A stretch of 64,000 nucleotides of DNA from Cyclobacteriaceae bacterium (lineage in GTDB: Bacteria; Bacteroidota; Bacteroidia; Cytophagales; Cyclobacteriaceae). Positions within the stretch are counted from its first letter, which is position 1. Each line of letters opens with the position of its first letter. The stretch is from the NCBI GenBank assembly GCA_013141055.1, contig JABFRS010000001.1, forward strand, positions 3,031,319-3,095,318. Direction: 5' to 3'. This document shows positions 1 to 64,000 of this stretch, piece after piece. The notes under the pieces are model-generated. The model did no database searches. It was not told the DNA's origin and saw only the letters and a program-made list of their open reading frames with translations. The position numbers were made by a program, and so were the translations under genes.

Positions 1-372
1 GAGGGAGAAAAGATCAGATTTCAGTTCAAAGGGGATAAGGAATTTGCTTCTGCCACGATTACTGGAATCCACAAGGATTTTATTAAAGTCAACAATGAGG
101 ATACCATCTATGTATCCGAGATCGGTGTCATTGATATGCGACACCATTCCAACAACAGTTTTCATACAGCAAGCTCGGGAAGAAAATTGATTGCTGCGGG
201 AGTCATTCTTTTGTTTACAGACATGCTTAATTCGTCTGATTCCAATACAATCAGCAGCGGCGTGTGGATCACCTCTGGTATCCTCGCAGGTGGTGGAACA
301 GTGATGCAGTTTTTTAATAATAACTATTTTAAAGTAGGTAGGAAAAAGAAGGTAACAATTGGTAGTATTTGA
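1..372 (+). CDS. C-terminal part of a membrane protein of unknown function (partial)
   Basis: The reading frame is open from the first base, so the gene begins outside the window; 123 residues are visible. The first ~45 residues are soluble and beta-rich (a stretch like F-K-G-D-K-E-F and D-F-I-K-V-N-N-E-D), followed by two hydrophobic segments (around KLIAAGVILLF and VWITSGILAGG) and a short basic tail KVGRKKKVTIG. I recognise only a general resemblance to small Bacteroidota proteins that pair a soluble beta domain with two membrane helices. It precedes prfB by 72 bp on the same strand. Function not assigned. Confidence 0.6.
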   Translation, partial: EGEKIRFQFKGDKEFASATITGIHKDFIKVNNEDTIYVSEIGVIDMRHHSNNSFHTASSGRKLIAAGVILLFTDMLNSSDSNTISSGVWITSGILAGGGTVMQFFNNNYFKVGRKKKVTIGSI

Positions 373-444
373 GGTCGAGCTACTTTATTCTGACGGCCGC
401 ATCCCAACTTCTTAATTCTCCGATTCTTCTTATATCTTTGCTCC

Positions 445-1543
445 ATGACATCAGAACAATTAAAAGATTTGAAGGCCCGAGTGGCTGCCTTGAGGAGGTA
501 TCTTTGACTACGATCGCAAGAGAGTAGAAATCGAAGACGAAGAACGTATTACACAGCAGGCCGAATTCTGGAATAACTCCAAGCAGGCCGAAGCAACCCT
601 GAAAAATATCCGAGCTAAGAAAGTCTGGACGGATGCTTATGACGCTGTCAGCAAGCAACTTGACGACCTTGAAGTATTGGTGGAATTTCATCAGGCAGGA
701 GATGTTTCCGAAGATGAGGTAAACGCGGAGTATAAAAATGCTGCGAGATCGATTGAGGAACTTGAATTCAAGAAGATGCTCAGCAAGGAAGAAGATCAGC
801 TAAGTGCTATGATCGAAATCAATCCTGGAGCAGGTGGTACGGAAAGTCAGGACTGGGCGGATATGCTTCACCGCATGTATATCATGTGGGGAGAGAAAAA
901 CGGCTATACGGTTCGTGAAGTAGATTATCAGGCAGGGGATGTTGCGGGGATTAAATCCGCGACGATCGAAATAGAAGGACCTTTTGCTTTTGGAAAGCTG
1001 AAATCTGAATCAGGCGTTCATCGTTTGGTAAGAATTTCTCCCTTTGATTCAAATGCCCGTCGTCATACATCTTTTGCATCGGTGTTTGTCTATCCTGAAG
1101 TGGATGACACAATCAATATTGAGATCAATCCGGCTGACATTGAAATGCAGACTTCCAGATCAGGTGGTGCGGGTGGTCAGAACGTAAATAAAGTAGAAAC
1201 AAAAGTTCAGCTCACACATAAGCCAACAGGAATTGTTATTGTTTGTCAGGTAGAGCGCTCTCAGCATGCGAATCGTGAGAAGGCCATGCAAATGCTGAAG
1301 TCCAGATTGTATCAACTTGAGATGGACAAGCGAAATGCTGCCCGTGATAAAGTGGAGGCTGGAAAAATGAAAATTGATTTCGGTTCTCAGATCAGAAACT
1401 ATGTATTGCATCCCTATAAACTTGTGAAGGATGCGCGCACTGGTGTTGAGCGAACGGATGCGCAAAATGTTCTTGACGGTGATTTGGATGATTTCATCAA
1501 AGCATTTCTCCTGGGCGCTCAGGAAAACGCAGTGAAACAATAA
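445..1543 (+). CDS. prfB: Peptide chain release factor 2, with programmed +1 frameshift
   Basis: Class I release factor that reads UGA and UAA and triggers peptide release on the ribosome. The gene is in two frames: codons 1-20 run from ATG at 445 to CTT at 502-504, then an in-frame TGA (505-507), and reading resumes one base on at GAC (506). The site AGGAGG-TAT-CTT-TGA-C has the same layout as the E. coli RF2 autoregulatory frameshift: an internal Shine-Dalgarno 3 nt before the slippery CTT, then a poor-context UGA. The joined protein is 365 residues, the family length. The anticodon-like SPF tripeptide is at about residues 198-200 and the catalytic GGQ at 243-245. The site should give feedback: low RF2 favours the shift. 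Annotation pipelines may call only the downstream part. Confidence 0.96.
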
Positions 1544-1570
1544 GCAATTTCTTACTTCCTATATTCTCCC

Positions 1571-2749
1571 GTGCTCAAACCAGGATCCTCAAAAATTTAC
1601 TCTACGCAGTTCTGGCTTCTCTGCACAAGCTCATTTCTTTTTTTTGCGAGCTTCAACATGCTGGTGCCGGGATTATTCATCTACCTGCCTTCCATTGGCG
1701 GGGCAGAATATATTGGACTGATCATCTCATTGTTTACTGTTACAGCCATGATCTCCCGTCCATTGAGCGGAAAGCTGGCAGACAGGATTGGAAGAAAGCC
1801 AGTGATAATGGCAGGAGCGCTGGTGTGCTTCATTTGCAGTTTACTTTATCCTGTCCTTACTACTGTATTTGGATTTTTGTTTCTGCGGTTGCTTCATGGA
1901 TTCTCTACAGGGTTTACTCCAACAGGCGAGGCGGCTTATATTTCCGACATCATTCCACCTGACAGAAGGGGAGAAGCGATGGGCCTTATGGGAACTTCCA
2001 GTAGTCTGGGAATGGCCAGTGGATTGTCTTTCGGTGGATGGTTCATATCCACCTATTCAATGGAATCTCTCTTCTATTGTTCTTCTGCTTTTGCAATCCT
2101 CTCGGCTTTGATTGTCATTACAATTAAAGAAACAGTAAAAGAGAAGCATGCAATAACGTACAGACTTCTTTTGGTAAGTAAGGTTGATCTTTTTGAACCT
2201 CGGGTTATCATGCCATGTGTAGTAATGGGATTATGTGCTTATGCTTATGGAACATTATTCACGATTGCGACAGACTACAGCACTTTCTTTGCAATTGAAA
2301 ACAAGGGACTTCTCTTCACTTATTTTACTATTGCGTCTCTTATGATTCGTCTTCTCGCGGGACGGGCGTCTGATACCTATGGTCGCGTTAGGGTATTAAA
2401 ATTTTCTACGATGATTATGACCATTGCGATGGGGATTATAGCTTTTGCTTCCACCAAGATGATGTTGATCATTGGAGTATTTATGTATGGATTGGGACAA
2501 GGTGCTAATTCCCCGACATTACTGGCGTGGGCCGCAGACCTCAGTTTGCCAGAGCATCGAGGAAGAGGTCTGGCATCATTATACATTCTGATGGAATTCG
2601 GAATTGGTATTGGAGCCTTCTTTTCGGGATTGATTTATGTCAATAATCCATTACAATTTTATATTCCATTTGGTGTCGGTGGCATACTTAGTTTCATAGC
2701 TTTCTTATATTTATGGACACGGCCTTCACGAGTGTCGGCGTTCAAATGA
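1571..2749 (+). CDS. Major facilitator superfamily transporter
   Basis: A 392-residue, 12-helix MFS permease of unknown substrate in the inner membrane. The loop 2-3 signature is visible as GKLADRIGRKP near residue 75, and a DRRGEAMG loop follows helix 4. Start is GTG at 1571, 27 bp after prfB; I see no better start. The stop overlaps the next gene as ATGA, so the two are probably translationally coupled. The general resemblance is to drug or sugar efflux MFS proteins (YfcJ/YhhS-like). Substrate cannot be told from sequence. Confidence 0.88.
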   Translation: MLKPGSSKIYSTQFWLLCTSSFLFFASFNMLVPGLFIYLPSIGGAEYIGLIISLFTVTAMISRPLSGKLADRIGRKPVIMAGALVCFICSLLYPVLTTVFGFLFLRLLHGFSTGFTPTGEAAYISDIIPPDRRGEAMGLMGTSSSLGMASGLSFGGWFISTYSMESLFYCSSAFAILSALIVITIKETVKEKHAITYRLLLVSKVDLFEPRVIMPCVVMGLCAYAYGTLFTIATDYSTFFAIENKGLLFTYFTIASLMIRLLAGRASDTYGRVRVLKFSTMIMTIAMGIIAFASTKMMLIIGVFMYGLGQGANSPTLLAWAADLSLPEHRGRGLASLYILMEFGIGIGAFFSGLIYVNNPLQFYIPFGVGGILSFIAFLYLWTRPSRVSAFK

Positions 2750-3414
2750 AAAACAATTCAATTTTTCTCGTTGTCTTTCTGATTGCCAGTGCTATTCAAT
2801 TGGTTGGTGCTGTAATTGAAATGCCTTTGATGCAGGATCTTTCAAAGCCAGTAATCATGATTTCACTGATGGGATACTATTGGATGGAGGCAGAAAAGCG
2901 TTCAGGAATTTTTATTCTGGCACTGCTCTTCTGTTGGGCAGGCGATGTGTTGCTGATCTTTCAACCTCAAGCCGAATGGTTCTTTATCTTCGGATTAGTG
3001 GCTTTTCTGGTAGGTCATCTTTTCTATATGATCTCTTACAGTAAATTCATGACAACGGATAAGACAAATGAATTGCTCTGGACTCAAAAAATCCGGTATT
3101 CATTGCCACTGATTCTCATCGGTACAGGATTAATCACCATTCTTTTCCCGAAGTTGGGCGCCTTAAAAATTCCGGTATTGATTTACTCTATGGTGCTTGT
3201 TGGTATGACCATGACGGCTTTATTCCGCTACGGCCGTACGACTTCCCAAAGCTTCTGGATGGTATTTCTGGGAGCTGTTCTTTTTATGGTCTCTGATTCA
3301 TTGCTCGCTATCAATAAATTTTATTCACCTCTGCCGATGGCCGGATTTCTGATCATGTTTACCTATATCAGTGCTCAATACTTTATTGTAGCAGGTGTAC
3401 TTAGACATAAATAA
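2746..3414 (+). CDS. YhhN/TMEM86-family membrane protein (lysoplasmalogenase-like)
   Basis: A 222-residue protein of about eight membrane helices. The family's conserved features are visible: K-P in helix 2 (LSKPVIMI), CWAGDVLL with an acidic residue in helix 3, GLVAFLVGHLFY, and VSDSLLA. Eukaryotic members (TMEM86) hydrolyse the vinyl-ether bond of lysoplasmalogens; the bacterial substrate is not established. I chose ATG 2746 (MKNNSIF) over an in-frame ATG at 2713 because it gives the classic ATGA overlap with the MFS gene and starts right at helix 1. A terminator follows directly. Confidence 0.8.
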   Translation: MKNNSIFLVVFLIASAIQLVGAVIEMPLMQDLSKPVIMISLMGYYWMEAEKRSGIFILALLFCWAGDVLLIFQPQAEWFFIFGLVAFLVGHLFYMISYSKFMTTDKTNELLWTQKIRYSLPLILIGTGLITILFPKLGALKIPVLIYSMVLVGMTMTALFRYGRTTSQSFWMVFLGAVLFMVSDSLLAINKFYSPLPMAGFLIMFTYISAQYFIVAGVLRHK

Positions 3415-3417
3415 AAA

Positions 3418-3446
3418 AGACCTGCATCGCTGCAGATCTTTTTTTA
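3418..3446. terminator. Bidirectional intrinsic terminator
   Basis: A nine-base-pair stem with one mismatch (AGACCTGCA / TGCAGATCT, loop TCGC) is followed by a T-run on the plus strand and preceded by an A-run, which is a T-run on the minus strand. It sits between the convergent YhhN and GIN-domain genes and can end both. Confidence 0.8.
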
Positions 3447-3473
3447 ATCTCTAATCTTTTGATCTTAATCTCA

Positions 3474-4286
3474 TTACATTTTTCTCACTTTTCCACTTCC
3501 TGCAGAATGGCTATTTACGCGGGCTGGATTTCCCTTATATGTTACACTACCGCTGCCACTGATTACAGCATCAAGATCTGACTTCACGCTGATTTCCACA
3601 TCGCCCGACCCGGATATCCGTACTTCACATTTGTCTGCTTCAAGATTTGATGCTAAAACTCTTCCTGAGCCGCTGATCTTTGCGGTTACTACCTTCGCAG
3701 TTCCATCTGCCTGAATTCTTCCGGAACCTGAGATACCAAAATCTGCCTGCTCACGAATGGTGATGGATAGAATAACTCTTCCACTTCCGCTTACATCACT
3801 GTCAAAATTGCCACAAGAACCTTTTAGATCAATATTGCCAGATCCCGAAACATCAGCTTCTATATTTCCATCAGCAGCAGCTTCCAATTTTAAAGAACCA
3901 GAGCCGCTTACTTTTAATTCAAGATTTTTTGTTGAGAATTTATCTTCAGCAATTACATCTCCGGATCCACTAACGCTTATTCCTTCAAGATCTTTTACAG
4001 TAACATATGCAGTGATTCTGTCACTATCTTTCCAGTTAAAGTCCATCCATTTTCCTTCCTTGCCAATAGAAAGTCTTCCGCCGTTTACTTCGGTTTCAAT
4101 TTCTTTCAAAAGATTCGCAGGGCCTTCGAGTTCAACTTTTTGAACACTTCCCTGTTTCAGGTAAAGTTTGCCAGGAACGCGGAAGGAAAGTTTTGTAAAG
4201 TTCTCGACGTTTCTCACCTCACGCGTCTGCGCGAATGAAAGAACGCTGATGGCTAAAATGACTATTAACAGTGATAGTTTTTTCAT
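3474..4286 (-). CDS. GIN-domain (DUF2807) secreted beta-solenoid protein
   Basis: A 270-residue exported protein with a signal peptide (MKKLSLLIVILAISVLSFA-Q). After a beta-rich N-terminal part it contains nine SGSG or AGSG motifs (SGSGDV, SGSGSL, SGSGNI, SGSGRV and so on), spaced about 19-22 residues, up to the C-terminus. This is the head-GIN domain pattern of Bacteroidota, a right-handed beta-helix thought to be surface or periplasmic. Function unknown; the fold suggests an adhesive or structural role. A weak promoter lies upstream on the minus strand (TTTTTTG, then about 21 nt, then TAGTTTAA). Confidence 0.85.
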   Translation of the reverse strand: MKKLSLLIVILAISVLSFAQTREVRNVENFTKLSFRVPGKLYLKQGSVQKVELEGPANLLKEIETEVNGGRLSIGKEGKWMDFNWKDSDRITAYVTVKDLEGISVSGSGDVIAEDKFSTKNLELKVSGSGSLKLEAAADGNIEADVSGSGNIDLKGSCGNFDSDVSGSGRVILSITIREQADFGISGSGRIQADGTAKVVTAKISGSGRVLASNLEADKCEVRISGSGDVEISVKSDLDAVISGSGSVTYKGNPARVNSHSAGSGKVRKM

Positions 4287-4382
4287 GGGTATTTCTTTTA
4301 AACTAGTAATACAGACTGGTTGGCGTCAAAAAAGGTTGCACGGGCCTGTGTCTTATATTTGACGTAATCACCAATCTGGTGG

Positions 4383-4496
4383 TTACATATCCTTACCGGC
4401 AATATGCTTCACCTTAGAAATTTGTAAAGAAATGCCGTCAAATTCATCGCTTTCGGTCTTTTTGATCCTGAAAAAAATCTCTAGCGCTTGCGTCAT
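4383..4496 (-). CDS. Possible 37-residue small protein
   Basis: On the minus strand an ATG at 4496 opens 37 codons ending in TAA at 4383-4385. The peptide (MTQALEIFFRIKKTESDEF...) has balanced charge, mixed amphipathic character and little bias, more like protein than random intergenic DNA, and GGGAG lies just before the ATG. It sits in an otherwise empty 375-bp gap upstream of the GIN-domain gene, on the same strand. No homology can be judged here; it could be chance. Confidence 0.3.
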   Translation of the reverse strand: MTQALEIFFRIKKTESDEFDGISLQISKVKHIAGKDM

Positions 4497-4661
4497 CTCC
4501 CATTCGTATTATAGAAAGCTGAAAGAAGATATATCTCTGGATAGTAATCTTATCCTTCATTTAGAATGATATTAAAATAGAACTTTCCTGCAGTTAGATG
4601 CCTTTTTTCTGTATGCTGCATAGAGGAAATAAATTAATTTAGCCGCCTTATTAAAAACATC
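4497..4661. other. Gene-free part of the gap before the Tet-like MFS gene
   Basis: I see no ORF, RNA or clear terminator here. The sequence is AT-rich and should carry the promoter of the MFS gene at 4662. The best -7-like match, TAATTTAG about 25 nt before the ATG, is weak. Confidence 0.4.
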
Positions 4662-5912
4662 ATGGCAAAGCCGAAAGCAGCTCTTGGATTTATTTTTGTT
4701 ACACTTTTAATCGACGTAACAGGTTTTGGAATCATCATACCTGTTGTTCCCAGTTTGATTCAGGAGCTTCTAGGACCAGGATCATCCATAAGTCTTGCCG
4801 CAACGTATGGTGCATGGTTGATTGCTGCCTACGCTTTAACGCAATTTTTCTGCGCTCCCATCATGGGTGGACTTAGTGATCAATATGGCAGAAGGCCTGT
4901 CTTATTAGCCGCTTTATTTGGATTTGGCCTTGATTACCTGTTTGTTGTTTATGCTCCGAACATCGCATGGCTTTTTGTTGGTCGCATTATAGCGGGTGCG
5001 ATGGGAGCAAGCTTCACAACAGCCGGTGCTTACATTGCAGACATCAGTACTAATGAAAATCGCGCACAGAATTTTGGGATCATTGGCGCTGCCTTCGGGT
5101 TGGGATTCATTATTGGTCCTGTGATTGGTGGATTGCTCGGCGATTTTGGTCCTCGTGTTCCCTTTATTGCTGCTGCGATACTGACATTATTAAACTGGCT
5201 GTACGGATATTTTATTCTTCCAGAATCGCTATCGAAAGAAAACAGAAGACCCTTTGAATGGAAAAGGGCAAATCCTTTCGGGACATTATTGAATCTCTGG
5301 AAATACCCGGTTATCTCGGGCTTATTGATTGCGATAACCTGTCTTTATCTTGCTGCACATGCTGTGCAAAGCAACTGGTCTTACTTTACGATTGAAAAGT
5401 TTAAATGGGAGCCGGGTCAAATCGGTATTTCTCTTGCGGTTGTGGGTTTTATGTTTGCCATTGTTCAGGGACTTCTTATCAGGAAAATTATTCCGGCTCT
5501 GGGTCAGCAAAAGAGCGTGTTCGTTGGCCTTGCATTATACTCACTTGGATTTTTATGTTATGCTTTCGCAACACACGGTTGGATGATGTACGCCTTTACA
5601 GTCATCTATTGTCTTGGAGGAATTGCCGGGCCTGCATTACAGGGAATCATGTCAGGGGTTGTTCCTGCTAACGCACAGGGAGAATTGCAAGGAGGATTCA
5701 CGAGTCTCATGAGTGTGAGTTCTATTCTTGGCCCTTTGATGATGAATGGACTTTTTGCTTACTATACTTCTGTGGAGGCCCCTATTTATTTTCCTGGTGC
5801 AGCGATGTTGCTGGGAGCGGTGCTTACATTAATAAGCGCTGTGTTGGCGAGAAGAACTTTCAAAAAGACTAACCTTCTGAATTCTGTTCCTCCTCCGGTA
5901 GCGAAGGCTTAG
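4662..5912 (+). CDS. TCR/Tet-type MFS efflux transporter
   Basis: A 416-residue, 12-helix MFS protein closest in character to the TetA group: N-terminal [17 protein letters not shown], motif A as [14 protein letters not shown] near residue 72, motif C-like [16 protein letters not shown] around residue 145, and a [10 protein letters not shown] helix. Such proteins exchange protons for drugs or other small molecules. Many chromosomal members in Bacteroidota are not resistance determinants, so tetracycline export should not be assumed. The last 44 bp overlap the 3' end of the exonuclease gene on the other strand. Confidence 0.87.
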
Positions 5913-6516
5913 GTTTTGGAACCGCTGGCATTTTCTTAAGAGTCTCATAGATATTTAAGCAAACCCATGCGTCGGTAGCAGCGTAGCTTACCTGCTTTTC
6001 ATTAAGCTGAGGAGCTTCCCAGTTGCTGGTTTGCGCACTTTTTGAAATGCGAAAGCCTAACAAAAGGGCGGTCAGTTTTTTTACGCTTTCAACTTCAAGC
6101 CCTTTATCTTTTGAAAGTAGCGCTAGCTCAACAAAACCAGCCGGCTTAAATTTTTTCAAATGTTGGAGTGCTTTCAGATCATCACGAATTGCAACGCCTG
6201 CTTTTTCTATCGATTCATTTTGCAAGAACTGAATAATCTCAGGAGTCAACCCGGTAGCCATTAATCGAATGATATAAACAGTTTCGGGAAGTGCAATCTG
6301 AAGGATCGCTACTTTATTATACTGACCTCTTACGAAAACGGGTTTTGTTTCGGTATCAAATCCTATCGTAGAGTGGCGATTTATTTCGCGAAAAGCGTTT
6401 GCAAGTTCTTCAGGGTCAGAAATGACCACTACTTTTCCATCAAAAGCTCCTAACGGAAGTAGATTGATCTCCTCGTTAGTAATGGTCGTATTTCCGTTAT
6501 GCGGGTTTGGCATCAC
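5869..6516 (-). CDS. 3'-5' exonuclease domain protein (RNase D-like, DEDDy)
   Basis: 215 residues with a DnaQ/RNase D-like exonuclease domain: motif I GFDTETKP (D and E), motif II Asp in [11 protein letters not shown], and motif III YAATDAW (Y and D), so the DEDDy metal-binding set is complete. There is no HRDC domain, unlike full RNase D, matching the short WRN-like exonucleases common in Bacteroidota. Substrate (RNA or DNA) is open. Start is ATG 6516 (or the next codon, 6513). It overlaps the end of the nhaC-type gene by 20 bp, so it is likely the second gene of that transcript. Its 3' end overlaps the opposing MFS gene by 44 bp. Confidence 0.85.
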
Positions 6517-7948
6517 TAAACCTTCGTATCTTAAAATTCAAGTAAGCCTGCAGGACTGTCATCAGTGGACTAATAATGCAAAAGAAACAGTATGGTGCAT
6601 ACACCATCGTTGCAACACCGAGAACATTTGCCTGAGTAGCGCCACACGTGTTCCATGGAATTAAAACAGAAGTTACGGTGCCTGCATCTTCCAGCGTGCG
6701 ACTCAGTAATTCAGGTTTATATCCTCTCTCACGGTAAGTGCTTGAGTACATCCTTCCAGGTATTGCGATTGCCATGTATTGATCGGATGCAGTAAAGTTA
6801 AAAAACACACACGTGGCAGCAGTGCTCGCTACCAAAGATCCTGTGCTATGTGCAAACCGGATGATTTCTTCTGCAATGCGGTTTAATAAACCGGATGATT
6901 CCATTACTCCACCAAAGATCATAGCGCAGAGGATAAGCCAGATGGTGTTCAGCATTCCACTCATTCCCCGTGCTGTCAACAGATCGGAGATCATTTTGTT
7001 GTCCGTTTGAATATTGATGGTCGTGGTCAATGCTTTCATGACAGCGACAAAGGAACTCTTTACAGAATTTCCACTAATCGCAGAGATCTGGTCAATGATC
7101 TGTGGTTGAAAGATGATGGCAAAAATTCCACCAAGCAAAGCTCCAATCATCAAAGCTGGCAGGGCAGGTACTTTTTTTACAATCATGAAAATTACCAACG
7201 CAGGAACTACAAAGAGGAGCGGGTTGAGATTGAATTTACTTTCGATGGCAGATAATACAGCAGTAGTATCCGTTGCTGTTACGTGCGTGTCAAGAGTAAA
7301 TCCCCAGACGAAAAAGATCAGTAAGGTGATCGCCAGAGTCGGCACCGTTGTATAGATCATGTATTTCACGTGAGTGAAAAGATCAGTACCTGCCATCGCT
7401 GGAGCGAGATTAGTGGTGTCGCTCAGGGGCGACATCTTATCTCCGAAGTAGGCACCGGATATGATGGCACCTGCAATAACACCTTCCGATATGTCCATTG
7501 CTTTTCCAATTCCCAATAAGGCTATTCCTACTGTGGCTACCGTGGACCAGCTGGATCCTGTGGCAAGAGAGACGACGCAACAGACAATGCATGCAGCAAA
7601 AAGGAAAATAGTAGGATTTAAGATCTTCAATCCATAATAGATCATTGCAGGAACAATTCCACTGAGAAGCCATGTGCCTGAAAGAGAGCCGATCACAAGA
7701 AGGATCAGCATAGCGCCCATTGCTGAGCTGATGCTTTTAACAATACTGGATTCAATTTCTTCCCAGGTGTATCCGAGTTTGTAGGAAATGATACCCGCGA
7801 TTCCGGCGGCAAGTAAGAGTGCAATCTGGTTGGCACCTGAGATCGCATCGTTACCCAATACAATCACGTTGATAGTAAGGAGAGAAATTAGTATTACGAT
7901 GGGAATGAAAGCATGAACTAAATTCGGCCGCCTCTTATCTTGAGTCAT
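6497..7948 (-). CDS. nhaC: NhaC-family Na+/H+ antiporter
   Basis: A 483-residue polytopic inner-membrane antiporter. NhaC features are clear: an ATGSSWSTVATVG segment near residue 130, SGAYFGDKMSPLSDTTNLAPA around 165-185, and LIPWNTCGATQANVLGV near the C-terminus. Family members exchange cytoplasmic Na+ for H+; some relatives move malate/lactate or arginine/ornithine, so ion choice is inferred. It is first in a two-gene unit with the exonuclease. A candidate promoter lies at 7968-7997. Confidence 0.88.
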   Translation of the reverse strand: MTQDKRRPNLVHAFIPIVILISLLTINVIVLGNDAISGANQIALLLAAGIAGIISYKLGYTWEEIESSIVKSISSAMGAMLILLVIGSLSGTWLLSGIVPAMIYYGLKILNPTIFLFAACIVCCVVSLATGSSWSTVATVGIALLGIGKAMDISEGVIAGAIISGAYFGDKMSPLSDTTNLAPAMAGTDLFTHVKYMIYTTVPTLAITLLIFFVWGFTLDTHVTATDTTAVLSAIESKFNLNPLLFVVPALVIFMIVKKVPALPALMIGALLGGIFAIIFQPQIIDQISAISGNSVKSSFVAVMKALTTTINIQTDNKMISDLLTARGMSGMLNTIWLILCAMIFGGVMESSGLLNRIAEEIIRFAHSTGSLVASTAATCVFFNFTASDQYMAIAIPGRMYSSTYRERGYKPELLSRTLEDAGTVTSVLIPWNTCGATQANVLGVATMVYAPYCFFCIISPLMTVLQAYLNFKIRRFSDAKPA

Positions 7949-7967
7949 TCAATGTAAATTTGATTGA

Positions 7968-7997
7968 ACAATATAGCCTATTTAACAATTAGTCCAA
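7968..7997 (-). promoter_or_regulatory. Candidate promoter of nhaC
   Basis: On the minus strand TTG (7997-7995), a 19-nt spacer and TATATTGT (7975-7968) match the Bacteroidota -33/-7 arrangement with two mismatches in the -7 element. It is about 20 nt upstream of the ATG. Confidence 0.35.
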
Positions 7998-8079
7998 TCA
8001 GGCACTTAAATCATTGATGAATCTCACCCAAATTTGCCCTTTAAATTACTTAACTTAGGATTTCAACGTCCAACACTTT

Positions 8080-8589
8080 ATGAATTCTGCAGCAGTCATC
8101 GAAAAAGCCAAACATTCGTCTTTTTGGAGGTGGATTTTGAATCAATCACTCTACCGGATGGTTCCTTTCAATGCTCCTCACAAATTTCAGGTTGTTGAGA
8201 TCGGTGATCATTTTCTCAAAGCCCTTATTCCTTACCGTCGCAGTAACTTCAATCATATAAAAGGTCTTCATGCATGCGGACTTGCAACCATTTCGGAATT
8301 TGCGACAGGGTTCTTATTGCTTTCACGTCTCGACATAAAGAAATACAGATTGATCATGCGCCGTATTGAAATGGAGTATCATTATCAAGGTAAGATGGAT
8401 GCATATGCTGAGTTCAGCACTTCCGATGAATGGTTTCAGAAAGAAATTATAGTTCCACTGCAAACGCAGGAGTCTGTTGAGGTTCCGTGCATTATTAAAA
8501 TTCATGATGTTAAGGGAAATCACCTCACAACAGGAAAAGTTTTCTGGCAGGTCAAAGACTGGACAAAGGTGAAAACAAAACTGACTTAG
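8080..8589 (+). CDS. DUF4442 hotdog-fold protein (thioesterase-like)
   Basis: 169 residues with the DUF4442 pattern: an N-terminal helix (FWRWILNQSLYRMVPFNAPHKF), central LIPYRRSNFNHIKGLHACGLATISEFATG, and a beta-rich C-terminal half. The fold is the hotdog of YbgC/PaaI-type acyl thioesterases. Catalysis is unproven for this branch. Stand-alone gene; no enzyme partner among its neighbours. Confidence 0.78.
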   Translation: MNSAAVIEKAKHSSFWRWILNQSLYRMVPFNAPHKFQVVEIGDHFLKALIPYRRSNFNHIKGLHACGLATISEFATGFLLLSRLDIKKYRLIMRRIEMEYHYQGKMDAYAEFSTSDEWFQKEIIVPLQTQESVEVPCIIKIHDVKGNHLTTGKVFWQVKDWTKVKTKLT

Positions 8590-8687
8590 TTTCTTTTTGG
8601 ATCACTTTGACCTTTTTTCGCTTCCGGTTAGTCTTTATAGTTTGATCTTTCATCTTTATATTTATAAGTGTTTCTAAACCTCTGCTT

Positions 8688-9164
8688 ATGCGAAAAATAG
8701 ATCTTCTGCTTTCGGAATACGGTGAGAGCCACCAGAATGCAACCAACAAGGCAATTCACTGGATTTGTGTTCCTCTGATTTTTTTTAGTGTAATAGGATT
8801 GATTGCTTCTATTCCGCCGGGACCAGTTCAATCTTTTCTGGGAGAGGGAAATCCATATGCCAACTGGGCTACCATCGTTCTGATCTTTGCAATTGCTTAT
8901 TACTTTACTTTATCGATCACGTTGACGATCGGAATGGTCTTGTTTGCGTTACTCTGTCTTTTTTTAGCGAATGCTATCTCCGCAGCCGGCATTCCGTTGT
9001 GGGCTGCAAGCCTTGGTATTTTTGTTGTGGCGTGGATCGGTCAGTTCTATGGACATAAAGTGGAAGGTAAGAAACCTTCTTTCTTAAAAGATCTGCAGTT
9101 TCTTATGATCGGACCTGCCTGGCTCATGCATTTCATTTATAAAAAAATCGGAATTCCTTACTAA
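8688..9164 (+). CDS. Mpo1-like (DUF962) membrane protein
   Basis: 158 residues, four predicted helices. The N-terminus has the family signature LSEYGESHQNATNKAIHWICVPLI, whose histidines match the iron-binding histidines of yeast Mpo1, and a second set is in AWIGQFYGHKVEGKKPSF (GHxxEGKKP). Mpo1 is an Fe(II) dioxygenase for alpha-oxidation of 2-hydroxy fatty acids. Bacteroidota make 2-hydroxy fatty acids for sphingolipids and sulfonolipids, so a lipid role is plausible but inferred. The stop directly abuts the next gene's start. Confidence 0.8.
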   Translation: MRKIDLLLSEYGESHQNATNKAIHWICVPLIFFSVIGLIASIPPGPVQSFLGEGNPYANWATIVLIFAIAYYFTLSITLTIGMVLFALLCLFLANAISAAGIPLWAASLGIFVVAWIGQFYGHKVEGKKPSFLKDLQFLMIGPAWLMHFIYKKIGIPY

Positions 9165-10100
9165 TTGGAGAAGGGATATAGTGTTGTAACAGAAATTTCT
9201 TCGGCATCTACTCCCGATTATAATTCCTTTTTGTTTGATGATCCGCAGCATCATTTACTTCAGGCAGATGATTGGCTGAATTTCTATTTGCTGAGAAAAG
9301 CAAATCAAAAGATCATGGCGCGTGTTTCTTTTCATGTAAAGGACCACAAGGCTTACTCCCCCATGCGGGCTTCTTTTGGTTCTTTTAACTTTTCACGCGA
9401 TCTCTCTCCGCTGGTTCTCTATCAATTTATTCAAGAGTGTGAAAGACATCTGGTAAAAAAGAAAATCAGGTCTGTAAGGATCATTGAGCCACCATTATTT
9501 TACAACTCTTCCGGGGAGCTTTTGCAAACTATTTTATTCAACCTTGGATATCATGTTACTGATGCGCAAATAAGTTCGGGAATCAGAATTGACAATACTG
9601 CTTTCGATGATAAGATTGAAAGCTGGGAAAAGAGAAAGCTCAAGCAGGCAAAAGTGAAGGGCCTTACTTTTAAAAAATTACCCATCAGTGAATTGGAAAC
9701 TGTTTATAAGTTTATTTTAAAATGCCGTGATCAACGGGGCCATTCTCTCAGTATGACACTTTCTGAGTTGACGGAGACTGTGAATGTATTTAAGTCATCT
9801 TTTTTTCTTTTTGGAGCCTATCACAAGAATGAACTTGCTGCGGCCTCTATTTCTATTCGCGTTCATCAGGATATACTGTATAATTTTTATTCCGGTCATT
9901 TAAAGAAGTTTGATGCCATCAGTCCTGTAGTTTTATTGATTAGTGGCATTTATAAATTCTGTGGGTCCAATAAAATCCATTTACTGGATCTCGGCACCTC
10001 CGCTGTTGAGGGTCAACCAAATTTCAGTTTGCTGGATTTCAAGTTAAGACTTGGAGCTATTCCATCTATGAAGCTTACCTTTGAAAAAGATCTGGTGTGA
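9165..10100 (+). CDS. FemAB/GNAT-like acyltransferase fold protein
   Basis: 311 residues; the start is a TTG immediately after the previous stop. The order is a FemAB-like one: N-terminal part with FLFDDPQHHLLQADDWLNFY, a central helical piece KLKQAKVKGLTFKKLPISEL, then FFLFGAYHKNELAAASISIRVHQDILYNFYSGH and DLGTSAVEGQPNFSLLDFK, which resembles the second GNAT half of peptidoglycan-bridge or aminoacyl transferases. Substrate unknown. It overlaps the glycosyltransferase gene by 4 bp (GTGA), suggesting joint action on a surface glycan or amino sugar. Confidence 0.62.
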   Translation: MEKGYSVVTEISSASTPDYNSFLFDDPQHHLLQADDWLNFYLLRKANQKIMARVSFHVKDHKAYSPMRASFGSFNFSRDLSPLVLYQFIQECERHLVKKKIRSVRIIEPPLFYNSSGELLQTILFNLGYHVTDAQISSGIRIDNTAFDDKIESWEKRKLKQAKVKGLTFKKLPISELETVYKFILKCRDQRGHSLSMTLSELTETVNVFKSSFFLFGAYHKNELAAASISIRVHQDILYNFYSGHLKKFDAISPVVLLISGIYKFCGSNKIHLLDLGTSAVEGQPNFSLLDFKLRLGAIPSMKLTFEKDLV

Positions 10101-10939
10101 ACAAGCCATTGGTTTCGGTTATATGTCTTTGCTTCAATCATTCGAAATTTGTTGAAGAAGCAATTCGTTCTGTACAAGACCAAACCTATCCCAATGTTGA
10201 GCTGATCATTTTGGATGATCATAGTGAAGATCAAAGTGTGGAAGTAATTCAGAGAATCCTTCCACGTCTTACGAATGCAAAATTTATCCCCATACAAAAT
10301 AATCTGGGCAATTGTCGGGCTTTCAACAAAGGTCTTGAAGTTGCCAGTGGAGAATTTATCATTGACCTTTCAGCCGATGATGTACTACTTCCGGAACGAA
10401 TTGAGGAAGGTGTGACCGCTTTTCAAAACGCTTCAGTTGATGCTGGTGTTAATTTTTGCGACGCCGAGCTGATAAATGCTGAGGGTAAAAGTCTGGGTCG
10501 TCATTCAGATCGCTTTCCTCACAACTCAATTCCTCAAGGTGATATCTATGCTGCAATTCTGAGAAAGTACTTTATCAATAGTCCCACTATGATGATGAAG
10601 CGTATGGTGTTTGATAGGCTGGGAGGGTATGATGAATCACTCGCTTATGAAGACTTTGATTTCCTGGTGCGTTCCTCACGTCAGTTTAAATTTATCTATA
10701 CCCCGGAGGTACTTTTAAAAAGGAGAATACTATCCACATCATTGGGAAGTCATCAATATAAGCGCGGGAGTCGTCAGCTGGAATCAACTTTCAAAATCTG
10801 CGAAAAAGCTTTCCTCTTGAATAGAACTGATGAGGAATATTCTGCATTAAAAATGAGAATTCGTTACGAGTTGCGCCAGGCTCTTCTGTTGGGTGATATA
10901 AAACTTGCCTTGAATTACTTCAGACTTCTTTTGCGGTGA
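10097..10939 (+). CDS. Glycosyltransferase family 2
   Basis: 280 residues, GTG start inside the GTGA overlap with the preceding gene. A GT-A fold of family 2 is plain: VSVICLCFNHSKFVEEAIRS at the N-terminus, ELIILDDHSEDQS (nucleotide-sugar binding), NLGNCRAFNKGLEVASGEFI, and the metal-binding DxD-like DLSADDVLL near residue 95, then YDESLAYEDFDFLVRSS with the ED base motif. No membrane helices, so a cytoplasmic enzyme. Donor and acceptor unknown. It faces rsgA convergently. Confidence 0.88.
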   Translation: MNKPLVSVICLCFNHSKFVEEAIRSVQDQTYPNVELIILDDHSEDQSVEVIQRILPRLTNAKFIPIQNNLGNCRAFNKGLEVASGEFIIDLSADDVLLPERIEEGVTAFQNASVDAGVNFCDAELINAEGKSLGRHSDRFPHNSIPQGDIYAAILRKYFINSPTMMMKRMVFDRLGGYDESLAYEDFDFLVRSSRQFKFIYTPEVLLKRRILSTSLGSHQYKRGSRQLESTFKICEKAFLLNRTDEEYSALKMRIRYELRQALLLGDIKLALNYFRLLLR

Positions 10940-10968
10940 TAACTGGTTGTCTATTTTTTAGCTTTTGA

Positions 10969-11886
10969 TCATTTCCTGTTGTCGTAGCCCATCACCATGC
11001 TCACATAATTATTGTAGCGGTTCAAAGCAATCGTCCCTTCTTCTACCGCCAGTCGAATAGCACATTTAGGTTCCGTGAGGTGTAAACATCTTGATTCGAA
11101 TTTGCATTCCGAACGTAGCTCCCGCATTTCAGGAAAGTAGTCTGAGATTTCCTGTTGTGTCATATCAACCAATCCCCATTCCTTGACACCGGGTGTATCT
11201 ATAACAAATGTATTTTCGCTTATCAGAAACATTTCCGCAAAGGTGGTAGTATGGGTGCCTTTGCTTGTAAAATCTGAGACCTCGCCGGTTGTCTGCCCAA
11301 GTCCGGGTGAAAGTTTGTTGAGGAGTGTTGATTTACCCACCCCTGAATGACCAGCAATCAATGTTGTTTTATTGTTTAACAGATTATATAACTGTTTCAC
11401 ATCTTCATCATCCAGAGATGAAATGATGAGTGTGGTGACATTTAAAGATTCGTAAAGAGCTTTAGCCTGATCAATTTGAACCATTTCTTTTTCAGTGAGC
11501 AGGTCTTTTTTATTGAAGATCAGAATTTGCGGTATTCGGAATGATTCGGCGCTTACCAAAAACCGATCGATAAATCCAAGTGAAGTTCTTGGATGACTTA
11601 CTGTTGCAATCAACAATACCTGGTCTACGTTTGCTGCAAGCACCTGACGATGACCAGTTTTCTTAACTGATTGACGAAGGATGTGATTGTCACGTTGCTT
11701 GACTTCCGAAATGGAAGCATCATTTTGGTCGAGTAGTAATTCAACCCGATCTCCAACGGCGACAGGATTAGTTTCTTTTCCTTCATCAAGACGCAGCTTG
11801 CCCTGAAGCCTGCAATTATATTTCTTTTTATCAGTGCCGATAACTTCATACCACGATCCTGTCGATTTCATTACGCGGCCTTCCAT
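10969..11886 (-). CDS. rsgA: Ribosome small-subunit-dependent GTPase A
   Basis: 305 residues. RsgA helps late 30S maturation and checks the decoding site. The circularly permuted GTPase order is visible: G4 NKKDLL near 125, then G1 GHSGVGKSTLLN near 180, G2 GTHTTTF, and G3 DTPGVKEWG. An N-terminal OB-fold precedes and a zinc finger follows (C-x5-C-x-H-x5-C in ECKFESRCLHLTEPKCA). The ATG shares one base with the stop of waaA (TAATG), so the two are coupled. Confidence 0.95.
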   Translation of the reverse strand: MEGRVMKSTGSWYEVIGTDKKKYNCRLQGKLRLDEGKETNPVAVGDRVELLLDQNDASISEVKQRDNHILRQSVKKTGHRQVLAANVDQVLLIATVSHPRTSLGFIDRFLVSAESFRIPQILIFNKKDLLTEKEMVQIDQAKALYESLNVTTLIISSLDDEDVKQLYNLLNNKTTLIAGHSGVGKSTLLNKLSPGLGQTTGEVSDFTSKGTHTTTFAEMFLISENTFVIDTPGVKEWGLVDMTQQEISDYFPEMRELRSECKFESRCLHLTEPKCAIRLAVEEGTIALNRYNNYVSMVMGYDNRK

Positions 11887-13133
11887 TATGAAAGATATTT
11901 TTTGCTGTAATTCACAATCCTGGAAGTTGCCCCCAGATTTTCCAAAACATATTGACGAGTCACTTCACACGCCAGCAAGAAAGTCTCTGGATGACTGATC
12001 ATCATTTCATATTTTGATTTTAGTTGAGTAAAGTCACCGACTTCAAAAGCACCACCCCTGAATACAAGATCCACCGCTTCCTGATATTTCTGGTATTTTT
12101 TATTGCCGAAGAACACTGGGATTCCATAGCAAGCAGCCTCCAGTATGTTATGAAGACCTTCACCAAATGCCCCACCAACATATGCAAACTCTCCGTAATT
12201 GTATAATCGTGACAGCATTCCGATGTTGTCAATAATCAATACAGATACTTCCGGTAACGAAGCATTTCCTGCCTTCGAAAAACGGACTGTTTTCCCATCA
12301 ATCGATTTTTCTATGGTGCTTAGAAACTCTTCAGAGATCTCATGAGGAGCAATGATAAATTTTAGTCTGTCTTTGTTTTCATTAATGAAAGGATAGAGGA
12401 CATCCATGTCATCAGGCCAGGCGCTTCCAATGACCATTAGTTTTTGTCCATCCTTAAATTGTTTTGCTATTGCAATTTCTTCCGATTGCTGAATGATCTG
12501 ATGGACGCGATCAAATCGTGTATCTCCACCCAATGTAACAGATTGTATTCCAATAGACTTTAGCAACGTGACTGACTCTTCATTTTGAACAAAAAAATGA
12601 TTGAAATAACCCAACATCTTCCGAAAGAAAGATCCATATGATTGAAAAAAACTCTGGTCTTGACGAAAAATCGAGGCGATCGAGATGAGTGGAATATTCT
12701 TTTTGTTTAACTGTTCAGAATAATGGTACCAGAATTCATACTTCACAAATACAACAAGGGAAGGTTTTACATTTTCAGCAAACCATCGTGCATTCTTTTT
12801 GGTATCCCAGGGAAGATAAAATACAGCATCAGCCGTTGCATAGTTTTTCCTTACCTCATAGCCAGAAGGAGAGAAGAAAGTAAGCAGAATCTTCAGGGAA
12901 GGATTCCATACTTTCAATGCCTCCATAACGGGACGACCCTGTTCAAACTCACCTAAGGATGCGCAATGAAACCAAACCCACTTATCCTGGCTGTTGGAAG
13001 GGAAAGTTTGTTTCAATTTATCCGATTGCCGGATGCGCCCCTCGCGAAAGGCTTTTGCTTTTGGATTGAACCATGAGGCCAGCCAGTACGCACTGCTCAG
13101 AAATCGGATACCAAAGTTATAGAGTAAGACCAT
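11886..13133 (-). CDS. waaA: 3-deoxy-D-manno-octulosonic acid (Kdo) transferase
   Basis: 415 residues, GT30 family; adds Kdo to lipid A precursor at the inner membrane. N-terminal membrane-associated helix, then WFHCASLGEFEQGRP with the catalytic base Glu, SPSGYEVRKNYATADAVFYLPWDTK, and C-terminal YVGGAFGEGLHNILEAACYGIPVFFG for CMP-Kdo binding. Its presence shows an LPS-type outer membrane. Upstream of and coupled to rsgA. Confidence 0.94.
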   Translation of the reverse strand: MVLLYNFGIRFLSSAYWLASWFNPKAKAFREGRIRQSDKLKQTFPSNSQDKWVWFHCASLGEFEQGRPVMEALKVWNPSLKILLTFFSPSGYEVRKNYATADAVFYLPWDTKKNARWFAENVKPSLVVFVKYEFWYHYSEQLNKKNIPLISIASIFRQDQSFFQSYGSFFRKMLGYFNHFFVQNEESVTLLKSIGIQSVTLGGDTRFDRVHQIIQQSEEIAIAKQFKDGQKLMVIGSAWPDDMDVLYPFINENKDRLKFIIAPHEISEEFLSTIEKSIDGKTVRFSKAGNASLPEVSVLIIDNIGMLSRLYNYGEFAYVGGAFGEGLHNILEAACYGIPVFFGNKKYQKYQEAVDLVFRGGAFEVGDFTQLKSKYEMMISHPETFLLACEVTRQYVLENLGATSRIVNYSKKYLS

Positions 13134-13204
13134 TCTTATTATCAGAAGTCAAAGATAGGAGATATACTCTTGCATCATCAGTGGTCAGGCGCACTTCATG
13201 CATT

Positions 13205-13234
13205 TTTGACTTTGTTTTGGGTTTCGTATCTTTC
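13205..13234 (+). promoter_or_regulatory. Bacteroidota-type promoter before the DUF6588 gene
   Basis: TTTG (13205-13208), 18-nt spacer, TATCTTTC (13227-13234, consensus TAnnTTTG with one mismatch), 19 nt before the chosen ATG at 13254. This placement supports that start over an in-frame ATG at 13170, which lies upstream of the promoter. Confidence 0.6.
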
Positions 13235-13253
13235 AATTATAAATAATCCCCTT

Positions 13254-14330
13254 ATGACAAAAAAAATCATTTTTCTGATGCTTCTGGCAAGTCAAGCGGC
13301 GTTTGCCCAGACCAATCAGATAGCGAAATTTTTTCCGGCAGCAGCGATCGGTAATAGTACTACGCCAACGGCGACGGGATCAGCAAACGTGCAAGGATTG
13401 GTTTCTGGTTACATTAAACCGGTTGCTGAAGATTTCGGTTCTTTAATGAATAATGGATGGTATTCCACTGCAGAAAACCATAAGAAATTTGGATTCGATT
13501 TGCAGGTGACCATGAATACCATTTTTGCAAAAAGTGAGCAAAAGACTTTCCTCCCAAGCGGACTTACAGGAGTTTCCTATAATGGTTCTGGAACCAGTGA
13601 TCCTGCTCCAACAGCCTACGGTGAAGAAACATCTATCCCAAGATTTGTTTTCAACAGCGGCCCTAATACACTTATTCCTTTTCTGGGACCTGGTGGTGGA
13701 AACATCAGCAAGGATGTTCCCATCGGATCATTGGTTGTTCCTACAATCACAGGTGGTATTGGATTATTTGCAAATACAGATCTGAGATTCCGTTATACTC
13801 CAGCAGTTACATTGAGCGGAACAGAATTGAAGAATTGGGGAGTTGGTATCCAACATGATATCAAGCAGCATATTCCGGGTATTAAAATGGCACCTTTCCA
13901 CCTTTCATTATTATTGGCTTACTCACAGTTGACAGCCACTACTGATCTGAAAGGATACTATTTTGATGGAGCAACTTCAAATACCTATAATAATCAAAAT
14001 GGAATCGGTGAAACAAAAGGATACACTGCACAGATTCTTGTAAGCAAAACATTTGCTGTTATAACATTTTATGGTGCTATTGGATACAACAGCTCTAAGA
14101 CTACTTATGATATCACAGGAAGCTATTATGTGAATCAAACTGAAAGTGGAATTCCATTGGCTCAGCCGGTTCTTTTGACGAATCCATTTCATGAAGAATA
14201 TTCAGTTAGTGGCGTAAGGGCAACAGGTGGTATTCGTTTGAAATTCGGACCGATTGCATTGAACAGTGATTACTCATATGTGAATTCCAACGGCATGCTT
14301 ACTGCAGGTTTCGGATTCTCCGTCAGATAA
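13254..14330 (+). CDS. DUF6588 family outer-membrane protein
   Basis: 358 residues after choosing ATG 13254, where a signal peptide begins (MTKKIIFLMLLASQAAFA-Q). Mature protein is rich in alternating beta strands and glycines, ends in an aromatic beta-barrel-like strand (TAGFGFSVR), and carries the DUF6588 hallmark near its N-terminus (YIKPVAEDFG..MNNGWY.TAE.HKKFGFDL). Probably a beta-barrel in the outer membrane. Function unknown. The upstream promoter and a strong terminator make it a single-gene unit. Confidence 0.75.
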   Translation: MTKKIIFLMLLASQAAFAQTNQIAKFFPAAAIGNSTTPTATGSANVQGLVSGYIKPVAEDFGSLMNNGWYSTAENHKKFGFDLQVTMNTIFAKSEQKTFLPSGLTGVSYNGSGTSDPAPTAYGEETSIPRFVFNSGPNTLIPFLGPGGGNISKDVPIGSLVVPTITGGIGLFANTDLRFRYTPAVTLSGTELKNWGVGIQHDIKQHIPGIKMAPFHLSLLLAYSQLTATTDLKGYYFDGATSNTYNNQNGIGETKGYTAQILVSKTFAVITFYGAIGYNSSKTTYDITGSYYVNQTESGIPLAQPVLLTNPFHEEYSVSGVRATGGIRLKFGPIALNSDYSYVNSNGMLTAGFGFSVR

Positions 14331-14347
14331 TCATAAATTCTAAAGAA

Positions 14348-14386
14348 ATAAAAGCCTTCGTTACATTGTAGCGAAGGCTTTTATTT
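14348..14386. terminator. Bidirectional intrinsic terminator
   Basis: A 13-bp stem (ATAAAAGCCTTCG paired with CGAAGGCTTTTAT, small loop around TTACATTGTAG) has A/T runs at both flanks. It lies between the convergent DUF6588 and enoyl-CoA hydratase genes and should stop transcription from both sides. Confidence 0.85.
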
Positions 14387-14408
14387 TGAATATCAAATTA
14401 CTGAATGA

Positions 14409-15182
14409 TTATTTTCCAGTGAACGTGGGTTTTCTTTTCTCTATAAATGCTTTCATTCCTTCTTTCTGATCTTCGCTCGCAAATGTGAGATAGAAGTTCT
14501 TTCGTTCAAACATTAGTCCTTCATCCAATAAAGTTTCGAAGGAACGGTTGATTGATTCTTTTGCGAGCTGTACCGCAACCGGCGACATTGCTGCAATTTC
14601 TTTGGCAAGATTGACAGCTTCCAGTAAGTAAAATTCTACAGGCACCACTTTTATAACCAGTCCGTAAAAGAGTGCATCTTCTGCTGATAGGAATCTTCCG
14701 GTAAGAATAAGTTCCATTGCTTTTGCTTTTCCCACCGCTTTGGTAAGTCGTTGAGTGCCACCCGCACCTGGTATGGTTCCAAGTTTTATTTCCGGTTGAC
14801 CGAATTTTGCAGTCTCCGATGCAATGATCATATCGCAGGTCATTGCAAATTCACATCCACCGCCCAAGGCAAATCCCGAAACTGCTGCAATGATTGGTTT
14901 TTTTGTTTTGCGGATCTGGTCCCAGGTGCTGAACTGATCCAGCATAAGCATATCCATCGCGGTCTTGTCAGCCATCTGCTTGATGTCTGCACCGGCAGCG
15001 AACGCTTGTTCATTGCCCGTGATGATAATAACCCTTACTGAGTCATCTTTGTCAAGAACCTGAAGTGCGTCGCGAACCTCACCCATCAACTGGGGATTTA
15101 GTGCGTTGAGTTCTTTAGGACGATACAATTCTATTAATGCTACGAAGGGAGCATATTGATTGTTGACTTTAATTAATTCCAT
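14409..15182 (-). CDS. Enoyl-CoA hydratase/isomerase family protein
   Basis: 257 residues, crotonase fold. Oxyanion-hole pieces AFAAGADIKQM and SGFALGGGCEFAMTCDMIIAS are present, as are both glutamates typical of true hydratases: the Glu in FGQPEIKLGTIPGAGGTQRL and the Glu in GKAKAMELILTG. This fits short-chain enoyl-CoA hydratase (EC 4.2.1.17) in beta-oxidation. No other beta-oxidation gene is adjacent. A terminator-like hairpin on the same strand lies 50-80 bp upstream of its start. Confidence 0.9.
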   Translation of the reverse strand: MELIKVNNQYAPFVALIELYRPKELNALNPQLMGEVRDALQVLDKDDSVRVIIITGNEQAFAAGADIKQMADKTAMDMLMLDQFSTWDQIRKTKKPIIAAVSGFALGGGCEFAMTCDMIIASETAKFGQPEIKLGTIPGAGGTQRLTKAVGKAKAMELILTGRFLSAEDALFYGLVIKVVPVEFYLLEAVNLAKEIAAMSPVAVQLAKESINRSFETLLDEGLMFERKNFYLTFASEDQKEGMKAFIEKRKPTFTGK

Positions 15183-15231
15183 GAAAATAGATTTGAGTGC
15201 AATTTAATGATCAGAGGATCAAAAATCCCAT

Positions 15232-15265
15232 AAAAAAAGGAAACACCCCAACCCGAGGTGTTTCC
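15232..15265 (-). terminator. Orphan minus-strand terminator upstream of the enoyl-CoA hydratase gene
   Basis: Read on the minus strand: GGAAACACC, a 9-nt loop, GGTGTTTCC (9-bp perfect stem, 15239-15265), then a run of seven T (15238-15232). It ends something transcribed from the minus strand between 15266 and about 15350, where there is no coding sequence. Candidate 3' end of a small RNA or an attenuator in the enoyl-CoA hydratase leader. Confidence 0.7.
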
Positions 15266-15362
15266 AAACCAAAAACCGATAAAATGTGCTATACCTGATT
15301 AATTCTTTTCAAACTTACGTTGTAACCCTACTCTTCCTATTTTTATTAAATTTTTACTTCTA

Positions 15363-15824
15363 ATGACACGAATTCTTTTTGTTTGCCTTGGCAATATCTG
15401 CCGCTCACCGCTTGCAGAAGCAATTTTTATTCATCAGATCACCGAAAAAAACCTTCAGAATCATTTTAAGATTGCTTCTTGTGGAACCGCGAATTATCAT
15501 GTTGGTGATCAGCCTGATTCCCGTACAATCAGGAATGCATTAAAGAATGGAATAAAGATAGACCACATTGGCAGGCAATTCTCTGTAAAAGATTTTGAAG
15601 ATTATGACTTGATCATTCCTATGGATCAAAGTAATCTCAATAACATCATGCGGCTTCCCGGTGCCGAAAAATATGGCGATAAGATCAAACTTATGCGCAC
15701 GTTTGACTCTGAAGATATTGGATCTGACGTTCCTGATCCGTGGTCGGGAGGAGAGAGTGATTTTCAGAACGTTTTTGAAATACTGACGAGATCAATGAAG
15801 GGTTTTATTAGTACATTAAAATAA
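15363..15824 (+). CDS. Low-molecular-weight protein-tyrosine-phosphatase
   Basis: 153 residues. The P-loop CLGNICRSP (C-x5-R-S) is at residues 8-16 and the general-acid Asp in VPDPWSGG near residue 125. The family dephosphorylates phosphotyrosine; in bacteria the usual targets are BY-kinases such as Wzc, and one is encoded about 40 kb away (55334-57658), though no link is shown here. It is convergent with the aspartate kinase gene, 9 bp apart. Confidence 0.92.
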   Translation: MTRILFVCLGNICRSPLAEAIFIHQITEKNLQNHFKIASCGTANYHVGDQPDSRTIRNALKNGIKIDHIGRQFSVKDFEDYDLIIPMDQSNLNNIMRLPGAEKYGDKIKLMRTFDSEDIGSDVPDPWSGGESDFQNVFEILTRSMKGFISTLK

Positions 15825-15833
15825 TTTAATGCT

Positions 15834-17075
15834 TCAGTTTTTTACCAATACCTGAAGCGTACTCCTTGACAATTGCTCTAATAGAACGCCTTTCATATTC
15901 CTGTACTTGTCTGAACTGATCATATCGTAATTTTTCACAGTGATCAATGTAAGTCCGGTATTGTAGTAAACTTCAAAGTGACTGGAAAGTCGCTCAGTGA
16001 GCTGCAATACTTTGTCCTCACGAAAATCAATACAAAAGGAGAATGAGATTGCTGAATTCTGCATTACATTGATCTTAATGTTTAGTTCAGATAATGCCTT
16101 AAAAATAGAACTGAGTTGCTCTTCATTGATAAAGGTGTAATCCGTTACCCTGCAGGAGACCAGGCATTGGTTGTCTTTAAACACAATCAAGGGAGGAAGT
16201 GCGCTGATCTTCGTTTCGTGGATGATGGTTCCTGGCAAGGAGGGATCATCAAAGTTCTTTACATACAATGGAATATTATTGTTTGCTAGCGGTTTGATGG
16301 TTTTTGGATGAATAACCGATGCGCCATAGTATGTCATTTCCGCTGCTTCCCGGAAGGGGAGTTCTTCAAAGACTACAGCTTCCGGCAAACGACGAGGATC
16401 AGCATTCATAACGCCAGGAACATCTTTCCAGATTGTCACTGAGTCTGCGTGAAGGCATGAAGCGAAGATTGCAGCTGTATAATCAGAACCATCCCGACCC
16501 AGAGTGATCGTGTATTTTCCATGACCTCCTATAAATCCTTGCGTGAGAATTATTTTTTCATCGATGAGGGATCGTAAGGTGTTAATGCGTTGATCTGTTT
16601 CGGTCCAGTCTACTTTTCCTTCACGGAAAGTTTCATCAGTGATAATGTACTTACGGGCATCGAGCCATTGCATGCTTAATCCCTGTTCAGCGATAAAATC
16701 ACAAACGATTAATGTGGATACAATTTCTCCAATAGATACCACCTGATCATATAACTGATCATGAGGCATTTTTGCTTTCAATAAATCAGGGATACTGTCG
16801 AACTCATGGGCCACCTTTTGCCAGATAGGACTCTCAGTTTTGAAGAGTTCACGCATGATATTCTCATGGTATATGCGACTGGACTCTATCTCTTCCTGAA
16901 AATTTTTTCCTTTCTGATATTGATCAATTACCCGCTCGAGGGCATTGGTAGTCTTTCCCATGGCAGATACCACTACAAGGATTTTTTCTTTTGAATATCT
17001 CTTAACGATACTTGCTACCTGACGGATGCCTTTTGCACTGTTAACCGACGCTCCACCGAATTTGAATATCTGCAT
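15834..17075 (-). CDS. lysC: Aspartate kinase (monofunctional)
   Basis: 413 residues. Starts MQIFKFGGASVNSAKGI (KFGG phosphate loop), has TLGRDGSDYTAAIFA near residue 195 and NADPRRLPEA, then a C-terminal ACT-type regulatory region from about residue 290. No homoserine dehydrogenase domain follows, so it is the single-function enzyme. Catalyses the first step to lysine, threonine and methionine. The ACT domains suggest amino-acid feedback; which amino acid cannot be told. Symbol assigned by function only. Confidence 0.9.
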   Translation of the reverse strand: MQIFKFGGASVNSAKGIRQVASIVKRYSKEKILVVVSAMGKTTNALERVIDQYQKGKNFQEEIESSRIYHENIMRELFKTESPIWQKVAHEFDSIPDLLKAKMPHDQLYDQVVSIGEIVSTLIVCDFIAEQGLSMQWLDARKYIITDETFREGKVDWTETDQRINTLRSLIDEKIILTQGFIGGHGKYTITLGRDGSDYTAAIFASCLHADSVTIWKDVPGVMNADPRRLPEAVVFEELPFREAAEMTYYGASVIHPKTIKPLANNNIPLYVKNFDDPSLPGTIIHETKISALPPLIVFKDNQCLVSCRVTDYTFINEEQLSSIFKALSELNIKINVMQNSAISFSFCIDFREDKVLQLTERLSSHFEVYYNTGLTLITVKNYDMISSDKYRNMKGVLLEQLSRSTLQVLVKN

Positions 17076-17269
17076 GAATTAAATTTAGAACGAAAGATAA
17101 AAGATAAAACACCTTTTGACATTGTTGAACCTGTTTTCATAGTTACTTTTCAAATGTAGGATGTCTTTCATCTTTCTTTATTGATTACTCTGTTTGTGGT
17201 CCTTTTTTTCTGTCTTTTTAGTCCATTTCAATCGATTGCATTAACTTTACCTCCCAAAGAATAACAAGT

Positions 17270-18256
17270 ATGGAACAGTCCCGCATTGCTCACTCTATCG
17301 GAATCGCCCTTGACCGGTTTATAAAGAATAACCAGGAGCAGTTTCAATACGCCAGCGGCGAACTTTCGCAATTACTGAGAGACATAGCCTTGGCATCAAA
17401 GGTGGTAAACCGGGAAGTAAACAAAGCCGGACTTATTGACATCATGGGTGCTTTGGGTTCTCAAAACTCGGCAGGAGATGAGCAACAAAAGCTTGACGTG
17501 CTGGCCAACATCCGCTTTACTAGGGCGCTTTCGAAAGGCGGAGAAGTATGTGCCTTGATCTCTGAAGAGACAGAATCATTTGTCGACCTCAACAACGAAG
17601 GAAAGTATGTAATTGCGATTGATCCACTCGATGGATCCTCCAATATTGATGTTAACGTTTCTATCGGGACAATCTTCTCAGTGTATAGAAGAAAAAGTCC
17701 TGAGGGTACACCCATACAGAACATTGATATTCTGCAGAAGGGAAGTGAGCAGGTAGCGGCCGGTTATATATTGTATGGATCAAGCACGATGCTCGTGTAC
17801 ACCACGGGCCATGGTGTCAACGGATTTACGTACGAACCAACACTGGGAGAGTATTTTCTTTCTCATCCTGATCTTAAAATGCCTGAAGACGGAAGGATTT
17901 TTTCGGTAAATGAAGGTTCATTCAACTCGTTTTCAGAAGGTGTGAAGGGTTATTTAAATTATTGCAAAGGTCAAAATTTCATGGCACGCTACATAGGTTC
18001 GCTGGTAGCCGACTTCCACCGCAATATGCTGAAGGGAGGAATTTATATTTATCCTGCAAATGCCAAAGACAAAGGAGGAAAACTCCGATTGATGTATGAG
18101 TGTAATGCCTTGGCATACCTTGCAGAACAGGCTGGGGGACTTGCTACTGATGGTAAGAAAAGGATATTGGACATTCAGCCTTTAACACTCCATCAACGTA
18201 CACCTTTTTATGTGGGTTCAAAGAAAATGGTTGAGAAGGCGGAAAGCTTTGGGTGA
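17270..18256 (+). CDS. fbp: Class I fructose-1,6-bisphosphatase
   Basis: 328 residues. The metal/phosphate signature [13 protein letters not shown] is near residue 118, with the acidic ISEETESF just before it. The substrate pocket includes GGIYIYPAN and [19 protein letters not shown], the class I signature. Gluconeogenic, cytosolic. Divergent from the aspartate kinase gene across a 194-bp gap that holds no gene; that gap has TAACTTTA near 17240 as a possible -7 element. Confidence 0.94.
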
Positions 18257-18333
18257 AAATATGAAGCATATTTTTTCACTATCCATTCCAACCTATTTCC
18301 ATGTTGAGTGGTCTAATGAGAAATAGCAGAATT

Positions 18334-18750
18334 ATGAAGAACATTCCATTGCTCCTGCTTGCAGTAACGTTTTTGATGACCTCTTGTAAGAAAGATGAGG
18401 TCAAAAAGAAGGAAGGAGTCGATCCCCTTGCGTCGGGCGTTTACAAAGGTGAATTTTACAGAGGAGGTCCACTGATTGATGCAATTTCTTCACATGTGAC
18501 AATTGTGGTCACTGATAATAAATTTGAAGGATCCAGTGATGTTTCAAATTATCCATCCATTTGTTCCGGCACTTTCTCAGTAAGCGGAAGTAAAATCAAT
18601 TTTTCGAACGCTTGTGCTTTCACTGCTAATTTTGATTGGACGTTGATTTTAGGCGGAGAATATGACCTGGAGGTAAACGGAAACGAAGTTATCATGATTC
18701 ATCGATATGATGATGGCAACTTTGATCGTTATAGATTGTCGAAGCAATAA
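18334..18750 (+). CDS. Small lipoprotein of unknown function
   Basis: 138 residues from ATG 18334, where a lipoprotein signal begins (MKNIPLLLLAVTFLMTS-C); an upstream in-frame ATG at 18301 would only add a polar lead. After the Cys comes a charged linker (KKDEVKKKEGVD) and a beta-rich domain with repeats of strand-turn-strand, lipocalin-like in pattern. Bacteroidota secrete many such lipoproteins. Function not recognised. Confidence 0.7.
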   Translation: MKNIPLLLLAVTFLMTSCKKDEVKKKEGVDPLASGVYKGEFYRGGPLIDAISSHVTIVVTDNKFEGSSDVSNYPSICSGTFSVSGSKINFSNACAFTANFDWTLILGGEYDLEVNGNEVIMIHRYDDGNFDRYRLSKQ

Positions 18751-18895
18751 AATAAGTCACTTCTTTTTTCTCCTGTTTTAGCATTTCGTCGGAATCGCCC
18801 CTCACGATTGTCGTTTTTAAGCCTTTCTATGTTTAGGGGGTTGAGTAATTTCGTTACGTCAACACAAAAAAACATAAAGACTTAAATTCAAAAAC

Positions 18896-19321
18896 ATGGA
18901 TCATTCAATTGTTTCTTGCCTCTGGTGTGATGGTAATGCCAGGGAAGCAGCGGATTATTATTGTTCAATCTTTAAAAATTCAAAGATCACTGATGCTAAT
19001 CCGATGGTCGTGGCCTTTGAATTGAATGGATCAAAATTCATTGGATTGAATGGCGGACCGAACTTCAAATTTAACGAAGCAGTTTCTTTTGTTGTAAACT
19101 GTGATACCCAGGAAGAGATTGACCATTACTGGAACAGTCTGATTGCAAATGGTGGCAATGAAAGCATGTGCGGTTGGTTAAAGGATAAGTTTGGTGTCTC
19201 CTGGCAGATCGTTCCATCCATGCTCGGCAAGTTGATGTCGGATCCTGAAAAAGGAAATCGAGCGATGCAGGCACTTTTAAAAATGAAGAAACTTGATATT
19301 GCAAAGCTTAAAGCAGCATAG
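18896..19321 (+). CDS. VOC-superfamily protein (PhnB-like)
   Basis: 141 residues with the PhnB/3-demethylubiquinone-methyltransferase-like VOC fold: CLWCDGNAREAADYYCSIF at the N-terminus, GSKFIGLNGGPNFKFNEAVSF in the middle, and CGWLKDKFGVSWQIVPSML, the typical C-terminal strand. The family is poorly characterised; despite the old Pfam name it is not a methyltransferase by motif. Stand-alone gene. Confidence 0.85.
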   Translation: MDHSIVSCLWCDGNAREAADYYCSIFKNSKITDANPMVVAFELNGSKFIGLNGGPNFKFNEAVSFVVNCDTQEEIDHYWNSLIANGGNESMCGWLKDKFGVSWQIVPSMLGKLMSDPEKGNRAMQALLKMKKLDIAKLKAA

Positions 19322-19400
19322 AAATAAATAGTAATTTTAGATTCCAACCTGAACGTCGGAACATGTGTCTAAGAGTTATTAATACTGAAAAATCTTAGCT

Positions 19401-19859
19401 ATGAAAAAACTGATCCTTCCGATATTCCTGATTTTGATCTTAATCTCTTGTGAAAAAGAGAAGATTGCACCAATTCCAGCAAATTGTACAGAGAAATGGA
19501 TTCTTGTGCGGATGACTGGAAACTTTGCAAATCAGCCACCACTTGTAGGTGCAGATATGGACTGGCAGGAGTCACTTTACTTTTATCCTAATGGAAAGTT
19601 TCTTAAATCAAGAGAGCGAAATGGTGCTATTGTAGAGGCGGGTGGTACTTTTCAAATAACAACGATAAGCTATCAAAAGTACGTTGAGTTAGTCTATGAT
19701 TCCGAAAATGAATTGATTGCAACCTGTGAGGCAGGATTGAAAGAATATCTGATGGTAAATTCTGATTCTGAATTATCAGGAACCTGGATGGCTTGTGATG
19801 GCCCGGGTTTGTATTATGAAAAACTTGGATTCATTTGTGCCTTCAATGGAGATCAATAA
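19401..19859 (+). CDS. Lipocalin-like lipoprotein
   Basis: 152 residues. Lipobox at the end of a short signal (MKKLILPIFLILILIS-C), then an acidic linker and a beta-rich domain starting with ..CTEKWILVRMTG, the W-x-L-V pattern typical of Bacteroidota lipocalin-like lipoproteins. Three further cysteines are present. Function unknown. A good terminator follows. Confidence 0.75.
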   Translation: MKKLILPIFLILILISCEKEKIAPIPANCTEKWILVRMTGNFANQPPLVGADMDWQESLYFYPNGKFLKSRERNGAIVEAGGTFQITTISYQKYVELVYDSENELIATCEAGLKEYLMVNSDSELSGTWMACDGPGLYYEKLGFICAFNGDQ

Positions 19860-19864
19860 TCTTG

Positions 19865-19898
19865 AAAGCAGTTGGTGAAGCTGCCAACTGCTTTTTAT
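19865..19898 (+). terminator. Intrinsic terminator
   Basis: AAAGCAGTTGG paired with CCAACTGCTTT, loop TGAAGCTG, followed by TTTTTATAA. It follows the lipocalin-like lipoprotein stop by 5 nt. Confidence 0.8.
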
Positions 19899-19900
19899 AA

Positions 19901-20320
19901 TTACTTACTTTCTTCCTTTTTACTTTCTTCAAGTATCTCCGGTGCGTATTGTAAAATAACGCCATACCATCTTACCAGCTTCTTAATATCAGAAACATAT
20001 ACTCGATTTTCATCATATTCAGGCAGCACTGATTTCAGGAATGCTTTCAACTCTGATGGATCTGAATTGATATCGACACCTGTATCATTATTGAATTCTT
20101 TTTTGATCTTCTTTAAAACATCTCCCAATGGAATTGTTCCTTCTTTTGTAGTGGTATAAATCGAGATTTCTTCCAGCAAAGATATCCGGTTGCTTGCGCT
20201 GGCAACCATTCTGCTTTTCGCCTCATCAAGAGATTCCAACAGAACGCCCGTATTTCCTGGTTTTAAAATTTTGTACAATCCACCTTTTCCGGAAACGCTA
20301 GCGAGATCTTTTAATTCCAT
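19901..20320 (-). CDS. DUF5606 family protein
   Basis: 139 residues; N-terminus MELKDLASVSGKGGLYKILKP is a short beta domain, followed by a helical region (SLLEEISIYTT..EGTIPLGDVLKKIKKEF) and a charged C-terminus. This matches DUF5606, a Bacteroidota-specific family of unknown role. A perfect TAnnTTTG box (TATTTTTG, 20351-20344 on the minus strand) lies 24 nt upstream of the ATG, without a clear -33 partner. Upstream on the same strand is engB. Confidence 0.8.
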   Translation of the reverse strand: MELKDLASVSGKGGLYKILKPGNTGVLLESLDEAKSRMVASASNRISLLEEISIYTTTKEGTIPLGDVLKKIKKEFNNDTGVDINSDPSELKAFLKSVLPEYDENRVYVSDIKKLVRWYGVILQYAPEILEESKKEESK

Positions 20321-20437
20321 CGTTTATACTTTAATATGATTAGCAAAAATAAGGATTCAATTTGAATATGAAGTGAGATTACGCAGTGTTTGATAAAGAA
20401 AAGCCAGAAGCGGAGATTCAGAATCAAACGAGTGAAA

Positions 20438-21040
20438 TTATTTTTTTACACCCGTAAGAAGGGATCCGATATACCCCAGCAGTTGGTCCTTACCTTCATG
20501 TTTTTCTGATGACGTCAGAAACATTGGGGGAAGTTCAGCCCAGGTCACTTTTAAAGTGTCTTCCCATCTTTTTATGGATATCAACAATTCACTTCGTTTC
20601 AACTTATCTGATTTTGTAAAGACGAGCGAAAAGGGTAGGTTCTGACTTGCCATCCATTCAATGAATTCTAGATCAATTTTTTGGGGCTCATGACGTGGAT
20701 CCAGGAGCACAAAAGTTGTTGTAAGAGTTTCTCTTTTTTTGAGATAGGTTTCAATCATCGGTCCCCATGACTGCAGTTTGCTTCGTGCCGTATGAGCATA
20801 TCCATATCCAGGTAAATCCACCAGATACCATTTTTCGTTGATCAGAAAATGATTGATTGTCTGTGTCTTGCCGGGAGTGGAGGACGTATTGGCCAGTGTT
20901 TTCCTGTTCACCAGCATATTAATAAGAGACGACTTTCCCACATTGGATCGGCCAATGAATGCAAATTCATGCTTGTTTGACACCGGACTACGCCCAGGGT
21001 CCGTATTGCTCATGATAAATTCGGCCGATTTTATAATCAT
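20438..21040 (-). CDS. engB: Ribosome-biogenesis GTPase YihA/YsxC/EngB
   Basis: 200 residues. GTPase motifs in order: G1 GRSNVGKSS, G2 region TPGKTQT, G3 DLPGYG, G4 TKSDKL. Needed for 50S assembly. I start it at ATG 21040 (MIIKSAEFIMSN), which aligns with the YsxC start (MKVTKSEIVIS); longer in-frame starts up to 21124 would read through the promoter at 21046-21075. If that promoter is right, transcription starts at or next to the ATG and the mRNA is nearly leaderless. Confidence 0.92.
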   Translation of the reverse strand: MIIKSAEFIMSNTDPGRSPVSNKHEFAFIGRSNVGKSSLINMLVNRKTLANTSSTPGKTQTINHFLINEKWYLVDLPGYGYAHTARSKLQSWGPMIETYLKKRETLTTTFVLLDPRHEPQKIDLEFIEWMASQNLPFSLVFTKSDKLKRSELLISIKRWEDTLKVTWAELPPMFLTSSEKHEGKDQLLGYIGSLLTGVKK

Positions 21041-21045
21041 TTTGG

Positions 21046-21075
21046 CAAAAGTACCAATAAGAACCAGCACCTCAA
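21046..21075 (-). promoter_or_regulatory. Promoter of engB
   Basis: Minus strand TTG (21075-21073), 19-nt spacer, TACTTTTG (21053-21046), a perfect match to TAnnTTTG. The -7 box ends 5 nt before the ATG at 21040, so the 5' UTR is very short or absent. Confidence 0.65.
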
Positions 21076-21175
21076 CAATTTCTTGATGACTTGATGTGGA
21101 AATCAGAATATCCAGCATAGGCACTTCTGCATATTAACACATTAACACCTTGAAGGAATTCACTAACTTTCGCAC

Positions 21176-21895
21176 GTGGTAGTACCTTACAAAGAAGATT
21201 CCTCAGCCAAGAAGCAACAAGTCGCCAGGATGTTTGATAGCATCAGTGGCCGCTATGATTTCCTCAACCATTTTTTGAGCCTTGGTATTGATATTGTCTG
21301 GAGAAAAAAAGCTGTTGCCTTATTGAAAGAGCTTCAGCCTAAAACGATCCTTGATGTGGCAACCGGTACCGGTGATTTTGCCATCGAAGCACTTAATCTC
21401 AACCCTGATAAGATTGTCGGTGTTGACATTTCTGAAGGCATGCTGGAAGTCGGCAGACAAAAGATGCGTGCTAAAAAGGTTGATCATATTATTGATCTCC
21501 GCTTGGGTGACTCTGAAAATCTTCCGTTTGAGGATAATTTTTTTGATGCTTTGATCGTTGCCTTTGGTGTGAGGAATTTTGAGAATCTGGAACGTGGGTT
21601 GGCAGAGATGCTAAGGGTAGTAAAGCCCGGAGGAAGAATTGTTATTCTTGAATTCTCCAGGCCTTCAAAATTCCCGATGAAGCAGTTGTACAAAGTTTAT
21701 TTTACTGCCATCTTGCCATTGGTTGGCCGATGGATATCGAAAGATCAATCGGCGTATCAATATCTTCCTGAATCAGTACAAGCTTTTCCAGATGGAAATG
21801 ATTTCATAAAAATTCTTTCCACCATTGGTTACAAAAATCCGCAATGCAATTCACTCACTTTCGGAATAAGTTCGCTCTACTGGGGTACCAAATAA
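21176..21895 (+). CDS. menG: Demethylmenaquinone (ubiquinone/menaquinone) C-methyltransferase
   Basis: 239 residues, GTG start. SAM-binding motif I VATGTGDFAIEAL near residue 60, and UbiE/MenG family motifs SLGIDIVWRKKAV, FGVRNFENLERGLAEMLRVVKPGG and YLPESVQAFP. Makes menaquinone, the Bacteroidota quinone. The porT gene begins inside its last 52 bp in another frame. Confidence 0.94.
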   Translation: MVVPYKEDSSAKKQQVARMFDSISGRYDFLNHFLSLGIDIVWRKKAVALLKELQPKTILDVATGTGDFAIEALNLNPDKIVGVDISEGMLEVGRQKMRAKKVDHIIDLRLGDSENLPFEDNFFDALIVAFGVRNFENLERGLAEMLRVVKPGGRIVILEFSRPSKFPMKQLYKVYFTAILPLVGRWISKDQSAYQYLPESVQAFPDGNDFIKILSTIGYKNPQCNSLTFGISSLYWGTK

Positions 21896-22575
21896 CGGTA
21901 CTGCTGTTGTTAACCACAGGTCTTTCCTATGGGCAGAATTTTGCGTGGGCGAAAAGAAATAATCCTGAGTTTGATAGAAGAAAAATCTCTTACGGTTTTA
22001 TGATTGGTATTCATACCTCAGCCTATGAGGTTAAATACTCTGATCGGTTTGTAACGCAAAGTTTTGATACCGTTCATTCTGTGCAAGGTTCTTTCAGTGG
22101 AGGATTTTCATTGGGATTTCTTATTAATCTTCGTTTGAACGAAGTCCTCGATCTGCGAGTGATGCCAAAAGCAGGATTCTATAATCATAAGCTTAACTAC
22201 TATTTTACAAACAACTCTTCAAGGCAGCAATTGGTAGAAACCTCTATGTATGAATTTCCAATCCTGTTAAAGTATAAATCCATGCGAAGAGGAAATGTCA
22301 GGATGTACATGGTAGGAGGTTTTACACCATCCTTTGAGGCCTCCGGAAAAAATGATGTACAGTCAACAACTTCCAATCTTGATATAAAGAGTATGAACCT
22401 TAGTCTTGATGCAGGTCTTGGCTTCGATTTTTATTTTCCTTTCTTTAAATTCTCTCAGGAAATTCGTTTTCAAAAAGGCTTGACAAATATGCTTGGATCT
22501 GACCCTAGTCCTTTTGCAGCACCCATTAAAGATCTTCACACCAATACTATTTCGGTGTATTTCATTTTTCAATAA
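21844..22575 (+). CDS. porT: PorT-family protein (type IX secretion/gliding)
   Basis: 243 residues. After a signal-anchor stretch (LLGYQITVLLLLTTGLSYGQ) comes a beta-rich region with FMIGIHTSAYEVKYSD, GGFSLGFLINLRLNEVLDLRVMPKAGF, and ISVYFIFQ at the C-terminus, an outer-membrane barrel pattern. Gene order menG-porT is conserved in Bacteroidota; PorT/SprT is required for type IX secretion and gliding. The start lies 52 bp inside menG. A slightly later start is possible. Confidence 0.82.
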   Translation: MQFTHFRNKFALLGYQITVLLLLTTGLSYGQNFAWAKRNNPEFDRRKISYGFMIGIHTSAYEVKYSDRFVTQSFDTVHSVQGSFSGGFSLGFLINLRLNEVLDLRVMPKAGFYNHKLNYYFTNNSSRQQLVETSMYEFPILLKYKSMRRGNVRMYMVGGFTPSFEASGKNDVQSTTSNLDIKSMNLSLDAGLGFDFYFPFFKFSQEIRFQKGLTNMLGSDPSPFAAPIKDLHTNTISVYFIFQ

Positions 22576-22607
22576 TATTGCCTCTTCTTTCACCCCGTTA
22601 ATCATTT

Positions 22608-23369
22608 ATGACTCATAAGCGAATCGTCTTTATCACCGGAGCTACTTCCGGGATCGGAGAGGCTACTGCCAGATTGCTGGCCAAAAATAATTTCAAGCTC
22701 ATCCTTTGTGGCAGAAGAAAAGATCGTCTTGCGGAGATCAGCAAAGAATTGTCTTTGATTACTGAAGTTACTACTCTCTCTTTTGAGGTTCGGGATCATA
22801 ATGAAGTTGCCAAGGCAATTAAATCTCTTCCTGCAGAATGGACATCCATTGATATCCTTATCAATAATGCAGGCAATGCACACGGCCTTGATCCGATTCA
22901 ATCTGGTAATGTTGAAGACTGGGATGCAATGATTGACATTAACGTAAAAGGCTTACTGTATGTATCACGTGAAGTGTTGCCAGGAATGGTCGAACGTAGA
23001 TCTGGTCACGTAGTTAATCTGGGATCTATTGCTGGGAGAGAAGTGTACGCAAACGGAAACGTTTATTGTGCCAGTAAGTTTGCTGTTGAAGCTTTGACCC
23101 GTAGCATGCGAATTGATCTGAATGCTGCCGGAATTAAAGTAACTGCGATCCAGCCTGGAATGGTAGAGACGGAATTTTCATTAGTCAGATTTAAAGGAGA
23201 TGCTGAGCGTGCTGCCGCAGCTTACAAAGGCCTTATTCCCTTGAAGGGTGAGGACATAGCTGACCTTATTTTGTTTGCTTTAACCCGACCGCCTCATGTA
23301 GTGGTGGCTGATCTGGTAGTTTTTCCAGTTGCACAAGCCAGCGCAACCGTTGTAAAACGTGAACAATAA
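22608..23369 (+). CDS. SDR-family NAD(P)-dependent oxidoreductase (YdfG-like)
   Basis: 253 residues, classical short-chain dehydrogenase: cofactor motif TGATSGIGEA at residue 10, NNAGNAHG, catalytic Ser in GSIAGREVY and Tyr-x3-Lys in YCASKFAVE. An Arg-rich CGRRKDR after strand 2 favours NADP. Closest in character to YdfG 3-hydroxy acid dehydrogenases. Substrate not known. Confidence 0.88.
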   Translation: MTHKRIVFITGATSGIGEATARLLAKNNFKLILCGRRKDRLAEISKELSLITEVTTLSFEVRDHNEVAKAIKSLPAEWTSIDILINNAGNAHGLDPIQSGNVEDWDAMIDINVKGLLYVSREVLPGMVERRSGHVVNLGSIAGREVYANGNVYCASKFAVEALTRSMRIDLNAAGIKVTAIQPGMVETEFSLVRFKGDAERAAAAYKGLIPLKGEDIADLILFALTRPPHVVVADLVVFPVAQASATVVKREQ

Positions 23370-23427
23370 TTTTATACCTTAGTACACTTAATTTTTAACC
23401 GCCTGTTATAAGCCACATGCGGTTCTT

Positions 23428-24213
23428 ATGTTCTCAGCAATGAAGAAAACAATCCGTAGCTTTTCGCTAATCATTAATTATAAGACACTGATCATTACTG
23501 CACTGTCTGTAATATCAACTTATGTTTGCATTCAATTTGGTCTCACTGCAAAATTTCCTGATATGCTGGTGGGTGTGGCCATTGTTTTCCCCGTTGTGTT
23601 TTCAATTGGCTCGGCCTACAGTAGAAGAGAAACGGCTTTGCAGAGATGGGCCGACTTTAAAGGTCACGCGATTGCCATCTATTATGCAACACGTGATTGG
23701 ACGACAAACAAAAATAATGATCTGCCGCAGCGTACTCGCGAGACTACTCTTGAGATGATGCAAAAATTGAAGATTATTCTTAGTGGAAAGAAGAGCGAGT
23801 GGCCTGCAAGAGAAGTCGAGATCTATAAACTCTTTTCGAAACTATCAGCAATTACCATGGAGTTGCGGGATCATGGTGTTCAAAGTGGAGAGATTTCCAG
23901 AGTGAGTCAGTATGTTAGCAAGATGATCATTGCCTTTGATAATCTTAAGATAATTTTTGTCTATCGAACACCCGTAACCTTAAGGGCGTATAGCAAAGTT
24001 TTCATTTATATTTTCCCGATCATATATGGACCATATTTTGCCAGCACATTTGGTGATTATTCGCCATCGCTGGAATATGTTATGCCTGTGCTCTACAGCT
24101 TCATTTTGGTCAGTCTGGATAATATTCAGGATCACCTTGAGAATCCTTTTGATGAAGTGGGAGAGGATGATATTGACATTGATGCCGAAGGTGCTCGTAG
24201 GCTATTGGATTAG
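23428..24213 (+). CDS. Bestrophin-like membrane protein (divergent)
   Basis: 261 residues, about four hydrophobic segments. The order resembles UPF0187/bestrophin: N-terminal LIINYKTLIITALSVISTY, ETALQRWADFKGHAIAIYYATRDW, then RTPVTLRAYSKVFIYIFPIIYGPYFA, and a C-terminal ILVSLDNIQDHLENPFDEVGEDDIDID, similar to the bestrophin LED-PF-x-NDLPL end. Bestrophins form anion channels. The match is distant, so treat it as a hint. Start 23428, or ATG 23440. Confidence 0.55.
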   Translation: MFSAMKKTIRSFSLIINYKTLIITALSVISTYVCIQFGLTAKFPDMLVGVAIVFPVVFSIGSAYSRRETALQRWADFKGHAIAIYYATRDWTTNKNNDLPQRTRETTLEMMQKLKIILSGKKSEWPAREVEIYKLFSKLSAITMELRDHGVQSGEISRVSQYVSKMIIAFDNLKIIFVYRTPVTLRAYSKVFIYIFPIIYGPYFASTFGDYSPSLEYVMPVLYSFILVSLDNIQDHLENPFDEVGEDDIDIDAEGARRLLD

Positions 24214-24249
24214 CCAAGAAAAGCATATACCGTCAACCCGCAATTCGAT

Positions 24250-24267
24250 ATCCGTACTGGTACGGAT
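24250..24267. repeat. 18-bp palindrome upstream of the TPR-CHAT gene
   Basis: ATCCGTAC-TG-GTACGGAT, eight perfect base pairs around two bases, about 70 bp upstream of the CHAT protein gene. The loop is too short for a good RNA hairpin and no T-run follows, so a dimeric regulator site is more likely than a terminator. Confidence 0.4.
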
Positions 24268-24337
24268 TTCTACGTAATTCCACTAATTTAAAGCAATAGG
24301 TAGCTTTTTCTCTTTATTTTTAGAGTTAAAGCTCCCT

Positions 24338-27300
24338 ATGAAAGTTACCGTTTCTCTTGCCTTCGCACTATTTTCTCTTCTCCTCACATCTTTTGGGCAG
24401 AAAACTGAAACTGAGGTTTACACCATGGGGTTCAAGTTCTCTTCATTGGAGAAAAAAGGGGCAAACGTATATACAGCTGCCATTGATCATGGCCTTGACA
24501 TAGGACTGAAACAGGACGGCACCGGAACTGTTTATGGAATGGTTCGCAAAGACGTAAAAGCTCATAATCATAAGTTAGGCACGGTGACATGGACATCGGT
24601 TTCTCAAAACCGTTCAGTGGGTACCATCAAACTAAATGAAAATGAGATCATAATGGATGGTGATTTGTTTTATGTAAATATCACGGTTCCGAAAAGAGAG
24701 CGTACTTCTTATTTCTTTCTCATCACAGAAGCTATAAATGTTGTTAAAGACAACGGGGAACCTTATTACACATTTGAGGAAATTCTCGAAAAGGACGGCT
24801 TCACTTTGCGCACAGAAAAATTTCTGTCCATGCAAAATGACATACATGCAGCTGGAGAAAAGCTAAAACAATCTGGCTATAAGGGCAAGGTTCAGGCTGG
24901 CCCGTATGAAGGCGAGGCAGTGTATGATGTTATGATAAAAACTGATACGCTGGCAGTTTGGTACTATGTCTATCATCTTAATCAGATGAACTGGGAGACG
25001 ATGGGTCAGGATATCCGACTTAGTGAGGCATTCAAGGAGTATGTGGAGGAAGGGGATGTTGCTTCTCCGGGTTTATTGAAAACCTGGTTTGTCGGTGCGA
25101 CAAAGCAATCCATGGAAGGAAAGTATACTCAGTACAAAAGAAAGATAACAAAAAAACTTCTTGAAGATTGGAAAGAGGATGCGACAAAATTTTCCAACGA
25201 TAAGAAATTTGATGATGCCGAGGCATTGCTGGATGCATGCATTTTTCTCTCCGAAAAAATGGGAGACGAGAATCAAATTGGCCTTTATTTTTTCGCAAAA
25301 GCTGATTTGTATGAGAGGTCTGAAGCCTATGATAAAAGTCTGGCATCATATCAATTGGCATTGGATCATTTCACTAAAGCCAATAATAATTTCACGATAG
25401 GCCATGCTCATCAGGCAATAGGGATGGTACAGTATCGATTAAAAGATTATGCTAATTCCTTAAAGTCATTTGAAAAAGCGATTGGTATCCGGGGCAAGTT
25501 GGTGAAAGACAACCCTGGTAATGTTGACTACCTGAATAACATGTACACAACATTGAACGCATCCGCTGATGTAACGTATGCTGTGGAAGATTACCAGTCA
25601 TCGATTGAGATCTATCGAGCTGCTTTGAAGTTTGCAAGACTGGCCAAAAATAAAAGTGATGAAGGAACGGCCCTATGGAATCATGGTTTTGTATTTGAGG
25701 AGAAACTCAAAAACCATGACTCCTCTTTGGTGTATTATCAGAAGGCAAAAGATATCTATGTTGACTTAAAGGATACAACCAGCGTTGTTACATTGATGCG
25801 ATCTCTGGCAATCGTTAATGAAAATTTAAAGCGGTATCAGATAGCGAAATCCATTACCGCAGATGGTATTGCTTTGGCAAAAAAAACCAAGAATGACGCA
25901 TCGCTTGTAACCATCCTTGACTATCAGGGAATCCAGTTTGTGGAGCATGAGGATTATCTCAATGCCATTAAAAGTTATAAAGAGGCGGAGGTTATCTACA
26001 AAAAGCTTGATAACCGGGTGAAGCTTGAAAATCTGAAGAAGAAACTTGCAAAATGCTATCGTGAAACGGGGCAGTATGATCTCGCTATTTCAAAATTCAA
26101 AGAGCGGCTTGAGTACATCGAAGTGGATGATCTTTCCAGAAGAGCAGACATGAATTGGGACATTGCATTGGTATATGGAAAGAAGGGAGATATCAAGAAT
26201 GAGATTTTTTATTATGATAAATCTGAAAAGGACTATCGACAGATCAAGGACACCGCAAGCCTCACAATTGTTATCAATAATATGGGCTATGCTTATCGTG
26301 ATGTTAAGGACTCTGTCAATTCATATAAAAATCATGAACGTGCAATTCTCTTAAATAGAGACAGAAAAGACAAGTCAGATCTTGCCTACTCATACGAGCA
26401 TCTTGCCAATTCCTATAAGCAGTTCGATAGTAATGTAAAGTCTATTGAGAACTTCAGGCTGGCCCAGAAAATTTATGAACAATTAGGGAATTTTCTAAAG
26501 GCTGGTAATATGAGTGACGACCAGGGACATCGTCAGGTGGCGCGCAAGCAATATGCCCTGGCAATAGACAGATTCACGGAATCCATTAAACTGTACAATA
26601 GGGCCGGAGACAAAAGGGAAGAAGCTGAAGCTCATTGGGATCTTGCCTATCAGTCGGATACCTGGTTTGACCACTATGATTTCTCCATCGATCATTACAA
26701 AACAGCTTATGGATTGTATATGGAAGCCGGGGACTCAGTTAATGCCTGCGTCATGCTTTCCAATATTGGACAGGATCATTGGAGTAAGGTAGATTATGTG
26801 AAGGCGATAGAATATCATCAGAAGGCAATAGCACTGGCAAAAGCTTGCAGGAATAACAAGCAAGTTGCGCGATCCTGGTCGAAACTGGCAATCCTATACA
26901 AGGACTCTGGTAATCCCATTGATGGAACTATAGCGCTCGTGAATGCGGCAGATGCACTATTGGTGATAAAAGATTCCGTACAACTGGGAACAACTTATCA
27001 GGACATCGGGAATACTTATTATAAGTCGAAAGACTATCCAAAAGCAATGGATTATTTCGATCGCTCGATTACTATTCGTAAAGCCTTAAGGGATACATTA
27101 AACCTGGCTTCTGCTCTTAATGATCTTGCGATAGTCTATGCAATTAAAAATGATTACAAAAATGCCGAGCCCCTGTATTCAAAAGCCCTGGTTCTCCGAA
27201 GGAAGATCAAGGACAGGGATAATATTCCATATAATCTCTCATGTCTCGGAAATCTGGAATTAAATGTTCAACAGGATTATGTGAAGTCAGAGAAGTATTT

Positions 27301-29944
27301 CCTGGAAGCTGAGAAACTTGCTGAACAGACGCATGATGAAGGTATTCAGGCATTTATTTTCAGTCAGATGAAATGGCTTTACCGATCTCAGGGTAAGGCA
27401 GCGCTCGCTGAAAAAAGCCTTCAGAAAGCATTGGATCTTTATAAAAAGAATAAGAATGGAAAGGAATATGCCAACACACTGGTGAGTCAAAGCTTTGACG
27501 TGGGATATGTAACCGGTGACCAGATCAAGGCCATGAAGTTACTCGATGATGCTCAGGTGATTGCAGATACTATTAAAGATGTAATGCTGCAGGCCAGTAT
27601 TTTCGGACAGCGTGGTACGATCCTGCGTGAATTAGGAGAGTTTCAAAAAGCACTCGACTATGCAACTAAAAGCCTTGAGCTTTACCAGCAGATTGATAAT
27701 GATTGGGGAATTGCAGGAGTGTATGTGGACAGAGGAAATATTTACAAACAGTTGAATGAGTATGATCAGGCAATAAAAAATCAATTGATTGCAGATAGCA
27801 TCTATAAAAGCATTCATGCAGAGTATGCCCGACTTGCCCCGATTGCTAACCTTGGTGAGAATTATTCGGCTCAGGGAAATTATGTGAAAGCGATGGAGTA
27901 CTATCAGCAGACACTCGCCATTTCCAAAAAAGCAAATGATCTCAATGAAAACCTTGCAATTATTCAGGTATTGATTGGGGAAACACATTATTATCTGGGA
28001 AATCCTACAGAGGCAGAGAAATGGATCAAACTTTCATTGGCGACCTGTGATCAGGTGGGAGCCTTCCGAGCAAAATCTGACAACCTTGGTGTCATGGGAC
28101 GTTTGAAAATTGATGAGAAAAAATTTACAGAAGCCCGTCCTTACCTGGTGGAGGGCATGAGGCTGTCCAAAGAAAAATCACTGAAGATTGGATATATCAG
28201 CAATCTTGTGTTACTGGGGAAATTGGAAGTGGAGGAGAAAAAATATGCTGCAGCTAAACCGCTGCTTGAAGAAGCGATTGCAACATCCAGAACGATGGGT
28301 AAGAATAGTACACTTTGGGAAAGTTTATACCTACTTGGTGTAATGAACAGGGAAACCGGTGATCTGCAAATGGGTCGTGATAATCTTAAAGAATCGGTAT
28401 TGATCATTGAGAAAATCCGAAACAAGGTATCGGGTGGTGAAGAAGCGCAAAAATTGTTTTCCTCTGACAAAAACATTTTAAAGGTTTATGAAGTGTTGGT
28501 AGATGTGCTGCTGCAGCTTGGAGAAACTGACGCAGCTATGGAATACCTTCAGAAGAACAATGAAGATAATTTAAAAGCAAAGTATCGCGGATTGGACATC
28601 AAGTTTCAGAATGAGAACAAGAACAAGGTGGTAGGCCAGGAGCGCACTATGAAGGCCAAGCTTGACGGCATTGAACAGCAGATAGTAAATGAAAAGGCAT
28701 TACCAGTTGATAAACAAAATGTTGCCAAGCTTAAGAATCTTGAAGGTATTCAGACAATTGCTGAAGGTGACTATCTTAAATTTGTCAATCAACAGGTGAA
28801 TGTCCAACCAGAGTTATCAAAGTTCTTTAGTAATAGTGTTCAGCCATCTGAGTTTAGAAAGAGGAAGAAGCAAATTCCGAAGGACATGGCTCTGCTTTCT
28901 TATCTGCCTGGTGAAAAACAACTGTATATTTTTATGGCAACGTCGGATACGGTGATTGCCAAGGTTGTTAATATTACAAGAGAGCAACTTGCCCGTGATG
29001 TTAGTGGTGTAATGAGTATTGTGCGCACCCAACAAGGTACATTTGGGAAGCTGGATCTTTCAAAGGAAGAAGTAGAGCGAAAGGAACTTGTTTCTGATCA
29101 GAAGCAAACGGATAAATCGATGAAGCCGTTTGAGGAATTGTATCATTATCTGATATCTCCTGTCAGTGCTGAGATAGCCAACAAAAAGAAGCTTTGCATT
29201 ATCCCTAATGGTGCTTTAAGCTATATTCCTTTTCAGCTGTTAGGCAAGACATTGCAAAATGGGAAATTCAGCCTCATGGCAAATCAATTCTCAATCTTCT
29301 ATGCAAACTCAACGGACATGTTGTTGCGTACTTTGGAAGGAGGAGAGAAGGATTATAATATCCTTGCTTTCGGCAACCCTGATAAAAGTCTGCCATCAAC
29401 TGAAAAAGAAGTATCGGACATAAAGAAGCTCTTTCCCAATGCTTCGATATTTACTGGAGATGATGCCACGGAAGATAAAGCGAAGTTCGCAGAGGAGAAG
29501 TTTAATGTTATGCATTTCGCCACGCATGGAAATCTTGATTATGAGGATTTCAGCAAGTCATATCTGACAATGGCAGTAAATCCATCAAAGAATGAGGATG
29601 GTAAGCTGACATTAGAAGAGTTATGGGGAATGGAAGTAATGAATCACCTTAGTATCGTGGTGCTTTCAGCGTGCCAGACGGCTGTAACCAAAGGTTCGAA
29701 TGAGAGTTCACCTGTAAGCCCTGCCAGTGGATTTTTACAGAATGGTGTAAAGTCGGTAGTAGCGACGCTGTGGAAAGTGGATGATGAGGCGACTTCTATT
29801 TTAATTGGAGATTTCTATAAGAACATCAAAACAATGGATGCGGTTGATGCTTTGCGTTTGGCGCAGGTGAATCTCTCGAAAAATCCAAAATTTGCACTGC
29901 CTTATTATTGGGCTGGAGCAATTTTATTAGGAGACTGGAGATAA
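24338..29944 (+). CDS. Secreted TPR-CHAT protein (1868 residues)
   Basis: Signal peptide (MKVTVSLAFALFSLLLTSFG-Q), an N-terminal beta-rich region to about residue 250 with no family I recognise, then about 1200 residues of tetratricopeptide repeats (pattern A-x-x-x-Y-x-x-A-L-x-x-Y/F), a coiled-coil linker (~1400-1500), and a C-terminal CHAT domain. The catalytic His (HFATHGN, residue 1730) and Cys (LSACQT, residue 1779) are both present, so a caspase/separase-like protease is likely active. FLQNGVKSVVATLWKVDDEAT is typical of the domain. Cytoplasmic TPR-CHAT proteins include CRISPR-linked Craspase; this one is exported, so substrate and trigger should be periplasmic or surface. It is convergent with a TPR lipoprotein. 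Confidence 0.88.
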   Translation: MKVTVSLAFALFSLLLTSFGQKTETEVYTMGFKFSSLEKKGANVYTAAIDHGLDIGLKQDGTGTVYGMVRKDVKAHNHKLGTVTWTSVSQNRSVGTIKLNENEIIMDGDLFYVNITVPKRERTSYFFLITEAINVVKDNGEPYYTFEEILEKDGFTLRTEKFLSMQNDIHAAGEKLKQSGYKGKVQAGPYEGEAVYDVMIKTDTLAVWYYVYHLNQMNWETMGQDIRLSEAFKEYVEEGDVASPGLLKTWFVGATKQSMEGKYTQYKRKITKKLLEDWKEDATKFSNDKKFDDAEALLDACIFLSEKMGDENQIGLYFFAKADLYERSEAYDKSLASYQLALDHFTKANNNFTIGHAHQAIGMVQYRLKDYANSLKSFEKAIGIRGKLVKDNPGNVDYLNNMYTTLNASADVTYAVEDYQSSIEIYRAALKFARLAKNKSDEGTALWNHGFVFEEKLKNHDSSLVYYQKAKDIYVDLKDTTSVVTLMRSLAIVNENLKRYQIAKSITADGIALAKKTKNDASLVTILDYQGIQFVEHEDYLNAIKSYKEAEVIYKKLDNRVKLENLKKKLAKCYRETGQYDLAISKFKERLEYIEVDDLSRRADMNWDIALVYGKKGDIKNEIFYYDKSEKDYRQIKDTASLTIVINNMGYAYRDVKDSVNSYKNHERAILLNRDRKDKSDLAYSYEHLANSYKQFDSNVKSIENFRLAQKIYEQLGNFLKAGNMSDDQGHRQVARKQYALAIDRFTESIKLYNRAGDKREEAEAHWDLAYQSDTWFDHYDFSIDHYKTAYGLYMEAGDSVNACVMLSNIGQDHWSKVDYVKAIEYHQKAIALAKACRNNKQVARSWSKLAILYKDSGNPIDGTIALVNAADALLVIKDSVQLGTTYQDIGNTYYKSKDYPKAMDYFDRSITIRKALRDTLNLASALNDLAIVYAIKNDYKNAEPLYSKALVLRRKIKDRDNIPYNLSCLGNLELNVQQDYVKSEKYFLEAEKLAEQTHDEGIQAFIFSQMKWLYRSQGKAALAEKSLQKALDLYKKNKNGKEYANTLVSQSFDVGYVTGDQIKAMKLLDDAQVIADTIKDVMLQASIFGQRGTILRELGEFQKALDYATKSLELYQQIDNDWGIAGVYVDRGNIYKQLNEYDQAIKNQLIADSIYKSIHAEYARLAPIANLGENYSAQGNYVKAMEYYQQTLAISKKANDLNENLAIIQVLIGETHYYLGNPTEAEKWIKLSLATCDQVGAFRAKSDNLGVMGRLKIDEKKFTEARPYLVEGMRLSKEKSLKIGYISNLVLLGKLEVEEKKYAAAKPLLEEAIATSRTMGKNSTLWESLYLLGVMNRETGDLQMGRDNLKESVLIIEKIRNKVSGGEEAQKLFSSDKNILKVYEVLVDVLLQLGETDAAMEYLQKNNEDNLKAKYRGLDIKFQNENKNKVVGQERTMKAKLDGIEQQIVNEKALPVDKQNVAKLKNLEGIQTIAEGDYLKFVNQQVNVQPELSKFFSNSVQPSEFRKRKKQIPKDMALLSYLPGEKQLYIFMATSDTVIAKVVNITREQLARDVSGVMSIVRTQQGTFGKLDLSKEEVERKELVSDQKQTDKSMKPFEELYHYLISPVSAEIANKKKLCIIPNGALSYIPFQLLGKTLQNGKFSLMANQFSIFYANSTDMLLRTLEGGEKDYNILAFGNPDKSLPSTEKEVSDIKKLFPNASIFTGDDATEDKAKFAEEKFNVMHFATHGNLDYEDFSKSYLTMAVNPSKNEDGKLTLEELWGMEVMNHLSIVVLSACQTAVTKGSNESSPVSPASGFLQNGVKSVVATLWKVDDEATSILIGDFYKNIKTMDAVDALRLAQVNLSKNPKFALPYYWAGAILLGDWR

Positions 29945-29948
29945 AAAA

Positions 29949-29981
29949 ATCGGGTAGTCAGCTTTTAGCCAACTACCCGAT
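29949..29981 (-). terminator. Intrinsic terminator for the TPR lipoprotein gene
   Basis: ATCGGGTAGT pairs with ACTACCCGAT (10 bp, 13-nt loop). On the minus strand the stem is followed by TTTTTTT, so it ends transcription of the lipoprotein gene 30019-30933. It also sits 4 nt after the CHAT gene stop and may protect that 3' end. Confidence 0.8.
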
Positions 29982-30018
29982 CACTTCAATAATCCTTTTT
30001 TTAATTTTTCAATTAAGA

Positions 30019-30933
30019 TTATTTACAGTCTTTCAAATACCCCGCGGCATTTTCATCGCCAAGGCCATCGGCTTTTATGAAATCGGCACAAGCACTTTTC
30101 TTATCACCCATCTTTTTTAAAGTAACCCCCCGATTGTAATAGGCGGAGGCATACAGTGAATCGATCGCGATAGCTTTATTATAATCTTCAATGGCTTCAC
30201 TGGGTTTACCTGAATCATCCAGTGCATCACCTCTGAGCACATAGGTTGCAGGAAGTTGTGGATTCATTTCAATTGCTTTGGAATAATCAGCTACTGCTTT
30301 ATCAAAATTCTCAACCATATAGTAAGCATCTCCACGATCCAGGAAGTAGATCATTTCCGTTGACTTTAACTCAATGGCTTTGGTGTATTCTAAGATCGAA
30401 AGTTCATAGTCCTTCAGATTATAAACAACATCTCCCAAGGCATAATGAGCTGAAGCATTCCCGTTATTGATTGTAATTGCTTTTTCTATATCTGTTTTAG
30501 CATTCACAAAGTCACCCATTGCCAGGAAGGTCTTACCACGCCCAACGAGCGCACTGTCATAGTCAGGCTTCATGTCAATCGCTTTTGTATAGTCTTTCAT
30601 GGCCTCGTCAAATTTTTCCAATTGCCAGTAAACATCAGCGCGGTTGCAATAAATACCCGGATCCAGATCTTTATCAGAACTCATGGAAATTGCTTTGTTA
30701 TAATCTGCCAGTGATCCTTCGAAATCATCTACATCAAACTTTGCATTACCGCGATTGATGTAGGCTAGCATATTCTTGTCATCCAGAAGAATGACGGAAT
30801 CAAACTTTGCAATGGCTCCCTGAAAATCATGTGCGTTGAGCTTTGTAACAGCTTGTTTGTAAAGCTCATCCGCCTTGTTCGTGCAAGCTGCAAATGCAAT
30901 TATCCCGATAAGGAAGAATGTGATTTTTTTCAT
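30019..30933 (-). CDS. TPR lipoprotein
   Basis: 304 residues. Lipobox FAA-C after a short signal (MKKITFFLIGIIAFAA-C), then seven or eight TPR units (for example AIAKFDSVILLDDKNMLAYINRG, SILEYTKAIELKS) to the end. It should be tethered to the outer membrane or inner-membrane periplasmic face and act as a protein-binding scaffold. It converges on the TPR-CHAT gene and shares its terminator region, but has its own promoter, so a functional link is only suggested by position. Confidence 0.85.
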   Translation of the reverse strand: MKKITFFLIGIIAFAACTNKADELYKQAVTKLNAHDFQGAIAKFDSVILLDDKNMLAYINRGNAKFDVDDFEGSLADYNKAISMSSDKDLDPGIYCNRADVYWQLEKFDEAMKDYTKAIDMKPDYDSALVGRGKTFLAMGDFVNAKTDIEKAITINNGNASAHYALGDVVYNLKDYELSILEYTKAIELKSTEMIYFLDRGDAYYMVENFDKAVADYSKAIEMNPQLPATYVLRGDALDDSGKPSEAIEDYNKAIAIDSLYASAYYNRGVTLKKMGDKKSACADFIKADGLGDENAAGYLKDCK

Positions 30934-31078
30934 GAATGATTCGTTTGGGTGGGTAAACGCCAGTTATTAAGGTTGACTAAAATATGAATAGGATAAGGCA
31001 ATTCCTAGGAAGTGGAAATCTCAACAGAAATCCACTCCTCTAAATTCAGCCTCCTGATTGTCAGGAGAAAAATGCGAT

Positions 31079-32827
31079 TTACTCTGCGATCCTGATACCC
31101 AATTCCTTCAACTGCTCTGCTGAAATTGTTGATGGTGTATCGATCATCGTGTCTCGCCCTGCATTATTCTTAGGGAATGCAATAAAATCACGAATGGAGT
31201 CCGCGCCACCAAACAAGGAGCACAAGCGGTCAAACCCAAAGGCAATTCCCCCGTGTGGAGGTGCTCCAAATTCAAACGCCTCCATCAGGAACCCGAACTG
31301 TTTCTTTGCTTCTTCTTCAGAGAATCCAAGATGTGTGAACATCATTTGCTGAGTAGGACGATCATGAATACGAATCGACCCTCCTCCAACTTCTGTTCCA
31401 TTGATCACCATATCATAGGCATTGGCCCTGACTTTACCAGGATCTGTTTCCAGAAGGGAAATATCTTCGCGTTTCGGTGATGTAAAGGGATGATGCATCG
31501 CATGGAAACGATTGGTCTCCTCATTCCATTCAAGCAATGGAAAATCAATAACCCAAAGTGCCGAGAATTTATTTTTATCACGTAACCCCAATTGAGCTCC
31601 AATGAGCAAACGTAATTCGCCAAGAGCCTTTCTTGTCTTATCTCCTTCACCAGCCATTACCAGTATCAAATCTCCTGGTTGCGCATGGCAAGCTTCGGCC
31701 CACTTCTTTAATTCTTCTTCAGAGTAGAATTTGTCAGCAGATGATTTTAAACTGCCGTTGGCTTCGTAACGTACCCACACTAAACCTTTCGCTCCGATCT
31801 GAGGACGTTTTACATATTCTGTCAGCTCGTCAATTTGCTTACGGGTATATCCAGCACATCCGGTAGCAGCAATAGCCACTACGAGATCAGCCTGATCAAA
31901 TACAGGAAAATCTTTTCCTTTCACCAATGAAGTCAATTCAGTGAACTTGATTTCAAAACGCGTATCCGGTTTATCGGATCCGTAAAACTTCATAGCATCA
32001 GCGTATGACATGTGCGGAACGGAAGGCATGTCAATTGCTTTCACCGTTTTGAAAAGATGACGGATCAGTCCTTCAAACGTAGTGAGGATATCTTCCTGTG
32101 TGATGAATGCCATCTCACAGTCGATCTGAGTAAACTCAGGCTGGCGATCAGCACGAAGATCTTCATCGCGAAAGCATTTTACGATTTGATAGTAGCGGTC
32201 GAATCCGGAAACCATCAACAGTTGTTTAAAAGTTTGAGGGGATTGCGGCAATGCATAGAACTCACCATTATGTACACGTGAAGGCACAACAAAATCACGA
32301 GCTCCTTCCGGAGTTGACTTGATTAAGACAGGCGTTTCTACTTCAATGAAATTCAAACTGTCAAGATAGATACGAGTTTGTTGCGCCATTTTATGACGAA
32401 GCTGCAGGCTTTCGCGAACCGGCGTTCTGCGTAAATCCAGATATCGATATTTCATACGAAGATCATCGCCTCCGTCTGTATTTTCTTCTATTGTAAACGG
32501 AGGTGTTTTTGACTCATTCAAAACTTCGATTTTTTCCACCTTTATTTCGATTCCACCGGTTGGAATTTTGTCATTTTTTGAAAGGCGCTCAGCCACCACT
32601 CCAGTGATTTTCACCACATATTCACGACCTAGCTTACGGGCATCCAGCAGCAATTGAGGATCAGTTTTTCCTTCCTCCAGAAAGAGCTGGGTGATACCAT
32701 ATCTGTCTCTTAGATCAATCCAGAGAAGGCTGCCCTTGTCCCGAAGGCGCTGTACCCAGCCCGTCAGGGTTACGGTCTTGTTGACGTCGTTGATTCGCAG
32801 TTCGCCGCAAGTATGTGTCCTAAGCAT
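31079..32827 (-). CDS. aspS: Aspartyl-tRNA synthetase
   Basis: 582 residues, the bacterial length. N-terminal OB anticodon-binding fold ([22 protein letters not shown]), class II motif 2 [18 protein letters not shown], a bacterial insertion (GAD) domain around residues 290-400, and motif 3 GIAFGFDRL near 530. Cytosolic. A hairpin (CTCCTGA/TCAGGAG) follows the stop without a T-run. It is divergent from the gene at 32902. Confidence 0.96.
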
Positions 32828-32901
32828 CTGAAAATGATTAATTTTGGGCGCGCAAGTTAATAAACGTTACCTGTTAATCGTTATAAATTCATCGCTGAAT
32901 A

Positions 32902-33453
32902 ATGATCAAAAACCTATTCCTTCTCGTCGTTTTGGCTCTTGTAACTTCTTTTGCGCCGGCCACCCTGATAAAAACCAAGGTTGCTGACGGCGTTTCTGTT
33001 TCCCTGCCAAAAACGATGTATCCAATGACCCCTGATGACATTGCGCAACGGTATCCGTCAGTCCGCGCGCCATTGGGAGCCTATACAGATCAGGAACGCA
33101 TGGTTGATTTCAGTGTGAATATTTCTGCCACGAACTGGCCAGATGCCAATGTTGAAATGGCTCAGCAATTTTTTAAATCAGGACTTCATAATCTTTTTGA
33201 TCGGATGGAGGTCATTAGTGAGGGTACTCAGCTTCTTCACAAAAAGGAGTTTATTTTTTTCGAATTCGAATCACGTGTCAGCGGAGATCGTAGAAAGCAA
33301 GGCCTGCAGGATCCAATCCTTAAATACACCTACATTCAGTATCTCGTTGAAAAAGATCGTACACTCGTTTTTACCTTCTCCTGTCCCAAAGATCTAAGGG
33401 AGGACTGGCAACCTATTGCGCAGGAAATAATGAAAAGCGTCCGTGTTAGATAA
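32902..33453 (+). CDS. Exported protein of unknown function, PsbP/DcrB-like pattern
   Basis: 183 residues with a signal peptide (MIKNLFLLVVLALVTSFA). The mature part, KVADGVSVSLPKTMYPMTPDDIAQRYPS then ..QERMVDFSVNISATNW.., followed by VLIF-type strands and a final helix (DWQPIAQEIMKSVRV), has the strand order of the PsbP/DcrB-like fold. That is fold-level reasoning only. No functional clue from neighbours. Confidence 0.6.
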   Translation: MIKNLFLLVVLALVTSFAPATLIKTKVADGVSVSLPKTMYPMTPDDIAQRYPSVRAPLGAYTDQERMVDFSVNISATNWPDANVEMAQQFFKSGLHNLFDRMEVISEGTQLLHKKEFIFFEFESRVSGDRRKQGLQDPILKYTYIQYLVEKDRTLVFTFSCPKDLREDWQPIAQEIMKSVRVR

Positions 33454-33536
33454 GGATTATCAGGTAAACATTCGCCAACCAATTTTTTCCTAATTCCAGA
33501 AATCAGAACTTCGTATTTCCGACCTAGCACTCAAAC

Positions 33537-33983
33537 ATGGAACTCTACACAGACGAACACTTTATGCGTGAGGCAATGAAGGAGGCAGTGAAGGCGTTTG
33601 AGGCAGGGGAAATTCCGGTTGGGGCAGTAGTAGTAAGTCAGAATAAAATTATTGCAAGGTCATACAATCAAACGGAGCAGTTGACCGATGTTACAGCTCA
33701 TGCTGAAATGCTGGCTATCACAGCGGCATCAAACTACCTCGGGGCGAAGTATCTCACAGAGTGTACTTTGTATGTAACGTTGGAACCTTGTGTGATGTGT
33801 GCAGGAGCCTTGCGTTGGTCGCAGATTCAGAAACTGGTGTATGGGGCAGAAGATTTGCAAAGGGGTTTCAGTTTGCTGAAATCACCGGTTTTGCATCCCG
33901 GAACGGAAGTTTCGAAAGGGATAAAGGGTGCAGAAAGTAAAGAGTTGTTAGACAGGTTTTTTAAAAGGATCAGAGAAAAATAG
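33537..33983 (+). CDS. tadA: tRNA-specific adenosine deaminase
   Basis: 148 residues. Zinc site and catalytic Glu in TAHAEMLAI (H-A-E) and EPCVMCAGAL (PCxxC). Residue context (AGALRWSQIQKLVYGAED, then GFSLLKSPVLHP) is that of TadA, which makes inosine-34 in tRNA-Arg(ACG). Cytosolic, essential in E. coli. DUF3127 follows 13 bp downstream, likely co-transcribed. Confidence 0.92.
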   Translation: MELYTDEHFMREAMKEAVKAFEAGEIPVGAVVVSQNKIIARSYNQTEQLTDVTAHAEMLAITAASNYLGAKYLTECTLYVTLEPCVMCAGALRWSQIQKLVYGAEDLQRGFSLLKSPVLHPGTEVSKGIKGAESKELLDRFFKRIREK

Positions 33984-33996
33984 TAACATTGCGCTT

Positions 33997-34365
33997 ATGA
34001 GTATGGAATTAAAAGGAAAAGTTATCCAGATGCTGGCAGTTCAAACGGGCATGGGAAAAAAAGGACAATGGAAGAAACAGGAATTCATTGTTGAGACACA
34101 GGCACAGTATCCAAAGAAAGTATGTCTTTCTGCCTGGGGAGATAAAATAGATCAATTCAATTTGGCGGAGGGTGATATGGTTAATGTATCCGTTGATCTT
34201 GAAAGCCGTGAATACAATGGTCGCTGGTATACTGAGGCGCGCGCATGGAAACTTGAAAAGAATGGCGCGGGAGGTGGAAATGGAAAGAGCTCGTCCTCGT
34301 CTGATTCGATCGGAGACGAACCCTTCCAATCAAGTTCATCTTCAACAGATGACTTGCCTTTCTAA
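33997..34365 (+). CDS. DUF3127 protein, OB-fold-like with SSB-type C-terminal tip
   Basis: 122 residues. A compact N-terminal domain to about residue 88 (GKVIQMLAVQTGMGKKGQWKKQEFIVET.., then NVSVDLESREYNGRWYTEARAWKLE) matches DUF3127, an OB-fold family. It is followed by a Gly/Ser-rich linker and the acidic end STDDLPF. That end copies the SSB tip (DDDIPF) that recruits DNA-repair proteins. A role in single-stranded DNA metabolism is inferred from layout, not shown. Start could also be ATG 34003. Confidence 0.78.
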   Translation: MSMELKGKVIQMLAVQTGMGKKGQWKKQEFIVETQAQYPKKVCLSAWGDKIDQFNLAEGDMVNVSVDLESREYNGRWYTEARAWKLEKNGAGGGNGKSSSSSDSIGDEPFQSSSSSTDDLPF

Positions 34366-34414
34366 TTAGAAATTAATGATTGCTTTTTGAAGTGATTGAA
34401 AGCTGAAGCCTTAA

Positions 34415-34636
34415 CTAGGCTTTAGCTTTTTTAACACGTCCTTCTTCAACGCGTTTTCCGTTCTCGTGCTTTCCAAGAATGGTAACGTCTTTCGTTGTTT
34501 CGTATTGCTTAGCTGCCTGCATCATTGCCTGTTCGCTGTCGCGGATAATAATAGTACCTGATTTGGCGCCCTTATTGCGGATTTCAATATAGAATCCGTC
34601 TTTCTTCTTTTTTGGTAATACAGGAGGTCTTCCCAT
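34415..34636 (-). CDS. Small basic protein (73 residues)
   Basis: MGRPPVLPKKKKDGFYIEIRN begins with an AT-hook-like GRPP and a lysine run, followed by two or three beta strands (SGTIIIRDS, DVTILGKHENGK) and a basic tail VKKAKA. Very basic; nucleic-acid binding is plausible. I believe similar short proteins occur in other Cytophagales, but no function is known to me. Transcribed toward DUF3127, convergently. Confidence 0.65.
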   Translation of the reverse strand: MGRPPVLPKKKKDGFYIEIRNKGAKSGTIIIRDSEQAMMQAAKQYETTKDVTILGKHENGKRVEEGRVKKAKA

Positions 34637-34781
34637 GAATTATAGTGATTAGTGATTATTGTAATTTCCAGTCAATTCAAAACCAATTTTTTAAGTAACT
34701 AGTTCAGCCTTCTGCGTTTTTGGCCGAATTTAGGGTTTGCGACGCGCAAAGATAGTGAATTTTCCCGCAGATTAATGCTGA

Positions 34782-35450
34782 TTAACCAGGACGCTGGTCC
34801 ATGTCATTGCCTAAATAGGCAGGTAGCTCAATTCCCTTCTTCAAGACTGGATCCGCTTCAGGAGTCAGCCTGATAGTCTTTAATGGAACTACACCAGCCC
34901 ACACATTCATATCATAATCTTCATCATCGTCTTTTGGTGGACCCACGCGAACTTTGGCCGAAGCTTCCTGAATCTTAAAACCAATTACCATGGTTGCCTT
35001 CCACTCGTTGTCGGTTGGCTTTCGGACATCATTCCATCTTCCGGGACACACCTTTTCAGTAAAGACCTCCAGGACTTTATACAGAATCTCCTTTTGAGTT
35101 ACCAATTCAGGCTCGCTGAAAATAACCACGGAACGGTAATTCACAGAATGATGAAAAGCAGAACGTGCCAGCACCAATCCATCAAGATGTGTAACACTGA
35201 TGCATACCTTACTCTTTTTTGAGATGAGTTCACGCATGTAAAAACTTCCTACACTGCCATGAACGTAAAGCATGTCATCAATTCTGCAAAAGCCAGTTGG
35301 TATCTGAAAGGATTGCTCATCTTTTGAATAAGCTAACGTGCATACCAGAGCCTCATCAAGAATAGAGTAAACAACATCCTTGTCGTAAACGCCGCGCTTA
35401 GGCAAACGCGTGATCTCTGTTTTGTCGGTTATTGGGAATTGATCAGCCAT
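34782..35450 (-). CDS. Pyridoxamine 5'-phosphate oxidase family FMN-binding protein
   Basis: 222 residues from ATG 35450 (MADQFPITDKTEITRLPKRG), which sits one base after the GNAT stop; a start at 35489 would overlap that gene. Split-barrel flavin fold: ALVCTLAYSKDEQSFQIPTGFCRIDDMLYVHGS.. and VCISVTHLDGLVLARSAFHHSVNYRSVV. Resembles the NimA-like branch of PNPOx proteins. The exact reaction is unknown. Last gene of the ilvE-led operon. Confidence 0.83.
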   Translation of the reverse strand: MADQFPITDKTEITRLPKRGVYDKDVVYSILDEALVCTLAYSKDEQSFQIPTGFCRIDDMLYVHGSVGSFYMRELISKKSKVCISVTHLDGLVLARSAFHHSVNYRSVVIFSEPELVTQKEILYKVLEVFTEKVCPGRWNDVRKPTDNEWKATMVIGFKIQEASAKVRVGPPKDDDEDYDMNVWAGVVPLKTIRLTPEADPVLKKGIELPAYLGNDMDQRPG

Positions 35451-35451
35451 A

Positions 35452-35865
35452 TCAGTTTGCTTTTCTTTTGATAATAAAACATTCCTCAAAACGATTCATT
35501 CCAATCTTGGGATAGTAATTGACAGCGGCGGGTGCGGCCAGCAACATAAGCATCGTGTCTTCTACTCCCGACACTTCATGGGTGACCTCGATTAATTTTT
35601 TGCCAATACCCTGATGCTGGTAGGAAGCATCCACGGCCAGATCAGACAAATAACAGCAAAATGAAAAATCGCTCAATGCACGGGAAACACCAACCAATAA
35701 ATCCTTGTCCCAGGCGGTGATAAGAATGTTTCCGAACTGCAGCATTTTTTTTATGCGCTCTGGGTTGCCTACTGGTCTTCTCTGGTCAAGCGTAGATCGT
35801 TTTAGTAAGTCCACAAATTGATCAGGTGTGATCTTGGCATCACTCCTGTATTCGATATTTTTCAT
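35452..35865 (-). CDS. GNAT family N-acetyltransferase
   Basis: 137 residues. Acetyl-CoA motif A is visible as LAVDASYQHQGIGKKLIEVTHE (Q-x-x-G-I-G), preceded by CCYLSDLAV and followed by LLLAAPAAVNYYPKIGMNRFEECF, the usual motif B. Small-molecule or protein substrate unknown. Lies 11 bp after the oxidoreductase gene and one base before the PNPOx gene, so one transcript. Confidence 0.86.
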   Translation of the reverse strand: MKNIEYRSDAKITPDQFVDLLKRSTLDQRRPVGNPERIKKMLQFGNILITAWDKDLLVGVSRALSDFSFCCYLSDLAVDASYQHQGIGKKLIEVTHEVSGVEDTMLMLLAAPAAVNYYPKIGMNRFEECFIIKRKAN

Positions 35866-35876
35866 ACGGATAAAGA

Positions 35877-36878
35877 CTATTGTGGGATATTCAAAACGAT
35901 CTTTCCAAACTGTCCTCCATTCTCCATGCGCGCAAAAGCCTCATTAACATTTTGCAATGGGAACACCTCATCGATGACAGGAATAATCTTGCGCTTGTGG
36001 ATCAGATCGAGCATGGAAAGAAACTCGTCTTCCGTTCCCATGCTGGTTCCAAAAATTGAAAGTTGCTTCCAGAAAAGAGTGCGGGGAGAGATAGAGGGAA
36101 TATTTCCGGCTGTTCTTCCAAAGATTACAATTCTTCCTCCTGGCATGGCGAGATCGAGCAGACTTGGAAACTGCTCACCACCGGCACTGTCAATGATCAC
36201 ATCAAATCCTCCAACCTCCTTTGTGATCTTTTCAATCCAGCCTTTCTCCTTATAATTGAAACCGGCTGTCGCGCCAAGCTCAATACACTTCTTAATTTTT
36301 TCTTCGGAACCTGATGTAATAAATACTCTTGCCTGAAAGGCTACAGCAAATTTTACTGCCCAGAGTGCGGCTCCACCTCCGGCACCGGTAACCAATACTT
36401 TCTCACCAGGTCGAATCCTTGCTTTTGTAAACAGCGCCCGATAAGCAGTAAGTCCTGATAGCGGAACAGTTGCTGCCTGCTCAAAGGAAAGATGCTGTGG
36501 CTTTTCAACTACCAGTTTTCGCGACACGGCAACATACTGAGCAAATGTTCCTGCATCCGGAAATCCTAAAAACTTAAAAGCATCGGATTGTACTGCAGAA
36601 TTTTTCCCCCAGTTGATGCTGGGATTGATAACTACCTCCTGTCCGATAATTTCTTCTTCAATATCTTCTCCAAGTGATTCAATTACTCCACTGCCATCGG
36701 AACCAAGGATGATTCCTGATGAAGAGGGATTGGCTTGCTCTTTCTGGATCCAGAGATCGCGGTGATTGAGAGCGGCTGCATGAAGCTTGATTAAAACCTG
36801 CCCCTTGCCAGGAGCAGGTTTCTTAACTTCTTCAATTAATAACGGTGAGTTCTTCTCTTTAAAGAGTGCGGCAATCAT
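35877..36878 (-). CDS. Medium-chain zinc-type alcohol dehydrogenase/quinone oxidoreductase
   Basis: 333 residues. GroES-like N-terminal domain (LHAAALNHRDLWIQK), Rossmann motif VTGAGGGAALWAVKFA near residue 160, and GGRIVIFG. The catalytic zinc Cys is replaced (NHRD instead of a C-x-S-D), which places it near quinone oxidoreductases that do not need catalytic zinc. NADPH-dependent activity is likely. 17 bp downstream of ilvE. Confidence 0.85.
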   Translation of the reverse strand: MIAALFKEKNSPLLIEEVKKPAPGKGQVLIKLHAAALNHRDLWIQKEQANPSSSGIILGSDGSGVIESLGEDIEEEIIGQEVVINPSINWGKNSAVQSDAFKFLGFPDAGTFAQYVAVSRKLVVEKPQHLSFEQAATVPLSGLTAYRALFTKARIRPGEKVLVTGAGGGAALWAVKFAVAFQARVFITSGSEEKIKKCIELGATAGFNYKEKGWIEKITKEVGGFDVIIDSAGGEQFPSLLDLAMPGGRIVIFGRTAGNIPSISPRTLFWKQLSIFGTSMGTEDEFLSMLDLIHKRKIIPVIDEVFPLQNVNEAFARMENGGQFGKIVLNIPQ

Positions 36879-36895
36879 CGTTGTCAGTTACTTAT

Positions 36896-37960
36896 TTAAA
36901 TGATGTAATTCCAGTTGTGAGCATCAGGAGTATTTCCAAGTCGAACATCCGTCAGCTTTGCCTTCAATTTTTGCTGAATGCTGGAGGAACTTACAGCGGG
37001 AAGCTGATAGTCGGTACCATGGATATGGATAACGGCAATCGGTGCAACTACCGCAGCCGTTCCTGCACCAAAGGCTTCCGTAAGAGTCTTGTTTTTAAAC
37101 CCTTCTTCAAGTTCGTCAATACTCACGCGGCGTTCTTCAACCGGCAACCCCATTTCACGGGCCATGGTCAGAAGTGAATCGCGGGTGATGCCATCCAGAA
37201 TTGCAGAGCTAAGATTTGGGGTTACGATTTTCCCATTCATAACGAACATTACGTTCATCATTCCTACTTCATCAATGTACTTGTGTTCTTTATGATCCGT
37301 CCAGAGGATCTGGTCGAAGCCTTCATTCTTGGCTACTTGTGTTGGGTAGAATGCTCCTCCATAGTTACCAGCACACTTTGCGAAACCTGTGCCGCCATCT
37401 GCTGTGCGCGTAAAATGATCTTCAACCTTAAGTCTGAAGGGTTTGCTGTAATATGGTCCGACGGGACTGGTAAGTATTACGAATTTATATTTATCGGCAA
37501 CCTTTACTCCCAGGCGTGATTCAGATGCGAATACTACCGGACGAATGTAAAGAGAAGAGCCTTCAAATGTCGGGATCCAGTCTTTATCAACTTCTATCAG
37601 AGCGTGGAGGCATTGGATGAACATATCAAATGTGATCCTGGGCATGCACATGCGATCCAGTGATTTGTTCATGCGATCAAGATGTTTATGCGGACGGAAG
37701 ATATTGATGGTTCCATCCGGTCTTTTGAATGCCTTCATGCCTTCAAAAATCGATTGGCCATAATGAAGTGCCAGAATAGCAGGTGTCATCTTAAGCTCAC
37801 CGAATGGAACAATAACAGGCTCGCTCCAGTTGCCAGCAGCCCAGTCAGAAATAAGCATGTGATCTGAAATATACTTTCCGAATTCGAGGTTATCGAAATC
37901 AGTTTCTTTCAGGCGTGAATGAGACGTTTTTTGTACCGGAATGGATGCTGTCAGTGTCAT
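36896..37960 (-). CDS. ilvE: Branched-chain amino acid aminotransferase
   Basis: 354 residues, fold-type IV PLP enzyme of the larger (BCAT2-like) group. Visible: ALHYGQSIFEGMKAFKRPDG near residue 65, PLP-Lys in TGFAKCAGNYGGAFYPT region, EVGMMNVMFV, and DGITRDSLLTMA. Interconverts valine, leucine and isoleucine with their 2-oxo acids. Likely first gene of a four-gene transcript with the oxidoreductase, GNAT and PNPOx proteins. Confidence 0.93.
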   Translation of the reverse strand: MTLTASIPVQKTSHSRLKETDFDNLEFGKYISDHMLISDWAAGNWSEPVIVPFGELKMTPAILALHYGQSIFEGMKAFKRPDGTINIFRPHKHLDRMNKSLDRMCMPRITFDMFIQCLHALIEVDKDWIPTFEGSSLYIRPVVFASESRLGVKVADKYKFVILTSPVGPYYSKPFRLKVEDHFTRTADGGTGFAKCAGNYGGAFYPTQVAKNEGFDQILWTDHKEHKYIDEVGMMNVMFVMNGKIVTPNLSSAILDGITRDSLLTMAREMGLPVEERRVSIDELEEGFKNKTLTEAFGAGTAAVVAPIAVIHIHGTDYQLPAVSSSSIQQKLKAKLTDVRLGNTPDAHNWNYII

Positions 37961-38030
37961 ACAGTTGATTTTCTTAAGCTGTAAAGATATTTAAAAACTA
38001 CTCGAGTTTTGGGGTGATTTTTACCTGCGG

Positions 38031-38651
38031 CTAGTGTTTTTCCACACTTCTGTTCTTCTTCATTTCCCGGGCAATCTCGCTTGATCCCGTGTCATTTCTT
38101 CGTTGCAACTCTGCTATGATCTGTTGATAATTTTTGTCGTCACGGTTCTGCGAAAGCTTATAAGAGGCTTCCATTTTTTCAATCTGTATCTCAAAAGCAA
38201 CAATTGCTTTTATGTCTGCCTGTAAAAGTTTGGGAGTCATTTTTTCAACAGTTACCGGACAAGCAGAATCTTTCTCGTATTTATTAACCAGATCTTTCAA
38301 TGATTGTAGCAATGCTTCATCTTCGATGATCCGGATCTTGCCGGTGACGTGGACTGCGATATAATTCCAGGTAGGAACGTTTTCGTGATCATACCAGGAA
38401 GAAGAAATATAAGCATGAGGTCCGCTGAAAACAGCCAGTACGTCAGAGGCTGTATCAAAATTTTTCCATTGAAAGTTTGCTCTTGCAACGTGTCCCGTAA
38501 GAGTCTTTCCATCTTCACTCAGGATCATGGGAATGTGCGTTGCCCATGGCTTCCCTTCCATTTGACTTATCAGGATGCCAAACCCGTTATCGCGGATGAA
38601 CTGTTTTAATTCATCTGAATTCTCATTTCTGAAATTCTTAGGCGTGTACAT
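38031..38651 (-). CDS. PaiB-type FMN-binding protein
   Basis: 206 residues: MYTPKNFRNENSDELKQFIRDNGFGILIS, THIPMIL, GHVARANFQWKN, YISSSWYDHENVPTWNYIAVHVTGK and the C-terminal KLSQNRDDKNYQQII. These are the marks of the PaiB (FMN-binding negative transcriptional regulator) family; B. subtilis PaiB is linked to polyamine control of sporulation genes, but the fold is a flavin split barrel and enzymatic activity is likely. Overlaps the DinB gene by 14 bp; third gene after EamA and DinB. Confidence 0.88.
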   Translation of the reverse strand: MYTPKNFRNENSDELKQFIRDNGFGILISQMEGKPWATHIPMILSEDGKTLTGHVARANFQWKNFDTASDVLAVFSGPHAYISSSWYDHENVPTWNYIAVHVTGKIRIIEDEALLQSLKDLVNKYEKDSACPVTVEKMTPKLLQADIKAIVAFEIQIEKMEASYKLSQNRDDKNYQQIIAELQRRNDTGSSEIAREMKKNRSVEKH

Positions 38652-39144
38652 GGTCAGAGATGGTTTCTGAGATCTTTAACAAATGATGATCGTCATGCTC
38701 AGCATCAAAGAATGCAAGATCAATAGCAGTCATTGGGACCTTTAATCTTGGATGGATGGAAGATTTTGCCAGTTCTGCTTCTGAAAGAGATTTGTACTTC
38801 GCAAGATTTTCCATTCTTGCTGTACGAAAATAATCAAGGACTTTTTCAATTGACCACAGATTGCAATCTTTTGGTTCAAATACAGCGGGAGATAAAACTT
38901 CCACCCCAGCCTTCATCTCATCCACTCTTCTGTTGTTGATCTGATCAACTTCCGCCAGATGGACGATGTGTTGCTTCACTGACCACTTATCATTGAACTT
39001 CTCAGAAAGAAACTTTTCGTTTTTTCCTTTCACCTTATGTTCAATGCGAATGATTGTTCCTTCCAGTCGTTCAAGGAAGAACGGCAACATATTTACCGGA
39101 AGTCCGAAGTCGAATTTGCGATCAAACCAGGGAAGTGTTTTCAT
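38638..39144 (-). CDS. DinB-family four-helix protein
   Basis: 168 residues. Four-helix bundle with metal-binding histidines: WSVKQHIVHLAEVDQINNRR (first His) and DLAFFDAEHDDHHLLKI near the C-terminus (H and H). DinB/YfiT proteins are thiol S-transferases or related metalloenzymes, often bacillithiol-dependent; many Bacteroidota make bacillithiol. Substrate unknown. One base separates it from EamA. Confidence 0.85.
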   Translation of the reverse strand: MKTLPWFDRKFDFGLPVNMLPFFLERLEGTIIRIEHKVKGKNEKFLSEKFNDKWSVKQHIVHLAEVDQINNRRVDEMKAGVEVLSPAVFEPKDCNLWSIEKVLDYFRTARMENLAKYKSLSEAELAKSSIHPRLKVPMTAIDLAFFDAEHDDHHLLKISETISDHVHA

Positions 39145-39145
39145 A

Positions 39146-40108
39146 TCAGTGAAAAGCTATTGCTTTAATAGAGCGCAGTATGGAACGGATTCCCTGAAAA
39201 GGTTTCTCTGAAGAGTTTTTCATCTGATATCCCTTGTTCACCAGATAGATTCCGGCTACAGTGATGAATATGGCAATACCAATTTTAGTATTCAGCTTTT
39301 CAGAAAGGATAAGCCATCCAAGAACAACCGCTACAATTGGATTGATGTATGCGTAAAGGGAGACCAATGTCATTGGAAGATTCTTGATCGCGTATGAATA
39401 GCAGGCATACGCCGCAACGGATCCGATCAATATCATGTAGATCAAAGAATAAACTACTTCTGCCGGCCATTGAATTGTGCGGTAATCATCAAACACAAGA
39501 CTGAATGGAATGAGGAAGAGTCCGCCAAAGACCATTTGCAATCCTGCATTGAGGAATGGATTACTATTCCCATTATTTTTCTTGATCCAAACACTTCCGA
39601 TCGCCCAGCATAAATTAGCCAGGAAGGTCATGAGAATTCCTACACGATAATTGGAGTCTGAAAATTCCGCGATGTGTTCACCGAAGATCAGGATGATGCC
39701 GGTAAGTCCGGTAAGAAGTCCAAGAATGATGAGCCAGTTAGGACGTTCTTCTTTGGTCGTGATGATATTGATCAGCACGATCCAGATCGGCATAACAGAA
39801 CAAATAATAGCAGCGAGTCCGCTGGAAATATATTTTTCACTCCAGCCCACCACACTGATTCCAAGTGTGATCATAAGCAAACCGACGATTGCCTGATTGA
39901 AAATCACCTTTTTACTGGGTAATTGTGCCTTTCCAACGGTTAGCATAAACACTACCAGGATAGGACCGGCGCAAAGAAAGCGGATCATCGAGAAAAGAAA
40001 TGCCGGAAACTGAGTAACACCGATGCGTAAAGCAAGGTACGTGGTACCCCAGATGATACATACAGCGGCCAGCGCCAGGTAAGCAATCAGGTTTTTGTTA
40101 TTTTTCAT
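39146..40108 (-). CDS. EamA/DMT-superfamily transporter
   Basis: 320 residues, ten helices in two EamA repeats (AAVCIIWGTTYLALRIGVTQFP.. and LANLCWAIGSVWIKK..). The final helix pair shows VSLYAYINPIVAVVLGWLILSEKL, the family signature. Such proteins export amino acids or other metabolites. It leads an EamA-DinB-PaiB run of tightly packed genes, behind a 26-residue peptide and a 39-bp element shared with the MocR regulator gene, so MocR control is likely. Confidence 0.88.
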   Translation of the reverse strand: MKNNKNLIAYLALAAVCIIWGTTYLALRIGVTQFPAFLFSMIRFLCAGPILVVFMLTVGKAQLPSKKVIFNQAIVGLLMITLGISVVGWSEKYISSGLAAIICSVMPIWIVLINIITTKEERPNWLIILGLLTGLTGIILIFGEHIAEFSDSNYRVGILMTFLANLCWAIGSVWIKKNNGNSNPFLNAGLQMVFGGLFLIPFSLVFDDYRTIQWPAEVVYSLIYMILIGSVAAYACYSYAIKNLPMTLVSLYAYINPIVAVVLGWLILSEKLNTKIGIAIFITVAGIYLVNKGYQMKNSSEKPFQGIRSILRSIKAIAFH

Positions 40109-40133
40109 TCTAATGTTCTGCTACTAGCAGGTT

Positions 40134-40214
40134 TCATAAAATACTATTAACCATTAACGCTAAGATTCCAACGATAATTCCGAATAGTAAAATCCATTTT
40201 CTTCTTGTCCTCAT
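40134..40214 (-). CDS. 26-residue membrane peptide at the head of the EamA operon
   Basis: ATG 40214 to TGA 40134-40136 encodes MRTRRKW followed by a single hydrophobic stretch (ILLFGIIVGILALMV) and NSIL. A positively charged N-terminus before one helix is the standard small inner-membrane peptide design. It ends 25 bp before EamA and begins 43 bp after the regulatory repeat, the same distance as the MocR start from its copy (45 bp). It could be a leader for coupling or a small partner of the transporter. Confidence 0.5.
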   Translation of the reverse strand: MRTRRKWILLFGIIVGILALMVNSIL

Positions 40215-40257
40215 TTGTAATGAATTATACCTCAAAACTTCTCTTTAAAACGGAGAA

Positions 40258-40296
40258 AAAACAGTTTCAGTTTTAGGTATTTTGACCAGATCAGTT
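40258..40296 (+). repeat. 39-bp element, copy A (candidate MocR operator)
   Basis: Matches 44649-44687 in 37 of 39 positions, the only differences being two adjacent bases. It contains two direct half-sites TCAGTT (40267 and 40291), spaced 24 bp start to start. It lies upstream of the small-peptide/EamA operon, in the opposite orientation relative to the gene compared with copy B. MocR proteins commonly bind paired direct repeats. Confidence 0.7.
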
Positions 40297-40365
40297 GAAA
40301 GTCACTAACTCAAAGGTTTGTTGAGTTGAAGGTGTCAGTAAATTTTTTGTAAGAAGATTGAAAAG

Positions 40366-40424
40366 TGGTTGTGCATCGAATCGAACAATGCGACATAGCG
40401 GTTTTGACCAGTTTAAACTACCCA
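40366..40424 (-). ncRNA. tRNA-like element B, no anticodon arm
   Basis: Read on the minus strand: TA at the U8-A9 position, D-arm GTTT/AAAC with a GG-containing loop, then after only 14 bases a canonical T-arm CATTG-TTCGATT-CGATG, then CACAACC-A as acceptor 3' strand plus discriminator. A 17-base anticodon arm cannot be fitted. Its GCTATG (40399-40394) pairs perfectly with CATAGC of element A, and its ACAACC (40372-40367) with GGTTGT of element A. Confidence 0.45.
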
Positions 40425-40486
40425 GGTAGATAGGTGGGACTCGAACCCAATCAGCTATGGTTTTGCCATTAAACTAACAACCCTGC
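40425..40486 (-). ncRNA. tRNA-like element A, no anticodon arm
   Basis: Read on the minus strand: an acceptor-like 5' strand containing GGTTGT, TA, D-arm GTTT-AATGGCA-AAAC, then ATAGCTGAT directly joined to a T-arm (TTGGG-TTCGAGT-CCCA). Only 13 bases separate the D-arm from the T-loop instead of about 27. The body resembles Bacteroidota tRNA-Gly(UCC) as I remember it, with the anticodon loop deleted between the two AGC copies of the stem. Decayed tRNA or a structured RNA of another kind. Confidence 0.45.
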
Positions 40487-40499
40487 ATCATCTCACTGC

Positions 40500-43400
40500 T
40501 TATTTCTTCTTGTTAGAATCAATATCCCCCAGCAACTCTTTCACAGCGGTGTCTAATTGAGTATCGACTTTATTTCCACTTTCTCCCAATGCTCTGCTCA
40601 CTTTGATATCGGGCTGTCGTGGCGCCAGTTCCATATTCTTACCCTCATGATCTGTGATCCGTATAAAAGGCAGTCGTAAATTGGAGCCGTCTATTAATTG
40701 TGTTCCTGATGTATAAATAATCCATCCTCCTGTAGGTTCACCTACAACCTTACCCAACTGAAGAGTCTTGTATCCTTCTGTGAAATCTTCTGCATCGGAT
40801 AACGAATGCTGATTGATAAGCAGGATCGTTGGCAGCTCCAGTGAGCGTTGTCCCAATTGTGTCCTTGCTGGCGCTGAAGGCAAACCTCTGATAGTCATCG
40901 TCATGTATGCCTTTCGTGAAAATACATCCAGTGCATAAGCATTTACAAATCCTCCATTGTTGTTTCTAACGTCCACCACCACACCTTCACGTGCGTGATT
41001 CTCCGCATCCAGATCAAAATACAATTGATTCAATGATTCTGATGACATATCGAACATGTGAACATAACCCAACCGGCCATTGCTTTTCTTGTGCACATAG
41101 TCTCTCTGTTGAGCTACCCACTCTTTGTAGAGCAATCCTTTTTCAGTGGCCATATTAACAGGCTTCAGATCAACACTTCTGGCTTCTTTGACTGAAGTTG
41201 TCGGACTTATTTTAAGAGTAACTCGTTTGCCAATCTTATTTAATAGCAACTTATCATAGTTGACAGATGACGTAATCAGCGTATCGTCTACAGCAACTAC
41301 ATATTCTCCCAGCTTTATATTTCCGGACACGGCAGCCGGACTTAATGGAATGATTGATTTTATCTTTAGCTGACCTTTTTCAACGGCGCTGGATTCAAAT
41401 CTTAATCCAATCCTTCCTGCTGCTGTAATGGCTGATCCGTTGGGTGCACTCACTCCAGAGTGAGATGCGTTTAGTTCACCTAACAGAAGACCGATAATTC
41501 TTCGCAGCTCATCAGGACTTCCTGCTCCATTCGCATAGGGTGCATATTTCTTTCCCGCTGCATTCCAGTCTCTGCCATGGTAGGCAGTATCATAAAAATT
41601 ATCACGCTGGATTTCCCATGCCTGCTGGTACATCGCCGACTTTTGAGTGAGAAAATTAGTCTCGACTTCTGCCGTGATGTCTACACCCTTCGCCTGACGA
41701 CTTTCAATGTTTATTTTTTGTATGCGACCCTGTTCTAAATAGAATACATCTTTATCATCGCTGCTGAACACAGGACTATTCTTTCCGCCAGGAGTGCTGG
41801 TAAGTTGTTTGGCAACCGGCGCTTCTTTTGCAGAGGGATCTAATGACCACGTGTAAAGATTTTCCTGACCTGCCACAGCCGCTGCAACAAGAAGGGTTTT
41901 CCCATCATTGCTGAGCGTTATGGAATTTGCATCCAGTCCGATTGGCAAAAAGCTGATCCGCTGTTGAATTCCTTCCCAAACGATCGTAACTGATTTTTTA
42001 TCCTTAGGCTTTTCAGCAATTGCATCGTCTGTTTTTTTGACTGAAGGCTTTGCTTCCGGAGTGACTTTCGGTTCAACTACAGGATCACTAAACAGATTTT
42101 GGAAGCGCTCCTCAGCAAACAATGGAGTTTGAGGAACAAGGTCTATGCGTGCTACCTGTCCGCTTTCTGTTCTCTGACGGGATAGATAGAGGAGATACTT
42201 TCCCTCTTTAGCCCAGATCAGATTTCCTCCGAATGAGTTTGAAAGGAAGGATACTGGTCTCACTTCTCCACCTTGTGCTGAGACAATGGATATGTTCCTG
42301 AAAGATTTGACACCAGAGGAAGCAAAGGCAATCCATTTATTATCAGGTGACCATACAACTGAATTGGAAGCAACTGCTCCGCGATTGAAGTAAGCCGTGG
42401 CTAAACGCTTATCAGTACCTGAAGCGATGTCCATAACATGTAGTTCTTTTCCATCACGGATGTAGGCTAATGACTTTCCATCAGGAGATACAAATGGGAA
42501 TTCATTGTGATAAGCGCTATTAGTAAGTTGCTTGACTGATCTCGAATCAAAAGAATACGAAAATAACTGACGCTTGCTGGAAGTAGATGCCGAGTAAATG
42601 ATCGACTTGCTGTCACCGGTCCACGTGATATCATCTTCCGGTTGAAGACTGCTGGTAACACGAACCGCATCACCTCCATCTTTTGCTGAGACAGCAAATA
42701 CTTCGCCCTTTACAATGAAGGCAATCTTCTTTCCATCGGGTGACAGGGCAAATTCATTGAATTGGTTGGTAAGCTTTGAAACAATGGATAGTGGAGCAGA
42801 TGCAGATCCTTTTTTAATGATAGTGACAGGTTCAGCTTTGGTAGAAGCAATATCATATTTCCAGATAGTCAGGTCACGTTCAAAGAGAATTGTCTTTCCA
42901 TCATAGCTCATGGATGGCCAGAGAACTCTTCCATTTGTAAACGTGGTAAGTTTTTTTGCTGCACCATTCAATGGCTGCGACCAGAGATTTTCAATTCCAT
43001 CCCGATCGGAAGTGTAGAAAATTGAAGAATTGTCTTTGCTCCACATCGGCCAGAGACTTTTTGCTCCGCGATCGGTAACTTTTGAAAGTTCACCGTTATT
43101 TTTTCTGATCCAGATCTCTGATTCATCAAGATGACTATGTCCTCTTCTCCACCATTGACGTGATGCTACACCACGGGCATTAAAGGCAATGGCATTGCCG
43201 TCACCTGATGGATTTGCAAAAAATTCATTTGTATAAGGTTCATCGAGAAGTAACACAGGTGTTCCTCCAAGGATTGAAACTTTGAAGACATCTCCCATTC
43301 CTGATATTTCCTTTCCGGTTGTGGAGAAGAATATCCAACCTGAATCGGGTGTCCAGGCGCTTACTTCGTCGAGGCCGTCATCAAAGGTCAGGCGTTTAAG

Positions 43401-43697
43401 TTCGCCGTTATCAAGCCTGATAATATAAACGTCACCGTTTCCGGAGCGCTGACTTGTAAAGGCAATGTATTTTCCATCAGGAGAATAAAGAGGCCGTGAT
43501 TCAAAACTTTCACTGACTACCAGTAATCGTGCTTCTCCACCTTTTGAGGATACCGTCCAGATGTCCCCACCCGAAACAAAAGCAATCTCATCACCGGAGG
43601 GTGAAAGCGCAGGCTCAGTAAAAGAGGGGAGAGATGTTTGTCCTGATAGATTAATGAAAGCAATAGCAAGAAGTACGGTGGAGACGAGATTTTTCAT
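40500..43697 (-). CDS. Tricorn-type S41 protease with beta-propeller and PDZ domains
   Basis: 1065 residues, signal peptide (MKNLVSTVLLAIAFINLSG-Q). Residues ~25-510: two propellers of PD40/WD-like blades (SPDGKYIAFTS, SPDNKWIAFAS and similar). Then a C1 region with LGELNASHSGVSAP (tricorn Ser-His pair near 735), a PDZ domain (~750-840) and the S41 core with VVDVRNNNGGFVNA and ILLINQHSLSDAEDFTEG (nucleophile Ser with Asp). Tricorn homologs digest peptides made by other proteases; this one is periplasmic. Tandem propellers gate access. Confidence 0.9.
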   Translation of the reverse strand: MKNLVSTVLLAIAFINLSGQTSLPSFTEPALSPSGDEIAFVSGGDIWTVSSKGGEARLLVVSESFESRPLYSPDGKYIAFTSQRSGNGDVYIIRLDNGELKRLTFDDGLDEVSAWTPDSGWIFFSTTGKEISGMGDVFKVSILGGTPVLLLDEPYTNEFFANPSGDGNAIAFNARGVASRQWWRRGHSHLDESEIWIRKNNGELSKVTDRGAKSLWPMWSKDNSSIFYTSDRDGIENLWSQPLNGAAKKLTTFTNGRVLWPSMSYDGKTILFERDLTIWKYDIASTKAEPVTIIKKGSASAPLSIVSKLTNQFNEFALSPDGKKIAFIVKGEVFAVSAKDGGDAVRVTSSLQPEDDITWTGDSKSIIYSASTSSKRQLFSYSFDSRSVKQLTNSAYHNEFPFVSPDGKSLAYIRDGKELHVMDIASGTDKRLATAYFNRGAVASNSVVWSPDNKWIAFASSGVKSFRNISIVSAQGGEVRPVSFLSNSFGGNLIWAKEGKYLLYLSRQRTESGQVARIDLVPQTPLFAEERFQNLFSDPVVEPKVTPEAKPSVKKTDDAIAEKPKDKKSVTIVWEGIQQRISFLPIGLDANSITLSNDGKTLLVAAAVAGQENLYTWSLDPSAKEAPVAKQLTSTPGGKNSPVFSSDDKDVFYLEQGRIQKINIESRQAKGVDITAEVETNFLTQKSAMYQQAWEIQRDNFYDTAYHGRDWNAAGKKYAPYANGAGSPDELRRIIGLLLGELNASHSGVSAPNGSAITAAGRIGLRFESSAVEKGQLKIKSIIPLSPAAVSGNIKLGEYVVAVDDTLITSSVNYDKLLLNKIGKRVTLKISPTTSVKEARSVDLKPVNMATEKGLLYKEWVAQQRDYVHKKSNGRLGYVHMFDMSSESLNQLYFDLDAENHAREGVVVDVRNNNGGFVNAYALDVFSRKAYMTMTIRGLPSAPARTQLGQRSLELPTILLINQHSLSDAEDFTEGYKTLQLGKVVGEPTGGWIIYTSGTQLIDGSNLRLPFIRITDHEGKNMELAPRQPDIKVSRALGESGNKVDTQLDTAVKELLGDIDSNKKK

Positions 43698-43785
43698 AGG
43701 GATAATGATTGATTTTAAAGATAATCAATCGCCTGAAAAATCCAGATAGGAAATGATGAGCGGCGTTATCGCTTCCCAAATGAGA

Positions 43786-44532
43786 TTAGTCCAAAACCAA
43801 TCCCACGGTAACGATTATTCCGTTCTTTTTTGGATAGTCCTCAATATCATTGGAATAGGGCATCAGCAATCCTGTTACTCCTGCATTCATCATCAGTGCA
43901 GGTGAAAGCCTGACTCTGCTATAAAACAGGCTGCTTCCGAAAGTCATATATTCTGCAGAATCAAAAACCTTATTATTATGCCAGGCCATCAGCCCCATGT
44001 CAATGTGATTTTTTGAATAGAGTATCCGGAACCGGTTCACCCAATCCTTATACTCCTGTTCCATGACTAAATTTCCAAATAATGTACTATGCTCAATCGT
44101 AAAGCTTTTAGAGATTTTATAGCCTGTTGTTAATATCAGTGTGACATCTGAACCTTTATCAGCCATTGAGTGACATTGCTCAAGGATAAAGCCTGCACTG
44201 GGGGTGATCGTTAGTTTCCTGCCGAGATGAAAATTTTTGTTAATCACCGCAAGCATAAAGTTGATTTGCGTTGGCTCGTTGTGAAGATCCATTGCCTTAA
44301 ACACCTGAAGACCCCACGTTTTACGGTCATAGGTGAAATTGAAATCAAGTGTTGGATTGTCTGAAACAATTCTTCCGCCATAGGAAAACTGCCCCATTGA
44401 ATGTAATCGCGTTGAAAGTTTTAAGTTCGATGTATTCTCCTTTTTTGTTTTTTGAATTGAATCCAATGGATCAATGTTTGCCCATACGGTCACAGGAAAA
44501 AGTAACAGGAGAAAAATTACCAGAGCTCTCAT
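43786..44532 (-). CDS. Exported beta-rich protein of unknown function
   Basis: 248 residues with a signal peptide (MRALVIFLLLLFPVTVWA). The mature part has alternating amphipathic strands (GRIVSDNPTLDFNFTYDR, LTITPSAGFILEQ, FTIEHSTLFGNLV, SRVRLSPALMMNAGV) and ends in a hydrophobic strand (GIIVTVGLVLD), suggesting a small outer-membrane barrel. No family recognised. Upstream of the tricorn-type protease on the same strand, 88 bp apart. Confidence 0.65.
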   Translation of the reverse strand: MRALVIFLLLLFPVTVWANIDPLDSIQKTKKENTSNLKLSTRLHSMGQFSYGGRIVSDNPTLDFNFTYDRKTWGLQVFKAMDLHNEPTQINFMLAVINKNFHLGRKLTITPSAGFILEQCHSMADKGSDVTLILTTGYKISKSFTIEHSTLFGNLVMEQEYKDWVNRFRILYSKNHIDMGLMAWHNNKVFDSAEYMTFGSSLFYSRVRLSPALMMNAGVTGLLMPYSNDIEDYPKKNGIIVTVGLVLD

Positions 44533-44648
44533 ATTGATTTCGCTTTAATATTTACACAAAGCTTCGCCATCGGAGCCGTTTGCTCAACCCGCTTCTGTGA
44601 AACTCTTATTTAAAATATTGGTGCAAATTTTTCTTTTTATACCTTTAC

Positions 44649-44687
44649 AAAACAGTTTCAGTTTTGTGTATTTTGACCAGATCAGTT
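44649..44687 (+). repeat. 39-bp element, copy B (candidate MocR operator)
   Basis: Near-identical to 40258-40296. TCAGTTTT half-sites at 44658 and 44682, spaced 24 bp. Located 45 bp upstream of the MocR gene start, where autoregulation would be expected. Confidence 0.7.
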
Positions 44688-44732
44688 TTTCCATAGATCA
44701 CTCATTGTAATTCGAATTTTATAAACTTATTT

Positions 44733-46166
44733 ATGAAGACTGCGCAACTAACAACCGATCATCTTTATCAGGAGGTAGCGGAACGTATTGAAAGATTGAT
44801 TGAGCGTAAAGCATTAAAAGTAGGAGATAAGCTGTTGTCTGTCCGTACTCTCAGTAAGGAGCAAGGAATAAGTCTCAGCACTGCATTTCAGGCGTACTAT
44901 CATCTTGAAAGCAAAGGACTTGTTGAAGCCCGGCCTCAATCAGGCTACTATGTGAAATTCACACCGGGTAACATGCTCAAGGTTCCTACTACGTGCGATC
45001 CATCAGAAGAGGCGCTGCCCGTTACCATTGATGAAATGATCAGCAGCGTGTATCACGACCTTCGTTCCGACAAGCTGATTAATTTTTCACTAGGTGCTCC
45101 TTCTGTTGAATTGTTGCCAGCAGCAAAACTGAACAAGGCTGTAACTCACGCACTCCGAACCTCTCAGGATAGCTGTCTTAACTATGAGCACATCCAGGGG
45201 AATGTTGAATTGCGTAAGCAGATAGCACGACAATCATTTAACTGGGGAGGAACGTTGGGTGAAGATGATATAGTTGTAACGGCAGGCTGCATGGAAGCTT
45301 TGTCTCTAAGCCTGAAAGCCGTTACCAAACCGGGCGATGCGGTGGCCATTGAAAGCCCTACCTACTTTGCAATATTTCAGGTGATGGAAAGTCTTGGTTT
45401 GAAAGTAGTAGAGATACCAACCGATCCTGAAACCGGTGTTGATCTTGACCGCCTTGAAAGTGCGATGGCGAAATTCAACATAAGAGCGTGTCTGTTTGTG
45501 CCCAATTTCAATAACCCAATGGGCAGTTGTCTTTCAGATGAAAAGAAAAAGAAGCTGGTGGACCTTGTCACGAAAAACAATATTCCTTTGATCGAGGATG
45601 ACATCTATGGTGAATTGTTCTTTGGGAAAGTTCGTCCCCGCACATGCAAGTCATTTGACAAGAAGGGAATGGTCATTCAATGCGGATCATTCTCCAAGTC
45701 ACTGGCGCCAGGATATAGAATTGGATGGGTGGTACCAGGCAAGTTCAAAGACAGTGTTGTGCGGTTGAAGAGAATGAATAATGTCTCAACCAACACACTG
45801 GCTCAGGCTGCCATTGCAAATTTTCTTGCCAACGGCAGATATGAACTCCATCTACGTCATTTAAGAAAAGCACTGCATACTCAATGTCTTCGTTACATTC
45901 AGGCGGTGACGGAGTATTTTCCTGAGAGTACCCGGATCACTCGTCCGCAAGGAGGGTTTGCATTGTGGCTTGAGCTTGATAAAAGAATTGACTCCTATAA
46001 GCTTCACAAGCGGGCACTGAAGGCGGGTATTGGAATCGCGCCGGGTCAGATCTTTTCATCTCAGGGACAATTCAAAAATTGCTTCCGTATTTCCTTTGGA
46101 TTGCCGTGGTCTGATAAAGTTGAACAGGGTATTAAGACATTGGGTGAATTAGTGAGAAAATATTGA
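44733..46166 (+). CDS. MocR-type regulator (GntR winged helix fused to aminotransferase)
   Basis: 477 residues. The N-terminal winged helix (LYQEVAERIERLIERKALKVGDKLLSVRTLSKEQGISLSTAFQAYYHLESKGLVEA; residues ~10-75) binds DNA. From ~100 a fold-type I aminotransferase domain follows, with EHIQGNVELRKQIA, NFNNPMGSCLS, the internal-aldimine Lys in CGSFSKSLAPGYRIGW, and the C-terminal FRISFGLPW. MocR proteins sense PLP plus an amino acid or amine and act on adjacent genes. A 39-bp element before it also lies before the EamA operon. Confidence 0.92.
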   Translation: MKTAQLTTDHLYQEVAERIERLIERKALKVGDKLLSVRTLSKEQGISLSTAFQAYYHLESKGLVEARPQSGYYVKFTPGNMLKVPTTCDPSEEALPVTIDEMISSVYHDLRSDKLINFSLGAPSVELLPAAKLNKAVTHALRTSQDSCLNYEHIQGNVELRKQIARQSFNWGGTLGEDDIVVTAGCMEALSLSLKAVTKPGDAVAIESPTYFAIFQVMESLGLKVVEIPTDPETGVDLDRLESAMAKFNIRACLFVPNFNNPMGSCLSDEKKKKLVDLVTKNNIPLIEDDIYGELFFGKVRPRTCKSFDKKGMVIQCGSFSKSLAPGYRIGWVVPGKFKDSVVRLKRMNNVSTNTLAQAAIANFLANGRYELHLRHLRKALHTQCLRYIQAVTEYFPESTRITRPQGGFALWLELDKRIDSYKLHKRALKAGIGIAPGQIFSSQGQFKNCFRISFGLPWSDKVEQGIKTLGELVRKY

Positions 46167-46232
46167 TCGAAACGTACTTTGAAGTACTTAATGGCACATT
46201 TTTTTCAGCAGAATATTGAATCTGAATAAACT

Positions 46233-46262
46233 TTTGCCGCACGATCAGGGTTGTTATATTTG
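46233..46262 (+). promoter_or_regulatory. Promoter of the superoxide dismutase gene
   Basis: TTTG (46233-46236), 18-nt spacer, TATATTTG (46255-46262): an exact match to both boxes of the Bacteroidota housekeeping promoter. The 5' UTR would be about 30 nt and contains no Shine-Dalgarno. Confidence 0.85.
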
Positions 46263-46297
46263 ATTGAGATTTTGAATTAAACAAAAAGAATAAAATT

Positions 46298-46897
46298 ATG
46301 GCCTTTACACTTCCAGCTCTTCCTTATGCAGCGAATGCTTTGGAACCTCATATTGACGCTCGTACGATGGAAATCCATCATGGCAAACATCACAATGCTT
46401 ATGTTACAAATCTTAACACCGCTCTTGCCGGTAAGCCGGAAGAAAATCTGAGCATCGAAGAGATTTGCAAGAATATTTCAAAGTACCCGGCACCTGTTCG
46501 TAATAACGGAGGCGGTCATTATAATCACAGTCTGTTCTGGACGATCATGGGACCGAATTCTGGTGGCGCACCAACAGGCGCTTTGGCAGATGCAATCAAT
46601 GCTGCGTTTGGAACTTTCGATGAGTTCAAGACAAAATTCAACGCTGCAGCAACCGGACGATTTGGTTCAGGTTGGGCATGGCTTATTAAAGATGCTTCCG
46701 GCAAGCTGGCCATCACTTCAACACCTAACCAGGATAATCCTTTGATGGATGTTGCTGAAGTGAAGGGAACTCCTCTTTTAGGATTGGATGTCTGGGAGCA
46801 TGCTTATTATCTCAACTATCAAAACCGTCGCCCGGATTATTGTGCAGCTTTCTGGAATGTTGTCAACTGGAGCGAAGTAGCAAAGAGATTTGCTTAA
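46298..46897 (+). CDS. sodB: Superoxide dismutase (Fe/Mn)
   Basis: 199 residues. Metal ligands: His in [12 protein letters not shown], His in [11 protein letters not shown], and Asp/His in [28 protein letters not shown] and GSGWAWLI are the family signatures. Fe versus Mn cannot be settled by eye; the Bacteroidota enzyme is often cambialistic. Single-gene unit with its own promoter and terminator. Confidence 0.92.
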
Positions 46898-46917
46898 TCA
46901 GCATTTTCATAAAAAAT

Positions 46918-46943
46918 AAAAAAGGGCATTCGTGCCCTTTTTT
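46918..46943. terminator. Bidirectional intrinsic terminator
   Basis: AAAAAAGGGCA-TTCG-TGCCCTTTTTT: symmetric, with A and T runs on both sides and a stable TTCG loop. It separates the sod gene from the convergent outer-membrane protein gene. Confidence 0.88.
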
Positions 46944-46970
46944 ATTGAAGTTTAATTGACTCCTGAATTC

Positions 46971-47402
46971 CTACCTCCGGATAACGTAACTCAGTCCGCC
47001 CCTCAGAGCAAACCTCTGACTGTCGAAGAAGAAATCTCCCAACGCTTCAAACCTCCAGTTCTTTCCAATGGGTTTGGAATACCCAGCACCAAAAGAGGCG
47101 TCGTTTGCTCCAATCAATCCGCGAAAGCGAAGAAAAATATTATCGTTGGCATACCAGCGCACACCCATAACGAACGAATTTCTTTGTCGTGTCCAGATTT
47201 CGAGACCGGCACCAATGGCAAAGCGTCTTTGAATAAAATAGTTTGCTTCGAAGCCAATCTGAGCCTTATCAAAGACTTTGACATTATCAGTCTTGACGAC
47301 ATCCAGTCCGCCGCCAATGAGGATATCATTGGTGGCCTGAGCATTGGCATAAAAAGAGATCGCAGTTAAACAAAAGAACAGAGCAATTAAAAAGTTTTTC
47401 AT
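46971..47402 (-). CDS. Small outer-membrane beta-barrel protein
   Basis: 143 residues. Signal peptide (MKNFLIALFFCLTAISFYANA-Q), then strands with alternating residues: IGFEANYFIQRRFAIGAGLEIWTRQ, FVMGVRWYANDNIFLRFRGLIG, FRGG-type turns, ending RGGLSYVIRR. An eight-strand barrel of the OmpW/opacity type is likely. Function unknown. Confidence 0.75.
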   Translation of the reverse strand: MKNFLIALFFCLTAISFYANAQATNDILIGGGLDVVKTDNVKVFDKAQIGFEANYFIQRRFAIGAGLEIWTRQRNSFVMGVRWYANDNIFLRFRGLIGANDASFGAGYSKPIGKNWRFEALGDFFFDSQRFALRGGLSYVIRR

Positions 47403-47459
47403 TATTGAATTTATAGTTTAAAAAATTATTTACGATCGACAAATTAATCTATTGCTGAA

Positions 47460-49484
47460 TCATTTCTTATCCTCCAGCATTTTCTGCAAAGCTAAAAACT
47501 CGTCTCTTAATCTGGCAGCGTCCATAAATTCGAGTTCCTTCGCTGCCTTTTCCATTGCCTTCCTGGTCTGATCCACCATTTTGGTTAGCTCCTCCTTGCT
47601 GAGGTAAGCCATTACAGGATCTGCCGCAAGAGAGGTCTCTTCATTTTCAACATAGTATTTCTTGAAAGACTTCTTGGAGTCAGCCACTTTCGTTTGCCCA
47701 AGAATTGAATCTTTGGAACGGATGATGGTCTGAGGCGTGATCCCGTTCGCAATATTATATTCCGTCTGGATCTTTCTTCTGCGATCTGTTTCATCGATGG
47801 CCATCTGCATGGATTCCGTGATCTTGTCAGCATACATGATGACACGACCATTGACATTTCTTGCAGCGCGGCCTATCGTCTGAACCAGTGATCTCTCATT
47901 TCGCAAGAAGCCTTCCTTGTCGGCATCCAGAATAGCCACCAGGGAAACCTCAGGAAGATCCAGTCCTTCGCGCAAAAGATTGACACCCACCAGCACATCA
48001 AATACTCCTAAACGCAATTCTCTTAAGATCTCAACCCGGTCAAGAGTCGCAACTTCTGAATGGATGTACCGACATTTTACAGATGCTCTTTCTAAAAACT
48101 TAGTAAGCTCCTCTGCCATTCTTTTGGTCAACGTCGTCACCAGAACACGTTCTCTTCTCTTCACCCTCTCATCAATTTCTTCCAGAAGATCGTCGATCTG
48201 TGTCTTGCTGGGGCGAACATCTATCTGCGGATCCAGCAATCCCGTCGGGCGAATGATCTGCTCAACAACAACACCTTCTGATTTCCTTAATTCATATTCA
48301 CTGGGCGTTGCGCTTACGTACACGACCTGATTCATCAATGTTTCAAATTCATTGAAAGTCAATGGGCGATTGTCAAGCGCTGATGGCAACCGAAATCCAA
48401 AATCAACCAGATTTGCTTTGCGCGAACGGTCTCCACCCCACATCGCGCGAACCTGAGGAACGCTTACGTGACTTTCGTCAATGACCATTAAATAGTCGTC
48501 CGGGAAGTAGTCAATCAGACAGAAGGGTCTGTCGCCAGGCTTTCTTCTATCAAAGTATCGCGAGTAATTTTCAATGCCGCTGCAATAGCCCAGCTCACGC
48601 ATCATTTCCAGATCAAACTCGGTTCGTTCTTTTAATCGTTTGGCTTCCAGGTGACGTTTATCTGATTCAAACAATTCAACCTGCAGCATCATATCATCCT
48701 GAATCTCACGGATCGCCTGATGTAAGGAGTCCTTTCCTGTAACGAAAAGGTTGGCAGGGAATATGGTCACCACACTTTCATTGGAGATCTTTCTTCCCGT
48801 CACTGGATCGATCCTCTGAATAGATTCAATCTCGTCTCCCAGGAAATAGATCCGGATAGCATAATCGGCATACGCAAGAAATACATCTACCGTATCGCCC
48901 TTCACTCTGAAATTACTTCTCTTGAATTCGACTTCTGAGCGACTGTAAAGAATATCCACCAGGCCAAACAGCAGCTTGTTCCGTGAGATCATCTCGCCGA
49001 CCTTAAGCTGTATTCTGTTCTTCCCAAACTCAACCGGATTTCCGATACCGTAAATACATGAAACGGATGCCACTACGATCACATCTCTTCTGCCCGTGAG
49101 CAGAGCCGAGGTAGCACTCAATCTGAGCTTCTCAATTTCTTCATTGATGGAAAGATCTTTTTCAATGTAAAGATTGGAAGAAGGAATGAACGCTTCCGGC
49201 TGGTAATAATCGTAATAGGAGATAAAGAACTCGACAGCATTTTCGGGGAAGAACTGTTTGAACTCCCCAAATAGCTGAGCTGCAAGAGTTTTATTGTGAC
49301 TTAATACAAGGGTAGGTCTGTTCGTGTTGGCAATTACGTTGGCGACTGTAAAAGTCTTCCCGGAGCCGGTAACACCTAACAGCGTCTGGTGTGCTTCTCC
49401 TTCTTCAATGCCCGTAACTAATTTCTTGATTGCCGCCGGCTGATCTCCGGTCGGTACGTATTCGCTCGTCAGTTTGAAATCCAT
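47460..49484 (-). CDS. uvrB: Excinuclease ABC subunit B
   Basis: 674 residues, full length. Walker A GVTGSGKTFT near 40, DNA-hairpin region YYDYYQPEAFIPSS, DEAD-like VIDESHVS, helicase motifs V/VI (GVNLLREGLDLPEVSLVAILDADKEGFLRNERSLVQTIGRAARN), and the C-terminal UVR domain (LEFMDAARLRDEF) for UvrC binding. Nucleotide-excision repair. Starts at ATG 49484, just downstream of a repeat region. Confidence 0.97.
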   Translation of the reverse strand: MDFKLTSEYVPTGDQPAAIKKLVTGIEEGEAHQTLLGVTGSGKTFTVANVIANTNRPTLVLSHNKTLAAQLFGEFKQFFPENAVEFFISYYDYYQPEAFIPSSNLYIEKDLSINEEIEKLRLSATSALLTGRRDVIVVASVSCIYGIGNPVEFGKNRIQLKVGEMISRNKLLFGLVDILYSRSEVEFKRSNFRVKGDTVDVFLAYADYAIRIYFLGDEIESIQRIDPVTGRKISNESVVTIFPANLFVTGKDSLHQAIREIQDDMMLQVELFESDKRHLEAKRLKERTEFDLEMMRELGYCSGIENYSRYFDRRKPGDRPFCLIDYFPDDYLMVIDESHVSVPQVRAMWGGDRSRKANLVDFGFRLPSALDNRPLTFNEFETLMNQVVYVSATPSEYELRKSEGVVVEQIIRPTGLLDPQIDVRPSKTQIDDLLEEIDERVKRRERVLVTTLTKRMAEELTKFLERASVKCRYIHSEVATLDRVEILRELRLGVFDVLVGVNLLREGLDLPEVSLVAILDADKEGFLRNERSLVQTIGRAARNVNGRVIMYADKITESMQMAIDETDRRRKIQTEYNIANGITPQTIIRSKDSILGQTKVADSKKSFKKYYVENEETSLAADPVMAYLSKEELTKMVDQTRKAMEKAAKELEFMDAARLRDEFLALQKMLEDKK

Positions 49485-49522
49485 TCTGCAATTTAGCGAA
49501 GGAGCCTGACACCTCCTTTATA

Positions 49523-49568
49523 CTGTCAGACACCTGATGATTTTTTAACAAATCCAGGTGTCTGACAG
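49523..49568. repeat. Inverted repeat with GTGTCTGAC cores (REP-like)
   Basis: CTGTCAGACACCTG (49523-49536) and CAGGTGTCTGACAG (49555-49568) are perfect 14-bp complements around an 18-nt AT-rich loop. A third related core, GCCTGACACCTCC, is at 49505-49517. This is the style of dispersed palindromes linked to tyrosine (RAYT) transposases; no transposase is in the window. It fills the gap between aroE and uvrB. Confidence 0.6.
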
Positions 49569-49576
49569 CTATTGGA

Positions 49577-50320
49577 TTAGTTGTTCCAGATCGCCCAGCT
49601 TTTCTCAGCCTGTATATGCAGCATTTCAAGACCGTTCTTGATCGTTGCCCCACGCATTTCAGCTTTCTGTAAAAACTTGGTACGGGCCGGATTGTAGATC
49701 AGATCGTAAACGAAATGATTGGAGGTTACTTGTTCAAAATCAATAGGAGGCGTTGCATTCGTATCCGGTGTCATGCCAAGAGGAGTCGTATTGATGATAA
49801 GATGTGAATCTCCGATGATGCTTGGGTCCTTTTCAAGGTCTTCGTATGTATAATCACCCTAAGCTTTGTCTCTGGAGACAAGTTTGAAGTCTATAGGAAT
49901 TCTTTTCAGAGCCGCCTGAACTGCTTTTGACGATCCGCCGGTTCCGAGGATCAATGCACGTGATCCGTCAATGTTGGGAAACCATTTTTCAAGAGATTCG
50001 AGGAATGCATCGCAGTCGGTGTTATATCCTTTCAGCTTGCCATCCGATATCTTTATAACATTCACCGCTCCGATGGTCTTTGCGAAAGGGTCGATATCGC
50101 TGAGGAATTTTAAAACCTGCTCTTTGTAAGGGATGGTTACGTTAAGGCCTGCCAGTTCCGGATTTTCTTTCAGGAGGGTCTTTAGCTCGTCAACGTTCTT
50201 AAGAGTATAAAGGTCATAGTGATAATCACGCAGTCCGTCATGAAAAAACTTCTCATCGAAATATGCTTTCGAGAATGAATGAGAGACAGTAGCGCCGATT
50301 AAGCCAAATTTTTTTTCCAT
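49577..50320 (-). pseudogene. aroE: Shikimate dehydrogenase interrupted by an in-frame TAG
   Basis: The frame from ATG 50320 to the stop before 49577 would give 247 residues, normal for AroE, but codon 154 is TAG (49861-49859 on the minus strand). Upstream of it: shikimate-binding SHSFSKAYF, catalytic Lys in NVTIPYKEQ, Asp in NTDCDAF, NADP-binding LGTGGSSKAV. Downstream in the same frame: INTTPLGMTPD, VYDLIYNPARTKFL, and GLEMLHIQAEKSWAIW. One base change from AAG or CAG would explain it. TAG ends other genes here, so it is not reassigned. Either a recent nonsense mutation, suppression, or a sequence error. DUF368 lies 9 bp upstream. Confidence 0.88.
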
Positions 50321-50329
50321 GAAGTTTTT

Positions 50330-51256
50330 TTAGTTTTTTGATTTGAGATAAGTAGCTGTTTTTTCAATTGCTACTACAAGAAATACACCAAGCGCTGCGA
50401 AGAGAATGGCATGAAACAAATGCGGATCGCCTTCAAACTGACCTGGCCATACACTTTTGTCAAAGGCAGGTACCTGTACGCCGTTGTGGTCAAGACGGAA
50501 ACCGATCACATTTTTCCACGGCCACACTTTGTTAAGAGAGCCGATCATAAAGCCCGCCAGCACGGCAAGTGTTGGGAAGCGGTAATTCTTTAATACCCAG
50601 CTGAGAACATGTGAGAACCCTACCAGTCCGATAAAGCATCCCAATACGAATACGATGATCACGGGAAAATTCAATGTGATGAGTGCGGTGATGATGTACT
50701 CATACTTTCCGATGAGCAAGAGGATGAAGGCACCTGAGATCCCGGGTAATATCATTGCGCAGATAGCAAGTGCTCCACAAAAGAAAATGAAGAACAGATT
50801 ATTTGGAGTCTCAGTAGGGGAGAGCACAGTGATCGCATACGCTACCACGATCCCGATGATGAAAGAGAGTACGGTGACAAAATTCCATTTCTTAATATCC
50901 CTGAGAATAAGTGGCGATGAGACGAGGATCAATCCAAAGAAAAAGGACCAGATAGAAATAGGATGATTTGCCAGCAGGTACGTCATCAGGTTGGCAAGGG
51001 AAAATATGCTGGTAACAATCCCTGCCAGTACGCAGATCAGAAAGTTGCCATTGATTTTTTTCCAGAAGGCCGCAAATTGAAAAGAAAGCAGAAGACGAAC
51101 AGCAGTGATGTCAATCGCTTTGATAGATTCGATAAGTTCGTCGTAGATGCCGGTGATGAATGCTATAGTTCCTCCGGAAACTCCTGGTATTACATCTGCG
51201 GCTCCCATGCTTATGCCTTTGAAATACAGCAGCAGATAATCTTTCAGTGTTCTCAC
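50330..51256 (-). CDS. DUF368 membrane protein (undecaprenyl-phosphate translocase-like)
   Basis: 308 residues, about eight helices. The N-terminus DVIPGVSGGTIAFITGIYDELI and the repeat ICAMILPGISGAFILLLIGKYEYI carry the PGVSGG/PGISG motifs of DUF368. Recent work on DUF368 and DedA proteins assigned them recycling of undecaprenyl phosphate across the inner membrane, so a cell-wall role is likely. Directly upstream of aroE. Confidence 0.88.
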   Translation of the reverse strand: MRTLKDYLLLYFKGISMGAADVIPGVSGGTIAFITGIYDELIESIKAIDITAVRLLLSFQFAAFWKKINGNFLICVLAGIVTSIFSLANLMTYLLANHPISIWSFFFGLILVSSPLILRDIKKWNFVTVLSFIIGIVVAYAITVLSPTETPNNLFFIFFCGALAICAMILPGISGAFILLLIGKYEYIITALITLNFPVIIVFVLGCFIGLVGFSHVLSWVLKNYRFPTLAVLAGFMIGSLNKVWPWKNVIGFRLDHNGVQVPAFDKSVWPGQFEGDPHLFHAILFAALGVFLVVAIEKTATYLKSKN

Positions 51257-51310
51257 TTCTATTTATTTAAACCAGTAAAAAAATCGATTCGGTCTGTTTG
51301 CAGGGCAGCC

Positions 51311-52114
51311 TTAATCGATGTGAAAGGGAGGAGCGTTGTTATCTTTTTTACGTTCTAAACCCAGAAAATGAAGGAAGGTATCTCCACGAAGTCCAAGTCG
51401 GATGGTCTCTAACGGAATCACTTCTTCCGGTGCAATGTTACCAAGATTTACGTTGGCGCCTAAAAGCTTGATAAACCACACCTGCTGCGCTTTTTGCGGC
51501 GCTTCCCAGATAATTTTTTCAAAAGGGATCTTGGTTAAGATCTCCTGTACAAGACCTGACCGTACTTCACCAGAAGAACGGAATAGTCCTACGTTACCAC
51601 CTTCACGTGCTTCGCCGATCACTTTCCATGCTCCGGCTTCAAGCTCCTTCTGCATTAAGTCGATCCACTGATAAGGTGGGATGATCTTATCAGCATCCTT
51701 GGAACCTACTTCAGAAAGTACAGTGACCTGTGGTGTTAGCTTGCGTATGTAATCACATTTCTTGTCATGATCCAGATCAATCGATCCGTCTGACACTTCT
51801 GCGAATTGCAGATCATATTTATCAAGAAGCTTGCGATAATCATCAAATTGATTGCGGATGATAAAAGCCTCGAACAAAGTGCCTCCAAAATAACATGGAA
51901 GGCCTGCGTCTTTATAAACCTTTATTTTCTCTTTAAGATGTGGCGTTACGTAAGAAGTTGCCCATCCAAGTTTTACGATATCAATATGTTCAGAGCAGTT
52001 GCTTACAAAATCTTCCGTCTCCCTCAGGCTTAGGCCTTTGTCCATGGCCATAGTATATCCTATTTGCCTGGGCTTGGTGGTACGCTCAGGGAGATTATTC
52101 AACGTGTAGTTCAT
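51311..52114 (-). CDS. Phosphosulfolactate synthase homolog (ComA-like)
   Basis: 267 residues, TIM-barrel type: IGYTMAMDKGLSL, HIDIVKLGWATSYV, PCYFGGTLFEAFI, FAEVSDGSIDLD, VLSEVGSKD, and VIGEAREGGNVGLF. These are the ComA motifs. In archaea ComA adds sulfite to PEP for coenzyme M. Bacteroidota do not make CoM, so sulfolactate or a sulfonolipid precursor is more likely, though unproven. Its start overlaps the TPR gene stop by 4 bp. Confidence 0.87.
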   Translation of the reverse strand: MNYTLNNLPERTTKPRQIGYTMAMDKGLSLRETEDFVSNCSEHIDIVKLGWATSYVTPHLKEKIKVYKDAGLPCYFGGTLFEAFIIRNQFDDYRKLLDKYDLQFAEVSDGSIDLDHDKKCDYIRKLTPQVTVLSEVGSKDADKIIPPYQWIDLMQKELEAGAWKVIGEAREGGNVGLFRSSGEVRSGLVQEILTKIPFEKIIWEAPQKAQQVWFIKLLGANVNLGNIAPEEVIPLETIRLGLRGDTFLHFLGLERKKDNNAPPFHID

Positions 52115-53523
52115 GAGGGATTGTCTTTTCTAAATTGGTCGATGATCTTGTATAACGCCTTTTGGGTTTCAGGCTTTTGAAAGAAGTCAAACAGGACGGT
52201 GTGTCCTTCAAAGTTTAGTATTAAACCATTCTCTAAATAGTTGAAGGCATCTTTGAACTTGCCGGCTTCTATCAGATAAACCGCGATGCGGTAAAAAAAT
52301 TCAGGGTCGTCAGGAATCTCAGCCATCCCCTGAAGGATAACCTCAACAGCCTTTTCATATTCACCACGGTCATAATAAATAAATGACCAGTTCAGCCAGA
52401 TCTCCTTGTCTTCAGGTCCTAAATGGCTGGCCTCTTCATATGCGCTGATGCTTGAGATGGTATTGCCGATCTTAAACTCAGCATGTGCAGCTGCTTTCCA
52501 GTAGTCAGCGTTCTGTGAATTAAGCTTTACTGCCTTATTAAAGAAGTGAAGAGCCTGATACCATTTCTCCTGTTTCTCCAGGCAGCTTCCGGCACCGAAC
52601 CATGCTTCATCATACATTGAATCAAGCTTGGTCGACTTCTGGAAGAACTTTAATCCCAGATCATATTGTTCAAGACCTTCATGTGCAGCGCCCATGCAGC
52701 AATAAACTTCAGGGCTCGGTCCTTCAATGTCAATGGTCTTTCTGAATGCGTCAAGAGCTTTTTCAAACTCCTGCTTGTTCATAAAGGAGTTGCCCATGTT
52801 AAACCATGCTGAAGCAAAGTTCTCATCAAGGGCAATCGCATATTCATAAGCTTCGATCGCTTCTTCGTAACGTTCAAGCTTGTTGCAAACAATTCCAAGA
52901 TTGTACCACGCTGGTCCTGAGAAAGGATCTTCGTCAATGAATTTCTTATAGTATGATAAGCTGTTCTCAAGCTGACCTACAACATCAAGGCAGTAAGCAA
53001 GTTCGTACAGCGAACCTTCGTGATTGAGATTCTCTTCAATCGATTTTTTATAGCATTCGATCGCCTGATCAAACTCTTCTTTGCTTTGATAAGCCAGGCC
53101 CAGGCTGTAGTAGATCTCATCACGATCATCTTCAGTCATTTCAAGCGCTTGTTCGTATAGTTCAATTGCTTTTTCATGAAGGCCCTGAAGAGAGAATATC
53201 GAGCCCATGGAAAGGAGTATATCCAGATCCGTTGGGTGGAGATTGAGTGCCTGTTCCAGAAGCTCCAGAGCTTCTTCGTAACGCTGAAGATTGGAAAGGA
53301 TCTGAGCCTTTACAGCAATGAGTTCTGTTGAAAAAGGATATTGTTCCATGGCCATGGTAACGGCCACAAGAGCTTTTTTATGTTTTCCGCGATCGAGGTA
53401 GTGGTAAATGATTGTCTCGTATGCTTCGAGATCGAAAAAGCCGCTGGATTTCCTTTTGAGAATATCTTCAAAACTTCTGATCAACTCCTCCTCTTCCTCC
53501 CGTTTTCTGAATTCCTGCGCCAT
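52111..53523 (-). CDS. Cytoplasmic TPR protein
   Basis: 470 residues without signal peptide, built of about twelve TPR units (YEEALELLEQALNLHPTDLDIL, EEAIEAYEYAIALDENFASAW, and similar) from residue ~40 to the end. Highly acidic. Scaffold-like. Coupled to the ComA-like gene through a 4-bp overlap. A 23-bp inverted repeat (TGACCA..TGGTCA, 53538-53560) lies 14 bp upstream of its start. Confidence 0.88.
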   Translation of the reverse strand: MAQEFRKREEEEELIRSFEDILKRKSSGFFDLEAYETIIYHYLDRGKHKKALVAVTMAMEQYPFSTELIAVKAQILSNLQRYEEALELLEQALNLHPTDLDILLSMGSIFSLQGLHEKAIELYEQALEMTEDDRDEIYYSLGLAYQSKEEFDQAIECYKKSIEENLNHEGSLYELAYCLDVVGQLENSLSYYKKFIDEDPFSGPAWYNLGIVCNKLERYEEAIEAYEYAIALDENFASAWFNMGNSFMNKQEFEKALDAFRKTIDIEGPSPEVYCCMGAAHEGLEQYDLGLKFFQKSTKLDSMYDEAWFGAGSCLEKQEKWYQALHFFNKAVKLNSQNADYWKAAAHAEFKIGNTISSISAYEEASHLGPEDKEIWLNWSFIYYDRGEYEKAVEVILQGMAEIPDDPEFFYRIAVYLIEAGKFKDAFNYLENGLILNFEGHTVLFDFFQKPETQKALYKIIDQFRKDNPS

Positions 53524-53537
53524 TCTCTAAAAGGGTT

Positions 53538-53560
53538 TGACCAAAATACAAAACTGGTCA
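53538..53560. promoter_or_regulatory. Inverted repeat before the TPR gene
   Basis: TGACCA, 11 bases, TGGTCA. Read on the plus strand the interior (CAAAATACAAAACTG) matches the complement of the 39-bp MocR element except for a 2-base gap. It lies within promoter distance of the ATG at 53523. Possible operator. Confidence 0.35.
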
Positions 53561-53650
53561 CGAATATTAAAAAAATGGGTCTCTAATAATTTTAGGCCCT
53601 TATTTGGCTCAAAAGTCTGGTAATAATAGTCGAACTGCAACTTGCATTTT

Positions 53651-54613
53651 TTATTTCTTAGGCTTAACATTTCGCAAATAGGCCTCACAGCACCATGCAA
53701 GCGTTTGTTCCAGGCTCTTGTACCGGATTCCCAGCAAATCGACAGATTTTTGATTTTTGTATTGAAAGGATTGAACCGCCATCAGAGCTGATTGACGGGT
53801 AACAACTGGCTCTTTATTGAGCATAAAAGCCCTGATTTCTTCTGCCAGACCGGCCCAGTGCGTCAGGCCTGCAGACACTTCAATGGAGGGTGGCTTTTTG
53901 CCAAAGCGTTTGGCTACTTCCGTGAAAAAATCCTTGAAGGGAATTGACCCGGCAGACAGAATAAACTTCTCAAGATGCTGCGGTTTTTTATAGAGCTGAA
54001 ACACTGCTTCCGCCACATCACGTGCGTCAACATAATTCAATGATCCATTCGTGTAAAATGATTTCTCATTCCACACATAGTCAAACAACGTAGCACTGCT
54101 TCTTGATATCTGATCTGCCGCCAGGATCACTGAAGGATTCACCATGCTTATGGTAAGACCTTCTTCAGCGCCGCGATAAACTTCAAGCTCTGCACGGTAC
54201 TTTGATTCAGCGTAGTCGGTAGAAAGAATATTATTCCACTTGCTGTCTTCTGTGATGGGCTCACGTGTTGATCGTCCAAGCGCCGCAACGGAACTGATCT
54301 GGATAAAATTCTTTATTCCAAGCTGAAGACATGCATCAATTGCATTTCGTGTACCCTGAACATTTGTATCAAAGACCTTTCTTTCACGACGGGGATTGAA
54401 CGAAACATATGCTGCAGAATGTATAACCGTATCCGCTCCTTCAAAAGCTTCGCGCAATGAAACCTGATCAAGAACGTCTGCCTGTTTTTTTATGACTCCT
54501 TCCGGCAACTGGTGATCGCCACGATACAGCGCAACGGTCTCAACTCCTTCTGAAAGAAGTTTTGAAAGGATATGACCTCCCAACAGTCCGGTTGCACCTG
54601 TAACTACTACCAT
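53651..54613 (-). CDS. NAD-dependent epimerase/dehydratase (extended SDR)
   Basis: 320 residues. VTGATGLLGGHILSKLL opens the Rossmann fold, then HSAAYVSFNP, SSVAALGRS, and the catalytic YAESKYRAE (Y-x3-K). Family resemblance to dihydroflavonol-reductase/3beta-HSD-like SDRs. It may modify a nucleotide sugar for the adjacent exopolysaccharide genes, but the substrate is not evident. 5 bp after the CpsB-type gene. Confidence 0.86.
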   Translation of the reverse strand: MVVVTGATGLLGGHILSKLLSEGVETVALYRGDHQLPEGVIKKQADVLDQVSLREAFEGADTVIHSAAYVSFNPRRERKVFDTNVQGTRNAIDACLQLGIKNFIQISSVAALGRSTREPITEDSKWNNILSTDYAESKYRAELEVYRGAEEGLTISMVNPSVILAADQISRSSATLFDYVWNEKSFYTNGSLNYVDARDVAEAVFQLYKKPQHLEKFILSAGSIPFKDFFTEVAKRFGKKPPSIEVSAGLTHWAGLAEEIRAFMLNKEPVVTRQSALMAVQSFQYKNQKSVDLLGIRYKSLEQTLAWCCEAYLRNVKPKK

Positions 54614-54618
54614 ATTTC

Positions 54619-55332
54619 TTAAAGTGTATAATTCAACAAAGGAAGATCCAGAGCCTTCCTGTAGAATTTAGCTTGCTGAACTTTTTTAAGGATCAGCGCA
54701 TGATCCATATTATGACAATCACTTCCCAACAGATCGATCAAACCTTTTTGAATCATCTTCTCTGCCATCTTCTGGATCTGGGGACCATAGAAACCAATCA
54801 GCGAAAGCATATTGATCTGCAACAGCACTCCACGATTTCTCATATCCTCTGCTTTTTCAAGCGACATGTATTCATAGCGTTCAGGATGTGCCAGCACGGG
54901 CTTGTATCCCTGTGATGTTGCTGAGAATATGAACTCTTTCAATTGGTATGGCTCACTCATCACATTCGTTTCGAAAAGAAAATGACGATCGCCAAATGTC
55001 AATATCCTTTTCTTGTCCATCATTATCTTAATGAAGTTCTCATCCAGATAATATTCTGCTGCACAATGAAAGGGAATTGTATAACCAGATTCCTTTAGCA
55101 CCACCTTGAAATTCTCGAATGCTGTTGTTACAGATTCGGCGGTGTTGCCGTAATAATCTGTCATGATGTGAGGAGTGGTGATGATCTTCTGATATCCCAG
55201 TTCCATCAGCGCATCAATCACGGCAAATGCTTCCCGTGGTGACTTTACTCCGTCATCGATCCCCGGAATCAAATGCGAATGCATATCGGTGATCAGGGGA
55301 CGTAAAGCGGGCTTGCTAAAAAAGGAAAACAC
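54619..55332 (-). CDS. CpsB/YwqE-type PHP tyrosine-protein phosphatase
   Basis: 237 residues. PHP metal site: DMHSHLIPGIDDG at the N-terminus, TTPHIMTDYYGN, AAEYYLDENF, LAHPERYEYM, and GSDCHNMD. Dephosphorylates BY-kinases such as the Wzc-like protein encoded next to it, one base upstream, setting the kinase/phosphatase cycle of polymer length control. Confidence 0.9.
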   Translation of the reverse strand: MFSFFSKPALRPLITDMHSHLIPGIDDGVKSPREAFAVIDALMELGYQKIITTPHIMTDYYGNTAESVTTAFENFKVVLKESGYTIPFHCAAEYYLDENFIKIMMDKKRILTFGDRHFLFETNVMSEPYQLKEFIFSATSQGYKPVLAHPERYEYMSLEKAEDMRNRGVLLQINMLSLIGFYGPQIQKMAEKMIQKGLIDLLGSDCHNMDHALILKKVQQAKFYRKALDLPLLNYTL

Positions 55333-55333
55333 G

Positions 55334-57658
55334 CTAGTTAAAGATTTGTTTCAGCCAGTGCTTCTTGCTTTTGTCTTCCTGGTAGTATCCGTAGCCGTAT
55401 GTCTTTCCGGTATTTGGTAAAGCATTCAGCACAACGGCTACATTCGAAAGCTTATTGATGGAGATCAATCGCTCCAGGTTAGAGAGGAATTCTTTCTTTG
55501 AATAATTAGCACGTACTACATAGATCGAAAGATCGGCGCGCTTCATGGCCATGATCCCATCCGTAACCAGTCCGACAGGAGGTGTATCAATTACGATATA
55601 ATCATAGATGCCTCTCAATTCTGTCAACAGATCTTCAAACTCTCCATTGAGCAATAGCTCAGAAGGATTGGGAGGATGAGGGCCTGCAGGAATAAAGTCA
55701 AGACCTTCCAGTGAGGTTTTGGTAATGCTCTCCGCCAATGTGTTCCTATGAATCAATATCGTGCTTACGCCCTTTGATGGATCTTTGATATCAGCGTGAC
55801 TGTTTTCTTTTGCCTTGCGCATGTCAAGATCCAGAAGGATTACTTTCTTTTTTGACATCGCCAGTATTCCTCCAAGGTTCATCGCAAGGAATGACTTGCC
55901 TTCACCGGATACACTCGATGAGATAACGATAACTTTCTTCTTGTCACTCGAGGTGAAGAAGTCAAGATTGGTTCGCAATGTTCGAATGGCCTCACTGACA
56001 ATAGAACGTGGATTGTCAACAATGTAGAATGGACTTGCTGCCTTGTTCTTCATTTCAGGAATCACACCCAGCACCGGAACTCCTGTCGATCTTTCAATTT
56101 CTGTCAGTCCGGTAATTTTATTATTGGAGAGATAGATGATTCCAATGAAGAAGAAATTAAGGATCAGCCCACCCACGAAACCAATCCCAAGAATTATGTA
56201 ACGATTAGGGGCAACAGGTTTTGTCGGAAGAACCGCAGAAGAAAGAATCTTGAAATCCGGTGTACTTCCTGCCTGTGCAATTTCAAATTCAGCCTTCGCC
56301 TGCATCATGCTCAGATAGAATTCTTCATACAACTTATAAAAGCGCTGATTCTTTGAAAATTGAGTGTTTTTGTCCGGCATGGTGGCAAAATCCTTTTCAA
56401 GCTTTGCCTTCTTCTGATTCAGCTCCACCATAGAACCCATCCAGTTCTTTCTCACTTCTGTAAGCTGACCGAACAGTGCACTCTTTATAGTGTTGACTTC
56501 CTTTTCCTTTTGCTGAAAGGCATAGGTATTGTCTTTATAGGAGAGGGTAAGCTTATTCTGATCCTGCGTGATCTTCTGGAATTCTTCAATCCTCTCGTTA
56601 ATGAACGTTGGCAGATATGGCTTCGGCATAATGAATGCCGTCGTTTTTCCGGAAGACAGATCATCCATCAGGGTGCTGATGTCTGTGATCTTTCTGTTAA
56701 GCTCGAATCTTTGTGAGTCAAGCTGGTTGATAACAAAGATTGTCTTGCGAAGATCTGAATCCAGGTTGCTGCTTTTATTCTTCAGCGTGAAGTTCTCGAA
56801 ATAGTTTTCGAAGTTTTCCATCTTCGTTTCAACCTGGCCAAGTTCATTGTTCAACCACTCGATCTTTTGCTTGTTGGAGCTGTTCTTTTGTTCATTACTG
56901 TAATGCAGATACACTGAATCAATCTTGTTGACGATTGTGTAAACCTTTCTTACGCTGAAATCTCTCAAAGAGATCCGGATCGTGTTAGCGTCAAAGTTTA
57001 ATGGCTCGATCTTCAGGTTGTCGGTCAGGAACTCGACAAGCTTCTCGCGACTGTTGATGATAAAGAAGAAGTGATTCTTAAAGTCCGGTTGAGCGTTCGG
57101 TGCCAGCTGAATTAAGAAGCTTGCTCCTTCGAGTACAAGGGGTTCACCCAATGTTGCTTCTCTCTCTTCACCTTCTTCACCGATCTTTATCTGATACTTA
57201 TTGCCTTCAATAAAATCGAAATAGATTGGCTTATCCAGGATCCTCTTGTCAGTCAATGTATAGTTGACACGAAAGGGAGATGCACGATACATTTCGAATT
57301 CCAGAACATTTCCGGCGCTGTAATAGCTCACCCAGAGATCCAGTGAATCCAGCACGCGACTGAAGAACAGCTTTGATTTCATCTGCTCGATCTCACCCGC
57401 AATGATATTCCTGTTTTGATCTTCAACGATCTGAGCGATCCCTAAAGCTGTAGCATCCTGTTTTATTTCAAGACGTAATTCAGAGCTTGATTCATAAACA
57501 TCCTTGGTCCAGCGGATGGTGAGATAAGCACCAAGATTGGTAACAATGAAGATGATAATGATCGCCCACAGATTTTTACGCGCAACCATCTTGAGCTTCT
57601 CGAGGTCAATCCCTTCAAGAGCATCATTACGTTGAGGACGGAGGCGATTATTATTCAC
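55334..57658 (-). CDS. Polysaccharide co-polymerase tyrosine autokinase (Wzc-like)
   Basis: 774 residues. Wzz domain between two membrane helices (near 35 and 495), long coiled-coil in between, then a BY-kinase: Walker A SSSVSGEGKSFLAMNLG, A' LLDLDMRKAK, Walker B VIDTPPVGL. The C-terminus has a tyrosine cluster (TYGYGYYQ) for autophosphorylation. Controls export and chain length of a capsular or exopolysaccharide. Flanked by its phosphatase and its outer-membrane partner. Confidence 0.93.
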   Translation of the reverse strand: MNNNRLRPQRNDALEGIDLEKLKMVARKNLWAIIIIFIVTNLGAYLTIRWTKDVYESSSELRLEIKQDATALGIAQIVEDQNRNIIAGEIEQMKSKLFFSRVLDSLDLWVSYYSAGNVLEFEMYRASPFRVNYTLTDKRILDKPIYFDFIEGNKYQIKIGEEGEEREATLGEPLVLEGASFLIQLAPNAQPDFKNHFFFIINSREKLVEFLTDNLKIEPLNFDANTIRISLRDFSVRKVYTIVNKIDSVYLHYSNEQKNSSNKQKIEWLNNELGQVETKMENFENYFENFTLKNKSSNLDSDLRKTIFVINQLDSQRFELNRKITDISTLMDDLSSGKTTAFIMPKPYLPTFINERIEEFQKITQDQNKLTLSYKDNTYAFQQKEKEVNTIKSALFGQLTEVRKNWMGSMVELNQKKAKLEKDFATMPDKNTQFSKNQRFYKLYEEFYLSMMQAKAEFEIAQAGSTPDFKILSSAVLPTKPVAPNRYIILGIGFVGGLILNFFFIGIIYLSNNKITGLTEIERSTGVPVLGVIPEMKNKAASPFYIVDNPRSIVSEAIRTLRTNLDFFTSSDKKKVIVISSSVSGEGKSFLAMNLGGILAMSKKKVILLDLDMRKAKENSHADIKDPSKGVSTILIHRNTLAESITKTSLEGLDFIPAGPHPPNPSELLLNGEFEDLLTELRGIYDYIVIDTPPVGLVTDGIMAMKRADLSIYVVRANYSKKEFLSNLERLISINKLSNVAVVLNALPNTGKTYGYGYYQEDKSKKHWLKQIFN

Positions 57659-57659
57659 G

Positions 57660-58430
57660 TTAGTTCAGGCTTCGGATAACGATGATCAGTGAAAGTGCAC
57701 TTACAAACAGACTGATGAGACCTGTATAATCTCTCAAGCCTTCAGCGAAGGGTCTTCTTACCGGTTCAATGTAAATGATGTCTCCCGGCTCGATGATCAT
57801 ATTGCCGGATTGAAATCCCTCGATGGTGGTAAGATCTACTATGAAGACTTTTTCTCCACGAACAATTCTGATGCTGCCCGCCTTTGAATCATTGGGCAGA
57901 CCTTTCGCCAATGCAATCACTTCTGCCAGTGTTATGTTTTGATTTACCAGCGGTATTACCTGGCCGCCTACCGCGCCAAGAACAATCACTCTTTTGTTTT
58001 GAAAGGTTACTACTACGTAGCAATCATGAAAGAACTTGTCGTACTCCTGCTGCAGAATCAATTCCGCCTGGCGAAGAGTAAGTCCTTCCATTTTAAGATC
58101 TCCTATCACCGGAAATTTCACAACACCATCAAGCTCCACAAGATAATTTACCTGGGGACGTAGTTGATTGGTTGTATTGGCAGTGGGTCTTGTAAGTTCT
58201 GGATTGGGATCAATAACGCGCTCACCTTTGTTGGTGTAGACATCCACCTTCAGCATGTCATTTTTCTGAATGACATAATTGCGTTCTGCCTGCAGTATTT
58301 CCTTGGTGATCGGAGGTGATTTGAAGTCATCCGGAGCATGCAGCAGTACATTCTGCTTATAGGTCCCGCAGCCCCAAACGAAGAGGCACAGGAATGCGAT
58401 ATACCTGAATTGAAGAGTAGAAAATTTCAC
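57660..58430 (-). CDS. Outer-membrane polysaccharide export lipoprotein (Wza-like)
   Basis: 256 residues from GTG 58430, where a lipoprotein signal begins (VKFSTLQFRYIAFLCLFVWG-C). Longer starts would overlap the upstream glycosyltransferase. A poly_export domain (YVIQKNDMLKVDVYTNKG) and one SLBB domain (VIVLGAVGGQVIPLV.., TLAEVIALAKGLPND) follow, then a C-terminal helix (LISLFVSALSLIIVIRS). Works with Wzc one base downstream. Confidence 0.9.
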   Translation of the reverse strand: MKFSTLQFRYIAFLCLFVWGCGTYKQNVLLHAPDDFKSPPITKEILQAERNYVIQKNDMLKVDVYTNKGERVIDPNPELTRPTANTTNQLRPQVNYLVELDGVVKFPVIGDLKMEGLTLRQAELILQQEYDKFFHDCYVVVTFQNKRVIVLGAVGGQVIPLVNQNITLAEVIALAKGLPNDSKAGSIRIVRGEKVFIVDLTTIEGFQSGNMIIEPGDIIYIEPVRRPFAEGLRDYTGLISLFVSALSLIIVIRSLN

Positions 58431-58479
58431 GCGTAATGAGTAATCCAGGGTAAAACTACCGATTTCCGGTAAACAAAAC

Positions 58480-59592
58480 TTATGAGGCTTTCTGGAGGGC
58501 GGATAATGTTTCGAGGTATTTATCGATGACCAGCGACTCGTCAAACTCCTGCTCCATTTTCTTTCTTCCGTTTTCGCCGAATTGGCGAAGGGAATTGTCA
58601 TCCATACCTGCCATGCGATCCATTTTACTGGCAAGATCATCGGAATCTTTCATCCGGCAGAGGAAGCCATTATAATTATCGGTGACTACCTGATGGCATC
58701 CCGGTACATCCGTCGCGATGATAGGCTTTGCACAGCTCGCAGCCTCCAGCAAAGTATGCGGTGTTCCCTCACGATAGGATGGAAGCACTACACAGTCGGC
58801 AGCATTTATGAAGGGACGGACATCATGTGTGGTGCCCAGATATTCAATCGTATTATCCTTGATCCAGGAGTCAATCAACTGCAATGGAATTCCTCTTTGA
58901 TGCTTTGGATCCTTGGCTCCCAATATCTGAAAGTGAGCATCCATGCCCTGAGCGCGGAGCTTTCTTACTGCTTCAACATATTCGAGAATTCCCTTATCAG
59001 TGATCAGACGTGAGATCAGCAGGAATGTAAACTTGCTGTTTCTTTTGAATTCGGAAGGGACAAAATGCTTGAGATCAATTCCTGAACCGGGGAGAAGATC
59101 GGTCGACTTTTCAGCGATCAGCTTCCTTGAAACGAACAGGTCCCGGTCATCGGGATTCTGGAAAAAAACCTTCTTTGGATAGCGGAAAGTCCATTTATAA
59201 AGGAAAAGCGCTATGGCAGAAAGCATGTTCTTCTTAAGAAAAACAGTTCCCAGCCCGCACACATTATTAACAGTCGGAATTCCCAGGAATGCCGCTGCCA
59301 GTGAACCATAAACATTAGGCTTTATGGTATAGTGCAATATCATGTCCGGTTTGATGGTTCTGTAAATAGACCACAACTCTATAATAAGAGCGGTGTCTTT
59401 GATCGGGTTTACACCGCGACTGTCCATCCGCACGGCATGGTGCTTGCAACCAGCTTCTGTAAGAAAGTGTGTGTAGCTGTCTATTGGAGCAATTGTATGA
59501 ACCTCATATCCCTTCGCGAGCATGGCTCTGACGAAGTTCATCCGGAAGTTATAGATGTTCCAGGAAGTATTGAGGACGATTGCAACCTTCAT
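58480..59592 (-). CDS. Glycosyltransferase family 4
   Basis: 370 residues. GT-B fold: VLNTSWNIYNFRMNFVRAMLAKGY at the N-terminus, LLPGSGIDLKHF, FLLISRLITDKGILEYVEAV, and the E-x7-E motif PSYREGTPHTLLEAASCAKPIIATDVPG. Often annotated as capM/pglA-like and acts on N-acetyl-sugars linked to undecaprenyl diphosphate. First gene of the exopolysaccharide run, divergent from hflX. Confidence 0.9.
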   Translation of the reverse strand: MKVAIVLNTSWNIYNFRMNFVRAMLAKGYEVHTIAPIDSYTHFLTEAGCKHHAVRMDSRGVNPIKDTALIIELWSIYRTIKPDMILHYTIKPNVYGSLAAAFLGIPTVNNVCGLGTVFLKKNMLSAIALFLYKWTFRYPKKVFFQNPDDRDLFVSRKLIAEKSTDLLPGSGIDLKHFVPSEFKRNSKFTFLLISRLITDKGILEYVEAVRKLRAQGMDAHFQILGAKDPKHQRGIPLQLIDSWIKDNTIEYLGTTHDVRPFINAADCVVLPSYREGTPHTLLEAASCAKPIIATDVPGCHQVVTDNYNGFLCRMKDSDDLASKMDRMAGMDDNSLRQFGENGRKKMEQEFDESLVIDKYLETLSALQKAS

Positions 59593-59716
59593 TAGCCAAA
59601 TAGACCGTTATAACGTCGAAAATGGACGTTTTTCAGTTTTAAATTCTTCAAAACTAAATAAAAGTAACCGACCTAAAAACTACACCTGATAAACCCCGTA
59701 TTTTTGAATTTGAATT

Positions 59717-60907
59717 ATGGAGAGCCAGACACCTAATAAATTAACCTGCGTCCTTGTTGCCGTTGCGTCGAACCGTGAATTACAGGATCTCATTGATGAG
59801 CACCTGGACGAACTTGCATTTTTAGCCGAAACAGCGGGTATTTCAACCTTGAAGAGATATATCCAGCATCTTCCCAGCCCGGACTCAAGAACTTTCGTCG
59901 GGAAGGGAAAGCTGGAGGAGATACTGTCTTTCGTTGCCAACAATAAGGTGAAGAATGTCATCTTCGACGATGACCTTTCACCCAGTCAGCTGCGAAATCT
60001 TGAAAAAGAGTTTAATAGTGAAGTGACAGAAGTGGAAGACAGGGTGCGTATTTATGATCGCAGCTTGCTCATCCTCGACATCTTTGTCATGAGAGCACAG
60101 ACAGCGCAGGCCCGTGTGCAGGTAGAGCTGGCAATGAATCAATATCTGTTGCCGCGATTGACCAGAATGTGGACTCACCTTGAACGTCAGCGTGGAGGTA
60201 CCGGCACCAGAGGTGGATCCGGTGAACGTGAAATTGAAACGGATAGAAGAAATATCCGCTACCGTATTTCTCTGTTGAAAGAAGAGTTGCTGAAGATTGA
60301 AAAGCAGAAAGTTACGCAGCGCAAATCCAGAACGAATATTGTCCGTGTCGCATTGGTAGGATATACCAACGTCGGCAAGTCTACTTTGATGAATGTATTA
60401 TCGAAGTCGGATGTGAAGGCGGAGAATAAATTATTTGCGACGGTGGATGCAACGGTAAGGAAGGTAGTGATCGGCGATATTCCTTTTTTACTTTCCGATA
60501 CGGTTGGATTTATCCGCAAGCTGCCTCACCATTTGATTGAGTCGTTTAAGTCTACGCTTGATGAAGTGCGGGAAGCGGACCTGCTGTTGCATGTTGTGGA
60601 TATGGCACATCCTTTTCACGATAATCAGATTGAAGTAGTTACCAAGACGCTGGGAGAGATCGGTGCCGGGAATATTCCTGTGGTGCTGGTGCTGAATAAA
60701 ATTGATCTGTTGAAAGATGATGATGCCAATCTTGATTTTGAATTGGTGAGGAAGCGATATAAAGAACAGGGCATTGGTCCGGTGGTATTTGTTTCTGCAA
60801 GCTCAAAGCAGAACCTGGATGAGTTGAGAAAAGTAATGTATGAGGAGATACGTAAAAAGCACATGACGTATTATCCGAATTATGTTGCCATGCCGGTGTA
60901 TGAATAA
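59717..60907 (+). CDS. hflX: GTPase HflX
   Basis: 396 residues. N-terminal HflX domain (RTFVGKGKLEEI), coiled-coil with RGGTGTRGGSGEREIETDRR, then G1 GYTNVGKSTLMN, G3 DTVGFIRKLPHHLIESFKSTLDE and G4 NKIDLL. Splits stalled or hibernating ribosomes. A perfect TATTTTTG box is at 59699-59706, 10 nt before the ATG, giving a very short leader. Confidence 0.95.
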   Translation: MESQTPNKLTCVLVAVASNRELQDLIDEHLDELAFLAETAGISTLKRYIQHLPSPDSRTFVGKGKLEEILSFVANNKVKNVIFDDDLSPSQLRNLEKEFNSEVTEVEDRVRIYDRSLLILDIFVMRAQTAQARVQVELAMNQYLLPRLTRMWTHLERQRGGTGTRGGSGEREIETDRRNIRYRISLLKEELLKIEKQKVTQRKSRTNIVRVALVGYTNVGKSTLMNVLSKSDVKAENKLFATVDATVRKVVIGDIPFLLSDTVGFIRKLPHHLIESFKSTLDEVREADLLLHVVDMAHPFHDNQIEVVTKTLGEIGAGNIPVVLVLNKIDLLKDDDANLDFELVRKRYKEQGIGPVVFVSASSKQNLDELRKVMYEEIRKKHMTYYPNYVAMPVYE

Positions 60908-60970
60908 TTGATTGCAGTTGCAATAATTACATTCGTTTGCGGTGAGAGTTGCATCGTGAATCATAGATCA

Positions 60971-60996
60971 TGAGAATCTGAATCATCAGATTCTCA
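60971..60996. repeat. Stem-loop between hflX and the next gene
   Basis: TGAGAATCTGA-ATCA-TCAGATTCTCA, an 11-bp perfect stem with a 4-base loop. Followed by TCTATCTTTA rather than a clean T-run, so a weak terminator or an mRNA 3'-end stabiliser for hflX. Confidence 0.55.
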
Positions 60997-61029
60997 TCTA
61001 TCTTTAGGCACCTAACCTGATTAATCAAC

Positions 61030-61542
61030 ATGATACAACCTCAACCTCCCGTCATCTTCGGGCTCACGGGCCTTGGAGCTTTTCACACTGTCATAAGTCT
61101 TATTGCACTTTTCGTGGGTGCCATTGCATTGATCCGCGATAAAGAAATTACCTGGAGTAATGCTTTAGGGAAGGTGTATGTGATCTCAACCATAATTGTT
61201 TGCATTACCGGATTTGGAATTTTTCAACATGGTGGATTTGGCAAGCCTCATATACTGGGCATCGTTACGCTGATCGTGTTTGTATTTATTTACCTCGCAG
61301 CGAAGGGCAAACTTGGAAAGAACTCACCGTACATCGAAACGGTCCTTTATTCACTCACTTTCTTTTTTCATTGGATTCCGACGGTAACAGAGGGTTTTAC
61401 CCGTCTGCCATTGGACGCACCACTTGCTTCAGGTCCGGAAGATCCTACTATCCAGAAAATTGTGGGAGTCATTTTTATTCTCTTTGTGACAGGCGCCATT
61501 ATGCAGGTGAGGAAGATGAAGAGAAAGCTTTCTCCGGTTTGA
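61030..61542 (+). CDS. Membrane protein of unknown function (170 residues)
   Basis: Four or five hydrophobic helices: GAFHTVISLIALFVGAIALIRD, KVYVISTIIVCITGFGIF, HILGIVTLIVFVFIYLAA, and KIVGVIFILFVTGAIMQV. Pairs of histidines (FHTV, FQHGGFGKPH, FFHWIP) lie at helix ends, which hints at heme or metal binding as in DUF2306-like proteins. Function unknown. Followed 33 bp later by the DUF1080 gene. Confidence 0.7.
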   Translation: MIQPQPPVIFGLTGLGAFHTVISLIALFVGAIALIRDKEITWSNALGKVYVISTIIVCITGFGIFQHGGFGKPHILGIVTLIVFVFIYLAAKGKLGKNSPYIETVLYSLTFFFHWIPTVTEGFTRLPLDAPLASGPEDPTIQKIVGVIFILFVTGAIMQVRKMKRKLSPV

Positions 61543-61575
61543 TTTTGTATTTTCGTAGTCTATAAAAACACATCT

Positions 61576-62190
61576 ATGAAAAGGATCAGTATTGCATTCA
61601 TCTCGTTCGTTGCCATCGTTGTTTTTTCAGCATGGAGTCAAAAGAATGAATGGGTATCATTGTTTGACGGAAAATCATTTGACGGATGGAAGCTGTCGGA
61701 GCATCCTGAAACGTTCAAAATAGAAAACGGATTGATTGCAGTTCACGGCGAACGTGCTCACATGTTTTATGATGGCGCTTTCATGAATCACGACTTCAGA
61801 AATTTTGAATTCAAGGCTACCATTAAAACTACCCCGGGATCCAATTCAGGAATCTTTATTCTCTCAGAATTTCAGCCGGAAGGATGGCCATCGAAAGGCT
61901 TTGAGATTCAGGTGAATAACTCACATACCGACTGGCGCAAGACGGGCAGTGTTTACGCGGTGCAGGATGTGAAAGAAGTTTTTGTGAAAGACGATGAGTG
62001 GTTCACCATGCACATCAAGGTGGTTGGCAAGACTATTACCGTCTCTGTGAATGATAAGGTAATTAATACATATACTGAAGGAGATACAGATAAGTCGAAG
62101 TTCCGCCGCGGTACGATTGCGTTGCAGGGACATGATCCCAAGAGTATTGTTTATTACAAAGATGTAATGATTAAGGCGTTGCCGGATTAG
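61576..62190 (+). CDS. DUF1080 protein (3-keto-disaccharide hydrolase/LamG-like)
   Basis: 204 residues. Signal peptide (MKRISIAFISFVAIVVFSAWS), then WVSLFDGKSFDGWKLSEHPETFKIENGLI, NFEFKATIKTTPGSNSGIFILSE, GFEIQVNNSH and GTIALQGHDP, the DUF1080 signature. A concanavalin-like jelly roll. Members include 3-keto-glucoside hydrolases. Secreted. Confidence 0.88.
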   Translation: MKRISIAFISFVAIVVFSAWSQKNEWVSLFDGKSFDGWKLSEHPETFKIENGLIAVHGERAHMFYDGAFMNHDFRNFEFKATIKTTPGSNSGIFILSEFQPEGWPSKGFEIQVNNSHTDWRKTGSVYAVQDVKEVFVKDDEWFTMHIKVVGKTITVSVNDKVINTYTEGDTDKSKFRRGTIALQGHDPKSIVYYKDVMIKALPD

Positions 62191-62198
62191 TAAATTTA

Positions 62199-62945
62199 TT
62201 ACTCATCCTCCACGAACGCGGTTTCCATAACCTCTAATACTGCGAAGGCACAGCCGGCGGGATTCTTGCAGATACCGTCTTTCAGTGGTTTGCACTTCAC
62301 AGCGATGAGGATGTTGGTAGTGTTTAATGGAATGTCAAACTCCGCGGAGTCTTTGTGAGTATCGTAACGATATTGTTGTTGTACACCACGCTTCTTCGGA
62401 ACCTCTTTTCTTGATACCGGAAAAATGCTGGTATGCGTGTGAGTGACAGTAGTCATTTCCTTATCGAGGCATACGATCACCAGCGTTTGTTCATAATGGG
62501 AAGCTTTGAATTTGTTTGCCGTGTCGGCAGACGCAGAGCTTGTTTCAACCGTCAGTTTGGAATTCTTTAAAGACGGTGTGAGTGAGGCATGATAATAACG
62601 TGAGAAGTTCTGGTTAGCCCTGAACTGGAAATCTTTTAAGAACCGCAGATCGAGTTCGGGGTCTGCGTTTAAATCTCTTTTTAATATTCCCACCAGACGG
62701 CTCCACATGGTTCCATCTTTTATCTCCTCTTTGTAAGGTTTGAATGCGTCGTTGATGACCTTCGCAATTCCGGTTGCCCTCGCATTTAGGACTGAGAACT
62801 TCCTGGCGAAAGGACTTGTAGTTTGTGGAGTGTGGGTGAATCGGGGAGCCCGCTCATGCTTGCCGTATGCCTTACTGTTTACAATTACAGGATCACCGGG
62901 TTGGCGGAGGTGCTTTATTTTATCTTCCTTTTTTGTGGCCATCAC
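62199..62945 (-). CDS. Unknown protein (248 residues) with C-terminal cysteines
   Basis: I do not recognise this protein. It begins with a basic segment (MMATKKEDKIKHLRQPGD), has a helical middle (FKPYKEEIKDGTMWSRLVGILKRDL), a beta-rich C-terminal half, and three cysteines close together (CKPLKDGICKNPAGC). No signal peptide or membrane helix. The repeated VTHTHTS is unusual. It is convergent with the DUF1080 gene, 8 bp apart, and isolated otherwise. Confidence 0.6.
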   Translation of the reverse strand: MMATKKEDKIKHLRQPGDPVIVNSKAYGKHERAPRFTHTPQTTSPFARKFSVLNARATGIAKVINDAFKPYKEEIKDGTMWSRLVGILKRDLNADPELDLRFLKDFQFRANQNFSRYYHASLTPSLKNSKLTVETSSASADTANKFKASHYEQTLVIVCLDKEMTTVTHTHTSIFPVSRKEVPKKRGVQQQYRYDTHKDSAEFDIPLNTTNILIAVKCKPLKDGICKNPAGCAFAVLEVMETAFVEDE

Positions 62946-63040
62946 GCAGATTTTTTACGTAATTGAAGAAGTATCTCAAAATACTGGAAAAGCCTGAATC
63001 TGTCAAGTATTCGGCACCTTTCCCGTTCGAAAATCTCTAC

Positions 63041-63095
63041 CCTTATGGAGACATTATGGAGACCTTATCGAGACCTTATGGAGACCTTAACGAGA
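63041..63095. repeat. 11-bp tandem repeat, five copies
   Basis: Units CCTTATGGAGA, CATTATGGAGA, CCTTATCGAGA, CCTTATGGAGA, CCTTAACGAGA, head to tail without gaps. The period equals about one helical turn. It lies in the 319-bp gap between the gene ending at 62945 and the one starting near 63265; the rest of that gap shows only three CGGATG copies and no ORF, RNA or terminator. Confidence 0.85.
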
Positions 63096-63264
63096 CTTTT
63101 CCCGGATAATCCTCTGATCACCTCCCTATCTCCCTCTTATGTCTCTCGGATGTTCCGGCATGTCTGCCCGGAGTCATGACCTCGTAGTATGCTTGTCGGT
63201 CCGGATGATGTTCGGATGCTTTCCCTTCGCTCTTTAATATTATCTTGAAGCCTTAACCTGATCC

Positions 63265-64000
63265 TTGGCCTCAAAGTTTACCTCTGCACTCTATTATACA
63301 GTGTCCCTGGCACTTATATCTATCTGCGCTATTTCTCCCACGCTTGCACAAAACAGTCCGGTCGAGTTCAAACGCTGGACGGTTGACGAAGGATTGCCGC
63401 AAAATTCAATAGGGAAAATTATTCAAACAAGGGACGGGTACATCTGGTTGCCAACACAGGGCGGGTTAGCCCGGTTTGATGGAGTCCAATTCGAAAACTT
63501 TGACGTCAACCGTGAACCCGAACTAGGGAGCAATCGCACCTCTGTTCTTTGCGAAACGAAGGATGGTCGCCTTCTTCTTGGCAATATTGGTGGAGGATTG
63601 GTTGTTTATGAAAATCACAGGTTCAAAAACATTTCTGATCAATTGGGTATCACCAATCAAACAGTGAACCTGATCACAACGGACAGCCAAAACAGAGTCT
63701 GGGTCCTCACGGAAAAATCCGGCATCGTGGTGCTGGATGGTAAGACGTTGCTCCCGCTTGATGAGTATAAACCTTTACAAAAGGTTATCGCTCAAAACAT
63801 CTATGAAACTCCTTCAGGCGAGATGATCCTGGAACATGGCCCAAACACCCGTGTCTGGAAAGATGGAAAACTCGACGATCTCTCACAACACTTTTATGCA
63901 ACGCTTCATAATAGTTATAAACCTGAACCCGATATTCTGTTCACGTCTACATACACAAGCGACAACAACACGCTTTGGATCGCCAGTCCCACAATATTGT
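63265..64000 (+). CDS. Two-component system propeller (Reg_prop) protein, N-terminal part
   Basis: Open to the window end; 245 codons seen. The start is likely TTG 63265 (MASKFTSALYY..), or GTG 63301; both give a signal peptide ending SPTLA-Q. Then FKRWTVDEGLPQNSIGKIIQTRDGYIWLPTQGGLARFDG, the first blade of a two-component-regulator propeller, with more blades (TTDSQNRVWVLTEKSGIVVLDG, NNTLWIAS). Such proteins continue into Y_Y_Y, a membrane helix and either a histidine kinase or a LuxR HTH; that part is outside. Confidence 0.85.
   Translation, partial: MASKFTSALYYTVSLALISICAISPTLAQNSPVEFKRWTVDEGLPQNSIGKIIQTRDGYIWLPTQGGLARFDGVQFENFDVNREPELGSNRTSVLCETKDGRLLLGNIGGGLVVYENHRFKNISDQLGITNQTVNLITTDSQNRVWVLTEKSGIVVLDGKTLLPLDEYKPLQKVIAQNIYETPSGEMILEHGPNTRVWKDGKLDDLSQHFYATLHNSYKPEPDILFTSTYTSDNNTLWIASPTIL

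Follow-up and report, generated by a model that had tools for sequence, protein, structure and literature searches.

Does an essential-looking gene that is interrupted by a single in-frame stop codon point to an unusual way of reading genes, or to an isolated change in its sequence? This question is raised by aroE, encoding shikimate dehydrogenase, in a Cyclobacteriaceae bacterium (assembly GCA_013141055.1), for which a stretch of 64,000 nucleotides of contig JABFRS010000001.1 (the window) was analysed. Translation of the minus strand showed that positions 49577-50320 form 247 codons plus a terminal stop in one frame, and that the sole internal stop of this frame is a TAG at codon 154 (49861-49859). 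The chance that the 93 sense codons past the TAG would stay open is about 0.01. The upstream open piece (49859-50320, minus strand; codons 1-153, giving 153 amino acids, then TAG) contains the substrate-binding domain together with strands one and two of the nucleotide-binding fold, and the downstream open piece (49577-49774, minus strand) gives 65 amino acids starting from Met183 of the NTTPLGM motif. As shown below, this is the sole aroE found in the genome and it is otherwise normal; we consider it probable (roughly 0.85) that the TAG came from an isolated change in a codon that is variable and tolerant, and that the change is either very young or artefactual. The most likely origin is an error in sequencing or a mutation of very recent date, and not a novel mode of gene decoding.

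The identity of the gene was examined by profile, structure and homology searches with the read-through protein. The results showed that it matches Shikimate_dh_N (PF08501) at 61.0 bits against a cut-off of 27 (63.3 bits in the whole-genome search). No other Pfam family was matched at E 0.001, leaving the C-terminal nucleotide-binding part without a Pfam match; full-length models and structures extend over this part. The score against TIGR00507, the NCBIfam aroE equivalog, was below the cut-off (172.8 bits versus 200.2; residues 4-246 aligned), and because four intact relatives also fall short of it (164.4-174.3 bits), the low score is a trait of the lineage and not of the stop. Solved shikimate dehydrogenases match residues 4-247 (3don, E 2.4e-37), and the AlphaFold2 model of the read-through protein, with a mean pLDDT of 92.0, has AroE of Aquifex (2hk7_A; E 1.1e-24, TMq 0.87) as its best PDB match. 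Lys66, Asn87, Asp102 and Gln237, which we take to be the catalytic or substrate residues of AroE, are all among the invariant columns of 29 aligned sequences. Identity with the intact AroE of relatives reaches 84%. Since residues 1-247 align with these proteins end to end, 49577-50320 is a single interrupted gene; the claim of the sequence-only reading that AroE motifs lie on both sides of the TAG in one frame is thus borne out by translation and by end-to-end homology. That reading gave no strand for the gene, which is the minus strand.

The upstream neighbour of aroE is an open PF04018 gene (undecaprenyl phosphate translocase-like, DUF368; 50330-51256, minus strand), and the downstream neighbour, also open and on the minus strand (47460-49484), aligns with the same neighbour in relatives and is presumably uvrB. 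The order TPR gene, comA, PF04018 gene, aroE, uvrB is common to the closest relatives (L032-L034), although the locus of some other relatives lacked a match to the PF04018 gene. ComA (phosphosulfolactate synthase, PF02679; 51311-52114, minus strand) lies beside the TPR gene and is kept near aroE in relatives. The gap between aroE and uvrB contains a perfect 14-bp inverted repeat (arms 49523-49536 and 49555-49568, 18 nt apart), and a search of the window with its core, allowing one mismatch at most, gave no further match; this is perhaps a REP-like element. Taken together, the gene resembles known AroE in end-to-end alignment, fold, invariant residues and the gene order of close relatives, and differs in having an in-frame TAG at codon 154.

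Alignment with relatives showed that codon 154 is a sense codon in all 70 relative loci aligned there (some genomes being present twice), so that the conservation of a stop that would mark programmed readthrough was not seen. The residue at this position is variable: among 28 aligned relatives it is K in 12, L in 3, R in 3, T, E, D and G in 2 each, and H and Q in 1 each, and the three closest relatives have leucine. Because many residues occur at position 154, it would probably tolerate the majority of sense codons, as well as a residue inserted by readthrough. In the AlphaFold2 model it comes shortly after the Rossmann strand 144-149, a region that we presume to contact the NADP phosphate in AroE enzymes.

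Codon changes specific to this genome, defined as codons where L032, L033 and L034 agree and this genome differs (L005 and L038 lying outside the counts), were compared on the two sides of the TAG. The results showed 21 synonymous and no nonsynonymous changes before the TAG, and nine synonymous and one nonsynonymous after it; under neutrality, one or no nonsynonymous change in ten has a P of about 3e-5. In addition, this genome has kept all 114 residues that do not vary among the 18 closest aligned relatives (72 before and 42 after the TAG). By this pattern, both halves of aroE are under strong purifying selection, and the gene either was fully functional until very recently or is so still. 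A long-term pseudogene is rejected by the same substitutions. A rough bound confines any neutral phase to about the final 18% of the branch; the estimate is crude because synonymous sites are saturated between this species and those of L032-L034.

The genome (4.65 Mb in two contigs, 98.78% complete) contains exactly one Shikimate_dh_N match. A second aroE, which the sequence-only reading had named as something to look for, was therefore not found, and a quinate/shikimate dehydrogenase is rejected as well on the single match. The closest named relatives are metagenome-assembled genomes labelled Cyclobacteriaceae, Cytophagales or Flammeovirgaceae. A Shikimate_dh_N match was present in 54 of 58 genomes, this one included, and the TAG-carrying gene in this one only; the four genomes without a match are three of the same genus at 76-87% completeness and one of 1.1 Mb. 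In an order-wide sample, 260 of 291 genomes, again including this one, gave a match, and among the matches listed an internal stop occurred in this genome only. Four genomes of that sample (G116, G152, G160 and G226) gave two weak matches each and may hold broken aroE copies. In the 58-genome set, aroE of G022 is cut by a contig end. Two genomes of the same genus have other interruptions: in G013 aroE is divided between two frames that join near residue 185, and in G024 it is in four pieces, one with two TGA codons. Matching by coordinates showed that these correspond to loci L056 and L070. Frame breaks were observed there in the public relatives OLB12 and SSA6 (L056, 3001-6011; L070, 1-3738), affecting aroE as well as uvrB or the TPR gene. 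Because a neighbouring uvrB or TPR gene is broken too, the aroE breaks at both loci look like assembly noise and are probably assembly errors.

The sequence-only reading had offered four options for the TAG, namely a very recent nonsense mutation, a base-calling or assembly error, amber suppression and a two-chain AroE. The first two are kept and are jointly the likeliest by far, and the other two proved unlikely. A consensus or base-calling error in the assembled genome comes close to an even bet, and a real, very recent nonsense allele is a serious second candidate; the division between them is a matter of judgement. Of 15 ACR_tran matches (13 full-length) and 56 ABC_tran matches, none contained an internal stop, and a Pfam scan of ten window proteins, out of 59, did not clearly show any domain truncated where its frame ends. 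A generally error-ridden assembly is thus not borne out by these matches and proteins. Since those families are without internal stops and the neighbours of aroE are open, assembly errors are not frequent, and the good-looking assembly speaks against an error; the internal-stop test would, however, miss substitution errors that number only a few across 4.65 Mb.

Against a real allele stands the state of the pathway. The chorismate synthase, DHQ synthase and EPSP synthase families all have open frames in this genome, and on these three families a decaying pathway is rejected; of the two EPSP-family genes, the one beside aroB is presumably aroA by its position. For a free-living cell, losing AroE should be costly when the other pathway genes tested are intact. 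Given a real allele, translation would end after residue 153, giving the shikimate-binding domain with a partial nucleotide-binding fold, and aromatic amino acid synthesis would be lost or nearly so until reversion, suppression or uptake from neighbours. Both the origin of the stop, as error or allele, and this auxotroph phenotype are what we infer from the data above.

An alternative is that near-cognate tRNAs decode the TAG at a low rate, whether incidentally or under selection, so that a little full-length AroE is made, sufficient for growth or serving as down-regulation. The purifying selection on both sides of codon 154 and the many residues tolerated at this position are consistent with such readthrough, but the same selection pattern is expected for a very young stop or an error. 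Furthermore, the TAG was found in no other genome among the matches listed, and RF1 is intact. No stimulatory RNA structure was found after the TAG: the RNA there folds less well than most shuffled sequences (z +1.19; 182 of 200 shuffles reach an equal or better fold), and no Rfam match at the gathering score was found in 45000-55000. Overall, no adaptation to the stop was found in RF1, tRNAs, RNA structure or selection. We regard readthrough as unlikely. The stronger form of it, in which the TAG is real and fixed in the species, AroE is made solely by low-level readthrough and the amber codon sets the flow into aromatic synthesis, is more doubtful by a good deal.

Readthrough also finds some precedent, in that in-frame stops with dN/dS below 1 are reported to be widespread in prokaryotes. 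According to Belinky et al. 2021 (PMC7918605), such stops in bacterial genes are mostly short-lived, and a substantial share of those initially detected is expected to be artefactual; for this reason the authors focus on stops common to at least two species. The aroE TAG is like their cases in being a lone stop, apparently short-lived, with purifying selection on both sides, and unlike them in occurring in one genome. It fits the known picture of short-lived in-frame stops, a phenomenon already known from their work (PMC7918605). In the part of the literature covered by our searches, no title dealt with aroE from this group carrying an amber codon, and none on nonsense mutation of aroE or shikimate dehydrogenase was on point.

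Dedicated amber suppression or recoding of TAG, by a suppressor tRNA or an altered code, is very improbable. An in-frame TAG in an essential-looking gene speaks for it, but tRNA searches, which had been proposed as a check on this option, showed no suppressor. None of 33 tRNAs, all named by ARAGORN (150 of 259 first-look candidates having been scored), has a CTA anticodon. A pattern combining a CTA anticodon with a T-arm occurred at eight places, versus 75 for the reversed control pattern; one of the eight is inside a tRNA-Arg(TCT) gene, and the remaining seven gave no tRNA with ARAGORN. It should be said in favour of suppression that the genome sequence searched yielded no 16S rRNA, and that the 33 tRNAs listed include neither tRNA-Ile(GAT) nor tRNA-Ala(TGC); an rRNA operon appears to be absent from this sequence, and part of the genome is therefore probably unseen.

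The release factors and other genes likewise argue against suppression. RF1 (prfA) is present with an open frame, so that loss of RF1 is rejected, and RF2 is encoded in the window. The RF2 gene prfB (445-1543, plus strand) has AGGAGG at 493-498 and CTTTGAC at 502-508, its second frame running to 1543, and this looks like the textbook programmed +1 frameshift site. TAG serves as a normal stop in the window, as had been claimed from the sequence alone with the correct examples 5910-5912 and 8587-8589: 12 of 59 hand-picked ORFs end in TAG when aroE is included, and past the TAG of the other 11 (of 58) the frame closes within 0-35 codons. No in-frame TAG was found in the other conserved genes searched, namely the ACR_tran and ABC_tran matches, prfA and the matches to the chorismate, EPSP and DHQ synthase families. 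With no CTA tRNA, an intact RF1 and no internal stop in these families, the suppression option is unlikely.

A two-chain AroE, made of the 153-residue piece and a C-terminal piece restarted at the in-frame ATG at 49774, is very unlikely and almost excluded. This ATG encodes Met183, which belongs to the NTTPLGM motif; it comes 29 codons after the TAG, and no ATG, GTG or TTG separates the two. A chain starting at this codon would be without residues 154-182, and hence without the core strand 174-177 of the nucleotide-binding fold. A stop at codon 154 occurs in none of the 70 aligned relative loci, and the only hint of such a split elsewhere, the frames of G013 (L056) meeting near residue 185, comes from a locus whose uvrB is broken too. 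Of the nucleotide-binding fold, the first piece retains only strands 121-125 and 144-149, and it is without the C-terminal helix that bears the invariant Gln237.

A recent nonsense mutation or a consensus error at a tolerant codon of the sole aroE found is therefore the reading that we prefer. For annotation, the locus is a caution, since a single codon is enough to break a gene of core biosynthesis in two although the genome looks good; rightly or wrongly, the organism would be classed by metabolic models as an aromatic auxotroph. If the TAG is real and fixed, the gene would be a natural test of the amount of readthrough that an essential pathway needs.
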